Shown piece by piece: positions 1 through 64,000 of a DNA stretch of 64,000 nucleotides. Positions within the stretch are counted from its first letter, which is position 1. Every line of letters begins with the position of its first letter. The notes under the pieces were generated by a model, which worked only from the letters and a program-made list of their open reading frames with translations, had not been told where the DNA came from and did not search any database. Source of the stretch: Dyella subtropica (GTDB taxonomy: Bacteria; Pseudomonadota; Gammaproteobacteria; Xanthomonadales; Rhodanobacteraceae); contig NZ_JAPDPD010000017.1 of the NCBI RefSeq assembly GCF_026283965.1, positions 1-64,000 of the forward strand, in the 5' to 3' direction. Position numbers and translations under genes: made by a program.

Positions 1-72
1 CGCGCAGGTCGCCGCCGCGCTGTCTAGACAGACGTCCAGTCTGCCGTCGCCATCGCAACGGCGACCTGCGCG
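1..72. other. 13-bp inverted repeat enclosing a structured stretch
   Basis: The first 13 bases (CGCGCAGGTCGCC) are the exact reverse complement of positions 60-72, enclosing 46 bases that hold a smaller hairpin (CAGAC/GTCTG near 30-43). The right arm is followed by AAAACAGC. It may be the end of a structured RNA or a terminator of a gene outside the window. The rest of 73-190 holds no recognisable signal apart from the ndh ribosome-binding site. Confidence 0.4.
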
Positions 73-190
73 AAAACAGCAACGGTGACGCCTGCGCGGA
101 ATAAATCAGAGGGTCCTTAAGTGACTGCCTCTATCATTGGTGCGCTCCGTCCCCAATATCCACGGAAGCCTCCACACTTCGAGGTAGCTC

Positions 191-1546
191 ATGGTAGATA
201 CCGATGTAAGGCCGCCCGATCCGCTACAACCGGATACACGACAACCCGATCCACAACAACCTGATCCACGACAGCATGTAGTGATCCTTGGCGGCGGTTT
301 CGGTGGCATCGCTGCCGCCCGCCAGCTCGACGACCCGTCGATCCGCGTCACCTTGATCGACCGGCGCAACCATCATCTGTTCCAACCCCTGCTCTATCAG
401 GTCGCCACCGCAGGGCTCTCCGCCCCCTCCATCGCCGCACCGTTGCGACAGATCCTGCGCAAGCAGCGCAATGCGACCGTGCTGCTCGATGAAGCGGTCG
501 ACATCGACCTCGATCAACGCCGCGTGCAGCTCGCACACGGCACGCTGGACTATGACTTCCTGATCGTCGCCACCGGCGCCACGCACGCTTATTTCGGGCA
601 CGACGATTGGGCACGCTACGCACCCGGCCTGAAGACGCTGGACGATGCCTTCACCATTCGTCGTCGCGTATTGCTCGCCTTCGAACACGCCGAGCGCGAG
701 GACGATCCGGCGCGCCGCCAAGCCTGGCTCAACTTCGTCGTGGTCGGCGGCGGCGCCACCGGTGTGGAACTGGCCGGCACCTTGGCCGAGATCGCCCGCC
801 ACACGCTGCCGCGCGAGTTCCGCCGCAGCGATCCGCGTCGCGCCAATGTGCTGCTGGTGGAAGCCGGCCCGCGTCTGCTGCCGGCCTTCGCGCCCGATCT
901 ATCGGAGAAGGCGCGTCGACAGCTGGAACGATTGGGCGTGGAAGTACGCACCGGTACCGCCGTCACTGCCATCGACGGCGACGGCGTGACACTGGGCGAC
1001 CAGCCCCTGCCCGCACGAACCGTGCTATGGGCAGCCGGTGTCGCCGCCTCGCCACTCGGCCAGAAACTGCATATGCCGCTGGATCGCGCCGGCCGCGTGC
1101 AGGTCACGCCCGAACTCAACCTGCCGCATCATCCCGAGGTCTTCGTGGTGGGCGATCTCGCCAGCGCCAGCCAGTCCGACGGCAAACCCGTGCCCGGCGT
1201 GGCGCCCGCCGCCAAGCAGATGGGGCGCCATGCGGCCTTGCGCATTCTGGCGCGGCTGCGCGGCGATAAGGCGGCCCAGCCATTCCGCTATCGCGACGAT
1301 GGCGCGCTGGCCACCATCGGCCGCATGGCCGCCGTCGCGCAGTTTGGACGAGTGAAGTTTTCCGGCCTGTTCGCCTGGTGGGTGTGGCTGGTCGCCCACG
1401 TGTACTTCCTGATTGGTTTTCGCAACCGGCTGGTGGTGCTGTTGGATTGGGCTTGGGCGTACTGGACCTATCAACGCCATGCACGCATCGTCACTGGCTC
1501 CGATGAGCTGCATGGCAAGGGCGAAGCCTTGCCGGATGAGGTCTAG
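191..1546 (+). CDS. ndh: Type II NADH dehydrogenase (NAD(P)/FAD-dependent oxidoreductase)
   Basis: This is a non-proton-pumping respiratory NADH:quinone oxidoreductase of 451 residues. Two Rossmann dinucleotide motifs are visible: GGGFGG at about 34-39 (FAD) and GGGATG at about 186-191 (NADH). A hydrophobic, Trp-rich C-terminal segment from about 395 ([17 protein letters not shown]) is the membrane anchor typical of NDH-2, so it should sit on the inner face of the cytoplasmic membrane and feed electrons to the quinone pool. The ATG at 191 has GAGG six bases upstream. Residues 9-28 before the FAD motif are four imperfect PDxxQ pentapeptides encoded by a 15-bp tandem repeat, an unusual extension. 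The stop lies two bases before an ATG that could start transaldolase, suggesting co-transcription. Confidence 0.9.
215..274 (+). repeat. Four 15-bp tandem coding repeats in ndh
   Basis: Units at 215-229, 230-244, 245-259 and 260-274 fit the pattern CCn-GAT-nCr-CnA-CAr loosely and encode [15 protein letters not shown] and PDPRQ. They lie just before the FAD-binding motif of the NADH dehydrogenase. The in-frame unit length means copy number could change without breaking the gene. Confidence 0.75.
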
Positions 1547-1584
1547 CCATGAAGAATCCACCGTTCCCCTCGAAGGATTCCGCC

Positions 1585-2538
1585 GTGTCTTCCCAGCTCG
1601 AACAACTGCGCCAATACACCACCGTGGTCGCCGACACCGGCGACATCGAAGCGATCGCCCGCTATCGCCCGGTGGATGCCACCACCAATCCTTCGCTGCT
1701 GTTGAAAGCGACCGAGCTGCCGGCCTATGCGCCACTGATCGATGAGGCGGTGCGGTGGGCCAAGGCGCAGAGTGGGTCGCGTGAGCAGCAGTTGATCGAC
1801 GCTGGCGATCACTTGGCCGTGGCGGTGGGCCGCAAGATCGTCGAACTGGTGCCCGGCCGCGTTTCCACCGAAGTGGATGCGCGCCTATCGTTCGACACCA
1901 ACGCCACCATCGCCAAGGCCGAGCGTCTGATCGGCCTGTATGAAGAGGCCGGTGTGCAACGCGACCGTATCCTGATCAAGATCGCTTCCACCTGGGAAGG
2001 CATCCGCGCCGCCAAGTTGCTGGAACGTCGCGGCATCCAGTGCAACCTCACCCTGCTGTTCTCGTTCGAGCAGGCGGTGGCTTGTGCCGAGGCCGGTGTG
2101 TTCCTGATCTCACCCTTCGTCGGTCGCATCATGGATTGGTACGTGGCCAACACCTCCACTAAGAGCTATGCGCCGGACGAGGATCCGGGCGTACTCTCCG
2201 TGCGCCGCATCTATGCCTGGTACAAACGCCACGGCTTCGACACGGTGGTGATGGGCGCGAGCTTCCGCAACATCGGCCAGATCCAGGCATTGGCAGGCTG
2301 CGATCGACTCACCATCAGCCCGGATCTGCTGGAAAAGCTTGAAGCAAATCAGGATGTGCTGCCGCGCGTGCTGCAGGACGACGGCAGACGCGAAGAGAAA
2401 ATCGCGCCGATCAGCGAGCCTGCGTTCCGCTGGGGTCATAACGAAGACGCCATGGCGACCGACAAGCTAGCTGATGGCATCCGCAAGTTTGCTGCCGATC
2501 AGCGCAAGCTGGAGACGCTATTGGCGGCAAAACTCTAG
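1585..2538 (+). CDS. tal: Transaldolase
   Basis: Pentose-phosphate enzyme moving a dihydroxyacetone unit between sedoheptulose-7-P/fructose-6-P and erythrose-4-P/glyceraldehyde-3-P; cytoplasmic. I chose the GTG at 1585. It has AAGGA seven bases upstream, gives 317 residues like E. coli TalB, and puts the Schiff-base lysine of [12 protein letters not shown] at residue 132, the same number as in TalB. The family motifs [10 protein letters not shown] and CNLTLLFSF are also present. An in-frame ATG at 1549 with its own GAGG would add 12 residues ([12 protein letters not shown]) and is two bases after the ndh stop, so two starts are possible. The gene is convergent with the efflux operon. Confidence 0.95.
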
Positions 2539-2546
2539 AGGGATAT

Positions 2547-2589
2547 GAGGAACGAGAAACGAGGGGTACAAACTCGTTTCTCATTCCTC
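2547..2589. terminator. Hairpin between convergent tal and efflux operon
   Basis: A 17-bp stem with one mismatch (arms 2547-2563 and 2573-2589) and a 9-base loop lies between the transaldolase stop and the stop of the outer-membrane factor. No long U-tract follows on either strand, but the position between convergent genes suits a bidirectional terminator. Confidence 0.6.
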
Positions 2590-2594
2590 TCCAC

Positions 2595-4040
2595 TTATTT
2601 CTCGGCCGTCGTCTCGTCTGCGCGCCACCCACCACCCAGCGCCCGCACCAACTGCACGCTGGCACGCAACTGCCGCGTATCCAGATCGAGCAGACTGCGT
2701 TGCGCGTCAAGCGACACCGTCTGCGCCTGCACCACGTCGAGATAACCCACCGCGCCCTGCTTATAGCGATCCATCGCCAGATCCAGCGAGCGTGTCGCCG
2801 CTTCGGCAGCATCCTTTTGATCCGAACGCGCTGAGCCGTAGTGATCCAGTTGCGCGAGGCTGTCTTCCACCTGCTGGAAGGCGGTAAGTACCACGCCGCG
2901 ATAATGCGCACCCGCTTCGTCGGTCGCCGCCTTCGCCGCTTCCACACTCGCCTTGCGGCGACCACCGTCGAACACATTGAGGAGCAAGCTTGGCCCGATC
3001 GCCCAGAAGCGATTCGGCGCGGCAAGCAGGCCCGCATATTCGGCGCTCTGAAAGCCGCCCAGCGCACTCAAGTTCAGTGACGGGAAGTACGCCGCCCGTG
3101 CCACGCCGATGCGTGCGTTCGCAGCCGCCGTGCGCCGCTCTGCTGCGGCGACATCAGGGCGACGTTCCAACAAGGTGGACGGCAGACTGACCGGCACCGT
3201 CGGCAACGGCAGTGTTTTCGTCTCTGGCGCCAGGCTGAACTTAGAGGCGGATTCGCCGACCAGCACGGCGATCGCATGCTCGACCATGGCACGTTGCGCC
3301 TGAGTCTGCGAACCCATCGACTTAGCCGAAGACAGCTGCGTTTGCGCACGCGCCACGTCCAGCCCCGAGGCAATGCCACCAGCGTGTCGCGTCTGCGTCA
3401 GCTGCAATGCTTTTTCGTACGCGGCGATACTTTCCTGCAGCAGCTTGATCTGCTGATCCAGTCCGCGCAGCACGATGTAGTTGTCGGCCAGCTGCGCCTG
3501 CAAACTCAAACGCGCGGAAGCGAGGTCGGCGGCCGCAGCCAGTGCATCGTCTTTGCCAGCCTCAACGGTGTTGCGCACGCGGCCCCATAGATCCAGCTCG
3601 TAGTCGACCTGGGCACCCAGCGTGTAGCTGTTGTAATTGGCCGAGGACGTGGCGCCACGCAACGGCCTGGTCTCCGATTGCCGGTCACGCTGCGCGTTAC
3701 CACTCGCGCCGATTTGCGGGAACAACCCCGCACGCGCCTGCATGCTGTACGTCTGCGCCTGCTGATAGTGCGCCAGTGCGGCGGCGAGATCGGCGTTGTT
3801 GTGGAGCAGGCGCTGCTGCAATTGATCGAGCTGTGCGTCACCGTAGAGCGTCCACCAAGCGTCGCGCGGCAACTGGTCTGCCGGCTGCGCTTCGACCCAA
3901 CCCTTGCCAAGCGCGGAGCCGTGCTCCTGGTACTGCTCCGCTACCGGCACCTGCGGCGTTTTGTAGGCCGGCGCCAGCGAGCAACCGCTCAGGGTGACTG
4001 CCAGTGCGAACGTCAGCGCACGCTCAGGCCTGCTTTTCAT
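2595..4040 (-). CDS. RND efflux outer-membrane factor lipoprotein (OprM/NodT family)
   Basis: TolC-like channel lipoprotein, 481 residues, the exit duct of the tripartite pump encoded upstream. The chosen start (ATG ending at 4040) gives a lipoprotein signal with lipobox LSGC, cysteine at residue 20, and has an AAAGAG Shine-Dalgarno seven bases upstream; a second ATG lies six bases earlier at 4046. The body has the two repeated long-helix OEP domains with Ala/Gln-rich coiled coils (for example DLAAALAHYQQAQTYSMQARAGLFPQI and ALGGFQSAEYAGL). Its start overlaps the end of the adaptor gene by 17 bases, so translation is probably coupled. The substrate cannot be told from sequence. Confidence 0.9.
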   Translation of the reverse strand: MKSRPERALTFALAVTLSGCSLAPAYKTPQVPVAEQYQEHGSALGKGWVEAQPADQLPRDAWWTLYGDAQLDQLQQRLLHNNADLAAALAHYQQAQTYSMQARAGLFPQIGASGNAQRDRQSETRPLRGATSSANYNSYTLGAQVDYELDLWGRVRNTVEAGKDDALAAAADLASARLSLQAQLADNYIVLRGLDQQIKLLQESIAAYEKALQLTQTRHAGGIASGLDVARAQTQLSSAKSMGSQTQAQRAMVEHAIAVLVGESASKFSLAPETKTLPLPTVPVSLPSTLLERRPDVAAAERRTAAANARIGVARAAYFPSLNLSALGGFQSAEYAGLLAAPNRFWAIGPSLLLNVFDGGRRKASVEAAKAATDEAGAHYRGVVLTAFQQVEDSLAQLDHYGSARSDQKDAAEAATRSLDLAMDRYKQGAVGYLDVVQAQTVSLDAQRSLLDLDTRQLRASVQLVRALGGGWRADETTAEK

Positions 4041-5229
4041 TGCCATGCTCTTTGGCCTTGGCCAATTCGGTCGCTGGGGAGGTCTGTACGTGATCGCCAT
4101 CGGCGAGGCCGTCTGGCGGGCTTTCGATCACGCGATCGTCTTCGCCGAGGCCCGAGCCGATCTCCACCGACTTGCCGTAGTCGCGCGAGATGGTGACCTT
4201 CTTGAACAACACTTTGCCGTCCGTGCCCAGCGTCGCAACGCGCGGCCCATGATCGTCGAAGATCAACGCACTGGCCGGTATACGCAGCGCGGTAACGTCA
4301 GCCGGGCGATCCAGCTTCACACTGGCAAAACTACCAGGCATCAGTTTGCCATCGGCATTGTCTGCAGCGAGCTGAATCAGCGTGGTGCCGGACTCGGCAT
4401 TCACTGCGCCCGCCGATGCCTCAACCCTGGCCTGGAACGTGCGCCCTGGATACTCCGGCACCGTGAGCTGGGCGATGGCACCGGGCTTAATCAATGGCGC
4501 GTAGTTCTGCGGAACGCGCACGTATACGCGCAGCTTGCGCATGTCGGAGACCACGAACAGCTCCGGGCCACTGCCGCTACCAGCATTGATCAGTGCGCCC
4601 ACGTCGGTTTCGCGCGCGGTCACCACACCATCGAACGGAGCCACGATGCGGGCAAAACCCTTCATCGCCTCGATGCGGTCCAGGTTGGCCTTCGCCGCTT
4701 TGGCGATCGCCTGTTTTGCGGTGTAGTCGCCGTTCTTCTCGTCCACTTCCTGGCGCGACACTGAGTCGGAACCGAGCATCGCCTGCCAGCGCTTGGCCGT
4801 CGTGGCGGCGAGTGCGGCGTTCGCTTCGGCACTGGCGAGGTCGGCCTTGGCCTGCAGCAGTTGTTGATCGAGATCGGGCGTTTCGATTTCCGCCAACAGC
4901 TGGCCGGCCTTCACCGGCGCACCGATATCGACCTTCCAGGATTTCAGGTAACCACTGACGCGCGCGTAGATCGGCGCACGCGAATAGGCTTCCAGACGGC
5001 CGGGCAAATCCAGCGAGGAACCTCTATCGCTGCGCTCCGCCGCCACCACGCTGACCGTGGGCACGGCGTGTGCCTCGGTCCAGCTTCTGAGCTTGCGCGC
5101 GTCGTTGGCGCGAGTGGCGACGCCGCTCACCGCCACGACGACGATGACGATGACGATGATTGCGACCCACCCGGCGCGCTTCATGCGACGCGGAGAGATG
5201 GGGGTGGGCTTGTGGGTATCAGGCAACAT
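4024..5229 (-). CDS. RND efflux periplasmic adaptor (membrane fusion protein)
   Basis: HlyD/AcrA-type adaptor of 401 residues that bridges the inner-membrane pump and the outer-membrane channel. One N-terminal membrane anchor (about 18-37, a run of I/V residues) is followed by the barrel-sandwich/lipoyl half-motifs (PIYARVSGYLKSWKVDIGAPVKAGQLLAEI ... IVAPFDGVVTARETDVGALI, a hyphen-free paraphrase of two short segments), an alpha-hairpin between them and a beta-barrel domain. There is no lipobox. The ATG ending at 5229 has CGGAGAG upstream and overlaps the pump stop by 11 bases, so the three genes form one coupled operon. Confidence 0.9.
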   Translation of the reverse strand: MLPDTHKPTPISPRRMKRAGWVAIIVIVIVVVAVSGVATRANDARKLRSWTEAHAVPTVSVVAAERSDRGSSLDLPGRLEAYSRAPIYARVSGYLKSWKVDIGAPVKAGQLLAEIETPDLDQQLLQAKADLASAEANAALAATTAKRWQAMLGSDSVSRQEVDEKNGDYTAKQAIAKAAKANLDRIEAMKGFARIVAPFDGVVTARETDVGALINAGSGSGPELFVVSDMRKLRVYVRVPQNYAPLIKPGAIAQLTVPEYPGRTFQARVEASAGAVNAESGTTLIQLAADNADGKLMPGSFASVKLDRPADVTALRIPASALIFDDHGPRVATLGTDGKVLFKKVTISRDYGKSVEIGSGLGEDDRVIESPPDGLADGDHVQTSPATELAKAKEHGNEKQA

Positions 5230-8200
5230 GGGCGGGCTCTCCGGAAGCAAGTGCCGGGGCAGATGCGCGGCCATGCCGCGCGTGAATGATGCGGAACACT
5301 ACGGGTACGAAGAACAGAGTGGCGACGGTGGCGAAGATCAGGCCGCCGATCACGGCGCGGCCGAGCGGCGCGTTCTGCTCGCCGCCCTCGCCCATGCCCA
5401 ACGCCATCGGCGCCATGCCGATGATCATCGCCAGCGCCGTCATCAGCACCGGGCGGAGGCGCACGAAACCAGCCTCCAGAGCAGCCTGATGTGCGTCGCC
5501 ATGTTCGGCCAGACGCTCGCGGCAGAAGCTCACCACCAGAATCGAGTTGGCCGTGGCCACACCCATACACATGATGGCGCCCGTAAGCGCGGGCACCGAC
5601 AGCGTGGTGTGCGTGGCGAACAGCATCCACACGATGCCGGCCAGCGCGGCGGGCAGCGCGGTGATGATCACGAACGGATCGCTCCACGACTGGAAGTTCA
5701 CCACGATCAACAGGTAGATCAGCACCACCGCACCGAGCAGGCCGAAGATCAGGCCGGAGAAGGCGCTGTTCATGGTCTGCACCTGGCCCAGCAGTGCAGT
5801 GGACGAGCCCTTCGGCAGATCCTTGGCGTGCGCGTCGACGATCTTCTGGATGTCTGCAGCCACTGCGCCAAGATCACGCCCTTGCGTGGTGGCGAAAATC
5901 TGCACCATTGGCTGGATGTTGTACTGGCTCACTACCGCATTGCTGGCGCCACGCGTCATGGTGGAGAGACCGCCGAGGATTTGCGACTGGCCGCCGCCGC
6001 TCGACGTCACTGGCAGGTTCTCCAGCGCGGATAGCGAATCGAGTTTGTACTGCGGCGTCTGCATCACGATGGGGTAAGAAATTTGGTTCACCGGGTTCAG
6101 CCAGAACGTCGGCGCCACCTGGCTGGAGCCCGCCAGGTTCACCACCAGGCTGTTGGAGACGTCGCGTTGGGTGACACCGAGCAACTGTGCCCGCGTGCGA
6201 TCCACATCGATCGCGAAGGTCGGATTCGACTGCGACTGCTGGATGCGCGCGTCGGCCACGCCCGGCACGCGCCGGATCTCGCGCAACAACTGATTGGCGA
6301 AGGCGAAGTTCTTCGGCAGGTTGTTGCCGCGGATCTGTAGGTCGATCGGCGCGGGCGAGCCGAAGTTGAGGATCTGGCTGATGATGTCCGCCGGCGGGAA
6401 CGAGAAGGTCACACCGGGAAATTCGCGCGGCAGCCGTTCGCGCATCTCGCGCACATATTCTGCCGTGGGGCGATGGCCTTCCTTTAGCGAGAGCTGGATA
6501 TCACCGTCCCACGAACCCGTAATGCCGGTGTTGTTGTATACCGTGTTGATGCCACTGATGGACTGGCCGATGTTATCCACCACCGTGCCCAGCTCATCCG
6601 GTGGAATGATGCGCCGGATCGAGGCCTGCACATTGGCGAACAACGTCGCGCTTTCTTCAACGCGCGTACCGACCGGCGCACGCACGTGCAACAGGATCTG
6701 GCCGGCATCCACCGACGGGAAGAAGTTGCGCCCGAGGAACGGCACCAGTGCGAACGAAAGCACGATGAAACTAAGGAAGCCCACCACGAACACGCGTCGG
6801 TGTTCGAGCGCCATCGCCAACAGACCGTGATACACCGAACGCACCTGCTCGAAACGCGCCTCGAAACCACGCTGGAAACGCACCAGCGGATTACGCGACG
6901 GCGGCAGCACAGCGTTGTTGCCGTGCTCGTCGGTATGCGGCGCATGGGGCTTCAACAGGTATTTCGCCATCGTCGGCACCAGCGTGCGCGACAGGATGTA
7001 CGAGCAGACCATGGCGAACATCACCGCCTCGGCCATCGGCACGAACAGATAGCGCGCCACGCCCTTGAGAAAGAACATCGGCACGAACACGATGCAGATG
7101 CAAAGCAGCGATACGAACGCGGGTGTCGCGATCTGCTGCGCGCCATCCAGGATCGCGGTTTCCACATCCTTGCCCTGTTCGAGATGCCAGTTGATGTTCT
7201 CGATGGCCACTGTGGCCTCGTCCACCAGGATGCCCACTGCCAGCGCCAGGCCACCCAGGGTCATGATGTTCATGGTCTCGCCCACCGCCGACAGCGCCGC
7301 GATGGAGCCCAGGATCGCCAGTGGGATCGAGGTGGCGATGATGACGCTGGAACGCCAGCTACCGAGGAACAGCAGGACCATCAGGCTGGTCAGCGCCGCC
7401 GCGATGATGCCCTCCTTCGCTACACCGCTGATCGCCGCGCGCACGAACATCGACTGGTCGCCGATCGGCGCGATCTCCAGCGCATCGGGGAACGAGTCTT
7501 TTGCAGCCGCGAGCTTCTGTTTCACGCCTTCGACGATCGCCAGCGTGGAAGCCGAACCGTTCTTCAGCACCGTCATCAGCACCGAACGGCCGCCGTCCAC
7601 ATGCACGATATTGGTCTGTGGCGGGTTGCCATCGCGCACATGGGCTACATCGCGGATGTAGACCGTGGTGCCATTCACCGTCCTTACCGGCAGGTCGCCC
7701 AGCGCGTTGATGTCCGACGGCGCGTTGTTGAGCTGCAAGGTGTATTCGTAGGAACCGATCTTCTGCGTACCGACGGGCACGATCAGGTTCTGCGCGGCCA
7801 GTGCATTGGCCACGTCCTGCGCCGACAGCCCTCGCGCCTGCAAGGCGGCCGAATCGATATCGATCTGCACCTGGCGCGTCTTGCCGCCGAACGGATACGG
7901 GATCGACGCACCCGCCACCGTGGTCAGCACCGGGCGCACCGCATTGATGGCGAGGTCACCCAGGTTTTGCTCGCTAAGGCCCTTACCGGACAGCGCGAGC
8001 TGAATGATGGGAACGGTGGATGCGTTGTAGTTGAGGATCAGCGGTGGCGTGATGCCCGGCGGCATCTGCCGTAGCATGGTCTGCGCAACCGCGGTCACCT
8101 GTGCGTTTGCGGTGGCTATATCGACCGTGGGCTGGAAGAAGATCTTGATCACACCGAAGCCCGCGATGGACTGCGCCTCGATGTGCTCCACGTCATTCAC

Positions 8201-8425
8201 TGTGGTGGTCAGCACGCGCTGGAACGGTGAAGTGATGCGCCCCGCCATCTGATCCGGCGGCAAGCCGGTGTACTGCCACACCACGCTGATCACCGGAATC
8301 TTGATTTCCGGAAAAATATCCGTCGGCGTCCGCATCGCGGCCAGCGGGCCGATGATGAGGATCAGCAGTGCGAGAACAACAAAGGTATAGGGCTTCGAAA
8401 GCGCGACCCGGACGATGCCAAGCAT
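5219..8425 (-). CDS. RND efflux pump, inner-membrane permease
   Basis: Proton-driven transporter of 1,068 residues in the AcrB/HAE-like superfamily. The first transmembrane segment (YTFVVLALLILIIGPLAA) follows the start MLGIVRVALSKP, and the next stretch TPTDIFPEI-PVISVVWQY is diagnostic of the family. A transmembrane motif GILVDEATVAIENI carries the acidic residues of the proton relay; DE replaces the usual DD of HAE pumps. It is the first gene of the operon, with adaptor and outer-membrane factor downstream; most RND operons instead begin with the adaptor. Start ATG at 8425; a longer reading to 8485 lacks family support. Substrate unknown. Confidence 0.9.
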   Translation of the reverse strand: MLGIVRVALSKPYTFVVLALLILIIGPLAAMRTPTDIFPEIKIPVISVVWQYTGLPPDQMAGRITSPFQRVLTTTVNDVEHIEAQSIAGFGVIKIFFQPTVDIATANAQVTAVAQTMLRQMPPGITPPLILNYNASTVPIIQLALSGKGLSEQNLGDLAINAVRPVLTTVAGASIPYPFGGKTRQVQIDIDSAALQARGLSAQDVANALAAQNLIVPVGTQKIGSYEYTLQLNNAPSDINALGDLPVRTVNGTTVYIRDVAHVRDGNPPQTNIVHVDGGRSVLMTVLKNGSASTLAIVEGVKQKLAAAKDSFPDALEIAPIGDQSMFVRAAISGVAKEGIIAAALTSLMVLLFLGSWRSSVIIATSIPLAILGSIAALSAVGETMNIMTLGGLALAVGILVDEATVAIENINWHLEQGKDVETAILDGAQQIATPAFVSLLCICIVFVPMFFLKGVARYLFVPMAEAVMFAMVCSYILSRTLVPTMAKYLLKPHAPHTDEHGNNAVLPPSRNPLVRFQRGFEARFEQVRSVYHGLLAMALEHRRVFVVGFLSFIVLSFALVPFLGRNFFPSVDAGQILLHVRAPVGTRVEESATLFANVQASIRRIIPPDELGTVVDNIGQSISGINTVYNNTGITGSWDGDIQLSLKEGHRPTAEYVREMRERLPREFPGVTFSFPPADIISQILNFGSPAPIDLQIRGNNLPKNFAFANQLLREIRRVPGVADARIQQSQSNPTFAIDVDRTRAQLLGVTQRDVSNSLVVNLAGSSQVAPTFWLNPVNQISYPIVMQTPQYKLDSLSALENLPVTSSGGGQSQILGGLSTMTRGASNAVVSQYNIQPMVQIFATTQGRDLGAVAADIQKIVDAHAKDLPKGSSTALLGQVQTMNSAFSGLIFGLLGAVVLIYLLIVVNFQSWSDPFVIITALPAALAGIVWMLFATHTTLSVPALTGAIMCMGVATANSILVVSFCRERLAEHGDAHQAALEAGFVRLRPVLMTALAMIIGMAPMALGMGEGGEQNAPLGRAVIGGLIFATVATLFFVPVVFRIIHARHGRASAPALASGEPAHVA

Positions 8426-8784
8426 GCGGGGACTCCGTGCGCGAATTGTGATGCAGGAATTTTCGCACGCACACGCCGTGCTCAACCGGCCGGATGGATG
8501 AAGATATTTTCATCTTGGCCGTCGAAGAATCACGTTGATCAGCAAACACCGCATGGGTGTTGGTTTTTGGGGATCGTCGTGACTTATGACACCCCACTGC
8601 AAGAAAGCCGTGGAACATCTCACGTCGACATGGAGCTCTTTTTTCACCCCATCTGGATATGACCACCTCCCGATGAGCGAGGGTTTGCTTTTGATCTTTG
8701 CGAAGCCATTGACCGGCTCCCAGCGGGCCAAACCCTTTGCTAGAGCCATGATGGGGTGTTGCACTCGGTCATTGAAACCGCCTT

Positions 8785-8965
8785 ACTTTTCTCTGGTCAA
8801 ACAGAGAAAAGTGATTCGAACCTCGGCAGCGGTTCGAAAGCCCGCGGCAGGCGAGCCAGGTCGCGACAACGTGAACATTGAAGCGGCAACACCACAGGAT
8901 CTCAGCCTACGCCGAGGTGCCGAAATAGAAGCGGTATCGCAAGCACCCGCCCCTCACCCCAACCA
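8785..8965. repeat. Dispersed multi-hairpin repeat, copy 1
   Basis: Starts with an 11-bp perfect stem (ACTTTTCTCTG at 8785-8795, CAGAGAAAAGT at 8802-8812) with a GTCAAA-type loop, followed by AAGCCCGCGGCAGGCGAGCC, GCGACAAC, GAACAT, a CCTACGCCG segment and CCCCTCACCCCAACC. The same ordered landmarks occur at 43790-43975, so this is a dispersed family and not unique intergenic DNA. Confidence 0.7.
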
Positions 8966-9000
8966 TCTCCCCCGTGCACAAATGGGTGAACGGGGACGAG
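8966..9000. repeat. C-rich hairpin repeat (CTCCCCCGTGCAC family)
   Basis: Imperfect inverted repeat TCTCCCCCGTGCAC / GTGAACGGGGACGAG just downstream of the sensor kinase stop. Related hairpins occur at 25612-25645 and 50555-50588, each next to a gene end, so the element may act as a terminator-like or mRNA-end structure. Confidence 0.6.
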
Positions 9001-9013
9001 GGAGCCAAGAGCG

Positions 9014-10426
9014 TCAGGCGCTGACGGCGCGCGACAAACAGGTACCCGGCACTTCGCCTGGCTTCACCGGATAGCAATACAACGTGATCCGCGCGCCCGT
9101 CGCCGCATCGCCAATATCCAACGCGTACCCATGCAACCGCACGATCGCACTGACGATGCTCAGCCCTAACCCCGACCCTCGCGTGGTCCGACTGTTGTCC
9201 CCGCGATAGAACCGCCGCGTCACCGCATCACGCTCATCCGCCGGAATGCCCGGCCCGCTGTCGAGAATGTCCACCCGCGGCCCGCGGCTATCCATGCGAG
9301 CCCGCAACCGCACCTGCCCGCCATTCGGCGTGAACTTGATGGCATTGCCCACCAAGTTCGCCAGCGCTTCGAACAGCAGATGCGCGTCTCCGCGCACGGG
9401 CTGCATCGGCTCTACCTCCAGAGCGAACGGCTGGCCGCGGTCCTCAGCCACGGGTGCGTAGAACTCGTGCACCTGTTGCAACACCCGCCCTAGATCCACC
9501 TCGGCGAAGCACGCGTTGCGATGGCTGTCTTCGAGTTCGGAGACGCGTAGCAATGCACGGAAACGTCCCAGCACCGCGTCTATATCCTCGATGCTCGCCT
9601 CCACCAGCGCCGCTTCGGGTTGCTCCGACAACTGCTGCTGCGCGCGATACAGGCGCGCGCGCAAACGGGTCAGTGGTGTACGCAGGTCGTGCGCGATGTT
9701 GTCGCACACGCCCTTCACTTCATTCATCAGGCGCTCGATCTCACCCAGCATGGTGTTGACGATGCCCGCCAGCACATCCAACTCATCGCCGCGCTTGCTT
9801 ACCGGCAAACGCTTGGCGAGATCGCCCTGGCGGATCGGCTCGGTAGCCTGCTGCAAATCACGAATGCGTTTCTCCGGCCCGCGCTGCAATAGAAAGCCGC
9901 CGAACAGACCAGGGATGATGGTTAGCGAGAGGGCCCACAGAAGCGCGCGCCACACGATCACGCCGAGTCCGTCGACGGTGCTGTTGTCCTTGGCGATCAC
10001 CAGTACGCGACCGTCCGATAGACGAGTCGCCAGTGCACGTGCGCGCACGCGTGATGCATCGCGATCGGGCCGCGGCATGCCGCGCGCCAACAAACGTACT
10101 TGGCCGTCGGCCGCGAGCTCGGACGGTATATGCGCGATATTGCCCGCTATCGCATGGCCACTGGCGTCGAACAAGCCCACAGACATGATGCCGTGCGGGT
10201 CGATGGCGCTTGCCGCATCCACCGCCGAGGGCAGCCGCTGCGCATCCGAATTGGCCAGATATTGCATGCGCTGTTCCAGCATCTGGTCGATCACGGTATT
10301 GAGATAGCGTGTGGTCTCCCACTGGATCACGCCGACCAGCACCAAACCCCACACGGCGAACAGTGCGCCATAGATCAGGATCAGGCGGGAGGTGGTGGAG
10401 CGCCAGGCGTTGGGACGAGCAGTCAT
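9014..10426 (-). CDS. Sensor histidine kinase (OmpR-partner type)
   Basis: Membrane sensor kinase of 470 residues. A transmembrane segment at about 15-35 and another at about 157-180 flank a periplasmic domain of about 120 residues. A HAMP linker follows, then the HisKA phosphoacceptor (NIAHDLRTPLTRLR, His246) and a HATPase domain with N-box (LANLVGNAIKFTPNGG), G1 (DSGPGIP) and G2 (GSGLGLS) motifs. Start ATG at 10426 overlaps the stop of the upstream response regulator as ATGA, which fixes the start and shows translational coupling. The stimulus is unknown; a role in regulating the adjacent efflux operon is possible but not shown. Confidence 0.92.
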   Translation of the reverse strand: MTARPNAWRSTTSRLILIYGALFAVWGLVLVGVIQWETTRYLNTVIDQMLEQRMQYLANSDAQRLPSAVDAASAIDPHGIMSVGLFDASGHAIAGNIAHIPSELAADGQVRLLARGMPRPDRDASRVRARALATRLSDGRVLVIAKDNSTVDGLGVIVWRALLWALSLTIIPGLFGGFLLQRGPEKRIRDLQQATEPIRQGDLAKRLPVSKRGDELDVLAGIVNTMLGEIERLMNEVKGVCDNIAHDLRTPLTRLRARLYRAQQQLSEQPEAALVEASIEDIDAVLGRFRALLRVSELEDSHRNACFAEVDLGRVLQQVHEFYAPVAEDRGQPFALEVEPMQPVRGDAHLLFEALANLVGNAIKFTPNGGQVRLRARMDSRGPRVDILDSGPGIPADERDAVTRRFYRGDNSRTTRGSGLGLSIVSAIVRLHGYALDIGDAATGARITLYCYPVKPGEVPGTCLSRAVSA

Positions 10427-11124
10427 GACGAGGCCCGAGCGTTCTGGGGTACTGAGGTGATCATGTAGCCGGTGCCGCGGACGGTGCGAATTAGTGGCGG
10501 CTGGCCAGTGCCGTCGATCTTGCGCCGAAGCCGGCCGATATGCACGTCGATGACGTTGGTGCCGGGGTCGAAACGGAAGCCCCAGACCGCCTCGAAAATC
10601 ATCGTGCGGGTCAGTACCTGACCGCAGTGGCGCATCAGGCATTCCAGCAGGCGGTATTCCGTGGGTTGCAGGGTCAAGGGCTGGTCGTCGCGATAGGCCA
10701 CGTGCCGCACTAGGTCCAGCTCCAGATTGCCGACGCGCAGACGGGTGTCGTTCTGCTGCGGTTGCCGGCGACGCAGCAGCACTTCGGCGCGGGCGGCCAT
10801 CTCGTCTGGCGCGAACGGCTTGGTGAGGTAGTCGTCGCCGCCGGCACGCAGGCCGTGCACCCGGTCGTCCACATCGCTGAGTGCGCTAATCATCAGCACC
10901 GGCGTGTCGATCTGTTGCCGGCGCAACGCTGCAACCACCTCGACGCCTTCCATGCCGGGCAGCATGCGGTCGAGGGTGATCAGATCGTAGTTCTGCTCTG
11001 TGGCGCGCGCCAATCCTTCACGGCCATCGGCCACCCATTCGGCGGTCATGCCGTGCGCGCTCAGCTCGGCCACGATCTCACGGGCCGTGACTTCGTCGTC
11101 TTCGATAACCAGCACTCTGGGCAT
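10423..11124 (-). CDS. OmpR/PhoB-family response regulator
   Basis: DNA-binding response regulator of 233 residues. The receiver domain has the acidic pair (IEDDE), phosphoacceptor Asp52 (ITLDRMLPGMEG), Ser and Lys of KPF; a winged-helix Trans_reg_C domain follows, ending RTVRGTGYMI. I start it at the ATG ending at 11124 (MPRVLVIEDDE); a longer reading to 11202 adds 26 residues without homology. It is transcribed just ahead of its partner kinase with an ATGA overlap. The kinase and this regulator follow rpoH on the same strand but are separated from it by a strong terminator. Confidence 0.92.
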   Translation of the reverse strand: MPRVLVIEDDEVTAREIVAELSAHGMTAEWVADGREGLARATEQNYDLITLDRMLPGMEGVEVVAALRRQQIDTPVLMISALSDVDDRVHGLRAGGDDYLTKPFAPDEMAARAEVLLRRRQPQQNDTRLRVGNLELDLVRHVAYRDDQPLTLQPTEYRLLECLMRHCGQVLTRTMIFEAVWGFRFDPGTNVIDVHIGRLRRKIDGTGQPPLIRTVRGTGYMITSVPQNARASS

Positions 11125-11166
11125 GATGTCGTTGACTGTCTCGGGAACGATGGACGATGTCAGCGC

Positions 11167-11197
11167 AAAAACTGACGGCCCCGCAGAGGGGGCCGTC
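11167..11197 (-). terminator. Rho-independent terminator of rpoH
   Basis: On the minus strand a 9-bp GC stem (arms at 11197-11189 and 11182-11174, GACGGCCCC/GGGGCCGTC) is followed by AGTTTTTG, a clear U-tract. It lies 26 bases after the rpoH stop and before the response regulator. Confidence 0.85.
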
Positions 11198-11222
11198 ATC
11201 ATGGTAACGCCAGTTTTGGGAA

Positions 11223-12080
<858 letters not shown>

Positions 12081-12108
12081 GTGTGGAACCTCCTGATGTG
12101 GGATCAGC

Positions 12109-12135
12109 TTAGCACTCGGGGACTAGGAGTGCTAA
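12109..12135. promoter_or_regulatory. CIRCE operator (HrcA-binding site) upstream of rpoH
   Basis: The sequence reads TTAGCACTC-N9-GAGTGCTAA, an exact match to the CIRCE consensus: arms 12109-12117 and 12127-12135 with a 9-base spacer. CIRCE is the DNA target of the heat-shock repressor HrcA, usually found before groESL and hrcA-dnaK. It sits 28 bases upstream of the rpoH start codon and 14 bases above its Shine-Dalgarno. The palindrome could also fold in the mRNA leader. Confidence 0.93.
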
Positions 12136-12152
12136 AGCGGCCAAAGAGTTCC
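12124..12152 (-). promoter_or_regulatory. Possible sigma-E-type promoter of rpoH
   Basis: On the minus strand GGAACT (12152-12147) is followed after 18 bases by TCCTA (12128-12124), resembling the sigma-E pattern GGAACTT-N15/16-TCnnA with a spacing one base longer than usual. The E. coli rpoH P3 promoter is also sigma-E dependent. The -10 element and start point would fall inside the CIRCE, so HrcA binding would block it. Confidence 0.4.
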
Positions 12153-12249
12153 AGCCGCTTTACTAAACCCAATAGTACACGAATCAAGAGGATTCGTCCA
12201 CTGCCGCCAGGTACCGCCTCCCCCGACCTTGGGTCGCCAACCTCGACGA

Positions 12250-13206
12250 TCAATATCGCTTGGCCTTGGCGTTGTAGTAGCTCAAGTCGGTCGATTCGAG
12301 CAGGCGACGCATGGCGGGCCCCAGGTGACTAAAGCCGTAGGCCTTCAGGACATCTTTCTTGCCGGGAATCTCGTATTGCCCTGAGATGCCGTCAGCGTAT
12401 TTGCCATCGGCCACCACCCTCTCGGCCATGCCGGGCGGCCGTGGCAACTGTTCCGGCCAATGCTGACAATGCAAAGTCATTTGGGGGCACCAATGCCGAT
12501 TTTCCGGATGGACCGGCTCCCGCTCGACCATGCCGATGATGGCTTTGGGACCGAAGGTCTTGACCACGTCCGCATAGAAGTCCGTCTCCAGCGTATGCCC
12601 CTCGACGGGCACCAGGGTTTCCAGCAGATTCAGGAACCGCGGGTCGTTTTTCGCGATGAAGAACTGCGTGGACAACGTGTCTTTCCGCTTGATGCCGAAA
12701 TCGATCCCGGCACCATTGAGCAGCCTGGCGAGATACCCCTTGAGGCGAACCAACGGGTGCTTCGACTGCCTCCATTTCGGGCGCTGGTCGGTACTCCACG
12801 AGGACGCCGCAACGACGGCCTTGTCGTCACGAGCCAACAAGTCGATATAGCGCTGCAACATGCCCTGGTCGAAAACCCAGGTGTCGGCATCCAGATGAAT
12901 GATGTAATCCGGGTTGTACTTGTCGGCCGCGGCGCGAAATGACTTTTTCACGAGATTCAGCGCGCCATCGATGATGGTCAGCGGCTGGCACCGGACCAGC
13001 TCATCCTCCATGTACGGCTCGTAAGAGGAACCCGAGCAGGCGTGCACAATCGGCCACTGCTCCGGGTAGTTGAGCTTCACGATCTCCATGTTGATTCGCG
13101 CGCAATCCTGGCGCTCGTGGGTGGTCATGCATACGACGACCTTCGGCCGGTTCGCTGCCGGAATCACCTTGCCCGAATCGTCGGCCACCTGGTCTGCTCC
13201 ACTCAT
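12250..13206 (-). CDS. GT-A-fold glycosyltransferase-like protein, unknown substrate
   Basis: A 318-residue protein with a nucleotide-sugar-transferase look: a N-terminal beta strand KVVVCMTTHERQDCARINMEIV, a middle strand ending in DAD (DYIIHLDADTWVFDQG), which resembles the DxD metal/nucleotide motif of GT-A enzymes, and a region GHTLETDFYADVV. No signal peptide or membrane segment is seen, so it is likely cytoplasmic. The start at 13206 (MSGADQV) is chosen because upstream residues lack conservation features; GAGAG lies upstream. It is divergent from the PiuC gene and shares no operon with rpoH. Family assignment is tentative. Confidence 0.6.
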   Translation of the reverse strand: MSGADQVADDSGKVIPAANRPKVVVCMTTHERQDCARINMEIVKLNYPEQWPIVHACSGSSYEPYMEDELVRCQPLTIIDGALNLVKKSFRAAADKYNPDYIIHLDADTWVFDQGMLQRYIDLLARDDKAVVAASSWSTDQRPKWRQSKHPLVRLKGYLARLLNGAGIDFGIKRKDTLSTQFFIAKNDPRFLNLLETLVPVEGHTLETDFYADVVKTFGPKAIIGMVEREPVHPENRHWCPQMTLHCQHWPEQLPRPPGMAERVVADGKYADGISGQYEIPGKKDVLKAYGFSHLGPAMRRLLESTDLSYYNAKAKRY

Positions 13207-13413
13207 ACTCGCTACGTCTCTCAATCCGTTAGTAGTCCACGCGTGCATCGTGGGATCGCACATTGTACTCGTCGCGGGATTTGCCTCCCTAGCGAAGCCA
13301 ACACCCGCGGCTTTCAAGACCCCGCCGTGTTCCCAGCCTGCGCTATGCCCCGCTACCATGACGCGGCGCCGGTCTTGCCGGCTCCACTGCCTTCCATTCA
13401 AAGGACCCGCGCC

Positions 13414-14088
13414 TTGATCCTCTGCGTCCCCAACGTACTGAGCGCCGACCAACTAGCGGCCATCCGCGCCGCGCTGCAGGGCGCCAGCTTTGCCGATGGC
13501 GCCAGCACCGCCGGCTGGTCGGCGCGCGAGGTGAAGAAGAACCTGCAGCTGACGCCGAGCACGCCCGGCTACGAACGGCTGGCGGACATGGTCAGCGAAG
13601 CGTTCATGCGCAACGGCACTCTGCAGTCGGCACTACTGCCGGTAGCGACCACCCAGGTGCTGTTCAACCGCTACGGCACCGGCATGCAGTACGGCCCGCA
13701 TGTGGACGCGGCCGTCATGGGCGGCATGGGCCAGGCGGTGCGCACTGACATCGCGATCACCGTGTTCCTGTCCGACCCCAAAAGCTACGACGGCGGCGAA
13801 CTGGTGGTACTCACCAACGGCCTCGGTGGCCAGTTCAAGCTGGATGCGGGCTCGGCCATCGCCTACCCGGCCAACACCTTGCACCATGTCAGCCCGGTCA
13901 CGCGCGGCGCGCGCGACGCGGCGATCATCTGGGTGCAGAGTCAGGTGCGCGACCCGGCGCAGCGCGAGCTGCTGTGGGACCTGGACAACGCCAAACGGCA
14001 GATCTTCGGCCGCGAAGGGAAAAGCCCCACCTTCGACGCGGTGAGCAAGTCACACGCCAACCTGCTGCGGATGTGGGCCGACCTCTGA
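13414..14088 (+). CDS. Fe(II)/2-oxoglutarate-dependent dioxygenase, PKHD-type (YbiX/PiuC)
   Basis: A 224-residue hydroxylase of the PiuC/YbiX family, frequently linked to TonB-dependent iron uptake. The double-stranded beta-helix Fe ligands are visible as HVD (His96, Asp98 in YGPHVDAAVMG) and a distal His in TLHHVSPVTRG (about 157); the RG of TRGARDAAI binds 2-oxoglutarate. The start is a TTG at 13414 with AAGGA eight bases upstream; this gives the length of E. coli YbiX (225). A longer open frame to the left overlaps the divergent glycosyltransferase gene and is not needed. Its in vivo substrate is unknown. Confidence 0.9.
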   Translation: MILCVPNVLSADQLAAIRAALQGASFADGASTAGWSAREVKKNLQLTPSTPGYERLADMVSEAFMRNGTLQSALLPVATTQVLFNRYGTGMQYGPHVDAAVMGGMGQAVRTDIAITVFLSDPKSYDGGELVVLTNGLGGQFKLDAGSAIAYPANTLHHVSPVTRGARDAAIIWVQSQVRDPAQRELLWDLDNAKRQIFGREGKSPTFDAVSKSHANLLRMWADL

Positions 14089-14109
14089 CGGCCCTGTCGC
14101 AGCGCGTCG

Positions 14110-14817
14110 CTAATCGCCCGTCAGCTGTGCGCGCGACGGCAGCGCCCAGTCGATGGGCGCCTGCCCGCGACTTTCCAGGTAGGCGTTGGCCTTGGAAAAA
14201 TGCCCGCAGCCCAGGAAGCCGCGATGGGCCGATAGCGGCGAGGGGTGCACCGACTTCAGCACCAGGTGCCTGCGGGTGTCGATCAGCTGGCCCTTGCGCT
14301 GGGCGTAGCTGCCCCAGAGCATGAACACCAACCCTTCGCGTTCGCGGTTGAGCGCGTCGACGGCCGCATCGGTAAACCCTTCCCAGCCCTTGCCCTGGTG
14401 AGAGGCGGCCAAGCCCTGCTCCACGGTCAGCACGCTATTGAGTAACAGCACGCCGCGATCGGCCCAAGGCGTAAGGCACCCATGGCCCGGCGGCGCAATG
14501 GCGAGGTCGCGCTGTATTTCCTTGAAGATGTTTTGCAGCGACGGCGGCGGCGGTACGCCGGGCCGCACTGAAAAACACAGGCCATGAGCCTGCCCCGGGC
14601 CGTGATATGGATCCTGGCCGAGGATGACCACGCGCACAGCATCGAACGGTGTGTGATCGAACGCGGCAAAGATTTCCGGCCCGGGCGGATACACCACCTT
14701 GCCAGCCTGCTTCTCGGCACGCAGGAAACTCGACAAGGCTTGCATGTCGGGCCGCTCAAGATAGTCGCCGATGCGTTCTTTCCAGGCCGGCTGCAGTTTG
14801 ATGCGGCCTTCGTTCAT
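14110..14817 (-). CDS. ung: Uracil-DNA glycosylase
   Basis: Family-1 UDG of 235 residues that excises uracil from DNA to start base-excision repair. The catalytic water-activating loop GQDPYHG (Asp69) and the minor-groove intercalation loop [10 protein letters not shown] (His191) are both present, as is the uracil-specificity segment around [10 protein letters not shown]. The ATG at 14817 overlaps the stop of the upstream tandem-receiver gene as ATGA, so the two are translationally coupled; this pairing with a signalling protein is unexpected and functionally unexplained. Confidence 0.96.
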
Positions 14818-15656
14818 GCCGCTTCGTCGCGCAGGCGCAGGTGCCGGGCGACACGCAGCTGGAACAGGACCTTGGTGATCAACAGCTTTTCCTCGATGGG
14901 TTTCTCGACCAGGTCGTTGGCGCCAGCCTTGAGCAGAGCGGCCTGGTTGACTGGATTCTCGTCGCCGGTCATCACCAGCACCGGTAGCCGCCCCTTGCTG
15001 TAACCGTAATCGCGACGGATACGCTCAAGCAAATCGCCACCGGTGAGTTCGCCCTTGAGGCTGACGTCGGTAAGCACAATGTCGGCGCCCACTTGGCCTT
15101 GCGTCTGCGCAGTATCCAACCACGTCAGCGCATCTTCGGCGCTGATCACGTGGCGTACGGTAAGACCGCACTTTTCCAGCATGCGGCGCGTTGCCAGTGC
15201 GACTACGCGACTGTCTTCCACGTACAGCACTTCGCCTTCAGCCGAATTTTCCGGCCGCACATAGCCGCGGATGAATTCAGCCAACGCCTGAAAACCGAGT
15301 GATTTGTCGAAGTAGTCGGTAACGTGTTCGCCCAGCGTGCGCCGATGCAGGCGGTCGTCCACATCGCCGGACACCACCACCACGGGCACGTAAATCTGCG
15401 GTGCGGACTCGCGCACGTAACGCGCCAGCTCCAGGCCGTCCATGTCGGGCAGGCGCAGCGCGATGGTGATGAAGTCGAACACCCCGCCTTCGAGCAGTTG
15501 CTGCGCCTCGGCGCCGGTCGCACAGCCCACGACCTCGGCTTCAGGCAATTCGGCCTGGAGCACGCGGGAAATCAGTTGCCGCACTACTTTGGAACCATCC
15601 ACGACCAGCACGCGCGGTGCGGCGCTGATAATACGGTTGCTGAAACCTACACTCAT
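14814..15656 (-). CDS. Tandem-receiver response regulator with degenerate first domain
   Basis: A 280-residue protein made of two CheY-like receiver domains and no output domain. In domain 1 (about 14-135) the acidic pair is reduced to VVDG and the phosphoacceptor position is Ala66 ([12 protein letters not shown]), so it cannot be phosphorylated in the normal way; Ser and Lys (FDKSL) remain. Domain 2 (about 142-270) is intact: VEDS, Asp197 (LTDVSLKGE), Thr230 (VMTGDE) and Lys252 (VEKP). It probably works as a phosphorelay or partner-binding module. The start at 15656 (MSVGFSNRI) is the first ATG with domain-consistent sequence. Its stop overlaps the ung start. Confidence 0.88.
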
Positions 15657-15793
15657 TAGTATCCATCCACGTGTCACGTGGCGTCCCTGCCCATGATCCG
15701 ACGGACGCCCCCTGCGCCCCCACACTCAGGCATCTTGCACCGATGGCGGTGCGCTGCCTGCGACCGGCGTCACCTATGCGACCCGGGCTCCGC

Positions 15794-16783
15794 TCAAGAC
15801 GCCTTGCGCAACTGCCAGGCACTGACCAGACGCGCGCCCAGCCAACCCAGCAACGCCGCAACCAGCGGCACGGCACCGAGCACCCACACCGGCAGCGCGC
15901 CTACCTGTAGCTTGCCGTCATAGACATGACTGAGCCGTGTCACCGGCTCCGCCAGCGCTATTTCGACCAGCATCGCGACCCCGGCGGCGAGCGCGCCGCT
16001 GAACAGGCCATACCAGATGCCGGCATAAAGGTAAGGACGCCGCACGAAGGCCCGGCTGGCACCCACCAGCATCAGCACGCCGATCTCCTCGCTGCGACTG
16101 GCGATATCCACGCGCACGGTGTTGCCCACGACCAGCAATACGGCCAGCGCCAACAGCACGGCCAATACCAGCACGGCCCGATTGCCCACGCCGAGCAGTG
16201 CATCCAGGCGCTGGCGCCAGGTACCGCTGTCCTGCACCAGATCAACGCCTTGCATACCGCGCAGGTCGGTGACCAAGCGAGCGACGTCGTCCGCATTCAA
16301 TCCCGGCTTGGGCAGCACTTCGATGGCATAGGGCAGCGGGTTGTTGTCCAGCATATGCAGCGCGCCAGAGAAACCCTGCATCTTGGCCAGCTCGTCCATG
16401 CCTTGCTGTGGCGTCTTCACGCTCACGGTTGCGATATCGGCGCGCTCGCGCAGCTTGGTAGCAAGCAGGTCAACCGCTGTGCCGCTCTGGCTGGGCTGCA
16501 GGAACATCGACACGGTCTGGTTCTGGCCCAGCACGTCGCCCAGCTTTTGCACGTTGCCAAGCAGCAGATAGAAGGTGAGCGGCAACGCCAATGCCAGCGC
16601 CATCACCGCCACGGTGAGCAAGGTACCGACTGGTCGCGACATCAATCGGCGCAAGCTGGCTGCTGCGCTCCAGCCATGGTGCTCGCGCCAGCTCGCCACC
16701 GGACGGGCACGGCTGCGCTCTACCCGCGGCGCGGCCTCGGCCATGACCGGCGCTTCGTTGGGGAATTCCGAGGGCGTGGTCAC
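15794..16783 (-). CDS. ftsX: Cell-division protein FtsX
   Basis: Integral membrane partner of FtsE, 329 residues. A cytoplasmic N-terminal region of about 50 residues precedes the first membrane helix (GTLLTVAVMALALALPLTFYLLL). A periplasmic domain of about 130 residues follows, then three more helices (from LVLAVLLALAVLLVVGNTV). FtsEX activates septal peptidoglycan hydrolases at the divisome. The start codon is GTG at 16783, overlapping the ftsE stop as GTGA, with AGGAGG four bases upstream; an ATG at residue 14 is an alternative. Confidence 0.94.
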   Translation of the reverse strand: MTTPSEFPNEAPVMAEAAPRVERSRARPVASWREHHGWSAAASLRRLMSRPVGTLLTVAVMALALALPLTFYLLLGNVQKLGDVLGQNQTVSMFLQPSQSGTAVDLLATKLRERADIATVSVKTPQQGMDELAKMQGFSGALHMLDNNPLPYAIEVLPKPGLNADDVARLVTDLRGMQGVDLVQDSGTWRQRLDALLGVGNRAVLVLAVLLALAVLLVVGNTVRVDIASRSEEIGVLMLVGASRAFVRRPYLYAGIWYGLFSGALAAGVAMLVEIALAEPVTRLSHVYDGKLQVGALPVWVLGAVPLVAALLGWLGARLVSAWQLRKAS

Positions 16784-17457
16784 AGCACCTCCTGCGCGGC
16801 CACGTCGGCCACCAGACGGCCGTGATCCAGCACCACTACGCGTTTGCGCATGCGCTTGATCAACGGCAGGTCATGGCTGGCGACCAGCACCGTGGTGCCC
16901 ACCTGCTGGAATTCGGCAAACAGGCTCATGATCTCCACGGCCAATTGCGGGTCGAGGTTGCCGGTGGGTTCATCGGCGATCAGCAAGGTCGGCTTGGCCA
17001 CGATGGCGCGGGCAATGCCCACGCGCTGTTGCTCGCCAGTGGATAGCGTGGCCGGCAACTGGCGCTCATAGGCCAGCAGCCCCACCTTCTCCAGCGCCGC
17101 ACGCACGCGGCGACCGCGCTCGACCGGCGCGATGCCACCGATGACCAACGGCAATTCGACATTGGCGAACACGGTGCGATCCATCAACAAGCGATGGTCC
17201 TGGAACACCATACCGATGCGGCGACGCAGCTTGGGAATGCCACCGCGGCCCACTTTTGACAGGCTCTGCCCATCCAGCGTGATCAGGCCATGCGAAGGCC
17301 GCTCGATCAGGCCGAGCAGCTTCAGCAGCGTACTTTTGCCCGCGCCGGAGTGTCCGGTGACAAACGCCATTTCGCCGGGCGCGACATGGAATGAAAGCTG
17401 CGACAGCGCCTCATGGCCGCCCTCGTAGCGTTTGCTGACTTGATCGAAGCGGATCAC
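16780..17457 (-). CDS. ftsE: Cell-division ATP-binding protein FtsE
   Basis: ABC ATPase of 225 residues that drives FtsX. Walker A is GHSGAGKST, the Q-loop VFQDHRLL, the signature LSTGEQQRVGIARA (Thr instead of the usual Gly in LSGGEQ) and Walker B LLIADEPTGNLD; the H-loop SHDLP is present. I take the GTG at 17457 (VIRFDQVSKRY) because FtsE proteins begin with MIRF; GGGGA lies upstream. An ATG at 17484 would add nine residues. Coupled to ftsX by a 4-base overlap. Confidence 0.94.
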   Translation of the reverse strand: MIRFDQVSKRYEGGHEALSQLSFHVAPGEMAFVTGHSGAGKSTLLKLLGLIERPSHGLITLDGQSLSKVGRGGIPKLRRRIGMVFQDHRLLMDRTVFANVELPLVIGGIAPVERGRRVRAALEKVGLLAYERQLPATLSTGEQQRVGIARAIVAKPTLLIADEPTGNLDPQLAVEIMSLFAEFQQVGTTVLVASHDLPLIKRMRKRVVVLDHGRLVADVAAQEVL

Positions 17458-17517
17458 CGCGTGTCCCCAATCATGATGCCGCACAAGGATAAGGGATGCG
17501 CATGCGAAGGTGATCCC

Positions 17518-17544
17518 CCGCCGCGCGTTTTTCGCGCGCGGCGG
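17518..17544. terminator. Hairpin between rhlB and ftsE
   Basis: A 10-bp all-GC stem (CCGCCGCGCG at 17518-17527 with its complement at 17535-17544) around a TTTTTCG loop lies just downstream of the rhlB stop. No U-tract follows on the minus strand, so it may stop RNA polymerase only partly or protect the rhlB mRNA end. Confidence 0.5.
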
Positions 17545-17552
17545 AGTCTGGT

Positions 17553-19277
17553 TCAGCGACCGGTGAACAGCCGTGCCAGGCGACGGAAGAAGCCTTGCTT
17601 TTTCGGCGCCGCCTGCTCGGCACCATGGCCGGCCGTCAAGGCCACCTGGCGCGACGGACGGGAACCGCCGTCAGCGGCACCGCGCTCACGCGAAGGACGC
17701 CGCTCGCCACGCGGACCCCGGCTGCCTTCGCCCGTCGTGGAAGCGTTGGTGTTGACCTCACCGGTGCCCGGCACATCGTCGCGACGACGGCCGCGACCGC
17801 CGCGACGACGACGGCGCTTGCGCTCGCCTTCGGCGCCGGCCGCTTCCTGGCCTGGCGTAGGTGCGGGCTGCACCGGCCGTGTCTGCTCGGCCGTCGCGGT
17901 CTCGGTCGCTGCGGCACGCTCGGGACGCGGCTTGCGCGGCTCACGCGGCTGGCCATCCCGCGCCGGGCGCTCGCCACTGCGGCTGCGCGAACGGCTGCGC
18001 GAGGAGCCGCCATCCTTCTCGCGGGACTCCACCTTGTCGCCGAACGCGGCGCTGTCCGCGGCTGCATCAGCAACGAACTGGGCGTCGATCTCGCGCGGCT
18101 TCGGCATCACCAGCAGCTCAGGCTCCATGCTGGCAACCGGAATACGCTGGCCGATATAGGTTTCGATATCCGGCAACGACATGGCGTAAAGGTCGCAGGC
18201 GAAGCTGATCGCGTCGCCCTCGGCGCCCAGGCGCGCGGTACGGCCGATACGATGCACGTAATCCTCGGCGTCCTGCGGCAGGTCGTAGTTGAACACGTGA
18301 CTGACGGCCGGGATGTGCAGGCCGCGCGCGGCGACGTCGGTGCACACCAGGATGTCGAGCTGACCGTCCTGAAAGCGTTGCAGCAACTTCTGGCGCTTGA
18401 GCTGCGGCACGTCGCCGGACAGCGCACCCACGCGATAACCCTGGCGCTTCACACGATCGGTGATGCGCTCGGCGGCCGCCTTGGTGTTGACGAAGATGAT
18501 GCTGCGGCTGGGATTGGTCCGCTCCAGCAGATTGAGCAGCAACGGCATCTTCTCTTCCTTGGAAGGGAAGTAGACCTGCTGGCGCACGCGGTCGGCGGTG
18601 ACGTTCTCGGTCTCCACCACCAGCTTCTCGGCGTTGTGCATGTGCTCGTAGGCCAGCTCCAGCACGCGATGGCTCAGCGTGGCGGAGAACAGCAGCACCT
18701 GGCGCTGCTCGCGCGCCGGCAGGCGGCGGAAGATGAAGCGCACGTCCTTGATGAAACCGAGGTCGAACATGCGATCGGCTTCATCGATCACCATCACTTC
18801 GACGCCGTTGAGGCCGAACACGTTCTGCTTGTAGTAGTCGAGCAGGCGGCCAGGCGTGGCGATAATGATGTCGCAACCGTCGTGCAATTGCTGGCGCTGC
18901 TTGTCGTAATCGACGCCGCCGTAGATCAGCGCGGTCTTCAGACCAGTGTGGCGGCCGATGGCCTTGGCGTCCTTCTCGATCTGGATCGCCAGCTCGCGGG
19001 TCGGCGCAATCACCAGGGCGCGCGGATCGCTGTCCTTGCGCTCGGCCACGGCCGGGCGGGTCAGCAGGCGATTCATCATGGCGACCAGGAAGGCGCATGT
19101 CTTGCCGGTGCCGGTCTGGGCCTGGCCGGCGACGTCGCGCCCGGTCAGCGCTACCGGCAGGGTCAGCGCCTGGATCGGCGTGCAGCGGGTGAAACCGCTG
19201 TCGTCAAGCCCCTGCTGCAGGAGGGGATGGAGTTCGAAATTGGTGAAAAAAGTATCAGTGAGTACAGTTTGGGACAT
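17553..19277 (-). CDS. rhlB: DEAD-box ATP-dependent RNA helicase RhlB
   Basis: RNA helicase of 574 residues. Motif Q ([12 protein letters not shown]), Walker A AQTGTGKT (about 53-60), PTRELA, DEAD in [16 protein letters not shown] (FSATLSH), and HRIGRTAR are all present in order; the core ends near residue 390. The remaining ~180 residues are low-complexity, with RSRSRSRS, a [14 protein letters not shown] block and an amphipathic end [13 protein letters not shown], likely an RNA-binding or degradosome-binding tail. The start [10 protein letters not shown] at 19277 is preceded by a long open frame without helicase similarity. The divergent arrangement with trxA and rho matches Xanthomonadales genomes. 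Confidence 0.93.
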
Positions 19278-19719
19278 GGATAAAGTCGAATGGCGGTACG
19301 GGCGCGGCCACAACAGCGGCTTGCCCGGTCCCGCGGCTATGACAGCCCGGGACGGGGTGGAGGTGCGGCGCGGCCATAAAGATGTAGGGATGGCCGGCAG
19401 GCGGCGAAGGTCGCGGAGAACCGCGATGCACTTCGTGACTGGCGCCGGAAAGAGGCATCGGCAACAGGCAGTTCCGCTGGCATAGCTCAAAGGACTGCCC
19501 ATACTGTCGATGGGGAGCCCTTTCACCTATGACAACGGAACCGTCCGTTACTGCCCTTGAATCGCTTGAATCGCGCCCCGAGTTACGCTGGAATGGAGTT
19601 CTGCCGCAACGGCATCACTTCCTTTTCCGGTTCGACCCGCGCTTCATGGGCGCCCCAGTGTAGCCGATGCTGGCCGCGTGGTCGTCAAACCTTCCCCCCG
19701 CCTACCTTCGGAGAACCCG
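19278..19719. other. Divergent intergenic region between rhlB and trxA
   Basis: This 442-base gap must contain promoters for both rhlB (minus) and trxA (plus). The only coding candidate is a 44-codon frame at 19529-19663. A short direct repeat TTGAATCGC occurs twice near 19557-19575. I see no recognisable operator. Confidence 0.5.
19529..19663 (+). CDS. Possible small protein upstream of trxA
   Basis: A 44-codon frame starting [12 protein letters not shown] and ending RFMGAPV with TAG at 19661-19663. GGGGAG lies about 11 bases before the ATG, a rather long spacing. The residue mix (charged helix-like N-terminus, [12 protein letters not shown] near the end) looks protein-like, but I recognise no family. 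It could be a real small protein, a leader peptide for trxA, or chance. Confidence 0.3.
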
Positions 19720-20046
19720 GTGAGCGACCTGATTACCCACGTAAGCGACGACGCCTTCGAGCAGGAAGTGCTGCAGTCCGATACCCCCGTCCTGTTGGAC
19801 TTCTGGGCCGAATGGTGCGGTCCGTGCAAAGCCATCGCCCCGATCCTGGATGAGCTGGCCAAGCAGTACGAGGGCAAGCTGCGCATCGCCAAGATCAACA
19901 TCGACCACAATCAGAAGACCCCGCGCAACTACGGCGTGCGCGGTATTCCGACCCTGATGGTGTTCAAGAACGGCAAGGTCGAAGCCACCCAGATCGGCGC
20001 CGTGAGCAAGGGTCAGCTGGCCCAGATGATCGACAAAGCGATCTAA
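19720..20046 (+). CDS. trxA: Thioredoxin 1
   Basis: Cytoplasmic disulfide reductase of 108 residues, electron donor to ribonucleotide reductase, Msr enzymes and others. The active site WCGPC has Cys33 and Cys36, the cis-proline segment reads GIPTL, and the length equals classic thioredoxin. The start is a GTG at 19720 ([11 protein letters not shown]) with GGAG six bases upstream; the open frame continues 14 codons further left to 19678 without similarity. A hairpin follows the stop and rho is the next gene. Confidence 0.96.
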
Positions 20047-20055
20047 TCACTGCAT

Positions 20056-20097
20056 AACACCCGTCGCCCCGCTTTACGGCGTTACGCGACGGGTGTT
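20056..20097 (+). terminator. Hairpin terminator after trxA
   Basis: Perfect 12-bp stem AACACCCGTCGC (20056-20067) / GCGACGGGTGTT (20086-20097) with an 18-base loop, ten bases after the trxA stop; followed by AGATTCACTT, a weak U-tract. Confidence 0.65.
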
Positions 20098-20197
20098 AGA
20101 TTCACTTGGCCTGTCGGGACACCTCGTCCCCCGCGCCCTCCGCGCTTAGAGCGCAACCTTCCCTCCTGTTATTAACGGCGCCCCGTGAGGTTTGCCC

Positions 20198-21976
20198 GTG
20201 TCCGATATCGAAAGCAAAGACCAGACCGACGCCAAGAGCGCCGAACCGAAGACCGTGTCTGACACGCCGCGCACCCGTGCGCCGCGCAAGTCGGCTGCGA
20301 ACGCCGCTGCGGCCAGCGCCGACGGTGCGCCGAAGGCGGAAAAGCCGGTCATCGCCCCGCCACCGCTGCCCCCGATCGAGCGCCCAGCCCCAACCTTCGA
20401 GGCACCGGTGCAGGCCAGCCTGCCGGTCGACAACGGCGGCTCGCAGGGTGACAACGCACCGCGCGACGCCGCGCCGCAGCAGGCGCGCGAAGGCGGCCAA
20501 CCGAATCAGGGCGGCGGCAATCCGAACAACCCGAACGACCGTCGCAATGACCGCAACGATCGCGACGGCCGCGGCCGTCGCCGTCGCCACGAACGCAACC
20601 AGCCGCGCCCAGGTGGCCAGGGTGGTGGCGGTGGTGGCGGACAGCAGCACCAACGCAGCAGCAACGGCCTGCCGGTGGACGATGACTACGCCGATGCCGG
20701 CAGCAACGACCGCCTGATCAACCTCACCGAGCTCAAGCGCAAGAACGCGATCCAGTTGCTGGAATTCGCCGAATCGCTGGGCATCCAGGAAGGCGTCGCC
20801 CGTGCCCGCAAGCAGGACGTGGTCTTCAATATCCTCAAGGCGCATGCCCGCTCCGGCGGCGGCATCTGGGCCGAGGGCGTACTGGAAATCCTGCAGGACG
20901 GCTTCGGCTTCCTGCGCTCGGCCGACGAGTCCTACCTGGCCGGCCCGGATGACATCTACGTATCGCCCAGCCAGATTCGCCGCTTCAACCTGCGCACCGG
21001 CGACTACATCACCGGACGCGTGCGCCACCCGAAGGAAGGCGAGCGCTACTTCGCGCTGCTGAAGGTCGACGACATCAACGGCGATCCGCCGGAAGCATCG
21101 AAGAACAAGATGCTGTTCGAGAACCTGACGCCGCTGTTCCCGCGCAAGTCGTTCCATCTCGAGCGCGGCAACGGCTCCACCGAAGACATCACCGGCCGCA
21201 TTCTGGACCTGGTGGCGCCGATCGGTCGCGGCCAGCGCGGCCTGATCGTGTCGCAGCCCAAGTCCGGTAAGACGATGATGCTGCAGAACATCGCGCAGGC
21301 CATCCAGTACAACCATCCAGATGTGCATCTGATCATGCTGTTGATCGATGAACGTCCGGAGGAAGTGACGGAAATCGCCCGCACTGTGCGCGCCGAAGTC
21401 ATCAGCTCCACCTTCGACGAGCCGGCCGTACGCCACGTGCAGGTTGCCGAAATGGTGATCGAGCGCGCCAAGCGCCTGGTCGAGCACAAGAAGGACGTGG
21501 TGATCCTGCTCGACTCCATCACCCGCCTGGCCCGCGCCTACAACACTGTGGTGCCCAGCTCCGGCAAGGTGCTCACTGGTGGTGTCGACGCCAATGCGCT
21601 GCAGCGTCCGAAGCGTTTCTTCGGCGCCGCGCGCAACGTGGAAGAAGGCGGCTCGCTGACCATCATCGCCACGGCGCTGACCGACACCGGCAGCAAGATG
21701 GACGAGGTGATCTACGAAGAGTTCAAGGGCACCGGCAACATGGAAGTGCACCTGAACCGCCGCATCTCCGAAAAGCGCGTGTACCCGGCCATCGACATCA
21801 ACCGCTCCGGCACCCGCCGCGAGGATTTGCTGATCGATCCGGACCTGCTGTCGAAAATCTGGATCCTGCGCAAACTGCTGCATCCGATGGACGAGCTGGC
21901 GGCGATGGAGTTCATGCTCGACAAAATGAAGAACACCAAGACCAACGACGAGTTCTTCAACTCCATGAAGCGCTGA
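20198..21976 (+). CDS. rho: Transcription termination factor Rho
   Basis: Hexameric RNA helicase that terminates transcription, 592 residues from the GTG at 20198 (GAGG seven bases upstream; a TTG at 20192 is the alternative). Homology to E. coli Rho begins only at [13 protein letters not shown] (about residue 174). It then runs through the RNA-binding domain ([27 protein letters not shown]), Walker A (QPKSGKTMM), Walker B ([16 protein letters not shown]), and the Q- and R-loop ([14 protein letters not shown]) to [10 protein letters not shown]. The first ~173 residues are a disordered extension: Ala/Pro-rich, then rich in Gly, Asn, Gln and Arg. An intrinsic terminator follows the gene. Confidence 0.96.
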
Positions 21977-21996
21977 GGCCTCTCCGCGCTCCCGAG

Positions 21997-22026
21997 AAAG
22001 GCCGGCCTTGCGCCGGCCTTTCTTTT
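21997..22026 (+). terminator. Rho-independent terminator of rho
   Basis: 10-bp stem AAAGGCCGGC (21997-22006) / GCCGGCCTTT (22012-22021) with a CTTGC loop and TTTCTTTT tract, 20 bases after the rho stop. Confidence 0.9.
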
Positions 22027-22101
22027 GGCCGCTCAGCACCCGCTGTTTCGACCGTCCACGCAACTGCTAGCATTGCCCGGACCCTTTCCACTGTAGCCCG
22101 T

Positions 22102-22767
22102 ATGCGCATATTGCTTGTCGAAGACGATCCGCTGGTTGCTGATGGCATCGTGCGTGGCCTAACCGGCGAGGGCTATGTGGTGGACCACACCGGCGTGGCC
22201 GAACCGGTCACCGGCATGATGGAAAGCGCCCATTACGACCTCGCCATCGTCGACCTCGGGCTGCCAGGCGAAGACGGCTTCAGCCTGGTGCGCCGGCTGC
22301 GCCGCTCCGGCAAGGCCCTGCCCCTGCTGATCTTGACCGCCCGGGATAGCCTGGACGACCGTGTCGGGACGCTGGACCTGGGCGCCGACGATTACATGGT
22401 GAAACCCTTCGCCCTGCCGGAACTGGCCGCCCGCTGCCGCGCGCTGATCCGCCGGGCCAGCGCCGCCACCGCGAACGAGCTGACCGTGGGCCGCCTGCGC
22501 ATCGACCTGGCCGGACGCCGCGCGCTCAATGCCGCCGGCGAAGCGCTGGAACTCACCCGCCGCGAATGGTCGATCCTCGAATGCCTGGCCCATCACAGCG
22601 GCAAGGTGGTGAGCAAAGAACGCCTGACCCAGGCCATCGCGGGCTGGAGCGAGGACATCTCCGGCAACGCCATCGAGGTACACGTGTCGCGCCTGCGCAG
22701 CAAGCTGGGCGACTCCGCTTCGATCCGCGGTATCCGCGGGCTTGGCTATCGCCTCGAGGACGGCTGA
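22102..22767 (+). CDS. OmpR-family response regulator (TctD/QseB-like)
   Basis: DNA-binding response regulator of 221 residues. Receiver domain: VEDD, Asp51 in IVDLGLPGEDGF, Thr in LTARD and Lys in VKPF. The winged-helix output domain covers about 125-221 and ends IRGIRGLGYRLED. The start ATG at 22102 needs no adjustment. The partner kinase reading frame overlaps its last 26 bases. Domain layout and the kinase type suggest the TctD/QseB branch, which often senses small carboxylates or metals, but the signal is not evident. Confidence 0.93.
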   Translation: MRILLVEDDPLVADGIVRGLTGEGYVVDHTGVAEPVTGMMESAHYDLAIVDLGLPGEDGFSLVRRLRRSGKALPLLILTARDSLDDRVGTLDLGADDYMVKPFALPELAARCRALIRRASAATANELTVGRLRIDLAGRRALNAAGEALELTRREWSILECLAHHSGKVVSKERLTQAIAGWSEDISGNAIEVHVSRLRSKLGDSASIRGIRGLGYRLEDG

Positions 22768-24166
22768 TATCAAGCGGTTCCGCCCCAGCGTACGTCGTCG
22801 CCTCCTTGGGTACCTGCTGGCCCCGTTGGCGCTGATGCTGGTGATCGGCATTGCCGTTGACCACCATTCCATCGTCAGTCCGATCTATGCCGCCTTCGAT
22901 CGCTCGCTATCGCACGCGGCACTGACCATCGCGGCGCAGATTCACCGCCAGCCGGGCGGCCAGTTCGACATCACCGTGCCTGACCACCCGCTGCCGTTGC
23001 GCGCGTTGCCGGAAGAGCAGTTCTTCTATCGCGTCAGCAATGAGCAGGGCGCGACCCTGGCCGGCTCAGCCGATCTTCCCGTGGTACCCGCACGCCACCA
23101 TGACGAATTCACCTACCAGGACGCCGAATACCACGGCATGAACCTGCGCCTGGTGAGCTACCGCCTCACCGAGGCTGGCGAGTCGCTGGTGATCACCGCG
23201 GGCGAGACACCGCATCGCCGCGACCGCGCCGTGCACCAGATGGATGTGTCCTTCGGCATCAACGACAGCGTGCAAATGCTGCTGGTGCTCGGCATCGCCC
23301 TGCTCGGCATCAGCGTGGCGCTGCGCCCGCTGCAGCGCCTGCGCGAGCAGATCTCGCAACGGCCGGCGCACATTCTGAGTCCACTGCCCACCGAGCAAGT
23401 ACCGAGCGAGGTACTGCCTTTGGTCGACTCGCTCAACACCCTGCTGGGCACGGTGCGCGAATCCGCTCTGGCGCAGCAGCATTTCCTCGCCAACGCAGCG
23501 CATCAGCTACGCACGCCACTCACCGGCCTGAAAGCGCAACTGGAAGTACTCGGGCGCGAAGCCGCTGACACGCCCTTGCAAGCCCGCATCGACCTGCTGC
23601 ACGGCGGCATCGATCGCCTGGCCCATACCGCGAACCAACTGCTTGCGCTGGCGCGCGCCGAGCCGTCAGCCCACCGCCCCAGCCATTTCCTGCCCATCGA
23701 GCTACCCACGCTGGTGGCCGAGGTGATCGGCGCGTCGCTGGACCGCGCGCTGTCGCACGGCATTGACCTGGGCGCGGATTGCCAGCCGACGGAGGTCACC
23801 GGCGTGTACTGGGTATTGCACGAGCTGTTGATGAACCTGCTCGACAATGCCTTCCGCCACACCTCACCCGGCGGCCACGTCACCATCCGCTGCGGCATGA
23901 CGCAGGGCCAGCCGTTCCTCGAGGTCGACGACACCGGCAGCGGTATTCCAGCGGCCGAGCGCGAACGCGTGAAGGAACGCTTTTATCGCGGCAAGGACAG
24001 CGGCGGCGACAGTTGCGGCCTTGGATTGTCGATCGTGGAGGAATCCGCCCGCGCCCACGGCGCCAGTTTCAGCATCCTCGACGGCCGCTGCGGCCGCGGC
24101 ACGCGCATGCGTATCGACTTCCCGGCATCGGATCCCGACGCTCGCCGCTCTTCGTCGGCAGGCTGA
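22742..24166 (+). CDS. Sensor histidine kinase (TctE/QseC-like)
   Basis: Membrane kinase, up to 474 residues. A transmembrane helix (LLGYLLAPLALMLVIGIAVD, about 21-40) leads into a periplasmic domain of the two-component sensor kinase N-terminal type (DRSLSHAALTIAAQI). A second helix at about 176-194 precedes HisKA (NAAHQLRTPLTGLKAQ, His254) and HATPase motifs (LLDNAFRHTSPGG, DTGSGIP, GLGLSIVEE). No ATG or GTG in this frame lies before the first helix; TTG at 22742 is the only standard option and overlaps the regulator by 26 bases. The true start is therefore uncertain. Confidence 0.9.
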   Translation: MAIASRTADIKRFRPSVRRRLLGYLLAPLALMLVIGIAVDHHSIVSPIYAAFDRSLSHAALTIAAQIHRQPGGQFDITVPDHPLPLRALPEEQFFYRVSNEQGATLAGSADLPVVPARHHDEFTYQDAEYHGMNLRLVSYRLTEAGESLVITAGETPHRRDRAVHQMDVSFGINDSVQMLLVLGIALLGISVALRPLQRLREQISQRPAHILSPLPTEQVPSEVLPLVDSLNTLLGTVRESALAQQHFLANAAHQLRTPLTGLKAQLEVLGREAADTPLQARIDLLHGGIDRLAHTANQLLALARAEPSAHRPSHFLPIELPTLVAEVIGASLDRALSHGIDLGADCQPTEVTGVYWVLHELLMNLLDNAFRHTSPGGHVTIRCGMTQGQPFLEVDDTGSGIPAAERERVKERFYRGKDSGGDSCGLGLSIVEESARAHGASFSILDGRCGRGTRMRIDFPASDPDARRSSSAG

Positions 24167-24232
24167 CGTACGGCACTTTGAAAATGTGCGGAACACCCCC
24201 ACTGTGGGGTCTGCCCCGTTGAGGAGTCACCC

Positions 24233-25600
24233 GTGTCCATACCCAGTGCCGTCAAGAGCACGCCCATTGGCGACCGCCAGCAGCTCACTGACTATCTCGC
24301 CGCCGGCGAAAAGCCCATCGAAGCCTGGCGCATCGGCACCGAGCACGAGAAATTCGGCTTCCTCAGCGACAACCTGCGCCCACCTACCTTCGATGGCGAG
24401 CGCGGCATTCGCGTCTTGCTGGAACGGCTGGCCACACGCTATGGCTGGGATGTGGCACGCGAGGGCGAGAACCCAGTGGCGCTATCGCGCGACAAGGCCT
24501 CGATCACGCTGGAGCCTGCCGGTCAGCTGGAGCTCTCCGGTGCACCGCTGGAAACCATCCACCAGACCTGTTGCGAGGTGAACACGCATCTCGAGGAAGT
24601 GCGCTCGATCGCCGACGATCTCGGCATCAGTTTCCTCGGCATGGGCTTCCAGCCCAAATGGCGCCGCGACGAAATGCCGTGGATGCCCAAGGGTCGCTAC
24701 AAGATCATGCGCGAGTACATGCCCAAGGTCGGCTCGCTCGGTCTGGACATGATGACGCGCACCTGCACCGTGCAGGTCAATCTGGATTTCTCCAGTGAAG
24801 CGGATATGGTGCGCAAGTTCCGCACCAGCCTGGCGCTGCAGCCCATCGCCACCGCGCTGTTCGCCGACTCGCCGTTTACGGAAGGACGTCCAAACGGCTA
24901 TCTGTCATACCGCTCCAATGTGTGGACCGATACCGACGGCGACCGTACCGGCATGCTCGACTTCGTGTTCGAAGACGGCTTTGGCTACGAGCGCTATGTC
25001 GACTACATCCTCGACGTGCCGATGTACTTCAGCTACCAGGACGGCCGCTACATCGACCTGGCCGGGCAAGACTTCAAGCGCTTCATGAAGGGTGATCTGC
25101 CAGCGCTGCCTGGTGTGAAAGCCACCATGAAGGACTGGGCCGATCACCTCACCACTGCCTTCCCCGAAGTACGCCTCAAGCAGTACCTGGAAATGCGCGG
25201 CGCCGACGGCGGCCCGTGGAACCGGCTCTGCGCCCTCCCCGCTTTGTGGGTGGGTCTGCTCTATGACGACGAGGCTCTTGCCGCCGCATGGGATCTGGTC
25301 AAGGACTTCAACCGCGCCGAACGCCATGCCTTGCGCGACGGCGTGCCGAAGCACGCGCTGAAACTGCCGTTCCGCAACTACAGCGTGCGCGAACTGGCCG
25401 CCGAGACGCTGAAGATCGCAGCGCACGGACTCAAGCGCCGCCAGAAACTCAACCGCAACGGTGCGGACGAGAGCATCTTCCTCGAACCGCTGATCGAAAT
25501 CGTCGAGGCCAACCAGACGCCCGCCGAACGCAAGCTGGAGCTTTTCAACAGCGCGTGGGGCGGCAGCGTCGACCCGGCATTCCACGAGTTCGCCTACTAA
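24233..25600 (+). CDS. gshA: Glutamate-cysteine ligase (plant/alphaproteobacterial type)
   Basis: First enzyme of glutathione synthesis (L-glutamate + L-cysteine + ATP to gamma-glutamylcysteine), 455 residues, cytoplasmic. It belongs to the class-3 (GCS2, plant-like) family and not to the E. coli GshA type, as shown by [50 protein letters not shown] and a C-terminal [11 protein letters not shown]-type segment. The start is GTG at 24233 with GAGGAG six bases upstream; a small CCCCA/TGGGG hairpin lies just above the ribosome site. It is convergent with the DoxX gene. Confidence 0.94.
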
Positions 25601-25611
25601 GCCCTTCATCC

Positions 25612-25645
25612 TCTCCCCCGTTCACCGATGGGTGCACGGGGGAGA
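25612..25645. repeat. C-rich hairpin repeat between gshA and doxX
   Basis: 15-bp stem with one mismatch: TCTCCCCCGTTCACC at 25612-25626 and GGTGCACGGGGGAGA at 25631-25645, loop GATG. It sits 11 bases after the gshA stop and 18 bases from the stop of the convergent DoxX gene, so it could serve as a shared terminator. Same family as the hairpins at 8966 and 50555. Confidence 0.75.
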
Positions 25646-25662
25646 AGCCCCAGGCGCATTCA

Positions 25663-26124
25663 TCAGCCCTGCGTGCGAATACCCAGCCAGCGGGCCACCA
25701 GGGTATCGAGGCTGACCTTGCCCGGTCCGGCGATCAGCAGCCAGAAGAAGATCAGGCTGTACACCACTTCGTCGGCTTCAACATAGTCGTCCAGGCCCAT
25801 CAGGTTGCTCGAAACAACCAGGGTTACCGCCACCGCCATATTGACGAGCATGGGGATGCACACAAGGCGGGTGAACAACCCCAGCATCAGCAGCAAGCCA
25901 CCCAGCAGCTCGACCCACGCCGACAGTCCTGCGCTGAACGCCGGAAAGGGAATGCCCCAACCCATAAACCGCTGCGTAAATCCATCAAGGTTATGTACTT
26001 TGGAGATACCCGTCTCCAGCCAGAAATAGCCGAACACCAGCCGCATGACCAACGGGCCCAGCCAACGGCCGGTATGAAGCATCTCAAGCAGGCGCGAGGC
26101 CTTGGCAGCGATCATCTGTCGCAT
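25663..26124 (-). CDS. DoxX-family membrane protein
   Basis: A 153-residue, four-helix DoxX protein: helices at roughly 22-40, 60-80 (AWVELLGGLLLMLGLF), 85-105 (IPMLVNMAVAVTLVV) and 118-133. The family motif GxxFWxxGxxK is seen as FGYFWLETGISKV. DoxX proteins commonly accompany DUF692/DUF2063 bufferin clusters, and this gene is divergent from the precursor gene, sharing a 307-base promoter region. It probably supports precursor maturation or metal/redox handling at the inner membrane, by association only. Confidence 0.88.
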   Translation of the reverse strand: MRQMIAAKASRLLEMLHTGRWLGPLVMRLVFGYFWLETGISKVHNLDGFTQRFMGWGIPFPAFSAGLSAWVELLGGLLLMLGLFTRLVCIPMLVNMAVAVTLVVSSNLMGLDDYVEADEVVYSLIFFWLLIAGPGKVSLDTLVARWLGIRTQG

Positions 26125-26431
26125 CGTGGGAGTCCCTTAGAGTCTGGTCAAAGTGCAGTGCCCGCATCATGCGTGCGCCGATCGGCCCCCGCCATGTTCA
26201 GGCGTCCACGCTTTCTTGCTATTTGTCCGGTCATGCTTGGCGCTCGAGGAAGACCTCCCATGCCGGACGATCGGGTACAAAAACGGGATGCCTGGGAACA
26301 GTCAGCCACCCACCGGCTACGGAGAATGCATACGCCAGGACCGTCCACCGTCGTCTACGGACTGGACTCGGCGAAACCTTTTCCACCTGCCGCATCCGCT
26401 TGCGGCCCACACCACCCAGCAGGAGTTATCC
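26125..26431. other. Shared promoter region between doxX and bufA
   Basis: The 307 bases between the divergent DoxX and precursor genes must carry the control region of the bufferin cluster. I find no operator I can name with confidence. Open frames crossing it run into the precursor frame but have no signal-peptide or coding character. Confidence 0.5.
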
Positions 26432-26710
26432 ATGAAGACCAACAAACTCAACGGCGCCGCGATGGCCATGATGGTCGCCGGTCTGTTCGCCGTCACCACG
26501 ATGTCCGCCTCGGCTGCCGACAAGACTGCCACGGGCGATACCGCCAGCGTCAAGTGCACGAACTCGTCGTCCTGCAAGGGCCACGGCGCCTGCAAGCAGG
26601 CCACCAATGCGTGCAAGGGTCAGAACGCATGCAAGGGCCAGGGCTTCACCATGCAGAAGACCCAGAAGGACTGCGAGGCCGCCCAGGCCGAAGCGAAGAA
26701 GTCCGCCTGA
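26432..26710 (+). CDS. bufA: Bufferin-type RiPP metallophore precursor (BufA-like)
   Basis: A 92-residue secreted peptide precursor. A signal peptide (about 1-29, cleavage near SASA-AD) is followed by a Lys/Thr-rich spacer and six cysteines at 42, 48, 54, 61, 67 and 81. Four sit in a repeated (S/A)CK(G/Q) motif: SCKGHG, ACKQAT, ACKGQN, ACKGQG. Family knowledge: such periplasmic precursors beside DUF692 enzymes have cysteines converted to heterocycles and bind copper or other metals. The ATG at 26432 has AGGAG seven bases upstream and gives a proper signal peptide; a longer upstream frame does not. First gene of a bufA-bufB-bufC unit. Confidence 0.85.
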   Translation: MKTNKLNGAAMAMMVAGLFAVTTMSASAADKTATGDTASVKCTNSSSCKGHGACKQATNACKGQNACKGQGFTMQKTQKDCEAAQAEAKKSA

Positions 26711-26717
26711 CGCACGC

Positions 26718-26752
26718 GGCGGGGCTTGCCGGCTCATGGTGCAAGCCCCGCC
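26718..26752 (+). terminator. Hairpin between bufA and bufB
   Basis: Perfect 12-bp stem GGCGGGGCTTGC (26718-26729) / GCAAGCCCCGCC (26741-26752) with an 11-base loop, seven bases after the bufA stop and 20 before bufB. With no U-tract it is more likely a partial terminator or mRNA stabiliser that keeps precursor transcript above enzyme transcript. Confidence 0.6.
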
Positions 26753-26771
26753 CGCTCAAGACCCGTTTGCC

Positions 26772-27623
26772 ATGACTACCCAGACACACTCCCACTCATT
26801 GCCTTACCTGGGTTACGGCCTGGGTTTGCGCGTCGATCACTACGAAACGTTGCTCGAACATCCCGGCAACGTCGAGTGGCTGGAGATTGTTTCCGAGAAC
26901 TACATGATTCCCGGCGGCCGCCCGCTGGTATGGCTGGAGAAATTTCGCGAGCGCTTTCCGTTAGTGATGCACGGCGTGTCGATGTCGATTGGCAGTGCGG
27001 ATCCGTTGGACGACGGTTATCTCGCGCGACTTGCCGCATTGGCGCGGCGCGTCGAACCGGCCTGGATCTCGGATCATTTGTGCTGGACGGGCGTGCAAGG
27101 GATCAATCTGCATGACCTGATGCCATTGCCTTACACCGAAGAAGCGCTGACTCACGTGGTCGATCGTGTACGCCGCGTGCAAGACGTACTGGGGCGGCGC
27201 ATTCTGCTGGAGAATGTTTCCAGCTATATCAGCTTCGCCGAATCACAACTGACGGAATGGCAATTTCTGGCGGCCGTCGCCGAACGTGCCGATTGCCTGA
27301 TCCTGCTCGACATCAACAACATCTACGTCAGCGCGCACAACCACGGCTTTTCTCCGCTGGACTATCTCGACGGCATACCTGCATCGCGGGTTCAGCAGTT
27401 TCATCTGGCCGGGCATGAGCACGGCGATCGACTGCTCATCGACACGCACGACGCGCCGATCATCGACCCGGTCTGGAATCTTTATGTCGAAGCGGTGCGT
27501 CGCTACGGCAAGGTGTCGACCATGATCGAGCGCGACGATCACATTCCGCCGCTGGCCGAATTGCTGGCCGAACTCGACCACGCACGCCTGCTCGCAGCGC
27601 CACTTCTCCGGGAAGCGGCATGA
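26772..27623 (+). CDS. bufB: MNIO-family enzyme (DUF692), bufferin maturation
   Basis: A 283-residue TIM-barrel multinuclear non-heme iron oxidase. Probable metal ligands appear in order: His67 (VMHGVSMS), His102 (SDHLCW), Glu147/Asn148 (LLENVSSY), Asp180 and Asn182-183 (LLDINNIY), His211 and His215 (FHLAGHEH), Asp224 and His226 (IDTHDAP) and Glu253 (MIERDD). It should modify cysteines of the upstream precursor using O2 and Fe(II)/Fe(III), in the cytoplasm. The ATG at 26772 is chosen; an in-frame ATG at 26736 falls inside the intercistronic hairpin. It overlaps bufC as ATGA. Confidence 0.9.
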   Translation: MTTQTHSHSLPYLGYGLGLRVDHYETLLEHPGNVEWLEIVSENYMIPGGRPLVWLEKFRERFPLVMHGVSMSIGSADPLDDGYLARLAALARRVEPAWISDHLCWTGVQGINLHDLMPLPYTEEALTHVVDRVRRVQDVLGRRILLENVSSYISFAESQLTEWQFLAAVAERADCLILLDINNIYVSAHNHGFSPLDYLDGIPASRVQQFHLAGHEHGDRLLIDTHDAPIIDPVWNLYVEAVRRYGKVSTMIERDDHIPPLAELLAELDHARLLAAPLLREAA

Positions 27624-28399
27624 GCAACCTGCAGACGCTTCAGCAACGCCTTCTGCAGGCGGTACTCGCCGACAGAGCGCCACGGCTGCGGGATTTGTGC
27701 GGCGACAACTCCGCCGATACAACGAGCCGGCTGGCCATCTACCGGAACGGCTATCGCATACGCCTGCGCGATGCGCTGGGTACGGAATATCCGGGGCTTG
27801 GCCTCATGGCAGGCCGGCGTTTCGGCCACTTGCTGGAGAGCTATATCGAAACCCACCCCTCCGGGCACTACAACATCCGCTGGCACGGTGCGGGCCTGGC
27901 CGCCTTTCTGGAATACGGGTTGCCCTGGCGCGACAAACCCGAGCTGGCCGATATGGCACGCCTGGACTGGGCCATTTCCACCGCGTTCGATGCCACGGAC
28001 GAGCCGACGCTCAGCGCCACTGCTCTTGTCGATGTGCCTGCCGAGTCGTGGGCAGCGCTGCGTCTGCGCTCGCAGAGCCACCTACAGATCCTCGCCAGTC
28101 CGTACAACGTGGATGCCTTCCGCCGCGCGGCCGATGGCAACAAGCAGCGACCTCGCCTGCGCCACTACGACAAGCCACGGTATCTGCTGGTCTGGCGGCA
28201 GTTGCTGACCGTGCGTTACCGCCTTGTCGAGGCGGATGAACTATCCGCACTGACTGGTGCGACGCAGCATGAAACGTTCGCCCAGCTCTGCGAGCGCCTG
28301 ACCGAACACCATGATCCGTCAAACGCGCTGCCACGCATGGCGGCGCTGCTGCGCCAGTGGCTGGATGATGGCCTGATCAGCGGCTGGGAGCTGGCCTAG
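27620..28399 (+). CDS. bufC: DUF2063 partner protein of the MNIO enzyme
   Basis: A 259-residue protein with an N-terminal DUF2063 domain (about 1-100: QRLLQAVL, RLAIYRNGYRIRLRDALGTEYPGL) and a C-terminal helical half. DUF2063 proteins act with DUF692 enzymes in binding and presenting the precursor peptide; the RiPP-recognition role is inferred from the family. The start overlaps the bufB stop by four bases. An AraC-type regulator follows 68 bases later. Confidence 0.88.
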   Translation: MSNLQTLQQRLLQAVLADRAPRLRDLCGDNSADTTSRLAIYRNGYRIRLRDALGTEYPGLGLMAGRRFGHLLESYIETHPSGHYNIRWHGAGLAAFLEYGLPWRDKPELADMARLDWAISTAFDATDEPTLSATALVDVPAESWAALRLRSQSHLQILASPYNVDAFRRAADGNKQRPRLRHYDKPRYLLVWRQLLTVRYRLVEADELSALTGATQHETFAQLCERLTEHHDPSNALPRMAALLRQWLDDGLISGWELA

Positions 28400-28467
28400 C
28401 CGCATGTAACCCGTGACGTACTTCCGGCGAAATGGAGTCTGAGTGTTACTCGACGGAAGGATCGCCC

Positions 28468-29391
28468 GTGTACATCGAACACCATCCCGCTCTATCTCAC
28501 GCCTTATCCCAGGGGTCGCGCCCGATGCCGATCGAGCCTGCGCTCGAATCACTGCTGAGCCAGTCGATGCTGCGCGTGGACGTGATTGCCGAACTGCATC
28601 GCTGCGGCTCCTGGTTCCTCGATGAACCCCGCTACCACTGCGGCTTGTTTCATTTGGTGGGCGTCGGACGATGCAAGGTCGAGGGCGCGGTACTCGATCA
28701 AGCACTGGAACTGGAGACCGGTGACCTGGTCATCTTCCCGCATGGCGATCCACATCGCCTGAGTGTCGATGGGGAAATGGGCATGAAGCTCACCGACCAA
28801 ACCAGCCTCATCTGCGGCGAATTGCATTTCCCGGGACATTCGCAGCACCCTCTCGGTCATGCGCTTCCGGCCTGCTTCGCGGTGCGTGCGAAAGAAGCTG
28901 ATCCTACATTCCGGCAGCTGTCGACGATGATGGTCGACATCGTCAACACAGGGCACGTTGGGCGGCAAGTACTGCTGAACAAGCTCGCCGACACACTGTT
29001 CGCGCTTGCCGTTTGCGATTACGCCAATCGTGCCGGCGAACGCCGTGGCCTGTTTGCCGCGCTGGCCGATCCGCGCATCGCCAGGGTCTTGCAGGCCGTG
29101 CACGAGAACCCCGGCCACCCCTGGACCATGCAATCGATGGCCTCACTCGCCTGCCTGTCGCGCTCCGCGTTTGCCGAACGCTTCACGCAGTTGATGAAGA
29201 TCCCCCCGATGCAATACGTCACGCAATGGCGCGTAAGCATCGCCGAACAGTTACTGCGCGATAGGCAGCAATCGGTGGCGGGCATTGCCCAGCAACTCGG
29301 CTATAGCAGCGAAGCGGCATTCCGCCGCCTGTTCAAACGGGTCAGCGGAGTTTGTCCGGGCAGGGTTCGTGCGGACGTTTGTGCGGCGTAA
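28468..29391 (+). CDS. AraC-family transcriptional regulator
   Basis: A 307-residue activator-type regulator. The N-terminal half is a cupin sensor domain (AraC_binding_6/cupin: GLFHLVGVGRCKVEG, ETGDLVIFPHGDPH), and the C-terminal ~100 residues hold two helix-turn-helix motifs (MASLACLSRSAFAERFTQ and IAQQLGYSSEAAFRRLFKR). The GTG at 28468 has AAGGA six bases upstream, the best ribosome site in the frame; an ATG at 28525 is possible. It lies behind the bufferin genes on the same strand and could regulate them, though this is not shown. Confidence 0.88.
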   Translation: MYIEHHPALSHALSQGSRPMPIEPALESLLSQSMLRVDVIAELHRCGSWFLDEPRYHCGLFHLVGVGRCKVEGAVLDQALELETGDLVIFPHGDPHRLSVDGEMGMKLTDQTSLICGELHFPGHSQHPLGHALPACFAVRAKEADPTFRQLSTMMVDIVNTGHVGRQVLLNKLADTLFALAVCDYANRAGERRGLFAALADPRIARVLQAVHENPGHPWTMQSMASLACLSRSAFAERFTQLMKIPPMQYVTQWRVSIAEQLLRDRQQSVAGIAQQLGYSSEAAFRRLFKRVSGVCPGRVRADVCAA

Positions 29392-29392
29392 A

Positions 29393-29419
29393 AAAAGGGC
29401 CGGCAAAGCCGGCCCTTTT
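29393..29419. terminator. Bidirectional Rho-independent terminator
   Basis: 12-bp stem AAAAGGGCCGGC (29393-29404) / GCCGGCCCTTTT (29408-29419) with an AAA loop, preceded by further A residues. It gives a U-tract on both strands, between the convergent AraC gene and the M3 peptidase gene. Confidence 0.9.
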
Positions 29420-29441
29420 CATCATTCATCAGAGGCGCAAC

Positions 29442-31643
29442 TCACTTCTTCTTTGGCGCTTCTTTCAACCCGCGATCGACCAGCATCGGCTCCACGCTTG
29501 GGTCCTTGCCGCGCCAGTCGCGGTACAGTTGGCCCAGTTCCACGGTGTTGCCACGCGAGAGAATCATGTCGCGGAAGCGGTCCCCGTTCTCACGGGTAAG
29601 ACCACCGTGCTCCTTGAACCACTCGAAGCCGTCGTCGGACAACATCTGCGTCCACAGGTAGGCGTAGTAGCCGGCCGCGTAGCCATTACCCCAGATGTGC
29701 TGGAAGTAGCTGGAACGGTAGCGCGGCGGCACGTAGCTGAGGTCGATCTTGTCTTTCTTCAGCGCATCGGCCTCGAACTTGTCGGCGTCCTGCTTGGGCG
29801 CGTCGGTGCCGAGGCTGTGCCAATTCATGTCGAGCAGGGCGGCGGCGACCAGCTCGGTCATGTCGTAACCCTTGTTGAAGGTGGCCGCCTTCTTGATCTT
29901 GTCCACCAGCGGCTGCGGCATCGCCTCGCCGGTCTGATAGTGCTTGGCGTAGTGGGCGAAGACTTTCGGGTCGGTCGCCCAGTGCTCGTTGAACTGCGAC
30001 GGAAATTCAACAAAGTCGCGCGCCGTCGAGGTGCCCGAGAGCGTGGGGTACTGCGCGTTGGCGAAGATGCCGTGCAGGCCATGACCGAACTCATGGAACA
30101 TGGTGGTCACGTCGTCGAACGACAGCAGCGCCGGCTGGCCCGGTGCCGGCTTGGTGAAGTTGGCGACGTTGTAGATCACCGGCTTGGTGCCCAGCAGCTT
30201 CGACTGGTCGACGAAGTTGCTCATCCAGGCGCCGCCGTTCTTGTTATCGCGCTTGTAGTAATCGCAATAGAACAACGCCAGCGACGTGCCGTCCTTGTCG
30301 AACACTTCGAACACACGCACATCCGGCTGATACACCGGAATGTCCTTGCGCTCCTTGAAGGTCAGCCCGTAGAGCTGGTTGGCCGCGTAGAACACGCCGT
30401 TCTGCAGCACGTTATCCAGCTCGAAGTACGGTTTGATCTGCGATTCGTCGAGATCGTACTTGGCCTTCCGCACCTGCTCGGCGTAGTGACTCCAGTCCCA
30501 GGCCTCGACCTTGAAACCACCCTTCTGCTGATCGATCACCGCCTGGATGTCCTTAGCCTCGGCCTGCGCACGCGTCGTGGCGGGCTGCACCAGGTTCTGC
30601 ATGAACTTGATCGCCGCCTCCGGCGTCTTGGCCATCTGGTCTTCCAGCTTCCAAGCGGCGTAGTTCGGGAAACCGACCAGCTTGGCCTGCTCCGCACGCA
30701 GCTGCGCGATGCGCTCGATGATGGCGCGGGTGTCGTTGGCATCACCGTGTTCTGCGCGATCCCACGAAGCCTTGAACATCGCTTCGCGCGTGGCGCGATC
30801 CGTCAGATTCTGCAGATCCGGCTGCTGCGTGGTGTTCTGCAGCGGCAGCACCCACTTGCCGTCGAGCTTGCGATCCTTGGCGGCCTGCTCGGCAGCGGCG
30901 ACGTCACCATCGGAAAGGGTGGCCAGCTTGCTCTTGTCGTCCACCACCAGCGCACCGGCCTTGGTCGCGGCCAGCAACTTGTTGGTGAACTGCGTGCTGA
31001 GCGTGGACTCTTCCTTGTTGAGATCCTTCAGCTTGGCCTTGTCAGCCTCGGACAGCTTGGCGCCGGCGAGCACAAAATTCTTGTAGACCACGTCCACCAG
31101 GCGCAGCGATTCCGGATCGAGCTTCAGCGCATCACGCTGCTCATAGATCGTTTCGACGCGCTTGAACAACTTGTCGTTGAGATAGATGGCATCCTGGTGT
31201 GCGGCGAGCTTGGGCGCCTCTTCTTCTTGCACCTTCTGCAGCGCATCGCTGGTGTTGGCGCCGGTGACGGCGTCGAACGAGCGTTGCACGCGGGTCAGCA
31301 GCGCACCGGATTTCTCCATCGCCACGTAGGTGTTCTCAAACGTCGGCGCTTCCGAGTTGTTGGCAATCTTCTCGATCTCGACGAGGTGCTGCTTCATGCC
31401 CTCTTCGATCGCCGGCTGGTAATCGCTTTCCTTGATCTTGTCGAACGGCGGCGCCTGGAACGGCAGCGTGCTGGCAACGAAGAACGGGTTGGCCGCGCTG
31501 GCTTCGGCCGTCGCGGTGGACCCGGCTTTGGCGGTCGATGCCGATGCAGGCTGTTCGCTGGACTTGGCGGCATCGTTGGACGGCTGCGAACAGGCAGCAA
31601 GGGCGATCGACGTGGCAATCACGAGTGCGCGGAGACGAGGCAT
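29442..31643 (-). CDS. dcp: M3-family metallopeptidase (peptidyl-dipeptidase Dcp-like) lipoprotein
   Basis: Zinc peptidase of 733 residues related to Dcp/oligopeptidase A. The catalytic HEFGH motif (MFHEFGHGLHG, about 517-521) is intact, with the downstream glutamate in RDFVEFPSQFNEHW. A lipoprotein signal ends in LAAC (Cys18), followed by an Ala/Ser/Thr-rich linker, so it should be anchored in the cell envelope, unlike the cytoplasmic E. coli enzymes. Start ATG at 31643 has AGGAAAA upstream; an upstream ATG at 31682 would spoil the signal peptide. Likely degrades small periplasmic peptides. Confidence 0.93.
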   Translation of the reverse strand: MPRLRALVIATSIALAACSQPSNDAAKSSEQPASASTAKAGSTATAEASAANPFFVASTLPFQAPPFDKIKESDYQPAIEEGMKQHLVEIEKIANNSEAPTFENTYVAMEKSGALLTRVQRSFDAVTGANTSDALQKVQEEEAPKLAAHQDAIYLNDKLFKRVETIYEQRDALKLDPESLRLVDVVYKNFVLAGAKLSEADKAKLKDLNKEESTLSTQFTNKLLAATKAGALVVDDKSKLATLSDGDVAAAEQAAKDRKLDGKWVLPLQNTTQQPDLQNLTDRATREAMFKASWDRAEHGDANDTRAIIERIAQLRAEQAKLVGFPNYAAWKLEDQMAKTPEAAIKFMQNLVQPATTRAQAEAKDIQAVIDQQKGGFKVEAWDWSHYAEQVRKAKYDLDESQIKPYFELDNVLQNGVFYAANQLYGLTFKERKDIPVYQPDVRVFEVFDKDGTSLALFYCDYYKRDNKNGGAWMSNFVDQSKLLGTKPVIYNVANFTKPAPGQPALLSFDDVTTMFHEFGHGLHGIFANAQYPTLSGTSTARDFVEFPSQFNEHWATDPKVFAHYAKHYQTGEAMPQPLVDKIKKAATFNKGYDMTELVAAALLDMNWHSLGTDAPKQDADKFEADALKKDKIDLSYVPPRYRSSYFQHIWGNGYAAGYYAYLWTQMLSDDGFEWFKEHGGLTRENGDRFRDMILSRGNTVELGQLYRDWRGKDPSVEPMLVDRGLKEAPKKK

Positions 31644-31741
31644 CGGTTTTCCTAGGTGATGACAGCCTTTGACTTTAACCATAGCCGGCAGCTTCTTCCA
31701 AGAGCCGGAAGTCAGCTACCGCCGTCGTACCACGACAAATC

Positions 31742-32092
31742 TTAAGCCGAACGCATGTCGCGCAACTGCCAGCTCGGCCCTATCAGCAGGTTCAAGCGAT
31801 GGCGCACGATGCGCATCGGCAGGTTGGTGATCAGATCGACGTCGGTATGCAAATCCGCCACACGCGCATTCACCGATGCGTCGAGATCGGTGGCGCCGAG
31901 TGCGGGGTCCACTTCGTCCGGCTCGGGCTGCGTGACGCGCCAGCGTTCGAACAGGCCGGGCTGGCGCAGGGCTTCCTGCAAGGTGGCGGCAAAATCATTG
32001 GGCCCGGCGCCGTCATAGCTCAGCAACGGATCCGCGCCGCGTGCGTGAGCGAGATCGGCGATGGACAGAAAGTAGTGACTGCGACCAGCCAT
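31742..32092 (-). CDS. Conserved hypothetical small protein
   Basis: A 116-residue soluble protein (MAGRSHYFLSIADLAHARG...). Start ATG at 32092 has a strong AAGGAG six bases upstream. The first half is rich in A, L and D; the last part (VDLITNLPMRIVRHRLNLLIGPSWQLRDMR) is basic. It is not a family I recognise. It lies 35 bases after the bioD stop on the same strand and may be co-transcribed with it. Confidence 0.7.
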   Translation of the reverse strand: MAGRSHYFLSIADLAHARGADPLLSYDGAGPNDFAATLQEALRQPGLFERWRVTQPEPDEVDPALGATDLDASVNARVADLHTDVDLITNLPMRIVRHRLNLLIGPSWQLRDMRSA

Positions 32093-32127
32093 GGCATGCT
32101 CCTTCGCGAAGTTCCTCTATATCAAAC

Positions 32128-32805
32128 TCAATCCACCATCGCGCTGACGTCAAGCTCACTGGCCGCCTGCGCGGGCGTGACACCATGCGGCAGTACGCCA
32201 AGGCAAGGGGCCGGCAGCAACTCGCGCAAGGTCGCCAGGTTTTCTTCCGCGGCAAGCATGGCCGGATCCACAAGATTGCCGATCCAGCCGATCAGCTCGC
32301 AGCCGTCGGCGACGATCGCCCGCGCGCTGAGCAAGGCATGGCTGAGGCAACCCAACCGCAGGCCGACCACCAGGATCACCGGCAGGCGCCACGCCTTCGC
32401 GATATCCGCCGCCGACAGCCCCCGCGCCAACGGCACCAGCCAGCCGCCGACACCCTCCACCACCACTTTGTCATGACTCGCGCTCAAAACATCGAACGCA
32501 TCGCGCAGCGGCGGCAGCGAGATGGTTACGCCGGCATGGGCTGCCGCAAGATGCGGCGACAATGCCTCGCGCAAAGCGATCGGGTTGATCAGCTCGTAGG
32601 GCACGGACACGCTGCTGGCCGCCTGCAGAGCCAGCGCGTCCTCATTACGCAGGCCGTCCGGCGTATCGATGCAGCCGCTCGCCACCGGCTTCATGCCGCA
32701 GGCGGCTTCGCCAGCGTTACGGAGAGCATGCAACAGTGCACAGGCGGCGTGCGTCTTGCCGATGCCGGTATCGGTGCCGGCGATAAAGACGGCCTGCATG
32801 CTCAT
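32128..32805 (-). CDS. bioD: Dethiobiotin synthetase
   Basis: Biotin pathway enzyme forming the ureido ring of dethiobiotin from DAPA, CO2 and ATP; cytoplasmic dimer. 225 residues, the same as E. coli BioD. The P-loop GTDTGIGKT (about 10-18), the substrate Lys in MKPVASGC and the VEGVGGWLVPL segment are present. The start ATG at 32805 overlaps the stop of the upstream TMEM175-type gene as ATGA; a second ATG two codons later is possible. No other biotin genes lie nearby. Confidence 0.95.
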   Translation of the reverse strand: MSMQAVFIAGTDTGIGKTHAACALLHALRNAGEAACGMKPVASGCIDTPDGLRNEDALALQAASSVSVPYELINPIALREALSPHLAAAHAGVTISLPPLRDAFDVLSASHDKVVVEGVGGWLVPLARGLSAADIAKAWRLPVILVVGLRLGCLSHALLSARAIVADGCELIGWIGNLVDPAMLAAEENLATLRELLPAPCLGVLPHGVTPAQAASELDVSAMVD

Positions 32806-33482
32806 GCCATGCCGTACCGGCGACGGAAACGCGCGGCCACCGGGCCGATCAGGAACAACAACGAGTACATGCAGCCCGGCAGCGCCCATAGCCAGCCTGG
32901 TGCTTCCAGCGGCATCAACAGAGCCACCAACGCGGAGACCAGGCCGATCACCGCCGGTACGCTCCATATCCACAGACCCAGCTGCGCCTCCCTTGCATCG
33001 AAGCCCTCGCGCTCCGCACGGCGTGCCGCATGGTGAAACAACGCCGTCAACGTGCCCGCCATGCAGGCGTAGCAAAGGCCATAGCAGGCAAACAGGATGC
33101 GCATGTCCGCGGTGCTCGCCGGGCGAAATTCACTCGGAAAGATGGGGCTGATGCCGTTGAACACGCTGGCGAACACCATGTGCAACGGATAGATGAAGAT
33201 CAGCGCAAAGAACACCAGCAGCAGCGACAGCCAGCGACTCATCGTGTCGCTCTCAGGACAGCGCTCGCGCCAGCGCACGTGGCCGTGCCAGAAGAAGGTG
33301 ATCTGGAAGAAGCTGGCGGCGAAGGCGGGGATGCCGCCCAGAGCAATTAGCAATTTGTCGGTGCTGCTGGGAATCACTCCGCCGCCGATCACCAGCAAGG
33401 TCAGGGTGAAGGCGAAGGCGCCGTCGACGAACATGTCCAGCCGGCCTGCTTCCACGCCTTCCCGATGCACGATCGCGTTCAT
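32802..33482 (-). CDS. TMEM175-family potassium-channel-like membrane protein
   Basis: A 226-residue membrane protein with about six helices. The N-terminal RLDMFVDGAFAFTLTLL matches the RxxxFSDGxxAIxITLL signature of TMEM175/DUF1211 channels; Val replaces the Ser. Bacterial members are tetrameric K+ channels. Start ATG at 33482 has AGGGA seven bases upstream; an alternative at 33512 adds ten residues. It is coupled to bioD by a 4-base overlap, an association I cannot explain by function. Confidence 0.85.
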   Translation of the reverse strand: MNAIVHREGVEAGRLDMFVDGAFAFTLTLLVIGGGVIPSSTDKLLIALGGIPAFAASFFQITFFWHGHVRWRERCPESDTMSRWLSLLLVFFALIFIYPLHMVFASVFNGISPIFPSEFRPASTADMRILFACYGLCYACMAGTLTALFHHAARRAEREGFDAREAQLGLWIWSVPAVIGLVSALVALLMPLEAPGWLWALPGCMYSLLFLIGPVAARFRRRYGMA

Positions 33483-33541
33483 CCCAGCGTCCCTGGTCAA
33501 TGGTGGGCGCATAATACGAGCTTTCCGCCCGGACCCACGCT

Positions 33542-34033
33542 ATGTTCGAAGTCGCCACGCAAACCTATACCAGCAAGCGTGAGCATTACGAGGATTTGTG
33601 CGCGCAAGCCCGCGGCATGCTGGCGGACGAACCCAATCTGATCGCCAATGCCGCGAACTTCGCTGCATTGGTCTTCAACAGCCTGCCCGAACTGAACTGG
33701 GCCGGCTTCTATCTATACGACGGCAAGGAGCTGGTGGTCGGCCCGTTCCAGGGCAAACCGGCCTGCATACGCATCGCCATCGGACGCGGCGTCTGCGGCA
33801 CGGCGGCGCAAACGCGCGAGACCCAGCTAGTGGGTGACGTGCACGCCTTCGAAGGCCACATCGCCTGCGATGCGGCGTCCAACTCGGAAATCGTGGTGCC
33901 GCTGGTCAAGGCGGACGGCACCCTGCTCGGCGTGTGGGATGTGGACAGCCCGGTGGTGGCGCGCTTCGACGAGGAGGACCGCGCCGGCATGGAAGCGCTG
34001 TGCGCTGTTTTCATGGAAGCCGTAAACACCTGA
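33542..34033 (+). CDS. msrC: Free methionine-(R)-sulfoxide reductase (GAF domain)
   Basis: A 163-residue GAF-fold enzyme that reduces free L-methionine-(R)-sulfoxide using thioredoxin. The three active-site cysteines of the fRMsr family are present: Cys75 (KPACIRI), Cys85 (GVCGTAAQ) and Cys109 (GHIACDAAS). The motif WAGFYLYD and the ending WDVDSPVVARF are also typical. ATG at 33542; divergent from the TMEM175 gene. The MITE-like element begins 20 bases after its stop. Confidence 0.93.
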   Translation: MFEVATQTYTSKREHYEDLCAQARGMLADEPNLIANAANFAALVFNSLPELNWAGFYLYDGKELVVGPFQGKPACIRIAIGRGVCGTAAQTRETQLVGDVHAFEGHIACDAASNSEIVVPLVKADGTLLGVWDVDSPVVARFDEEDRAGMEALCAVFMEAVNT

Positions 34034-34050
34034 TACCAGGCCAGCCACGC

Positions 34051-34251
34051 TTAGAGCCTGTTCGAAATCTCTGGTTCTATATTGAACTGCTCGCCCTCCG
34101 CGCGGGGAGGTAAGCCTTTGGGTCGCGGTTTATTGCTTTGATGTTGGGGGATCGCGACCTGGCCGCTTACGCAGCGGGCGTCGCGAACACAGAACACATC
34201 CCTCAGTACCGCTCCATCTTTGCCGCCGTAGAGATTTTGAGCAGGCTCTTA
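34051..34251. mobile_element. Non-autonomous MITE-like element with TTA target duplication
   Basis: A 195-base unit (34054-34248) bounded by imperfect 18-bp terminal inverted repeats: GAGCCTGTTCGAAATCTC on the left and, on the opposite strand, GAGCCTGCTCAAAATCTC on the right (2 mismatches). It is flanked by TTA on both sides (34051-34053, 34249-34251), as a 3-bp target-site duplication would be. Inside is another inverted pair (GGTCGCG at 34121, CGCGACC at 34153) and no transposase. The right TTA is the engB stop codon (TAA on the minus strand). Confidence 0.75.
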
Positions 34252-34887
34252 CTCGCGCGGCTGGCGCAGAAATGTCACCACTGCCTCACGCGCTTCCTCC
34301 ACGCCCGTGCCTTCGCTGGAGGAAAACACCTGCACTGACGCCTGCAAACCCTCGACACCGAATTGCTTGCGCATCGCGGCCAGCGCCTGCGCGGCCTGCC
34401 CGCGCGAGAGCTTGTCCGCCTTGGTCAGCAGCAAGTGACAGGGCAGATGGGTCTGGAAGCAGAACTCCAGCATCATCCGGTCGAATTCCTTCAGCGGATG
34501 GCGGATGTCGGCGATCAGCACTACGCCACGCAAGCTGCGGCGCTGGTGCAGGTAAGCATCGATTTCCTGCTTCCAGTGGTCGCGCAACTCCGGCGGCACC
34601 TTGGCGTAGCCGTAGCCGGGCAGGTCGATCAGACGCACCTGCAGCGGCGGCTGGCCATCGCCTTGCGCCAGCGATGGCATCGAGAACGCCACCATCTGTT
34701 GCGTGCGGCCGGGTGTTTTGGAGGTGCGCGCCAATCCTCGATGCCCAGTCAGGGCATTCAGGGCACTGGACTTGCCGGCATTGGAGCGGCCAGCGAAGGC
34801 CACTTCCGCACCCTGATCGGCAGGCAATTGGTGGATGCGATGAGCGGCCAGCACGAACTGGGCACCCTGAAGGGGATTGGAGGCCAT
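34249..34887 (-). CDS. engB: Ribosome-biogenesis GTPase EngB (YihA/YsxC)
   Basis: Essential GTPase for large-subunit assembly, 212 residues. G1 GRSNAGKSS (33-41), G2 around TPGRTQ, G3 DLPGYGYAK, G4 TKADK and G5 SSSEGTG are all present. ATG at 34887. The stop codon coincides with the target duplication of the adjacent MITE-like element, so the last residues could have been altered by insertion; FLRQPRE is a normal-looking C-terminus. Divergent from cytochrome c4, the usual gammaproteobacterial neighbour. Confidence 0.95.
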   Translation of the reverse strand: MASNPLQGAQFVLAAHRIHQLPADQGAEVAFAGRSNAGKSSALNALTGHRGLARTSKTPGRTQQMVAFSMPSLAQGDGQPPLQVRLIDLPGYGYAKVPPELRDHWKQEIDAYLHQRRSLRGVVLIADIRHPLKEFDRMMLEFCFQTHLPCHLLLTKADKLSRGQAAQALAAMRKQFGVEGLQASVQVFSSSEGTGVEEAREAVVTFLRQPRE

Positions 34888-35011
34888 ATATAGAGAATCT
34901 TCTGGTTTGACCGGCTACGGCGCGGCAGGGATAATTCCAAAGTTTCTGCCAGTTACAGCGCCGCAACGTCGCGCGCCGTGCAGCCATAGCAGTTTTTCTG
35001 GAGACAAGTGT

Positions 35012-35788
35012 ATGAGTTTTCGGCCCGCTGGTTCCCGGCCCGCTGTTCTTGGATATGCCGTAGCCTTCGTTTTCGCGCTATCCGCCGGTGTGGTTGCGGC
35101 GCAGGACGCCAAGCCCGCCGCCGCGGCCACCGCCCAGCCAGCTGCCGCCACCAGCGCTGAGCACGCCGCTGCTCCCGCTACCGAAGCACCCGCCGGGGCC
35201 AAGCTGGGCGATGCCAGCGCCGGTGCCGGCAAGGCCGCCGCCTGTGGCGCCTGCCACGGCATGGACGGCAACTCCAGCGACGCGCAGTATCCCAAGCTGG
35301 CCGGCCAGAGCCAGCAGTACATCGCTCACCAGCTCACCAACTTCAAGAGCGGCAAGCGCCAGAACCCGATCATGATGGGCATGGCCGCCCCGCTGTCCGA
35401 TCAGGACATGCGCGACATCGGCGCCTACTTCGCCACCAAGACCGCCCTGCCGGGCGTGGCCGATGCGGCGCTGGTCGAGCACGGCCAGAAGCTGTACCGC
35501 GAAGGCGACAACACCCGCGGCATCCCGGCCTGCATGGCTTGCCACAGCATCGACGGCCGCGGCAACCCGGGCGCCATGTACCCGCAGCTGACCAGCCAGC
35601 ACGCCCAGTACATCGAGGCCACGCTGAAAGCCATGCACGATGGCACCAGCTGGGGTGACGACGCCCACGCCAAGATCATGCCGGGCATCGCGCAGAAGCT
35701 CGACGCCAAGGATATCGCCGCGCTGGCCAGTTATATCGAGGGCCTGCACGCCGCCGAAGGCGCCGCCAGCAAGCCTGCCACGCCCTGA
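35012..35788 (+). CDS. Cytochrome c4, diheme
   Basis: Periplasmic di-heme electron carrier of 258 residues. A signal peptide (about 1-30, cleavage near VVAA-QD) is followed by an Ala/Pro-rich spacer of about 35 residues, then two class-I cytochrome c domains with CGACH (78-82) and CMACH (174-178). Axial Met candidates lie in MMGMAAPL and the later KIMPGIAQ. It donates electrons to terminal oxidases. ATG at 35012 with GGAGA upstream. A terminator palindrome follows and two DsbA lipoprotein genes come next. Confidence 0.93.
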   Translation: MSFRPAGSRPAVLGYAVAFVFALSAGVVAAQDAKPAAAATAQPAAATSAEHAAAPATEAPAGAKLGDASAGAGKAAACGACHGMDGNSSDAQYPKLAGQSQQYIAHQLTNFKSGKRQNPIMMGMAAPLSDQDMRDIGAYFATKTALPGVADAALVEHGQKLYREGDNTRGIPACMACHSIDGRGNPGAMYPQLTSQHAQYIEATLKAMHDGTSWGDDAHAKIMPGIAQKLDAKDIAALASYIEGLHAAEGAASKPATP

Positions 35789-35794
35789 TCGATC

Positions 35795-35826
35795 AACGCC
35801 GGCCCCGGGGCCGGCGTTATCGTTTT
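35795..35826 (+). terminator. Terminator after cytochrome c4
   Basis: Perfect palindrome AACGCCGGCCCC / GGGGCCGGCGTT at 35795-35818 followed by ATCGTTTT, six bases after the stop codon. Confidence 0.75.
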
Positions 35827-35851
35827 ACGTCACGACTTTCCGAGGTATCTC

Positions 35852-36745
35852 ATGCTGAAACGCCTGCCTTTCCTGTGTACCGCCCTGTTCGCGCTTGCCG
35901 CATGCAGCAGCAACAGCGACAACGGCAGCGCCGCTCAGCAGCCCGCTCCGACGCCGGCCGCCAGCGCACCCGCGCAGCCAGCACCGGCTGCTCCGGCCTC
36001 GGCCCCTGCACCCGCCGCGGCCAGCACCGCTGCCGCCACTCCAGCTGCTGACAGCGCCAAGCCGGAAGCCGCGCCCGCTGCTGCAACGCCGACCGCGTCC
36101 GCCAAGGCCGAGCCGTTCGTGGACGATGGCAAGTGGGTCGAGGGCAAGCACTACTTCCGCATCGAGCCGGCTCAGCCGAAGATGACCGACACCGACAAGA
36201 TCGAAGTGGTCGAGGTGTTCTCGTACGGCTGCCCGGCCTGCAACCAGTTCCATCCGCTGGTCGACCAGTTCGCCAAGAACATGCCGGCCGGTGCGGTGAT
36301 CGCCTACCTGCCTGCCTCGTTCATGCCGCAGGAAAACTGGCCGATGCTTCAGCGCGCCTACCTCACGGCGCAGGCACTGGGCGTCGCCGAGAAGGGCAAT
36401 GACGCGGTCTACGACGCGGTGTGGAAGAGCGGTGAGCTGAGCGCGATGAAGCCCGGCGGCCAGAGCCTGAAGGCCATGTCGGCACTGCCCACCATCGAGG
36501 ACACCGCCAAGGTCTACGCCAAGTTCGGCGCAGACCCGAAGGAATTCGTCGCTGTGGCCAATTCGTTTGCCATCAACACCAAGGTCAAGCGTGCCGACGA
36601 GCTGGTGAAGGCCTACGGTGTCGAAGGCACGCCGACCATTATCGTCGACGGCAAGTATCGCTTTGACGGCGTTAGCGCCGGCGGTTATTCGCAGGCGATC
36701 GAGCTTGCCCGCTGGCTCGTGGCGAAAGAAGCCGCCGGCAAGTAA
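35852..36745 (+). CDS. DsbA-family thiol:disulfide interchange lipoprotein with Ala/Pro linker
   Basis: A 297-residue lipoprotein: signal ending LAAC (Cys18), a linker of about 70 residues made almost only of Ala, Pro, Ser and Thr, then a DsbA-like thioredoxin fold with CPAC (Cys127, Cys130) after VEVFSYG and a cis-Pro loop EGTPTIIV. It should oxidise or isomerise disulfides in exported proteins while tethered to a membrane. The first of two tandem DsbA genes; the next starts 44 bases downstream. Confidence 0.9.
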   Translation: MLKRLPFLCTALFALAACSSNSDNGSAAQQPAPTPAASAPAQPAPAAPASAPAPAAASTAAATPAADSAKPEAAPAAATPTASAKAEPFVDDGKWVEGKHYFRIEPAQPKMTDTDKIEVVEVFSYGCPACNQFHPLVDQFAKNMPAGAVIAYLPASFMPQENWPMLQRAYLTAQALGVAEKGNDAVYDAVWKSGELSAMKPGGQSLKAMSALPTIEDTAKVYAKFGADPKEFVAVANSFAINTKVKRADELVKAYGVEGTPTIIVDGKYRFDGVSAGGYSQAIELARWLVAKEAAGK

Positions 36746-36789
36746 AGCATCCAGGGCGGCACCACCGTCGTTTTCGCGGAGAGATATTC

Positions 36790-37443
36790 ATGTTCAAGCG
36801 TTTTGCCCGTCTGCGCGTCGTCGCCCTTGTCGGTGGTCTGTTGCTGACCAGCGCCTGCACGGCGTCCAACTCTTCGGCGCCCGCCCCCTACACCGAGGGC
36901 ACCGAATACGTGACCCTGCCGGCCCCCGCACAGCGCTACAGCAGTGACGGCAAGGTGGAAGTGGTCGAGGTGTTCTCCTACGGCTGCGTGCATTGCGCAC
37001 ACTTCGCGCCGATCGCCGAGCAAATGCGTAAGCAACTGCCGGCTGGCGTGGTGTTCAAGCTGGTGCCGGCCGCGTTCAACGACGAGTGGCTGCCTTATGC
37101 CCGCGCCTTCTATGCGGCGAAGCAGCTAGGTGTAGTGGACCAGACCCACCTGGCCTTGTTCCAGGCCAAGTTCGACGAGCACTACCCGATCTCGACGCTG
37201 GATGAACTGGCCGACTTCTACGCCAGCAAGGGCGTGGACCGCGCCAAGTTCCTCAGCATCGCCAGCTCGGACGAAGTAACCGCGCAGATCAAGCGCGACA
37301 TGACCTTCTTCCAGAAATGGCAGATCGACGGCACGCCGACCATCGTGGTCGACGGCAAGTACCGCAATGAGAAAATCAAAACACTGGACCAGCTCTCCGC
37401 CCTCACCCAGTGGCTGGTCAAACGCGAACTCAACGGCAAGTAA
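36790..37443 (+). CDS. DsbA-family thiol:disulfide interchange lipoprotein
   Basis: A 217-residue paralogue of the preceding gene, with signal peptide ending TSAC (Cys23), almost no linker, and a DsbA fold with CVHC (Cys66, Cys69) and the cis-Pro loop DGTPTIVV. The active-site dipeptide VH is close to the PH of E. coli DsbA, so this is the better candidate for the main oxidase. Followed by a hairpin (37455-37479). Confidence 0.9.
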   Translation: MFKRFARLRVVALVGGLLLTSACTASNSSAPAPYTEGTEYVTLPAPAQRYSSDGKVEVVEVFSYGCVHCAHFAPIAEQMRKQLPAGVVFKLVPAAFNDEWLPYARAFYAAKQLGVVDQTHLALFQAKFDEHYPISTLDELADFYASKGVDRAKFLSIASSDEVTAQIKRDMTFFQKWQIDGTPTIVVDGKYRNEKIKTLDQLSALTQWLVKRELNGK

Positions 37444-37454
37444 GCCCCACCTCG

Positions 37455-37479
37455 CAGGGCCGTCCCTTCGACGGCCCTG
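37455..37479 (+). terminator. Hairpin after second dsbA
   Basis: 10-bp stem CAGGGCCGTC (37455-37464) / GACGGCCCTG (37470-37479) with loop CCTTC, 11 bases after the stop; followed by TATTCA, so only a weak U-tract. Confidence 0.55.
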
Positions 37480-37543
37480 TATTCACGTCCGGCTGGGCAT
37501 GCTTGCCGATATCGCTGATGCCCCACCCGTGCACCGTGACCCG

Positions 37544-38353
37544 ATGAACCGCGCCGCTCCTCCTAAAGCCGCCGCACCCGAACGTCGCCTGCGACTGCTG
37601 AGCTGCAACATCCTTGCGGGCGCCAGCGTGCAGCGCTACAGCGAATACCTCACGCGCAGCATCAACGCGGTGCTGCCCGGCCGCAACAAGCTGGACAATC
37701 TCGATCGCCTCGCCGAAGTGCTGCCACAGTTCGACGTGATCGGTCTGCAGGAGGCCGATGCAGGCAGTCTGCGTTCGGGCTTCCTCAACCAGACGCGTTA
37801 TCTGGCCGAAACATCGGGCATGCCGTTCTGGAGCCACCAGCCGAACCGGCCGATGGCGCGGTTAGCGCATTCCGCCAACGGCCTCATCAGCCGGCTGGAA
37901 CCGAGCAGCGTACTGGACTATCCCCTGCCCAGCCGCATTCCCGGACGCGGCGCCCTACTGGCGCGCTTCGGCGAAGGCAACGACGCGCTGGCCGTGATGA
38001 TTGCCCATCTCTCGCTCAGCGCTCCGGCGCGTGCGCGCCAACTCGCCTTCATCGCCGAGGTGCTGCAGGACTATCCGCACGCCGTGCTGATGGGCGATCT
38101 GAATACCGACGCGGGCAGCAACGAGATGCGACACCTGTTCGCCCGATCCAACCTTACCCCGCCGCCGCATCCGACACCGACCTTCCCCAGCTGGAAGCCG
38201 CGCCGTGCGCTGGACCACATCCTCACCACCGACGCGATCCACTTGGACAAGGTGTGGGCGCTACCGCAGGCGTTCTCCGATCACTTGCCGCTGGCAGCGG
38301 AAATTCGCCTGCCCAACCACGTCGCGCCACGCGCGCATAAACTTCGCCGATGA
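37544..38353 (+). CDS. Endonuclease/exonuclease/phosphatase-family protein
   Basis: A 269-residue member of the DNase I-like metal-dependent hydrolase fold. Motifs: LLSCNIL near the N-terminus, the metal Glu of VIGLQEAD (Glu70), MIAHLSL, the Asp/Asn pair of MGDLNTD, and the terminal SDHLPL. Substrates in this family range from nucleic acids to phospholipids, so function is open. No signal peptide from the ATG at 37544 (MNRAAPPK); a longer start at 37499 is possible. Its stop overlaps the next start as ATGA. Confidence 0.8.
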   Translation: MNRAAPPKAAAPERRLRLLSCNILAGASVQRYSEYLTRSINAVLPGRNKLDNLDRLAEVLPQFDVIGLQEADAGSLRSGFLNQTRYLAETSGMPFWSHQPNRPMARLAHSANGLISRLEPSSVLDYPLPSRIPGRGALLARFGEGNDALAVMIAHLSLSAPARARQLAFIAEVLQDYPHAVLMGDLNTDAGSNEMRHLFARSNLTPPPHPTPTFPSWKPRRALDHILTTDAIHLDKVWALPQAFSDHLPLAAEIRLPNHVAPRAHKLRR

Positions 38354-38766
38354 AACCAACCCTGCTGCGTCTCTCCCTGCCCTGGCTGCTGCTCGCCATC
38401 GTCGGCCTGCTCACGGCCGTTATCCGCTATGGCGTGATCGAGCCCAGCGACATGGCGCATCTATGCGATGGCGCCGCCACCAACCCGGTCTGGTGCCCAT
38501 GGCGGCAGGCGGTGGTGCTTGGCTTTCTCAACTACGGCTATGGCTGGGCGGCACTGGTGGTGGCTGCGCTGGCGCTGGCCTGGAAGCATCCCTTTACAGC
38601 CTGGCTGGCCGCTGCGGTGGGCCTGTTCGCGCTGCAGATGTACTGCTACGAAGCCGGCGCCTTCGCCGTGCTGGTGGGCTGTCTGCGCCTACTGCGCCTG
38701 CAGGCGGGAACGTTGCCAGGCGACGAAGACGGGCAAGGCGATAACGAGGTTCAAACCCAGCCATAA
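38350..38766 (+). CDS. Small hypothetical membrane protein
   Basis: A 138-residue protein with about four hydrophobic helices (LPWLLLAIVGLLTAVI, VVLGFLNYGYGWAALVVAAL, FTAWLAAAVGLFALQMY, FAVLVGCLRLL) and a short acidic tail. Two cysteine spots (HLCDG and VWCPW) lie between helices. Family not recognised. It starts within the stop of the EEP gene (ATGA) and its last 78 bases overlap the last bases of the convergent GH17 gene. Confidence 0.75.
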   Translation: MKPTLLRLSLPWLLLAIVGLLTAVIRYGVIEPSDMAHLCDGAATNPVWCPWRQAVVLGFLNYGYGWAALVVAALALAWKHPFTAWLAAAVGLFALQMYCYEAGAFAVLVGCLRLLRLQAGTLPGDEDGQGDNEVQTQP

Positions 38767-40284
38767 CCAAGCCACCGGATTCAATCCGATCTCCTGCACC
38801 ACTACCACGGCAGCCAGCGCAGGCAGCCAGAACGCGAGAAAGCGTTCTTCCAGCTGCAAGCCTGGCGTATCGCGACAACCATCCAGCCATCCGGCCAGCG
38901 CGAAACCGATGCACGGCAGTGCGAACAGCCCCAGCGGGAAGTCGCGGTAACGGCCGTCGAACACCAGCAACAAACCTTCCAACGCCAGTACGAACAGCCA
39001 TCCAAAACGTAGCCAGCCACCGGGTATCGGTTGACGTGGCGCGCCGACGAGGCGAGCCGCGATCCAGCGTGCCAGCACGATGGCCGTACCCAGTGCGATA
39101 AGGCAGGCGCCGATCGACAGCGTCCACTCGAAAGCATTGCGGCAGGCATACAACATCTGCCGGTACTGCCATGCCAGCGCGGTACCGCTCGCAAAGCCCG
39201 CCAGTTTCAGTACCGCCCATCCACGCACGCCACGCCAATCGCGCCGCCATAGCCCAGCCAGCGCGAACAGCCACATGCCCACGACACCGGCGACCCAGCC
39301 CAGCCACCAGCGCGGCTCTTCCGTCACCGGGCCTTGCATGGCGAACTTCGGCTTGGCGTTGACATCGAAGATGCCCCAGTAACCGCCCACCGTACCTTCC
39401 TGCGCGCGCTTCCATGGCTGGTCGAACGCCTCGATCACGTTGTATGGCATCGACACGCTGCCGGCGTACTGCAGGAACTCGCGCATGTAGCGCGCTTCGT
39501 TCACCACGCTGGCGCTCGCTGCGCGACGCGGGCGGCCGGCGCTGGGCCAGCCGGTTTCGCCGATCATCACCTCGCGGCCGGGGAAAGCTTTCTTCACCTG
39601 CGCATAGACATCGGCCACGTGGCGCACCGCGCGCTCCGGCGGCACTGGCTGGTCTTCCCAGTACGGCAGGATGTGGATGGTGAGGTAGTCCACCGCGTCC
39701 ACCATCTCGGGATAGCGCAGCCAGAACTCCCACACGTCGGCGTAGCTCACCGGCACCGAGCGCGGCACCGCGTCGCGCACCTGGCGCACATAGCCCGACA
39801 ATGCCTTCGACGACAGCTCACCGCGCAGCAACACTTCGTTGCCGACGATCACGCCGCGCAGCACTTCCGGATGGGCATTCGCCAAAGCGATGCCCAGCTT
39901 CACCTGCTCCGCGTTGGCCACCGGATCGCGACCCAACCAGATGCCCATCAGCACCTTCATGCCGTAGCGACCAGCAATCTCCGGTACCGCACTCAAGCCC
40001 TGCCCCTGCGAGTAGGTGCGCACGCAATCGAAGCGTTGCGACAAGGCACGCAGGTCGGCGTCGATGCGCTCGGGGCTGACGAAAGCCTTGAGGTCGTAAG
40101 GCGTTTCGCCCGGCTCGCGGAACGGCGCGTAAGACACACAGGCGATGCGCGCCGACGGCGCTTCCGGCAGTGCCACCGGCCGGCCGATCAGCCACCACCA
40201 CAGTGCGCCCGTGCAAGCAGCAAGCACCAGAACCAGCCACACGAAGGTGCGCGCACGGGACGAAGGCGAGGGCGATGACGACAT
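38689..40284 (-). CDS. GH17-type membrane glycosyl hydrolase/transferase (beta-1,3-glucan)
   Basis: A 531-residue protein: one N-terminal helix (about 13-33), a periplasmic GH17 TIM barrel (about 45-310) with acid/base Glu150 in VIVGNEVLLR and nucleophile Glu243 in MIGETGWPSAG, then a C-terminal block of about seven membrane helices. GH17 enzymes act on beta-1,3-glucans; membrane-bound bacterial forms are linked to cyclic or branched periplasmic glucan synthesis. Start ATG at 40284. It ends inside the convergent membrane-protein gene. Confidence 0.82.
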   Translation of the reverse strand: MSSSPSPSSRARTFVWLVLVLAACTGALWWWLIGRPVALPEAPSARIACVSYAPFREPGETPYDLKAFVSPERIDADLRALSQRFDCVRTYSQGQGLSAVPEIAGRYGMKVLMGIWLGRDPVANAEQVKLGIALANAHPEVLRGVIVGNEVLLRGELSSKALSGYVRQVRDAVPRSVPVSYADVWEFWLRYPEMVDAVDYLTIHILPYWEDQPVPPERAVRHVADVYAQVKKAFPGREVMIGETGWPSAGRPRRAASASVVNEARYMREFLQYAGSVSMPYNVIEAFDQPWKRAQEGTVGGYWGIFDVNAKPKFAMQGPVTEEPRWWLGWVAGVVGMWLFALAGLWRRDWRGVRGWAVLKLAGFASGTALAWQYRQMLYACRNAFEWTLSIGACLIALGTAIVLARWIAARLVGAPRQPIPGGWLRFGWLFVLALEGLLLVFDGRYRDFPLGLFALPCIGFALAGWLDGCRDTPGLQLEERFLAFWLPALAAVVVVQEIGLNPVAWLWLGLNLVIALPVFVAWQRSRLQAQ

Positions 40285-40485
40285 GCGCTACCTGTGGGGT
40301 CTGCGCCAACCGCGGCGCCTGGAAAGCGCGCAAGTCTATCAGGCACCCTGCAAAGCCCGCGCCGTGTCACCAACGTTTTAACGCCCCGCTCAGCGGCGAT
40401 TTGCCACCCTGCCGTGCGCACCAGACACCGCAGCTGGAGCAGGGCGGGCTCTTACACTGCGAATAGATCGGCTCAAGGAGTTGTC

Positions 40486-42567
40486 ATGCCCCATCACGCT
40501 GCGCCACGGCGCCTCACCCGCAAGGTGCTCATTGTTCTGTCCGGCTGGCTGCTCGCCGGAAGCGCCACCATGGCGGCCGAACCCAGCGCCGCCCAGCGCG
40601 CGACCTTCAAGCAGGCGTATGCCACCGCCCAGCAAGGTGGCGATAGCTGGCGCCCCCTGGCCAAGGGCCTGACCGACTATCCGCTGTACCCCTATCTGGA
40701 AGCCGCCGCGCTCATGCATGACCTGCGCCAGCTCGAGCGCGCGCCGGTGGACGCTTACCTCAAGCGCTATCCCGACCTGATTCCCGCCAGCGATCTGCGC
40801 CGCGACTACCTGCTTGAACTGGCGCGCCGCAAGGATTGGGCTGGCTTCCTCTCGCTCTACCAGCCCGGCATGGGCGACGCCCTGAGCTGCAACGCGCTGC
40901 AGGCGCAGCTGGCCAACGGTGGCACACTGGATTTCGACCGTGACCTGGCCACGCTGTGGAACAAACCGAGCCTGCCCAGCGCCTGCGACCCGGTGCTCAA
41001 CACGGCGCACGACCAGGGCCTGCTGACCGGCCCGCGCCTGTGGGCGCGTATCGATCGTGCCGCGGACGCCGCGCAGGGCGGCACTATCGCGTCGCTGGCC
41101 GGCTGGCTACCAGCCGATGAAGTGCAAGCCGGACAGCGCTTGGCGATGGCCTTGCGTGACCCGGGCGGTGCCGTGGTGGAAGCCAACAGTTGGCCGGACA
41201 CGCCGCGCCATCGACAGGCCGCCATGCTCGCCTTGGAGCGTCTGGCGCGGCGCCAGTCGGCTGTCGCCGATACGGCATGGCAGAAACTGCAGAACCGCTT
41301 CAACTTCACTCCCGAGCAGCGCGGACGCGTGCTGAACGCCCTGGCCGTCTTTCACGCCACGGATTTCGATGAAAGCGCCCTGCAACGCCTCACCGCCCTA
41401 CCCGCCAGCGCCCAGACCGATGCGAGTCGTGAATGGCGTGTGCGCGTGGCGCTCTCCCAGCAGGACTGGAAGGCCGCACTCGCGGCCGTCGACGCCATGC
41501 CCGCCACCCAGCAACAGGATGGCGAATGGCGCTGGTTCCGCGCCCGCGCCCTGACCGCGCTGAATCGCGACGCCGAAGCACGCAAACTGCTCGCCACGCT
41601 GGCGCAGGAGCCGACCTTCTTCGGTTTTCTCGCCGCCGATCGCCTCGATGCGCCTTATGCGATTTGCCCGCTCGCGCTGCCAAGCGACCCGCAGCGCGAG
41701 CAGGCGCTGTTGGCCAATCGCGGCCTGCTGCGCGCCTTCGAGCTGTACGCCGTGGACCTGCCGAAACAGGCCCGCCGCGAGTGGACCCAGGCGCTGGATG
41801 GCGCCGACCCTGCCACAGTGAAACTGGCCACCGATCTCGCCTACCGCCGCGGCTGGTACGACCGCGCGGTGTTCAACTTCAACAGCGGCGACGCACTGCG
41901 CCACTACGAGCAGCGCTTTCCACTGGCCAGCCAGGATGGCGTCGTGCCGCAGGCCAAACAGGCCGGTATCGACCCTTCCTGGGCCTACGCCATCCTGCGC
42001 GCGGAAAGCGCGTGGATGAGCGACGCGCGCTCCGGCGCCGATGCGCGCGGCCTGATGCAGCTACTGCCCAGCACCGCCGCCTTGGTCGCCAAACGCAACG
42101 GCCTGACCTGGGAGGGTGGCGACTCGCTGTACGACCCGGTCACCAACATCATCCTGGGCACCCGCTACCTGGCCCAGATGGCCGAGCGCTTCAACGGCGC
42201 GCCATGGCTGGCCAGTGCCGCCTACAACGCCGGCCCCGGCAGGGTTGATCAGTGGCTGGCTGCGCGCGGCTCGCTGGCGCCGGATCTATTTGTAGCCAGC
42301 ATCCCGTTCAAGGAAACCCGTGAATACGTGGCACGCGTGATGGCTTTCGCCGTGATCTACGACTGGCGCCTCAACGGCAAGGCCACCACACTGGCCGAAC
42401 GCATGCCGGCGATCGGCCAGGCGTATAAACTTCCAGATGGCCAGACAGCACGCAGACCGGCGGCATGCCCGGTCGTCACAGCACCCGTAGCACCAGCAGA
42501 CACCGGCTCTGTCGCCGCGTCAGCCACCAGCATGGAGCCCACCACCACCTCGGGCTCCGCGCGCTAG
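40486..42567 (+). CDS. slt: Soluble lytic murein transglycosylase
   Basis: Periplasmic peptidoglycan-cleaving enzyme of 693 residues forming 1,6-anhydro-MurNAc ends. A signal peptide (about 1-30, cleavage near TMAA-EP) precedes a large superhelical U/L domain with repeated helices and a C-terminal SLT domain. The catalytic Glu is in AILRAESAW, with GLMQLLPSTA and YNAGPGRVDQWL as the goose-lysozyme motifs. A Pro/Ala/Thr-rich tail of about 40 residues follows. ATG at 40486 with AAGGAG five bases upstream. Confidence 0.94.
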   Translation: MPHHAAPRRLTRKVLIVLSGWLLAGSATMAAEPSAAQRATFKQAYATAQQGGDSWRPLAKGLTDYPLYPYLEAAALMHDLRQLERAPVDAYLKRYPDLIPASDLRRDYLLELARRKDWAGFLSLYQPGMGDALSCNALQAQLANGGTLDFDRDLATLWNKPSLPSACDPVLNTAHDQGLLTGPRLWARIDRAADAAQGGTIASLAGWLPADEVQAGQRLAMALRDPGGAVVEANSWPDTPRHRQAAMLALERLARRQSAVADTAWQKLQNRFNFTPEQRGRVLNALAVFHATDFDESALQRLTALPASAQTDASREWRVRVALSQQDWKAALAAVDAMPATQQQDGEWRWFRARALTALNRDAEARKLLATLAQEPTFFGFLAADRLDAPYAICPLALPSDPQREQALLANRGLLRAFELYAVDLPKQARREWTQALDGADPATVKLATDLAYRRGWYDRAVFNFNSGDALRHYEQRFPLASQDGVVPQAKQAGIDPSWAYAILRAESAWMSDARSGADARGLMQLLPSTAALVAKRNGLTWEGGDSLYDPVTNIILGTRYLAQMAERFNGAPWLASAAYNAGPGRVDQWLAARGSLAPDLFVASIPFKETREYVARVMAFAVIYDWRLNGKATTLAERMPAIGQAYKLPDGQTARRPAACPVVTAPVAPADTGSVAASATSMEPTTTSGSAR

Positions 42568-42585
42568 TCATAAGGTGCGATCGCC

Positions 42586-43533
42586 ATGAAAACGAAGCAA
42601 CTGGTCATCCTCGGCGGCACCGGTTTCGTCGGCAGCTACCTCGTGCCGCGCCTGGCCGCCGATGGCCATCAAATTGTGCTGCTTTCGCGCAACCGCGAGC
42701 GGCGCCGCGAACTGTTCGTGGTTCCCGGCGTGGAGATCCGCAGCGTCGACGTCTACGACGGCAACGCGCTGCGGCGCCAGTTCGAAGGCGCCGATGCGGT
42801 GATCCACATGATCGGCATCCTCAACCCGCAAGGGCCTTACACCTTCCAGGAAACCCACGTCGAACTGCCACGGCGCGTCACCGCGGCCTGTCATGCCGCC
42901 GGCGTCTCGCGCCTGCATCTGATGAGTTCGTTGAAGGCCGGCCAGGGTCTGTCGCAGTACCTCAAGACGCGCGGCGAAGCGGAAAACATCGTGCGCCAGT
43001 CAGGCCTCGACTGGACCATCTACCAATCCAGCGTCATGTTCGGCGCCAACGATGGCCTGGTCAGCCGCTTCGCCAACCTGCTGCACAAAATGCCCGTGTT
43101 GCCGCTCGCACGCGCGCCGTCGCGGCTCGCACCGACCTACGTCGGCGATGTCGCCGACGCCATCTCACACTGCGTCGCCGACGACACCTTGAGCCTGGAT
43201 CGCAGCTTCGAACTGTACGGCCCCGAGGTACTGACCCTGGGCGAGATCGTGCGCAATATCCGCGACACCCTCGGCGTACGCACGCCGATCCTGGAACTAC
43301 CCGACAGCCTGGGACGACTGCAGGCGCAATTCGCCGAACTGATCCCCGGCAAACCCTTCTCCCGCGACAACTTCCTTTCGCTGCGCACCGACTCCGTCGG
43401 CAAGCAAGACGGCTACGCCGCCCTCGGCATCGTCCCGCAGGCACTCACACCGTGGCTGCCGGTATTGCTCAGCGGATCCGTGCGGCAACGACGACTGGAC
43501 CATGCGCGAGTGACGTTTCGCTCGAGGCATTGA
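42586..43533 (+). CDS. NAD(P)-binding epimerase-like protein (complex I NDUFA9 family)
   Basis: A 315-residue atypical short-chain dehydrogenase. It opens with LVILGGTGFVGSYLVPRLA, the NAD(P) glycine motif, and has HMIGIL and a GLDWTIYQSSVMFG segment seen in NDUFA9/YbjT-like proteins. The usual YxxxK is replaced by a Y-x3-R arrangement (QYLKTRGEAE), so it may bind nucleotide without classical catalysis. Starts 18 bases after slt, probably co-transcribed; role unknown. Confidence 0.85.
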   Translation: MKTKQLVILGGTGFVGSYLVPRLAADGHQIVLLSRNRERRRELFVVPGVEIRSVDVYDGNALRRQFEGADAVIHMIGILNPQGPYTFQETHVELPRRVTAACHAAGVSRLHLMSSLKAGQGLSQYLKTRGEAENIVRQSGLDWTIYQSSVMFGANDGLVSRFANLLHKMPVLPLARAPSRLAPTYVGDVADAISHCVADDTLSLDRSFELYGPEVLTLGEIVRNIRDTLGVRTPILELPDSLGRLQAQFAELIPGKPFSRDNFLSLRTDSVGKQDGYAALGIVPQALTPWLPVLLSGSVRQRRLDHARVTFRSRH

Positions 43534-43663
43534 AGCGGGAAGAATCGGCAGGCCGGGGTTCGTTACCGCTCACCTAACGGAGCGCTGCTCTTGCTCTACC
43601 GCTTTTGATCTTCAGGGGTCCCCTGTGCAGCGGTGAGGGCTGGACGATCAGGCCCCGCAGGGG

Positions 43664-43718
43664 GCGCAGGCATGGATGCCTGCGCCTTTTCGACACGACA
43701 GGGATGTCGTGTCGAAAA
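43664..43718. repeat. Two adjacent perfect hairpins
   Basis: First, a 10-bp stem GCGCAGGCAT (43664-43673) / ATGCCTGCGC (43676-43685) with a GG loop. Then a 14-bp stem TTTTCGACACGACA (43687-43700) / TGTCGTGTCGAAAA (43705-43718) with a GGGA tetraloop. A short CCCC-GCA-GGGG stem lies just to the left. Such density of perfect stems suggests a structured repeat or a double terminator. Confidence 0.75.
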
Positions 43719-43789
43719 GCCCGGCCAGACCTCACGAACCCGCAGGCGAAGCCGAAGGGCGCGGAACCGGGGTGGCCTCTCTTTTGGTT

Positions 43790-43975
43790 ACTTTTCTCTG
43801 GCCAAACAGAGAAAAGTGACCCGGCCTCCGGCAGGAGGACGGAAGCCCGCCGCAGGCGAGCCAGACTGCGACAACACGAACATCGAGCGACAACGCCGCT
43901 GGATTCCGACCTACGCCGGAATGACGAAGTAGAAGTGGCGTCGTGAGCGCCAGCCCCTCACCCCAACCCTTCCCC
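43790..43975. repeat. Dispersed multi-hairpin repeat, copy 2
   Basis: Begins with the same 11-bp stem as copy 1 (ACTTTTCTCTG at 43790-43800, CAGAGAAAAGT at 43807-43817) and keeps the order of landmarks: GGAAGCCCGCCGCAGGCGAG, GCGACAAC, GAACAT, CCTACGCCG, a TAGAAG segment, and CCCCTCACCCCAACC. Divergent from copy 1 at many positions, so the family is old or fast evolving. Confidence 0.7.
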
Positions 43976-44023
43976 CCGAGGGGAGAGGAAGCAAAGACAA
44001 GTGCCCATGGCAGAATCCCCCGC

Positions 44024-45253
44024 ATGCGCATCTACCTCGTCGGCGGCGCCGTCCGCGACAAACTGCTTCATCGCCCCGTCGTCGATCACGACCACGTCGT
44101 CGTCAACGCCACGCCCGACCACCTGCTCGCCCTCGGCTATAAACCGGTAGGCAAGGACTTCCCCGTCTTCCTGCACCCGCAGACCGGCGAGGAATATGCC
44201 TTGGCGCGCACCGAGCGCAAAACCGGTCGCGGCTATCACGGCTTCGCTTTCCAGGCCGATCCCTCGGTAACACTGGAAGAAGACCTGGCGCGACGCGACC
44301 TCACCATCAACGCCATCGCTGAAGACGAACACGGCGCCTTGGTCGACCCATTCAATGGCGTGCGCGATCTCGAACAGCGCGTGCTGCGGCACGTCTCGCC
44401 AGCTTTCGTCGAAGACCCGGTACGACTGCTGCGCGTGGCGCGCTTCGCCGCGCGTTTCGCGCCGCTCGGCTTCATGGTCGCCGACGAAACCATGGCGCTG
44501 ATGCAGCAGATGGTGCGCAACGGCGAAGTGGATCATCTGGTGCCGGAACGCGTGTGGCAGGAAACACGAAAGGCGCTCACCGAGCCGCGCCCCTCTGCCT
44601 TCCTGCGTGTGTTGCGCGACAGCGGCGCACTGGCCGTGTTGTTTCCGGAAATCGACGCGCTGTACGGCGTACCGCAACGCGCCGAGTTTCACCCAGAGGT
44701 CGACACCGGCATTCATATGGAGATGGTGCTGGACGCGGCTGCGCGCATCGCACCGGGCAACGATCTGGTCGGCTTCTGCGCGCTCACTCACGACCTCGGC
44801 AAGGCCCTGACACCAGCCGACGTGCTGCCTCGGCACGTCGGCCACGAGCACGCCGGCGTGGCGCCGCTGCGCCAGCTGGCGGCCCGGCTGCGCGTGCCCA
44901 CCGAGCATGCCGCGCTGGCTGAACAGGTCTGCCGCGAACATCTCAACGCGCATCGCGCTTTCGAGCTGAAGCCGGCGACGGTGCTGCGCCTGTTGATCGC
45001 CCTGGATGCGCTGCGTCGTCCCGAACGGCTGGAAATCTTCCTCGCCGCCTGCGAAGCGGACAAGCGCGGCCGCCTGGGGCATGAGGACGATGCCTATCCT
45101 CAGGCCGGCTATCTGCGCGCAGCACGGGCAGCGGCGGCGGACGTCGGAGCGAGCGCCTTCATCGCCCAGGGATTGCAGGGGCCGGACGTGGGCGCGGCCA
45201 TGGAAAAGGCCCGCACAACGGCCATCGAGGCGGTGAAACGCGTCGCCTCATAG
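44024..45253 (+). CDS. cca: tRNA CCA-adding nucleotidyltransferase (multifunctional, HD domain)
   Basis: Adds or repairs the 3'-CCA of tRNAs; 409 residues, close to E. coli Cca (412). The head domain starts [15 protein letters not shown], with catalytic DHD (Asp21, Asp23), ARTERK and [10 protein letters not shown], and is followed by the neck ([16 protein letters not shown]). An HD phosphohydrolase domain ([18 protein letters not shown]) supports the multifunctional class. ATG at 44024; the open frame extends 27 codons upstream into repeat DNA and is not used. Confidence 0.95.
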
Positions 45254-45329
45254 GGCGATCCGTTGTATAAGAGAATGCTGCCTGTCACCGAAGTCGGGCG
45301 TTTTCATGAACTTGCGCCCGGAGTCGCCC

Positions 45330-47321
45330 ATGTTTTCCACTGCCCGTTCCACGTCACCACTGCGTCAACGCTTTCGCCCCCTGTGGTGGCTAGGCATCGC
45401 TTATGTCGTGCTCGGCGCCCTCACCCGCATCGTCCTGCTAGGCATGTCCGGCGGCGGCGTGCCGCACAACCCGCTGTACTGGCTTTATGCCTTTGGCGTG
45501 GGGCTGGGCTACGACCTGATCACTTTCATCTACGTGGCCTGGCCGCTGGTGCTGTTCCTGTGGCTGATGCCGCAGCGCGCCTATGTGTCGCGTACGGGGC
45601 AATGGGTGCTCTACGCGCTGGGCGCGGTGTTGCTCTACGGGCTGATGTTCGTGGCGGTATCGGAGCTGGTGTTCTGGAATGAATTCGGCACCCGCTTCAA
45701 CTTCATCGCCGTGGATTACCTCGTTTACACCACCGAAGTGATCGGCAATATCCGTGAGTCCTATCCGCTTGGCCAATGGCTGAGCCTGCTCGCGCTGGCG
45801 GTGCTGGCGGTGCTGGCGATCGGCCGTCGCGGCCTGCGCACGCAGGACAGCGGCAGCCGCTTCCTGCAGCGCGGCAAGGTCGTGCTGACCTGGCTGATGC
45901 TGACCGTGCTCACCGCCTTTGCATTCAAGGGCACGCTGAAGGACCGCACCGACAATAACTTCGTCAACGAACTGTCGGGCAACGGCATCTACGAATTCTT
46001 CGCCGCCTTCCGCAGCAGCCACCTCGACTACTCGCGCTTCTACACCATGCTGCCGGAGGAACAGGCCTTCCGCGACGTGCGCACGATGCTCAAGACACAA
46101 GAGGCCACCTACGTCAGCGACGATCCACGCGATCTCACTCGCGAAATCCGCCACGCCAGGCCGGAGAAGCACCTCAACGTGGTGCTGATCAGCGTGGAAA
46201 GCCTCTCTGCCGATTTCATGCAAACCTTCGGCGACACCCGCAACATCACGCCCAACCTCGATGCGCTGGTCGACCAGAGCCTGTTCTTCGACAACCTCTA
46301 CGCCAACGGCACGCGCACCGTGCGCGGCCTGGAAGCGCTGTCGCTGTCGATTCCGCCGACCCCTGGCGACTCGCTGGTAAAGGCGCACAACAACGAAAAC
46401 CTGTTCTCGGTAGCCAGCGTGTTCAACGACCGCGGCTACCAGTCGGACTTTGTCTACGGTGGCTACGGCTACTTCGACAACATGAACTACTACTTCAGCC
46501 ATAACGGCTATCGCACGGTGGATCGCAACGACATCGCCAAGAGCGAGCCGATCCACCACGAGAACGTGTGGGGTGTGGCCGACGAAGATCTGTACACGCT
46601 CGCGCTGCGCCAGATGGACAGCATCCACGCGGAAGGCAAGCCGTTCTTCCTGCATGTGATGACCACCTCCAACCACCGCCCGTTCACCGTGCCGGCCGAT
46701 CGCGTGCCGCAGAAGAACGGCACGCGCGAAGCGGCCGTGGCTTACACCGACTGGTCCATCGCCGACTTCATCAAGCGCGCGCGCAGCAAGCCGTACTTCG
46801 ACGACACCATCTTCGTCATCACTGCCGACCACTGCGCCTCTAGCGCCGGCCGCACCAGCGTGCCGATCAACCGCTACCACATCCCGCTGTGGATCTATGC
46901 GCCCAAGCACATCCAGCCGCAGCGCGTGCATCGCCTGATGGGCCAGCCCGATATCGTGCCAACCCTGTTGGGCCTGATGAACTTCAGCTACCGCAGCCGC
47001 TTCTTCGGCTACGACCTGTTCCAGCTCGAACCCGGCCGCGAACGCGCCTTCCCCGCTACCTACGAGAAGCTTGGTTACCTGCACGGCGACATACTTACTG
47101 TGCTCGAACCGCAGCGCCGCCTTGAACAGATGCGCCCGGACTTCGAAACCGGCGATGGCACGCCAGTGAAGCCGATCGACCAGCAGCTGGTGGACCAGGC
47201 GACGGCCTATTACCAGGTGGCCGCGCACCTGTATAAAAATCAGCAACTGGGGCGGCGCAAAGAGGACAGCACGCCGGTGCGGCCAGCCGCTGCCGCTGGC
47301 GAGGCCAGTCCGGCACAGTAG
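45330..47321 (+). CDS. LTA synthase/OpgB-like phosphoglycerol transferase (sulfatase fold)
   Basis: A 663-residue inner-membrane enzyme: about five N-terminal helices (19-200), then a periplasmic sulfatase-fold domain. Metal/catalytic motifs: Glu290 in VVLISVESLSADF, the nucleophile Thr (about 330) in YANGTRTVRGLEAL, and TADHCA. Gram-negative members transfer phosphoglycerol from phosphatidylglycerol to periplasmic glucans or related polymers; lipoteichoic acid itself is not expected here. Start at 45330 (MFSTARS) has CGGAG six bases upstream; ATG 45306 lacks a ribosome site. Confidence 0.88.
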   Translation: MFSTARSTSPLRQRFRPLWWLGIAYVVLGALTRIVLLGMSGGGVPHNPLYWLYAFGVGLGYDLITFIYVAWPLVLFLWLMPQRAYVSRTGQWVLYALGAVLLYGLMFVAVSELVFWNEFGTRFNFIAVDYLVYTTEVIGNIRESYPLGQWLSLLALAVLAVLAIGRRGLRTQDSGSRFLQRGKVVLTWLMLTVLTAFAFKGTLKDRTDNNFVNELSGNGIYEFFAAFRSSHLDYSRFYTMLPEEQAFRDVRTMLKTQEATYVSDDPRDLTREIRHARPEKHLNVVLISVESLSADFMQTFGDTRNITPNLDALVDQSLFFDNLYANGTRTVRGLEALSLSIPPTPGDSLVKAHNNENLFSVASVFNDRGYQSDFVYGGYGYFDNMNYYFSHNGYRTVDRNDIAKSEPIHHENVWGVADEDLYTLALRQMDSIHAEGKPFFLHVMTTSNHRPFTVPADRVPQKNGTREAAVAYTDWSIADFIKRARSKPYFDDTIFVITADHCASSAGRTSVPINRYHIPLWIYAPKHIQPQRVHRLMGQPDIVPTLLGLMNFSYRSRFFGYDLFQLEPGRERAFPATYEKLGYLHGDILTVLEPQRRLEQMRPDFETGDGTPVKPIDQQLVDQATAYYQVAAHLYKNQQLGRRKEDSTPVRPAAAAGEASPAQ

Positions 47322-47438
47322 CAATCCTCAGCAACACGAGCGCACCGCTGCTCGTTTATGATGGCGCCGCTGCAACCCCGCAGCGGCAGCCCATCGGGCG
47401 GCCAACCATCTCCACGGACAGTTTGGATCGGGCCCACC

Positions 47439-47591
47439 ATGAGCCAGACATGGATGCCGCGTGTTGCGGTATTGATTCCTTGTTTCAATGAAGCCGTCGC
47501 CATTCCCATCGTCGTGCGCGACTTTGCCGCCGCGCTGCCGCAGGCGCGCGTCTACGTCTACGACAACAATTCCACTGTCGAAGCGGCGTGA
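47439..47591 (+). pseudogene. Truncated family-2 glycosyltransferase remnant
   Basis: Fifty codons beginning MSQTWMPRVAVLIPCFNEA and reaching VYVYDNNST, the unmistakable N-terminus of a GT2 enzyme, then VEAA and a TGA. Reading on in the same frame past the stop gives AAGA, which is what the family has after the DNNST segment, so a residue codon became a stop and a few codons are lost. After that the sequence diverges from any GT2 pattern. The rest of the gene (200-300 residues) is gone; a lower-GC acyltransferase lies downstream. Confidence 0.75.
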
Positions 47592-47837
47592 GCCGCCGGC
47601 GCCACGAATGACTCAAGAAATGCACCTGGTGGGCGCTACGGCCGCGTAGGAGCCGTGCGCTCCACATCCGTGGGAGGCTTGAGCACTGATCAAAATCCCA
47701 ATCGCGTCCTCGATGACCAGCAATATCCGCGAAAATCGTTTCTTGGCTATCACCTGTAGGGGTTGAGCCGAGGGGCATGTACAAGTGCCCAGCGAAATCA
47801 CTAAATATTAGTCGATTCAGTACTTTAAAGGATAAGA

Positions 47838-49007
47838 ATGACGCTGCGACGGGTGCTCTGCGCGAGCGCAAATGCAAGCTTGAGGGATCTGTTCCGAGTA
47901 AGAACACTCACCGATGCGTTGAGCCAAGATCAGGACAACTTCCTGTTACTTCGCTTGCTCGCCGCCAGTATGGTCATCTATGGGCATGGTGAGGCGATTA
48001 GTGGAGATGGTCGGCCTGACCTGTTCACTTGGCTCGGGTGGGGCATCTATTCGGGCGCCTTGGCAGTTAACGTGTTCTTCGTCATAAGTGGCTTTATGAT
48101 TACCGGCAGCTATCTTCGCCGCCGTCATTTGCCCAGCTTTTTATGGGCGCGCCTTCTGAGAATCTACCCCGCCTACGCATTCTGCTTGCTGGGCTCGGCA
48201 TTTTTGCTCGGGGCAATCTTCACTGAACTCCCGCTCCGCGACTATCTGCGCGACCACCAGGTCATGCACTACGTCACGAAAAATATTGAGCTTGGGATAG
48301 GTATCGTCTACAACCTTCCTGGTGTGTTTACCGGGGGTCAGGTACACAGCGCGGTCAACGGGTCGATCTGGACGTTGCCGGCCGAGGTCCGAATGTATTT
48401 ATGGGTTGCGATCGCCGGGGTGTTAGGAATTCTGGCGCGCAAGTACCTAGCAAACATTTTGATTGTGGCGTTGTTTGCATGGGGCCTGCACAGACCCGCC
48501 ACTATTCCACTGATTCCGCTGCCGGCCTTCGTCCAGCTCGCGGCCTACTTCGCCTTGGGCGCCTTCTGTTTCGTCAATCGGCAGTGGGTATATGTCGGCT
48601 GGCCCATCGCATTGCTGACCGGAGCCTTGGCCTGGCTCTTGCGTGACAGTGGCCTTTACCCATTTGCAATGGCGGCCGCGTTGGCCAGCTTCGTATTCGC
48701 GTTTGCTTACAACACACCGTTGTATGCCCTCAACCGTTTCGGGGACTATTCGTATGGTCTATACCTTTGGGGATTCCCCGTTCAACAAGCGGTGGCTCAC
48801 CAAATCCCCGGCATCTCTTCCTTAGCGAACGCGCTAATCGCCTGGCCACTTGCTCTTCTCCTAGCCGTGTTCTCCTGGCACGTCATCGAAAAGCCGATGC
48901 TCTCTCTCAAATCGCTTCCGCGTGAGGTTTATTTGCGGTTGAAGTCTACGATGCAGCGAAGTGGGAAAAGCGTCAGTAGCGTCACCGAAGCCGAGGAAGC
49001 TGGGTGA
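47838..49007 (+). CDS. Acyltransferase 3 family membrane protein (OafA/YrhL-like)
   Basis: A 389-residue membrane O-acyltransferase with about ten helices. Typical features are LLRLLAASMVIYGHGEA (catalytic-type His), NVFFVISGFMITGSY, RLLRIYPAY and the terminal SWHVIEKPML. Such enzymes acetylate or acylate surface polysaccharides or peptidoglycan. ATG at 47838 with AAAGGA six bases upstream. Base composition is visibly lower in GC than its neighbours and the gene follows a broken glycosyltransferase, suggesting transfer into a surface-sugar locus. Confidence 0.9.
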   Translation: MTLRRVLCASANASLRDLFRVRTLTDALSQDQDNFLLLRLLAASMVIYGHGEAISGDGRPDLFTWLGWGIYSGALAVNVFFVISGFMITGSYLRRRHLPSFLWARLLRIYPAYAFCLLGSAFLLGAIFTELPLRDYLRDHQVMHYVTKNIELGIGIVYNLPGVFTGGQVHSAVNGSIWTLPAEVRMYLWVAIAGVLGILARKYLANILIVALFAWGLHRPATIPLIPLPAFVQLAAYFALGAFCFVNRQWVYVGWPIALLTGALAWLLRDSGLYPFAMAAALASFVFAFAYNTPLYALNRFGDYSYGLYLWGFPVQQAVAHQIPGISSLANALIAWPLALLLAVFSWHVIEKPMLSLKSLPREVYLRLKSTMQRSGKSVSSVTEAEEAG

Positions 49008-49245
49008 CTCCACTACCTCTCTCCCTGCTTTCGCACACAAGGCACCGCATCATTCAACCTAGCGAGACTGGTGTTTAGCGTTGGAGACGCAGGCGCCGAT
49101 GCGGTCCACCAATCGCCGGATATGGTCAAAGGCAGTCGGGCCCGTCTCTACCCACGCGCCAGCTCGATAATGTCCACGCCTAAAGGCGCCAGGTTTGTGC
49201 TCGGACGCTGCAGCCCGGCCCGGAGCCGATAAAAGCTTTCAAACC
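49008..49245. other. Intergenic region, possible gene remnant on the minus strand
   Basis: No intact gene. On the minus strand two short frames (ending ...GVDIIELARG at about 49153, and an overlapping one with ETGPTAFDHIRRLVDRIG at about 49095-49150) look protein-like, as expected for a frameshifted remnant. Evidence is weak. Confidence 0.3.
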
Positions 49246-50451
49246 TCAGAGCCTCGCCCCCTGATCGGCCGCCAGCATCTCGGCCGGCAGCGGCACCACG
49301 TCCATACCGCGGGCGAACAGCATGGCCTGGAAGCGCTCGCCCATCTGCTCCGGCAAAGTGAGTCGCTTCACCTGTTGGGCCAGACGATAGCGCGCCGCTT
49401 CATCGCTGGCCTCTTCATAGGCACTTTCGAACGCCTGCTGCAAACCGGCGGCGATCAGGAAATGGGCTTGCGGCAGATAGGCCGCCACGCCAAAGCCGGC
49501 CTGGTTGCCGGCCTCGGCAAGCGCAGTGAAATCTACTGACGCCGTGAGGTCGTTGAGACCGGGTAGATAGAGCGGATCATTGTGCGCATGGTGGCGGTAG
49601 TGCGCCATCAGCGTGCCGTCGGTGCGGTCGGGTTGGTAGAACTCACGGCGCACGTAACCGTAGTCGATGAAGAGCATGATGCCGGCGGTGAGCGAAGCCG
49701 CGATGGCCTGCATCCAGTACGGCAGCTGCGGCAGGATCTCCGAACGGTAGCCGTTGGCGAACTCGGTTTCGAGATCGCGCTCAACGTGCCGCACTGCACC
49801 GGCGACCAACGCGTCAGCCGGGCGGTCGACGCGCATCAGGCGCCCTTCGCCATCGAGCGCCACATACTCTTCGTACACCTCGCCGTCGCGCATCGCGAAG
49901 CGCGTGGTGGGCAGTGCGTCGATCACCTCGTTGGCGAATAGCACGCCGCGCCAATCCTGCTCGGGCGGACGATCCAGCCATTGCACGCGCGCGAACAGCT
50001 CGGGCGACAAGGCGGTGGCGAGGCGTTCGCGCTGGCGCTCGCGCAGGTCTGCGCTGGGCTCCAGGATCAGATAGTGGCGAGGTACGCTGCCTTCGGCATG
50101 CAGCGCCAGTAGCGCCGCCTCGGCGAAGGCGCCGCTGCCGCCGCCCAGTTCGAGGAAATCAGCATCGTCGCCCAGCATTTCCAGTACGGGCTGCACGGTT
50201 CGTGCGACGCAGCGCGCGAACAGTTCGCCCAGTTCCGGTGCCGTAACGAAATCGCCCGCCTCGCCGAACTTGGTCGCACCCGCGCTGTAGTAGCCAAGGC
50301 CGGGCGCATAGAGGCAGCGCTCCATGTATTGCGAGAACGGCATGGGGCCGTGCGAAGCGATCTCCTCGCGCAGCCGTTGCAGCAGCCGGTCGGAGTGTTC
50401 GCGCTCGTCGGCGCCGGGGACGGGAAGTCGGGAGGAAGTGCTCGGGTTCAT
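49246..50451 (-). CDS. SAM-dependent methyltransferase, MidA/NDUFAF7 family
   Basis: A 401-residue class-I methyltransferase of the DUF185/COG1565 family, whose mitochondrial homologue methylates an arginine in complex I. SAM-binding GxGxG-type motif ELGGGSGAFAEA (about 98), the family segment GYYSAGATKFGEAGDFVTAPE near the N-terminus, and FANEVIDALPTTRF are all present. Cytoplasmic. Start ATG at 50451. Bacterial targets are not settled. Confidence 0.9.
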   Translation of the reverse strand: MNPSTSSRLPVPGADEREHSDRLLQRLREEIASHGPMPFSQYMERCLYAPGLGYYSAGATKFGEAGDFVTAPELGELFARCVARTVQPVLEMLGDDADFLELGGGSGAFAEAALLALHAEGSVPRHYLILEPSADLRERQRERLATALSPELFARVQWLDRPPEQDWRGVLFANEVIDALPTTRFAMRDGEVYEEYVALDGEGRLMRVDRPADALVAGAVRHVERDLETEFANGYRSEILPQLPYWMQAIAASLTAGIMLFIDYGYVRREFYQPDRTDGTLMAHYRHHAHNDPLYLPGLNDLTASVDFTALAEAGNQAGFGVAAYLPQAHFLIAAGLQQAFESAYEEASDEAARYRLAQQVKRLTLPEQMGERFQAMLFARGMDVVPLPAEMLAADQGARL

Positions 50452-50554
50452 CGGCGCAAGGATAGCCGATGCCTAGGTGGGTGCCTGACTCGTGCCGCCA
50501 AAAGCCACGGGGCAGCCGCGTTTAGCACTATCGCGAGCCCCCTCACCCCAGCCC

Positions 50555-50588
50555 TCTCCCCCGTGCACCAATTTGTGCACGGGGGAGA
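50555..50588. repeat. C-rich hairpin repeat downstream of TonB receptor
   Basis: Perfect 14-bp stem TCTCCCCCGTGCAC (50555-50568) / GTGCACGGGGGAGA (50575-50588) with CAATTT loop, preceded by CCCCTCACCCCAGCCC. Lies 13 bases after the receptor stop (minus strand). Same family as 8966 and 25612. Confidence 0.8.
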
Positions 50589-50601
50589 TGGAGGAGCGCG
50601 G

Positions 50602-52797
50602 TCAGAACTCCTTCTGCACGCTCAAGTACAAACCGCGACGCGGCCCGAACTGCGGAGCGCCGACACCCACCCCGGTACCGTCACGAAGCTGGTAAGTGCG
50701 GTCAAACGCGTTGATCAACGCCAACTGCGTGTGCAGCTTGCCGAAGCCATCGAAGTTGAAGTCGTGCGACACGTTGAGGTTGAGCTGGAAGTAAGCCGGC
50801 ACATGGCCGCCATTGGGGATGCCGCTGGCCGATTTACGCAAGCCCGTGCCGAACAGGTAGTCCGCGCCCACCTTGGTGGCATCGTCGATGGCATAGCTGA
50901 CGCCACCGGACGAAGAGTACTTCTGGTCGTGATCGAGATGGATGTAGTGATTAGCGATGTAGTCCAGCTCTTCCGGCCCGAAGTTGTACTGACCAGTGAT
51001 GATGCGGCGACCCATGGCACGGCTATAGGTCAGGTTGAAGTAGGCCGAGAGTGGCCCGCTGTCGTAATTCGCCGTGAACTCCACGCCGCGCACGCGACCG
51101 TCCGCGTAGTTGAAGTTGGAATAGATCAACGCCGAACCGAACTGCCCCTCGTCCTGCAGGCGCTTGACCTTGCGGTAGTAGGCGTCGAGGCCCAGCGTCA
51201 ACGTCTTGCCGAACTGCTGCGAGATGCCGGCGTCGAAGTAATCCGAGCGCTCCGCCAACGGCGTGGTGTTGGCGCCGCTCGGCAAGGCATTGGTGGTGCC
51301 GTCGAACTTGGCGATGTTGCGGCTATCGATCACCTCGGTGGCTGGTGGCGTGAAGTACCGCGCGTAGCCGGCGTGCAGCGTGGTGCTGTCGCTGGCCTGA
51401 TAGATCAGGCCCAGGCGCGGGCTCAGCTGGCTTTCGGTGCGAAACAGCTGATAGCGGTCGCCACGCAGGCCGTAGTTAACGGTCCACTTCTCACCGATGC
51501 TCCACTCGTCCTGCACGTACGCCGACCAGGTGCGCGCGATCAGGCGGCTGCTATCGACGATGTCGATGGGCGTGGTGCTGGCCTGGCTGCCGTCGGCGTT
51601 GGCCGGAAATACCAACGAATCGTTGTTGGTATGGCCGTGCTCGAACGAGCCGTACAAGCCATAACGCAGCGTGTGGTTGTCGCCCATCGGTGTGGAGAAA
51701 TCCGCCTGCAGGGTGCTGGCGCGGTTGTTGCGATGGATATCGGACGCCACGCCTCTGAACATCAGATCGCCGATGTCGTCGGGGGTGAAGCCCACGCTGC
51801 TGTAACGCTGACCCAGCGATACCTGGTAGTCGGTGCGGCCGAATTTGCCCTGCAGTGCAAGGACGCCAAAGCGAGTGGTCTCGCGCTGGCGTTCGTTGAG
51901 CCTAGCCGAGTCGAACGTGGTCTGATCCAGATAACCGAACTGCGGCGTCTGGCCCGGGTTGTTCGGAATCTGAAAGCGATTGTTGGTGGCGCCGAACAGG
52001 AAGCTTATGCGTGTGTCGTTGTCGATCAGATAGGAGACGTCGCCAAATCCCTTCACCTGATTCGTGCGATCGTGAACCGGCTTGCGGCTTGAGGCGGGGT
52101 TCTCGATGCCGACATCGCTTTCCAGATAGTTGCCAGTGACGAACCAGCTCCAGCGATCGCTGCTGCCCCATACCGACGCATTGGGATTGATGGTGCCAAA
52201 CGAGCCGCCGGTGATGCCGGCACTGCCGCCGTTGCCGAGGTCATGCCCGCTCTTGGTGGTGATATCCACCACCGCCGCGGTACGCAGGCCGTACTGTGCC
52301 GGCAGCGCACCATCGAGCAGTTTCATATTCTTGATGGTGCGCGCATCGAGGGTCTGACCGAAGCCGGAAATCGATTCGGGGATGATCACGCCATTGATGC
52401 GGTACTGCAGGTTCGCGTGATCGCCGCGTACGTGCAGCCCGCCGTACGAGTCCTGCACCACGCCTGGCGCCTGCAGGAGCACCTGGTTCAACGGCGTGGC
52501 GTCGCCCAGCGGCAGGGCCTGGATGGCCTTCTGGTCGATCACGTACTGGCTGCTGCCCGTATCGGGAGAGAGCGCATTGCGCGACTGATCCAGCGCCGCC
52601 GTCACGTCGATCGCACTCAGCTGCTGCACCTTGTTGCCCGGCTTGTTGCGCGTCGCGCCGTCCGCGGCATCCGACCCAGTGTCGACCTTCGCGGGAGGAT
52701 TGGCGGCGTCCACGGTTTGCGTGGTGGGTTCTGCGGCGTGAACGGATACGGCGGCCAGTGCGGCAGCAAGACTGAAGGCAAGCAAAGTGGGCTTCAT
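50602..52797 (-). CDS. TonB-dependent outer-membrane receptor
   Basis: A 731-residue receptor with a signal peptide (about 1-21), a TonB box-like stretch (SAIDVTAAL), a plug domain (QAPGVVQDSYGGLHVRGDHANLQYRINGV in short segments) and a 22-strand barrel ending in a terminal Phe (SVQKEF). The barrel shows no His-rich loop, so the ligand cannot be told; no STN domain is seen. Start at ATG 52797; further upstream frame has no signal peptide. A palindromic AT-rich site lies about 45 bases upstream. Confidence 0.9.
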   Translation of the reverse strand: MKPTLLAFSLAAALAAVSVHAAEPTTQTVDAANPPAKVDTGSDAADGATRNKPGNKVQQLSAIDVTAALDQSRNALSPDTGSSQYVIDQKAIQALPLGDATPLNQVLLQAPGVVQDSYGGLHVRGDHANLQYRINGVIIPESISGFGQTLDARTIKNMKLLDGALPAQYGLRTAAVVDITTKSGHDLGNGGSAGITGGSFGTINPNASVWGSSDRWSWFVTGNYLESDVGIENPASSRKPVHDRTNQVKGFGDVSYLIDNDTRISFLFGATNNRFQIPNNPGQTPQFGYLDQTTFDSARLNERQRETTRFGVLALQGKFGRTDYQVSLGQRYSSVGFTPDDIGDLMFRGVASDIHRNNRASTLQADFSTPMGDNHTLRYGLYGSFEHGHTNNDSLVFPANADGSQASTTPIDIVDSSRLIARTWSAYVQDEWSIGEKWTVNYGLRGDRYQLFRTESQLSPRLGLIYQASDSTTLHAGYARYFTPPATEVIDSRNIAKFDGTTNALPSGANTTPLAERSDYFDAGISQQFGKTLTLGLDAYYRKVKRLQDEGQFGSALIYSNFNYADGRVRGVEFTANYDSGPLSAYFNLTYSRAMGRRIITGQYNFGPEELDYIANHYIHLDHDQKYSSSGGVSYAIDDATKVGADYLFGTGLRKSASGIPNGGHVPAYFQLNLNVSHDFNFDGFGKLHTQLALINAFDRTYQLRDGTGVGVGAPQFGPRRGLYLSVQKEF

Positions 52798-52840
52798 CAG
52801 GAGCTCGGGAAAGAGGTGGAGGGGGCGCTGTTTTCGATAC

Positions 52841-52854
52841 GTTATAACATTGCC
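52841..52854. promoter_or_regulatory. Possible Zur/Fur-type operator
   Basis: On the minus strand the site reads AATGTTATAAC, matching the core of the gammaproteobacterial Zur palindrome (AATG-TTATAA-CATT) on the left and center, but the right arm is degraded (CGTA). It is about 45-60 bases above the TonB receptor start in otherwise GC-rich DNA. Confidence 0.3.
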
Positions 52855-53011
52855 ATTGAATCCACCCCAATACCTGCCCCAGAAGTCACATCCGTTACCG
52901 CAATATCCTGCGCAGGCAACGACCCGGGGATCTCCTGCCTCAACGAACGCCGGGTTCGCGATGTCTTCATGAAAGCCATCTAGACTGCCCGCACGCGCAA
53001 GGAGCCCCCGC

Positions 53012-53773
53012 ATGACCGAGAGCAGCAGCAAGCAGCTTCCCGCCGTGATCGTCGCGGACGAGCACAGCCGCATCACCAAGGCGATCCTGGATTTCGTCAG
53101 CCAGATTCCCGGCAGCAAAGTGGACACCAGCCACGATCCCGAAGCCGAGGCGCGCAAGCTGGCCAATCGCGCCGCGCAACGTGCCGCGCTCACCGCCGGG
53201 TCGCTCGCGCTGCCGCCCGGCCCCTTGGGTTGGCTCACCGTGCTGCCCGAGCTCATCGCCATCTGGAAGATCCAGGCACAGATGGTCAGCGACATCGCCG
53301 CCGCCTACGGCAAGCACACCGCACTGGGACGCGAACAGATGCTGTGGTGCCTGTTTCGCCACACGGCCGCACAGGCGTTTCGCGACCTGGTGGTACGCAT
53401 GGGCGATCGCCTGCTGTTTCGGCGCATGTCCTATGCCGTGGCCGAACGTATCGCCAAGCGCATCGGCGTGAAGGTCACCCAGCGCACGGTCGGCAAGGGG
53501 CTGTCGCGCTGGCTCCCGGTGGTGGGTGCACTCGGCGTCGGCGCCTATGCCTATTACGACACCGGACAAGTTGCGAGTACGGCGATCGCCATGTTCGGCA
53601 GCGACTTCGAGACGGAAGGCGCTGCCGAGCCGGCCACGCCATGGACCCATGCCAAACCCGGTGTCGTGCGACGTACGACGGACAAGGTCACTGACAAGGC
53701 CGTCAGCGGTGCAGCGCGTGCCGTCAGCCGCATCGCGCGCAAGACCATCGACCGCAAGCAACCGCCCGAATAG
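53012..53773 (+). CDS. EcsC-family protein
   Basis: A 253-residue protein with an EcsC domain: IPGSKVDTSHDPEAEARKLANRAAQRAALTAG (in short segments), GPLGWLTVLPELIAIWKIQAQMVSDIAAAYG and a hydrophobic VVGALGVGAYAYYDTGQV near 170-190. EcsC is named after a Bacillus ABC-exporter operon partner; function in Proteobacteria is unknown. ATG at 53012 has AAGGAG nine bases upstream. Divergent from the TonB receptor gene and 83 bases before the pteridine reductase. Confidence 0.82.
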   Translation: MTESSSKQLPAVIVADEHSRITKAILDFVSQIPGSKVDTSHDPEAEARKLANRAAQRAALTAGSLALPPGPLGWLTVLPELIAIWKIQAQMVSDIAAAYGKHTALGREQMLWCLFRHTAAQAFRDLVVRMGDRLLFRRMSYAVAERIAKRIGVKVTQRTVGKGLSRWLPVVGALGVGAYAYYDTGQVASTAIAMFGSDFETEGAAEPATPWTHAKPGVVRRTTDKVTDKAVSGAARAVSRIARKTIDRKQPPE

Positions 53774-53856
53774 CGCTGCGACCCGCGCTCGCGGGATGAC
53801 GGCCCGGGCGCTTTGCGGCAAGCTGCGAGCCACGCCGACGCACGCAGGAGCCGCGC

Positions 53857-54603
53857 ATGAACCCACACCAGGAACGTCCGGTCGCGCTGATCACCGGCGC
53901 CGGCAAACGGGTGGGGGCCGAGATCGCACGGACGCTGCACGCGGCGGGCTACGACCTTGCCCTGCACTGCCGGCGCTCGGTGACCGAGGCCAGTACGCTG
54001 GCTTCTGAACTGGAAGAACGCCGCGCCTGCAGCACGCTGGTACTGCAGGCGGAACTCGCCGACCTCGATGCTCTCCCGGCCTTGATCGACACCACCGTGG
54101 CGCAGTTCGGCCGCCTGGACGCCTTGATCAACAACGCCTCCGCGTTCTATCCCACGCCGGTCGGCACGGCCACTTCCGCACAATGGAACGAACTGTTCGC
54201 CTCCAACGCGCAGGCACCTTTTTTTCTCGCCCAGGCCGCCGTGCCGGCGCTACGCGACACGCAGGGCGCCATCGTCAACCTGGTCGATATCTATGCGGAA
54301 CGGCCCCTCGCCGAACATCCGGTGTACTGCATGGCAAAGGCTGCGCTGGCGGCGATGACGCGCTCACTGGCGCTCGATCTCGGCCCGGACATTCGCGTCA
54401 ACGGCGTAGCACCCGGCGCGGTGATGTGGCCCAGCGACGGCAAGCCCTATGACGATCAACAGGCCATGCTCGCCCGCACGCCGCTGCAACGCGCCGGCTC
54501 GCCGCACGATGTTGCCGGTGCGGTGCTGTGGCTGCTACGCGATGCGCCGTTCGTGACCGGGCAGATCATCCGCATCGATGGCGGGCGTTCGTTGTCGGTA
54601 TAA
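53857..54603 (+). CDS. Pteridine reductase (short-chain dehydrogenase)
   Basis: A 248-residue SDR reducing dihydropteridines/dihydrofolate with NADPH. The motif TGAGKRVG (14-20), with Arg in place of the Ser/Ile of ordinary SDRs, is the PTR1/FolM signature. NNASAFYPTP, the Tyr-Lys pair YCMAK and VNGVAPGAVMWP follow. The nearby folK and folB genes fit a folate role. ATG at 53857 with GGAG upstream. A terminator follows directly. Confidence 0.88.
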   Translation: MNPHQERPVALITGAGKRVGAEIARTLHAAGYDLALHCRRSVTEASTLASELEERRACSTLVLQAELADLDALPALIDTTVAQFGRLDALINNASAFYPTPVGTATSAQWNELFASNAQAPFFLAQAAVPALRDTQGAIVNLVDIYAERPLAEHPVYCMAKAALAAMTRSLALDLGPDIRVNGVAPGAVMWPSDGKPYDDQQAMLARTPLQRAGSPHDVAGAVLWLLRDAPFVTGQIIRIDGGRSLSV

Positions 54604-54627
54604 AAAAGGGCGGCATCGCTGCCGCCC
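54602..54627 (-). terminator. Rho-independent terminator of the minus-strand membrane gene
   Basis: On the minus strand GGGCGGC (54627-54621) / GCCGCCC (54614-54608) with a six-base loop is followed by TTTTTT. It lies 27 bases after the stop of the DUF6159-type gene and overlaps the pteridine reductase stop. Confidence 0.85.
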
Positions 54628-54653
54628 TCGATGGCTTGAATGCTTCGAGCCGC

Positions 54654-55511
54654 TTACTTCTGCTTGGGCCGAAACGCCTGCTCCAGCACGGCCTGATCGA
54701 AACCGCCGCCGACCATGCCTTCTTCCGCGTACTGATACAGCGCCGCCGCGTAGATGCCTTGCAAGCTAGCCTGGATCAGGCCGAGCAAGGTCAGCCCAAC
54801 GATCACCACCGCGAACGCCGCGACGATGGCAACGGCCGACTGGGTGCTCACCGCACCGAAGATCAACGCGGCCGACACCAGCGCCGCGATGAACATCACC
54901 AGGCCGAACACCACGCCGATGCCGGCGTTGCCGATCAGGTTCTCGCCCCAGGTCTGCTTGAGCAGTTCCACGCTGCGCTTCACGGCATCCACCGGGCCAA
55001 TGTCCTGGCTGGCCAGCACCGGCACCACCAGGAACGTGGCCACCGTCCAGGCCAGACCGAGCATCCCGACCACTAGTCGACCGATAAATCCCAGCCGTTC
55101 TTGCAGCGCTCGCAGCACCAGACCCACCGTGGCGGCGATCAGCGCATAGCCGAAGATGCTGACCACACGCGACTTGGCGATGTCGAAACCGGCCGCGAAG
55201 CTGGTCGGTTCGCCACGCAGGCGCATCAATGCGGCACCGGCCAGCGCGGTGTTGAAGAAGAAGATCACGAAGTACTGCACCAGATAAAACACGAACAATG
55301 CCGCATAGGCACCCACGGAAAGCCCCCGCTCACTGACTCCCGCGTGCTCCGCTCCCATCGCAGCCAAGCCGATCGGGATCAAGAAGCTCGCCGCCACCAA
55401 CAGGCAGCACAGACCCGACAGCAACGGGAACATCAATAACGACTTGTCGGAACGCAGCACCGCTGCGCTCGCTTTCATCAGATTCCAACTGCGCGCGAAT
55501 TTGCCCGCCAT
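54654..55511 (-). CDS. DUF6159-type membrane protein
   Basis: A 285-residue protein with about six membrane helices (SLLMFPLLSGLCCLLVAASFLIPI, YAALFVFYLVQYFVIFFFNTAL, FGYALIAATVGLVLRAL, GMLGLAWTVATFLVVPVLA, then two more). The loop GPVDAVKRSVELLKQTWGENLIGN is typical of this family of unknown function. Start ATG at 55511. Last gene on this strand after folB-folK, 87 bases downstream of folK. Confidence 0.78.
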   Translation of the reverse strand: MAGKFARSWNLMKASAAVLRSDKSLLMFPLLSGLCCLLVAASFLIPIGLAAMGAEHAGVSERGLSVGAYAALFVFYLVQYFVIFFFNTALAGAALMRLRGEPTSFAAGFDIAKSRVVSIFGYALIAATVGLVLRALQERLGFIGRLVVGMLGLAWTVATFLVVPVLASQDIGPVDAVKRSVELLKQTWGENLIGNAGIGVVFGLVMFIAALVSAALIFGAVSTQSAVAIVAAFAVVIVGLTLLGLIQASLQGIYAAALYQYAEEGMVGGGFDQAVLEQAFRPKQK

Positions 55512-55598
55512 ACCCCTACCTCGTTCCTTGGTGATGAGGTGCGTGTTCTATCACTCGCGCGTGACGGGCGATAGTGGGGAGCCTCACCCGTCTGAACG

Positions 55599-56081
55599 CT
55601 ATAAAGGCTCGAGGAAGAGCGGCTCGCTGTCCGCCGGAAAAGCCGCCCATAACGCCGCCATGCGCTTACCGCTCACCGGATGGCGCAACTCCGGCGCGAT
55701 ATCAGCGATAGGACGCAACACGAAGGCGTGCTTCAGTTCCTTGCGCGGAATCTCCAGATGCCCCTCGCCCTGCCGCACCAGGTCGTCGTAGAGCACGATG
55801 TCGACGTCGAGCGTGCGATCGGAATAACGCGGCACGTCGCGGCGACGGCCATGGCGGTCCTCCAATGCATGCAGCCATTCATTCAACGCTTCGGGCGAGA
55901 GGTCGGTATCCAACCCCACCGCCAGGTTGACGAAATCCGGCCCATCGAAACCCACCGACTTGCTGCGATAAGCGGGCGACACATCCAACGCGCCAAAGCG
56001 TGTGCGCAACTCGTCCAAGGCGGCATGCAGATAACGCTGCGGCTCGACATTGGAGCCGAGGCTCAGATAGGCACGCGCCAT
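55599..56081 (-). CDS. folK: 2-amino-4-hydroxy-6-hydroxymethyldihydropteridine pyrophosphokinase
   Basis: Folate synthesis kinase (HPPK) of 160 residues. Opens with AYLSLGSNVEP and carries the family signature RYSDRTLDVDIVLYD plus IPRKELKHAFVLRPIADIAP. The start ATG at 56081 shares one base with the folB stop (TGATG), so translation is coupled; the longer frame upstream is the folB gene in another frame. Confidence 0.95.
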   Translation of the reverse strand: MARAYLSLGSNVEPQRYLHAALDELRTRFGALDVSPAYRSKSVGFDGPDFVNLAVGLDTDLSPEALNEWLHALEDRHGRRRDVPRYSDRTLDVDIVLYDDLVRQGEGHLEIPRKELKHAFVLRPIADIAPELRHPVSGKRMAALWAAFPADSEPLFLEPL

Positions 56082-56440
56082 CAGTCGGGTCGCTGACCGC
56101 GTTCGATGCGCACGCCCACGGCCTTGGAACCGCGCACCGCGCCGGGCTTGGAAAGTTTCAGCCGCACCCAGCTCACGCCGAACTCCTCGCGGATGATCGC
56201 CGCGCAACGCTCGGCCAATGTCTCCACCAGGCCGAAGCTGGAAGCGCTCACGTAGTCGATCAGGCGCTTGGAGACTTCTTTGTAGTTGAGCGTGTCGGCG
56301 ATGTCGTCGGTGGCCGCAGGGCGGGTGTTGTCGAACGCCATCTCGATATCGAACGACAGGGTCTGGCGCACGCGCCGCTCCCAGTCGTAGATGCCGATGA
56401 CAGTGTCGATGCGCAGGTCTTCGATGAAAACGATATCCAT
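56081..56440 (-). CDS. folB: Dihydroneopterin aldolase
   Basis: Folate synthesis enzyme converting dihydroneopterin to 6-hydroxymethyldihydropterin; 119 residues from the ATG at 56440 (MDIVFIEDLRIDTVIGIYDWE), which aligns with the E. coli start. The anion-hole and substrate motifs DTLNYKEVSK, LVETLAE and VRLKLSKPGAV are present. An upstream ATG at 56482 would add 14 residues and falls at the edge of a REP element. Co-transcribed with folK. Confidence 0.94.
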   Translation of the reverse strand: MDIVFIEDLRIDTVIGIYDWERRVRQTLSFDIEMAFDNTRPAATDDIADTLNYKEVSKRLIDYVSASSFGLVETLAERCAAIIREEFGVSWVRLKLSKPGAVRGSKAVGVRIERGQRPD

Positions 56441-56487
56441 GCGATTAGGGTCGGCAAGAAACCGCGCCGATGCAAGCGACATTTGTT

Positions 56488-56576
56488 GTAGGAGCGCACC
56501 CTGTGCGCGAAAGGGGCAGGATGCCCTCGCTGTCGGAACTACTTAGAGCACCTATCGCGCACAGGGTGCGCTCCTA
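56488..56576. repeat. Inverted REP pair (GTAG type) between tsaD and folB
   Basis: Two head-to-head copies of a REP beginning GTAGGAGCGCACC, with its own GCGCAC-CCT-GTGCGC hairpin: 56488-56510 on the plus strand and 56555-56576 on the minus strand. The minus copy's first bases (TAG) are the stop codon of tsaD. This is the tetranucleotide-plus-hairpin form mobilised by RAYT transposases; no RAYT gene is in the window. Confidence 0.85.
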
Positions 56577-57626
56577 GACGACGGCCGGCAGGCTTTCCAG
56601 ATCCCAGCGCGGAAACACCTGCACGGTTTCATCCTGATGCTGGCCGCTGGCCAGGCGGATGGCGCCAGCCAAGGCGATCATCGCGCCGTTGTCGGTGCAG
56701 AACGCCAACCTCGGGAAATACACGCGGAAGCCTTCCTTCGACCCAGCTTCCGCCAGGTCCTCGCGCAACCGCTTGTTGGCTCCGACGCCGCCGGCTATCA
56801 CCAGGCGTTTGGCGCCAGTGGCGTGCAATGCGCGACGGCACTTGATGGCGAGCGTGTCGACGATGGCCTCTTCGAAGCCGCGGGCGATGTCGGCACGGGT
56901 CTGATCGGTGTGGTCGGACTGCTGCCAGGCCAGCAGCACCTGAGTCTTCAGACCGGAAAAACTGAAATCCAGTCCCGGCCGGTCGGTCATCGGCCGGGAG
57001 AAACGAAAGGCACCGGCACGCCCCTGCTGCGCCAGCTCCGCCAGCGCCGGACCGCCGGGATACGGCAGGCCCATCATCTTGGCGGTCTTGTCGAAGGCTT
57101 CGCCGGCCGCGTCGTCCAGGGTGTCGCCGAGGATGCGATACCGTCCAATGCCCTTCACCTCGACCAGCATGGAATGGCCGCCGGACACCAGCAGGGCCAC
57201 AAAGGGCGGCTCCGGCGGGTCTTCCTCCAGCAAGGGCGCCAACAAGTGGCCTTCCATGTGATGCACGCCGATGGCCGGTATGCCCAGCGCCCAGGCCATG
57301 GCGCGCGCCGCCGAAGCACCCACCAGCAGCGCCCCGACCAAACCGGGGCCGGCCGTGTAAGCTACGCCACCCAAGTCCTGGGGGGTCAAGCCGGCCTCGG
57401 CCAACGCCTCGCGCACCAGCGGCAGCAGTTTGCGTACGTGGTCGCGACTGGCCAGTTCGGGCACCACGCCACCGTAATCGGCATGCAGCTTGATCTGGCT
57501 GTAGAGCGTATGTGAAAGCAGGCCACGACCCGGTGCAGCGGGCTCCCAGCGCAGCAGAGCCACGCCGGTTTCGTCGCAGGATGTCTCGATGCCCAGCACG
57601 GGCTTTGAAAATTGCTTCGTGTCCAC
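56574..57626 (-). CDS. tsaD: tRNA N6-threonylcarbamoyltransferase subunit TsaD
   Basis: Essential tRNA t6A-modification enzyme (Kae1/YgjD), 350 residues. The family signature [12 protein letters not shown], the metal ligands of [19 protein letters not shown], and [10 protein letters not shown] are all there. The start is uncertain: GTG at 57626 (VDTKQFSK) or GTG at 57599 just before LGIETS, both with poor ribosome sites. The gene is divergent from rpsU, and its stop codon lies in a REP sequence. Confidence 0.93.
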
Positions 57627-57634
57627 GCTATACT
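57605..57634 (+). promoter_or_regulatory. Sigma-70 promoter of rpsU
   Basis: TTGAAA at 57605-57610 and TATACT at 57629-57634, 18 bases apart, 48 bases above the rpsU ATG. A small leader hairpin, GCCCG/CGGGC at 57644-57659, lies in the transcript between promoter and ribosome site. Confidence 0.7.
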
Positions 57635-57681
57635 TCGCGGCTCGCCCGATTCGACGGGCAAGTTTACCACTCGGAGTTTCC

Positions 57682-57897
57682 ATGCCCAGCGTAAAAGTTC
57701 GCGAGAACGAGCCGTTCGAGCTTGCCCTGCGTCGGTTCAAGCGCACCTGCGAAAAGGCCGGCGTCCTTGCCGAGACCCGCAAGCGCGAGTTCTATGAAAA
57801 GCCGACCCAGGAGCGTAAGCGCAAGCGCGCTGCCGCGGTGAAGCGTCACCTGCGTCGTCTCTCGCGCGACGTCTCGCGCAAGACCCGGATGTACTGA
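57682..57897 (+). CDS. rpsU: 30S ribosomal protein S21
   Basis: A 71-residue basic ribosomal protein of the small subunit. The sequence opens [21 protein letters not shown] and ends with a Lys/Arg-rich tail ([13 protein letters not shown]), exactly the S21 pattern. GGAG lies five bases before the ATG at 57682; upstream sequence in the same frame is not coding. Divergent from tsaD, the classic arrangement. Confidence 0.97.
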
Positions 57898-58011
57898 GTC
57901 CGTCGTCCGCCCTGTGCGGACGGCTGGTCGCAGGCGCTACGGCGCCACGACCCGGGTTGCCCGACAGCTGGCGCGTTAATCCGCCGCCGCTGTCTTATTG
58001 ACCTTACACTG

Positions 58012-58043
58012 GCCGGCGTTGCCTTGAGCAACGCCGGCTTTGT
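58012..58043 (+). terminator. Hairpin terminator between rpsU and yqeY
   Basis: 11-bp stem GCCGGCGTTGC (58012-58022) / GCAACGCCGGC (58028-58038), loop CTTGA, followed by TTTGTG. It should cut or reduce read-through from rpsU into yqeY. Confidence 0.75.
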
Positions 58044-58062
58044 GCGTTCCCGAGGATAAGTC

Positions 58063-58509
58063 ATGACTCTCAAGCTGCAGCTCACTGAAGACATGAAGAC
58101 CGCCATGCGCGGTGGCGACAAACACCGCCTGGGCGTGATCCGCCTGATGCTGGCCGCCGTCAAGCAGCGCGAAGTGGACGAACGGATCGAACTGGACGAC
58201 ACCCAGGTCTTGGCCGTGCTGGAGAAGATGCTCAAGCAGCGCCGCGATTCGATCAGCCAGTACGAGGCCGCCAAGCGCGAGGACCTGGCCGAGGTCGAGC
58301 GCGCCGAAATGGTGGTGATCGAAACCTACCTGCCCGCCAAACTCAGCGACGCGGAAATTGACGCCATCATCACGGCCGCCATCGCCGACACCGGCGCCAC
58401 CTCCGCCCGCGACATGGGCAAAGTGGTTGCCGCCGTGAAGGAAAGGGCTGCCGGCCGCGCCGACATGGCCGTCGTTTCCGGCCGCATCAAGGCGCTTCTG
58501 GCCGGCTGA
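58063..58509 (+). CDS. GatB/YqeY domain protein
   Basis: A 148-residue protein of the YqeY family, similar to the tRNA-binding tail domain of amidotransferase subunit GatB but free-standing. Sequence MTLKLQLTEDMKTAMRGGDKHRLGVIRLMLAAVKQREVDE (short segments) and the C-terminal GRADMAVVSGRIKALL are typical. It often lies between rpsU and dnaG. Function unproven. GAGGA precedes the ATG. Confidence 0.93.
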   Translation: MTLKLQLTEDMKTAMRGGDKHRLGVIRLMLAAVKQREVDERIELDDTQVLAVLEKMLKQRRDSISQYEAAKREDLAEVERAEMVVIETYLPAKLSDAEIDAIITAAIADTGATSARDMGKVVAAVKERAAGRADMAVVSGRIKALLAG

Positions 58510-58515
58510 GCGCTC

Positions 58516-58818
58516 TCAGGCCGCTGCTGCGCGCAGCCAGAGCAGCAGCGCCAACAGCACGACGACCGCAACGCCTATCATCCAGGCGTTGCGGTGCAGC
58601 CGCCGGCGCAAGCGTTCCCAATTCGCCAGATCCAGGTAATAGCGCCCCTCACCAGGACAGCGCAGCACGACATGCCCGACCAGCTGGTGCCAGGCCAGGC
58701 CCGGCTTCAATCCCAGCTCCTCGGCGGTTCGCGCATCCTCCGCACGGGTAATGCCAGCCTGCTCGAAGCGGCCCACGATGGCGCGCTGCGAGCGCATCAA
58801 CATCGCTGTCAGCAGCAT
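58516..58818 (-). CDS. Small hypothetical membrane-anchored protein
   Basis: A 100-residue protein with a soluble N-terminal part (about 1-75) of possible winged-helix-like character (AEELGLKPGLAWHQLVGHVVLRCPGEGRYYLD) and a single C-terminal helix (WMIGVAVVVLLALLLWL). AAGGAGAAGGA precedes the ATG at 58818. Family not recognised. On the opposite strand to yqeY and dnaG. Confidence 0.7.
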   Translation of the reverse strand: MLLTAMLMRSQRAIVGRFEQAGITRAEDARTAEELGLKPGLAWHQLVGHVVLRCPGEGRYYLDLANWERLRRRLHRNAWMIGVAVVVLLALLLWLRAAAA

Positions 58819-58885
58819 CGTCCTTCTCCTTCAACCCAGTGGTGCGAGCTTACTGCGCCTCGCGTTACCAGGGCGCCAGTACTCG

Positions 58886-58963
58886 GTAGGAGCCCACCCT
58901 GTGGGCGACCTGGCGGAGACAACACCCATCCACACGCCTCATCGCGCACAGGGTGCGCTCTTA
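58886..58963. repeat. Inverted REP pair (GTAG type) after a GNAT gene
   Basis: Plus-strand copy at 58886-58908 (GTAGGAGCCCACC, hairpin GCCCAC-CCT-GTGGGC) and minus-strand copy at 58942-58963 (GTAAGAGCGCACC). The stop TAA of the GNAT gene lies in the minus copy (58961-58963). Same layout as the pair at 56488-56576; compensatory changes keep the hairpin. Confidence 0.8.
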
Positions 58964-59596
58964 CGGGGCGCGCCACTCCATGCGGCGATGTCCGGGAACG
59001 CTGCCTTGCGCGTTCGCCAGCGCGGAGGTGCGCTCGCCGGTGACGCCGAAGCCATAGCGCGCATAAAGCGCCTCGGCGCGCGGATTGCTGGTCGCCACGT
59101 CCAGCACCATGCGCCGCCGCCCCAGCCGGCCCGCCTCAGACACCAGATGATCGATCAACGCGCGTCCGATACCCTGGCCGCGCAGCTCGGGCGCCACACC
59201 CAGGTGCGCCAGGTAATGCATATCGCCAGACGGTGGCGGAATCACCGACTCCACCCGCAAGCCGCGCGCGATAACGCCAGCGGCATGTCGCAGCCCGTAA
59301 TACCCAAGGATCTGCCGCGCTGCCGCCAGCGTGAACGACCAATGCGTTTCCGCGCCAAAACCAGCCCCTACCGCTACCACTCGGCCGTTGAGTACGCCCA
59401 CGCGGTGGTTGCGCCAGCCAAACTCACCCGCACCGTCGACAAAGGCATACCGCAGGAAAGCCTGGGCGCCCTCCCGTCCCGGCAACGAAAATACGTAATC
59501 GAATGCAGGCGGCCCTGAGCTGTGCATCAACGGCACCGCCCGTTCGACATCCTCCGCCGTGGCCGAACGAAAGCGAACCCGCGCACTTGCCGACAT
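58961..59596 (-). CDS. GNAT-family N-acetyltransferase
   Basis: A 211-residue GNAT enzyme. The acetyl-CoA pyrophosphate loop RGQGIGRAL (motif A) and motif B (DVATSNPRAEALYARYGF) are clear. The N-terminal half is longer than in simple GNATs. Acceptor substrate unknown. The stop codon overlaps a REP element. Divergent from dnaG. Confidence 0.85.
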   Translation of the reverse strand: MSASARVRFRSATAEDVERAVPLMHSSGPPAFDYVFSLPGREGAQAFLRYAFVDGAGEFGWRNHRVGVLNGRVVAVGAGFGAETHWSFTLAAARQILGYYGLRHAAGVIARGLRVESVIPPPSGDMHYLAHLGVAPELRGQGIGRALIDHLVSEAGRLGRRRMVLDVATSNPRAEALYARYGFGVTGERTSALANAQGSVPGHRRMEWRAP

Positions 59597-59676
59597 GACT
59601 CATCCCTCCCAAGTATCCAGATCAGCATAAAGCGAGTCCCCGCAGCGTGGGCCACCCCCGGTAAACTAAGACACTT

Positions 59677-61416
59677 ATGCGCGGACGCATCCCCGACAGC
59701 TTCATCGACGACCTGCTTGCCCGCGTCGACATTGTCGACGTGATCGAGCGGCGTGTGCCGTTGAAGAAAGCCGGGCGCGAATGGACGGCCTGCTGCCCGT
59801 TCCACAACGAGCGCACGCCGTCGTTCTACGTCAGTCCCACCAAACAGTTCTTTCATTGCTTCGGCTGCGGCGCGCACGGCAGCGCCATTAAATTCCTGAT
59901 GGACTACGACCGCCTGGAATTCCCGGACGCCGTGGAAGAATTGGCGCAGTCAGTCGGCCTTAAAGTGCCCCACGAGGGCGGCCGCGACAACGCCCCGCGT
60001 GAAGATAAAACCGACCTCTACAGCCTGCTGGACGCAGCGGCACACTGGTACGAAGGTGAGCTGCCGCGTAGCGCCGAGGCGCAGGCGTACTGCAAGAAGC
60101 GCGGCCTGGACGCCGAGACCATCGCGCGTTTCCGCATCGGCTGGGCGCCGGCCGGCTACGACGGCGTGATGAAGGCGCTGGGCGCCAATGAACCGCGCCG
60201 CATGCAGCTGCTCAACGAAGCCGGCATGGTCGCCAGCAACGAGCGCGGCAGCAAATACGACCGCTTCCGCGAGCGGCTGATGTTTCCGATCCTGGACCGC
60301 CGCGGCCGTGTCATCGCGTTCGGCGGAAGGGTATTGAGCTCCGAGCAGTCGCCCAAATACCTCAACTCGCCCGAGACTCCCCTGTTCCACAAGGGCCGCG
60401 AACTGTTCGCGCTGTGGCAGGTGAAGCAGGCCAACGCCAGCCTGAGCCGCATCGTGGTGGTCGAGGGCTACATGGATGTGATCGCCATGCATCAGGCCGG
60501 CCTGCCCATTGCGGTGGCCACGCTGGGCACGGCCACCACGCCCGAGCACACCGAAGTGCTGTTCCGCGCGGCGCCCGATGTGGTGTTCTGCTTCGACGGC
60601 GATCGCGCCGGTCGCGCCGCCGCGTGGAAGGCGCTGGAATCCGCTTTGCCTCGTTTGCGCGACGGGCGCCAGGCTTATTTCCTCTTCCTGCCCGACGGCG
60701 AAGATCCGGACACACTGATCCGCAAGGAAGGCAAAAGCGGCTTCGAGCAGCGCCTGAAGAACGCGACACCGCTGTCGGAATACTTCTTCGGCGAGCTCTC
60801 GCACGACGTGGACACCGGCAGCCTCGACGGCCGCGCACGCCTGGCCGAGCGCGCCCGCCCACTGATCGCCAAGCTGCCCGACGGCGCCTTCCGCGATCTG
60901 ATGGCGCAGGAACTGGAGAAGCGCACCGGCGCCCGCGCCGTGCTGGAGCCCGATGCCGCCGCACGACGCCCCGCACAACGCCCGGTCGCCGTGCAACGCA
61001 GCCTGGTACGCAGTGCCATCGCCCTGCTGCTGGCCCAACCCGGCATGGCCGAACAGGTGGAGCGCCCCTACCGCTTCCTGCGCCTGGACAAGCCCGGCAT
61101 CGATCTGCTGGCCGAACTGATCGACATGGCGCGTTCGCGTCCCGGCATCAATCCGGCGATGCTGGTGGAGCACTACGCCGAACGGCCGGAATATCCCGCA
61201 CTGCAAAAATTGATGGCTGCCACTGTAGTGGGCGAACCTGCCATCCAACGCATCGAGTTCTTCGATGCACTGCAGCGCATGGAGCAGCAAGCGATCACCC
61301 AACGGCGCGACATGCTCACTGCCAAGAGCCGCGAAGGCACGCTGGACAGTGCCGAGAAGGCCGAACTGCGCGAACTGTTGGCGGCCCGAGTGCAACCGCC
61401 GGTTGCATCGAGCTAA
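59677..61416 (+). CDS. dnaG: DNA primase
   Basis: Synthesises RNA primers at the replication fork; 579 residues. The CHC2 zinc domain (Cys40, His43, Cys61, Cys64 in CPFHNE and HCFGCG), a Toprim domain with Glu in VVVEGYMDV and the DGDRAG acidic pair, and a C-terminal helicase-binding region are present. ATG at 59677. The usual rpsU-dnaG-rpoD unit is broken here: rpsU and yqeY lie upstream, separated by two minus-strand genes, and rpoD does not follow. Confidence 0.96.
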   Translation: MRGRIPDSFIDDLLARVDIVDVIERRVPLKKAGREWTACCPFHNERTPSFYVSPTKQFFHCFGCGAHGSAIKFLMDYDRLEFPDAVEELAQSVGLKVPHEGGRDNAPREDKTDLYSLLDAAAHWYEGELPRSAEAQAYCKKRGLDAETIARFRIGWAPAGYDGVMKALGANEPRRMQLLNEAGMVASNERGSKYDRFRERLMFPILDRRGRVIAFGGRVLSSEQSPKYLNSPETPLFHKGRELFALWQVKQANASLSRIVVVEGYMDVIAMHQAGLPIAVATLGTATTPEHTEVLFRAAPDVVFCFDGDRAGRAAAWKALESALPRLRDGRQAYFLFLPDGEDPDTLIRKEGKSGFEQRLKNATPLSEYFFGELSHDVDTGSLDGRARLAERARPLIAKLPDGAFRDLMAQELEKRTGARAVLEPDAAARRPAQRPVAVQRSLVRSAIALLLAQPGMAEQVERPYRFLRLDKPGIDLLAELIDMARSRPGINPAMLVEHYAERPEYPALQKLMAATVVGEPAIQRIEFFDALQRMEQQAITQRRDMLTAKSREGTLDSAEKAELRELLAARVQPPVASS

Positions 61417-61540
61417 TCCCCCCATGCGGTTATCCTTGGTCGCTCCGCCCCCACGGCCCAGCGCACATGAAGTCGCCGGCCTGTGGGATCATCGCCCACT
61501 GTTTTCACCGGTGGGCCGGGCACGACAGGCAAGGATGTAG

Positions 61541-62170
61541 ATGGACCTGCTTGAACGATTGATCACGCTGTTTGCCGAGAACGGCTACGCCGCCGTCTTC
61601 ATCGCACTGATGCTGTGCGGTGCCGGCGCGCCGTTGCCCGAGGACATCACCTTGGTCGCCGGTGGCGTGATCACCGGCCTGGGTTACGGCAACGTGCACG
61701 TGATGTTCGCCGTATCCATGGTGGGCGTGCTGCTGGGCGACGCGGGCATGTTTCTGCTGGGCCACCATTACGGCGCTCGCATCCTGCAATGGCGCGTGGT
61801 CGCGCGCGTGCTCACCCCCGAGCGCTACGCCAAAGTGCAGGAGAAATTCGAGCGCTACGGCAATCGCATGATGTTCTTCGCCCGCTTCCTGCCCGGCATG
61901 CGCACCGCCGTGTACATCACCGCCGGCACCACCCACCGCGTGTCCTTCCTGCGCTTCTTCCTGCTCGATGGTCTCGCCGCACTGATCAGCGTTCCCATCT
62001 GGGTATACCTGGGCTACTTCGGCGCCAACAACCACGAATGGCTAGTGATGTGGATACGCCGCGGCCAGAGCAGCCTGTGGGTGCTCGGCGGCATCGTGCT
62101 ATTGGCATTACTGGTGTTGTGGTGGCGGCACAGGCGGCGCACCGCCCAGTGCGAGGCTTCGGATTCCTGA
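61541..62170 (+). CDS. DedA-family membrane protein
   Basis: A 209-residue VTT/DedA (SNARE-associated) protein, probably a lipid (undecaprenyl-phosphate/phospholipid) flippase. The reentrant motif ENGYAAVFIALMLCGAGAPLPEDI and the FARFLPGMRT motif, with the functional Arg, are intact, with further helices at about 130-150 and 178-198. AAGGA lies before the ATG at 61541. 124 bases after dnaG. Confidence 0.92.
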   Translation: MDLLERLITLFAENGYAAVFIALMLCGAGAPLPEDITLVAGGVITGLGYGNVHVMFAVSMVGVLLGDAGMFLLGHHYGARILQWRVVARVLTPERYAKVQEKFERYGNRMMFFARFLPGMRTAVYITAGTTHRVSFLRFFLLDGLAALISVPIWVYLGYFGANNHEWLVMWIRRGQSSLWVLGGIVLLALLVLWWRHRRRTAQCEASDS

Positions 62171-62245
62171 TCTCGCTACACACCCAGACGGTGTTGCTGC
62201 GTGACAGTCTCGAAATCGAACTTGAAGCATAAGCGGAGCGCACCG

Positions 62246-62707
62246 ATGAGCGAACAGATCGTTGTACGGCCGGTAGCCAAAGAAGACTTCACTGCCTGGA
62301 AGCCGCTATGGGATGGCTACAACGCGTTCTACGGCAGGAAGGAGCAAACCGCGTTGCCGGAAGAGATCACGCAAACCACCTGGGCGCGCTTCTTCGACGA
62401 CAACGAACCGGTGCATGCACTGGTCGCTGAGAGTAACGGCCAACTGCTTGGCCTCGTGCACTTCCTGTTCCATCGAAGCACTACGCAGATCGGCCTCAGC
62501 TGCTACCTGCAAGACCTGTTCACCACGGAAGCCGCCCGTGGCAAGGGCATCGCGCGCGCACTGATCAACGCAGTCTACGAGTCCGCAAAACGCGCCGGCT
62601 CTCCTCGGGTCTATTGGCAGACCCACGAAACCAACGCCACGGCGATGCAGCTGTACGACAAGGTGGCGGAGAAGTCAGGCTTCATCGTGTATCGCAAGCT
62701 GCTCTGA
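62246..62707 (+). CDS. GNAT-family N-acetyltransferase
   Basis: A 153-residue GNAT enzyme beginning MSEQIVVRPVAKEDF, with acetyl-CoA loop ARGKGIARAL and a motif B containing HETNATAMQLYDKVAEKSGFIVY. ATG at 62246 has GGAG eight bases upstream; an earlier start at 62201 is not supported. Function of the acceptor is unknown. Confidence 0.88.
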   Translation: MSEQIVVRPVAKEDFTAWKPLWDGYNAFYGRKEQTALPEEITQTTWARFFDDNEPVHALVAESNGQLLGLVHFLFHRSTTQIGLSCYLQDLFTTEAARGKGIARALINAVYESAKRAGSPRVYWQTHETNATAMQLYDKVAEKSGFIVYRKLL

Positions 62708-62896
62708 TGCGTTGAGCTGCACGTCCACACCGATAAGGCGCCCAAGCGACACAAGAACGTGCGAGCGCATCGCCGGATGAGCCACTTCCCAAAGCTCCTG
62801 CAGGGCCCGTGTTATCTGTCCAGCCATCCCATCGACGCGGAGCGCATCGCGCGCACCAACACGGCCTCCCAAGCATTTCGGGCAACGCACCAGCAC
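62675..62896 (-). CDS. Doubtful small hypothetical protein
   Basis: A 73-codon frame from a GTG at 62896 with CPKC near its start and an amphipathic middle (ITRALQELWEVAHPAMRSHVLV). It overlaps the GNAT gene end by 33 bases. Composition looks partly protein-like but no family is recognised; it may be spurious. Confidence 0.25.
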   Translation of the reverse strand: MLVRCPKCLGGRVGARDALRVDGMAGQITRALQELWEVAHPAMRSHVLVSLGRLIGVDVQLNASEQLAIHDEA

Positions 62897-62936
62897 TAGC
62901 CAGCCAAAAGCGCCGACGCCAAACTATGTCTTCATC

Positions 62937-63185
62937 GTGTACAAGGACGTGACACATTTCATGCGACGCATCACCGCCGCCTTCTTTCTTTGCGTTCGGC
63001 CTACGCTACCGCTCGCTACGCAAATTTCTTCTGCCGACATGCTCGGCACGCCCTTCCTGCAGCTTGATCGGCCCAACATCATGCACGGCTGGATGCTTCC
63101 CGATGGCACTGTGCTCGACCAGGGCAACGCGAGAATCGCAGTGTCACTGAAAGATGGCACAACGAAACAGAATCCGCGGCTGTAG
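62937..63185 (+). CDS. Doubtful small hypothetical protein
   Basis: Up to 82 codons; from an internal ATG at 62961 (MRRITAAFFLCV) it would have a signal-peptide-like start. No ribosome site is convincing and no family is recognised. The surrounding 62708-63272 region holds no other candidate except the minus-strand frame. Confidence 0.3.
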   Translation: MYKDVTHFMRRITAAFFLCVRPTLPLATQISSADMLGTPFLQLDRPNIMHGWMLPDGTVLDQGNARIAVSLKDGTTKQNPRL

Positions 63186-63272
63186 CACCGCTGCCATCTC
63201 AAGGCAAAGCGCAGAGGCTTTGATCGTCATCAACAGCCGCGCTGCCACTCAAAGAACGTAAAGGAATCACGT

Positions 63273-64000
63273 ATGGGCAAGTCCACCTATTTTGCTTTAT
63301 CCGCCTGGCTCAGCCTTTTCATCGGCCTGCCGATGCAAGCCACGGCCCGAACCGAGCAAGCCCCGCCCACCCTTGGTCGCGCACTCCAGTCCATGCAGGC
63401 CAAGTCCGTACTGCCCGGCTTCTGCGTGGCCGTGGTGGACGCCGGTGGCGTGCGATATGCGCAAGGGTTCGGCTATGCGGATATCGCGCAGAAGCGCCCG
63501 TATACGGCCGATACCGTCCAGCCTGTGGCTTCGATCAGCAAAACCCTGATCGCGGTGTCGCTGATGCAGATGGTGGAGAACGGGTCGCTCGCGCTGGACG
63601 CGGACGTCGATACCGCATTGCCGTTCGCCGTCAGGAATCCAGGCGCGCCCTCGACTCCGATCACGCTTCGTCAATTGGCGACGCACACATCCAGCATCGT
63701 CGATCGCGAACCTTTCTATAGCCAAAGCTATGTCAAAGGCGCCCCCGCTTTCGACATCAAGGCCTCGCTAAAGTCTTACCTCGACCCCAAGGGCGCTAAC
63801 TACGACAAGGCGAATTTCAGCAAGGCTCGCCCTGGTACCACCTACAAGTACAGCCAGTTCGGATCCGCGTTGGCCGCACTGGCTATAGAGACGAAGGCAG
63901 GCACACCCTATCGGCTGTACACGCAAGAGCACATTTTCCGGCCGCTGAACATGGACGCGACGGGTTGGTTCCCAGGCGATGCCCATGGATCGATGGCGAC
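63273..64000 (+). CDS. Serine hydrolase, class C beta-lactamase/penicillin-binding-like (partial)
   Basis: The first 242 codons of a gene that runs past the right edge. A signal peptide (cleavage near ATA-RT, about residue 25) precedes a beta-lactamase-like domain: SxxK as SISK in QPVASISKTLIA, and a YSQF motif in the place of the YxN of AmpC-type enzymes. The length and motif suggest an esterase or D-aminopeptidase-like hydrolase rather than a proven beta-lactamase. ATG at 63273 with AAGGA eight bases upstream. Confidence 0.85.
   Translation, partial: MGKSTYFALSAWLSLFIGLPMQATARTEQAPPTLGRALQSMQAKSVLPGFCVAVVDAGGVRYAQGFGYADIAQKRPYTADTVQPVASISKTLIAVSLMQMVENGSLALDADVDTALPFAVRNPGAPSTPITLRQLATHTSSIVDREPFYSQSYVKGAPAFDIKASLKSYLDPKGANYDKANFSKARPGTTYKYSQFGSALAALAIETKAGTPYRLYTQEHIFRPLNMDATGWFPGDAHGSMA

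Follow-up and report, generated by a model that had tools for sequence, protein, structure and literature searches.

The heat-shock sigma factor gene rpoH of Dyella subtropica lies in our window, the whole stretch of 64,000 nucleotides analysed here, below a leader in which a perfect CIRCE, the operator of the repressor HrcA, overlaps a predicted promoter of the sigma-E type. Taking this leader together with its counterparts in other genomes, we conclude that HrcA probably competes with sigma-E RNA polymerase on one composite rpoH promoter-operator. Judged by its spread among the genomes compared, CIRCE at rpoH looks like a widespread way of wiring heat-shock control in bacteria that has drawn little attention. 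The gene and its leader are laid out as follows.

11223..12080, minus strand: rpoH, heat-shock sigma factor sigma-32, 285 aa (NCBIfam equivalog TIGR02392 rpoH_proteo, 414.8 bits, cut-off 323.1).
12089..12094, minus strand: Shine-Dalgarno AGGAGG of rpoH, read from the sequence.
12109..12135, no strand assigned: predicted CIRCE, the HrcA operator, with 18 of 18 arm bases, conserved in relatives.
12124..12128, minus strand: predicted sigma-E type -10, TCCTA (form TCNNA), made up of the last two left-arm bases and the first three spacer bases of CIRCE.
12146..12152, minus strand: predicted sigma-E type -35, GGAACTC, with its GAAC core at -16 from the CIRCE start, a less common spacing.
12159..12179, minus strand: conserved TGTACTATTGGGTTTAGTAAA with an imperfect palindrome, TGTAC-N6-GTWYA, the palindrome recurring in 27 of 37 family leaders.
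12172..12200, minus strand: possible upstream sigma-70 type promoter, TGGACG-N17-TACTAT, a conserved block in family leaders.

The presence of CIRCE above rpoH in the window is confirmed. A search of the window that tolerated up to three mismatches returned 12109-12135 as its sole match, TTAGCACTC-N9-GAGTGCTAA with no mismatch, and 100 dinucleotide-preserving shuffles of the window gave no match at the same tolerance. The preliminary description had placed an exact CIRCE 28 bases above the rpoH start and upstream of the ribosome site, and both statements hold: the distance from the end of the operator to the ATG is 28 bases, the downstream gene is rpoH by profile, and AGGAGG lies between CIRCE and the ATG. 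The closest named RpoH among the matches listed, from which very near records may be missing, is that of Dyella flagellata (92%). A mobile origin of the leader was considered and dropped, as a query of 401 bases returned no plasmid match.

The genome that carries this operator also encodes its repressor. In the assembly (4.95 Mb, 46 contigs, 99.96% complete), there is a single HrcA gene (PF01628, 224.2 bits; TIGR00331, 315.5 bits, cut-off 197.2) and grpE follows it (NF010745, 192 bits, cut-off 184). A genome-wide scan with up to three mismatches found two CIRCE sites only, the one at rpoH with none and a second on another contig with two, which stands above groES (NF001527, 143.4 bits, cut-off 120). 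Thus, where the preliminary description had directed attention to hrcA and to CIRCE copies at groES and dnaK, the repressor gene and the groES copy are present, and the hrcA-grpE locus has no CIRCE (best 11/18). The genome further contains rpoE (TIGR02939, 320.8 bits, cut-off 236.15), and a GAACTT-type match lies above it.

Three ideas that touch on these loci were given up. We do not maintain that CIRCE is in general better kept at rpoH than at groES, groES having been identified in this genome only. Autoregulation of hrcA through CIRCE was rejected because 30 hrcA loci from the 50 hrcA-positive near relatives contain no site, the best reaching 12/18; in the wider class, CIRCE lies within about 500 bases of hrcA in some genomes (G083, G093 and G121). 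A feedback loop through a sigma-32 promoter above hrcA is unsupported, as the strict motif occurs in 0 of 30 loci, with hrcA start codons taken as they stood, and in 0.7% of shuffles.

The operator is kept in near relatives, and it follows the repressor gene. Our near sample comprised 61 genomes, namely this genome and relatives from its genus, family and order, all with an RpoH match, and leaders were scanned, here and in the wider samples, from 400 bases above to 60 bases below the start of that match. In near and named leaders, a match to 14 or more of the 18 arm bases at N9 was taken as CIRCE. In this sample hrcA was found in 50 genomes, and CIRCE stands above rpoH in 47 of these, whereas none of the 11 hrcA-negative genomes has it. 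All 18 arm bases are kept at rpoH in 32 of the 50. The position is also steady: in the 30 leaders of the window's family that contain a site and whose RpoH match begins with an ATG, 24-31 bases (median 28) separate the end of the operator from this ATG. Only two hrcA-positive relatives, G011 and G054, lack any rpoH CIRCE, and the RpoH match of G054 is a distant sigma factor with 40% identity and may not be the orthologue. Outside the count of 47, the hrcA-positive genome G051 (leader L055) carries perfect CIRCE arms above rpoH with an N8 spacer. A looser whole-genome scan, with a degenerate pattern and up to two mismatches, counted two or more CIRCE-like sites in 46 of the 50 hrcA-positive genomes, 35 of which have exactly two. 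The reversed control also matches in some genomes, up to six times in G025, and among the places listed the gene at the second site was identified for this genome alone.

The same coupling holds class-wide. We drew a class sample of 140 genomes, one per family, of which 130 had RpoH and 10 without a match were left out; one genome with two rpoH copies (G089) was counted once by its better leader, so that 131 leaders represent 130 genomes. The search for hrcA covered 128 of them, and the calls for G000 and G037, which are shared with the near sample, were taken from there. At a threshold of 15/18 at N9, CIRCE lies above rpoH in 90 of 98 hrcA-positive genomes and in 5 of 32 without detected hrcA (Fisher 5e-16, a value inflated by relatedness), and 1310 shuffled leaders, which preserve base composition only, reached at most 14/18 with none at 15/18 or more. 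Both hrcA and the rpoH operator thus occur together in 90 of 130 genomes, each from a different family. Two of the five hrcA-negative genomes with a site, G140 and G177, retain a second CIRCE, and hrcA may therefore have been missed in these assemblies, and each of the eight hrcA-positive genomes that have no N9 site at rpoH contains at least one CIRCE-like site elsewhere. Among these eight, G156 (L214) shows an N8 form above rpoH with 15/18. The hrcA-positive G121 has four perfect CIRCE, one of them near hrcA, with none above its detected rpoH, and the two rpoH genes of G089 (L232 and L270) have CIRCE at one only.

Leaders of named bacteria extend the picture. Of 80 named loci 79 were used, L134 being dropped with 2 bases above its match, which together with the 61 relatives makes 140 leaders. 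CIRCE at 14/18 or better is present in 42 of the 79, and full 18/18 copies include those of Nitrosomonas communis, Pandoraea terrigena, Methylocaldum and Pseudoalteromonas luteoviolacea (L082). None of the 24 enteric, Vibrio, Pasteurella-type and similar named leaders has CIRCE, a group that was set by record title after the scan and that does not include L082. Conservation of the palindrome in relatives, on which the preliminary description had made an HrcA role depend, is therefore established, and its implication that the placement of CIRCE at rpoH is unusual has to be reversed, as this placement is the rule in the sampled class where hrcA is present.

Our comparison also bears on the promoter. 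The sigma-E consensus is GGAACTT-N15/16-GTCTGA. Across the 95 class-wide sites, GAAC lies 14-17 bases above the CIRCE start in 63 (51 at -15, 10 at -16 and 2 at -14), and any other offset between -60 and -5 accounts for at most three sites. Counted on from GAAC, a TCNNA -10 falls on the final two bases of the left arm and the three spacer bases that follow. Sites with GAAC have A as their third spacer base in 58 of 63 cases, compared with 14 of 32 for those without (Fisher 5e-7, with kinship among genomes overstating the certainty), and G in 0 of 63 compared with 8 of 32; the remaining spacer positions do not differ at p < 0.01 between the two sets of class-wide sites. Near relatives behave alike: 43 of 47 have A at this base, and GAAC occurs 43 times at -15 or -16. 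The geometry of the rpoH boxes fits the sigma-E consensus. These results give comparative support to the earlier suggestion that a putative sigma-E-like promoter overlaps the operator. In the window the boxes are a near match only, with GGAACTC, TCCTA and a spacing one base over the commonest, and the 32 of 95 sites without GAAC at the expected place indicate that the sigma-E part is not universal.

These observations lead us to a mechanism in which one stretch of DNA would serve both proteins. Sigma-E RNA polymerase would recognise a -35 immediately above CIRCE together with a -10 within it, and transcription would begin close to the right arm, which puts the expected rpoH start at about 12117-12119. 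HrcA bound to CIRCE would cover the -10 and the start region, blocking the sigma-E promoter, and would also obstruct polymerase from any upstream housekeeping promoter. Since simultaneous occupation of this stretch by HrcA and sigma-E polymerase is not expected, occlusion is the simplest reading of repression. HrcA of Bacillus subtilis reportedly requires GroEL to remain active, and HrcA could in this way act as an indirect gauge of free GroEL. Upon heat, damaged protein would occupy GroEL, HrcA would be released, and groESL and rpoH would be freed together, with sigma-E activity setting the amount of rpoH made. One published time course sits poorly with this scheme: under nitrogen starvation of Xylella, rpoH rises twofold at 8 and 12 h, after a fourfold rise of hrcA at 2 h, according to the passages of PMC3224663 that report it. 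As given there, the course does not fit plain HrcA repression, should Xylella have the site.

The competition of HrcA with sigma-E polymerase has to be weighed against another arrangement, in which bound HrcA chiefly obstructs polymerase coming from an upstream sigma-70 type promoter and the sigma-E-like boxes play little or no part in this species. We regard this as possible but unlikely. It draws on a conserved upstream block, TGTACNAT, which is present in 28 of 37 family leaders some 97-121 bases above the RpoH match start and is preceded by T(T/G)GAC in 20 of these 28, and on the class-wide sites at which CIRCE is kept without a GAAC -35; however, a strict sigma-70 scan of 12080-12400 found no promoter, and idle boxes would not be expected to keep so tight a distance between GAAC and CIRCE or to show GAAC associated with the identity of spacer base 3. 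As to the TGTACTATTGGGTTTAGTAAA block, it may combine a -10 with an additional regulator site, and its pattern occurs in the whole genome once exactly and once at two mismatches.

A relic, or a weak HrcA target that leaves rpoH unaffected, is a very unlikely reading of the site. Sigma-32 of E. coli is controlled largely after transcription, and the same could hold here; against this, the arms are fully intact in 32 of 50 hrcA-positive relatives, the rpoH copy in this genome is nearer to consensus than the groES copy (0 and 2 mismatches), and 27 of 32 genomes without detected hrcA have no rpoH site.

Least probable of all is a role of the palindrome in the leader transcript of rpoH, where a hairpin would switch stability or translation, in place of a role as DNA operator: although a 9-pair hairpin is predicted in the transcript near the ribosome site, the site is rare without hrcA, which speaks for DNA binding, a transcript started at the sigma-E promoter would not include the left arm, and the 116-nt leader folds only mildly better than shuffles (z -1.65, with 11 of 200 folding as well). 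Evidence from pairing cuts both ways, as arm position 3 changes from A to G, keeping a G-U pair, in 27 of 95 class-wide sites and shows the mirror change, which gives A-C, in 1, while at arm position 7 a C-C mismatch, which breaks the pair, occurs in 9 of 95.

In the textbook view, which comes from E. coli and Bacillus, sigma-32 and HrcA are treated as two separate ways to run heat shock. Should our reading be correct, the two would form one circuit in many families, with a GroEL-sensing repressor placed over the sigma-32 gene, in many cases at a promoter that the envelope-stress sigma factor recognises. The reading would further predict for many bacteria that rpoH goes up in an hrcA deletion, and more so with sigma-E active. 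The parts shared with the classic HrcA/CIRCE control of groESL and hrcA-grpE-dnaK-dnaJ are the operator sequence, the N9 spacing, the repressor gene and a groES copy in the same genome. The differences are that the target here is a sigma factor gene, that the hrcA-grpE locus is itself without CIRCE, and that a predicted -10 lies within the rpoH operator, whereas the 40 bases upstream of the groES copy in this genome contain no GAAC.

A second point of comparison is P3 of E. coli rpoH, a sigma-E dependent promoter with a GGAACTT type -35 and a TCNNA type -10. Enteric leaders (L094, L107, L118 and L123) show the corresponding GAACTTGTGGATAA...GTCTGA above rpoH. E. coli differs from the genomes discussed above in that it is not among the control genomes with HrcA, and the enteric-type leaders lack CIRCE. 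We lean slightly towards the view that the composite of sigma-E promoter and HrcA operator is the ground state at rpoH in the broad Gammaproteobacteria, including the former Betaproteobacteria, so that envelope stress and GroEL availability would be read at one site; the hrcA-less design of E. coli would then be a secondary simplification that lost the operator along with the repressor and retained the sigma-E promoter. Among hrcA-less leaders without CIRCE, raw motif matches show that L054, L056 and L057 keep GAACTT...TCNNA near rpoH, and L058, L059, L060, L061 and L063 have no GAACTT/TCNNA box close to the gene.

CIRCE at rpoH is not in itself new. A perfect TTAGCACTC-N9-GAGTGCTAA at -51 of rpoH was predicted by genome comparison in Geobacter sulfurreducens (Rodionov 2004, PMC545781), a single delta-proteobacterial case for which the passages of that paper on this site give neither a sigma-E overlap nor a class-wide count of rpoH sites against hrcA. 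As far as checked, the composite form and the class-wide coupling to hrcA are new: the matches listed in a limited literature search contain no description of a sigma-E/CIRCE composite at rpoH or of its distribution, and Permina and Gelfand (2004) may list rpoH sites.

The rpoH leaders of some relatives (L049, L050, L053 and L069) carry a symmetric change of CIRCE, TTAGCAGTC...GACTGCTAA or a near form of it. The GTC of these variants is closer to the sigma-E -10 consensus. Within one genus, hrcA-positive G057 (L049) has such a symmetric site, and G048 (L042), in which no hrcA was detected, has a degraded site and has kept the GAACTT box.
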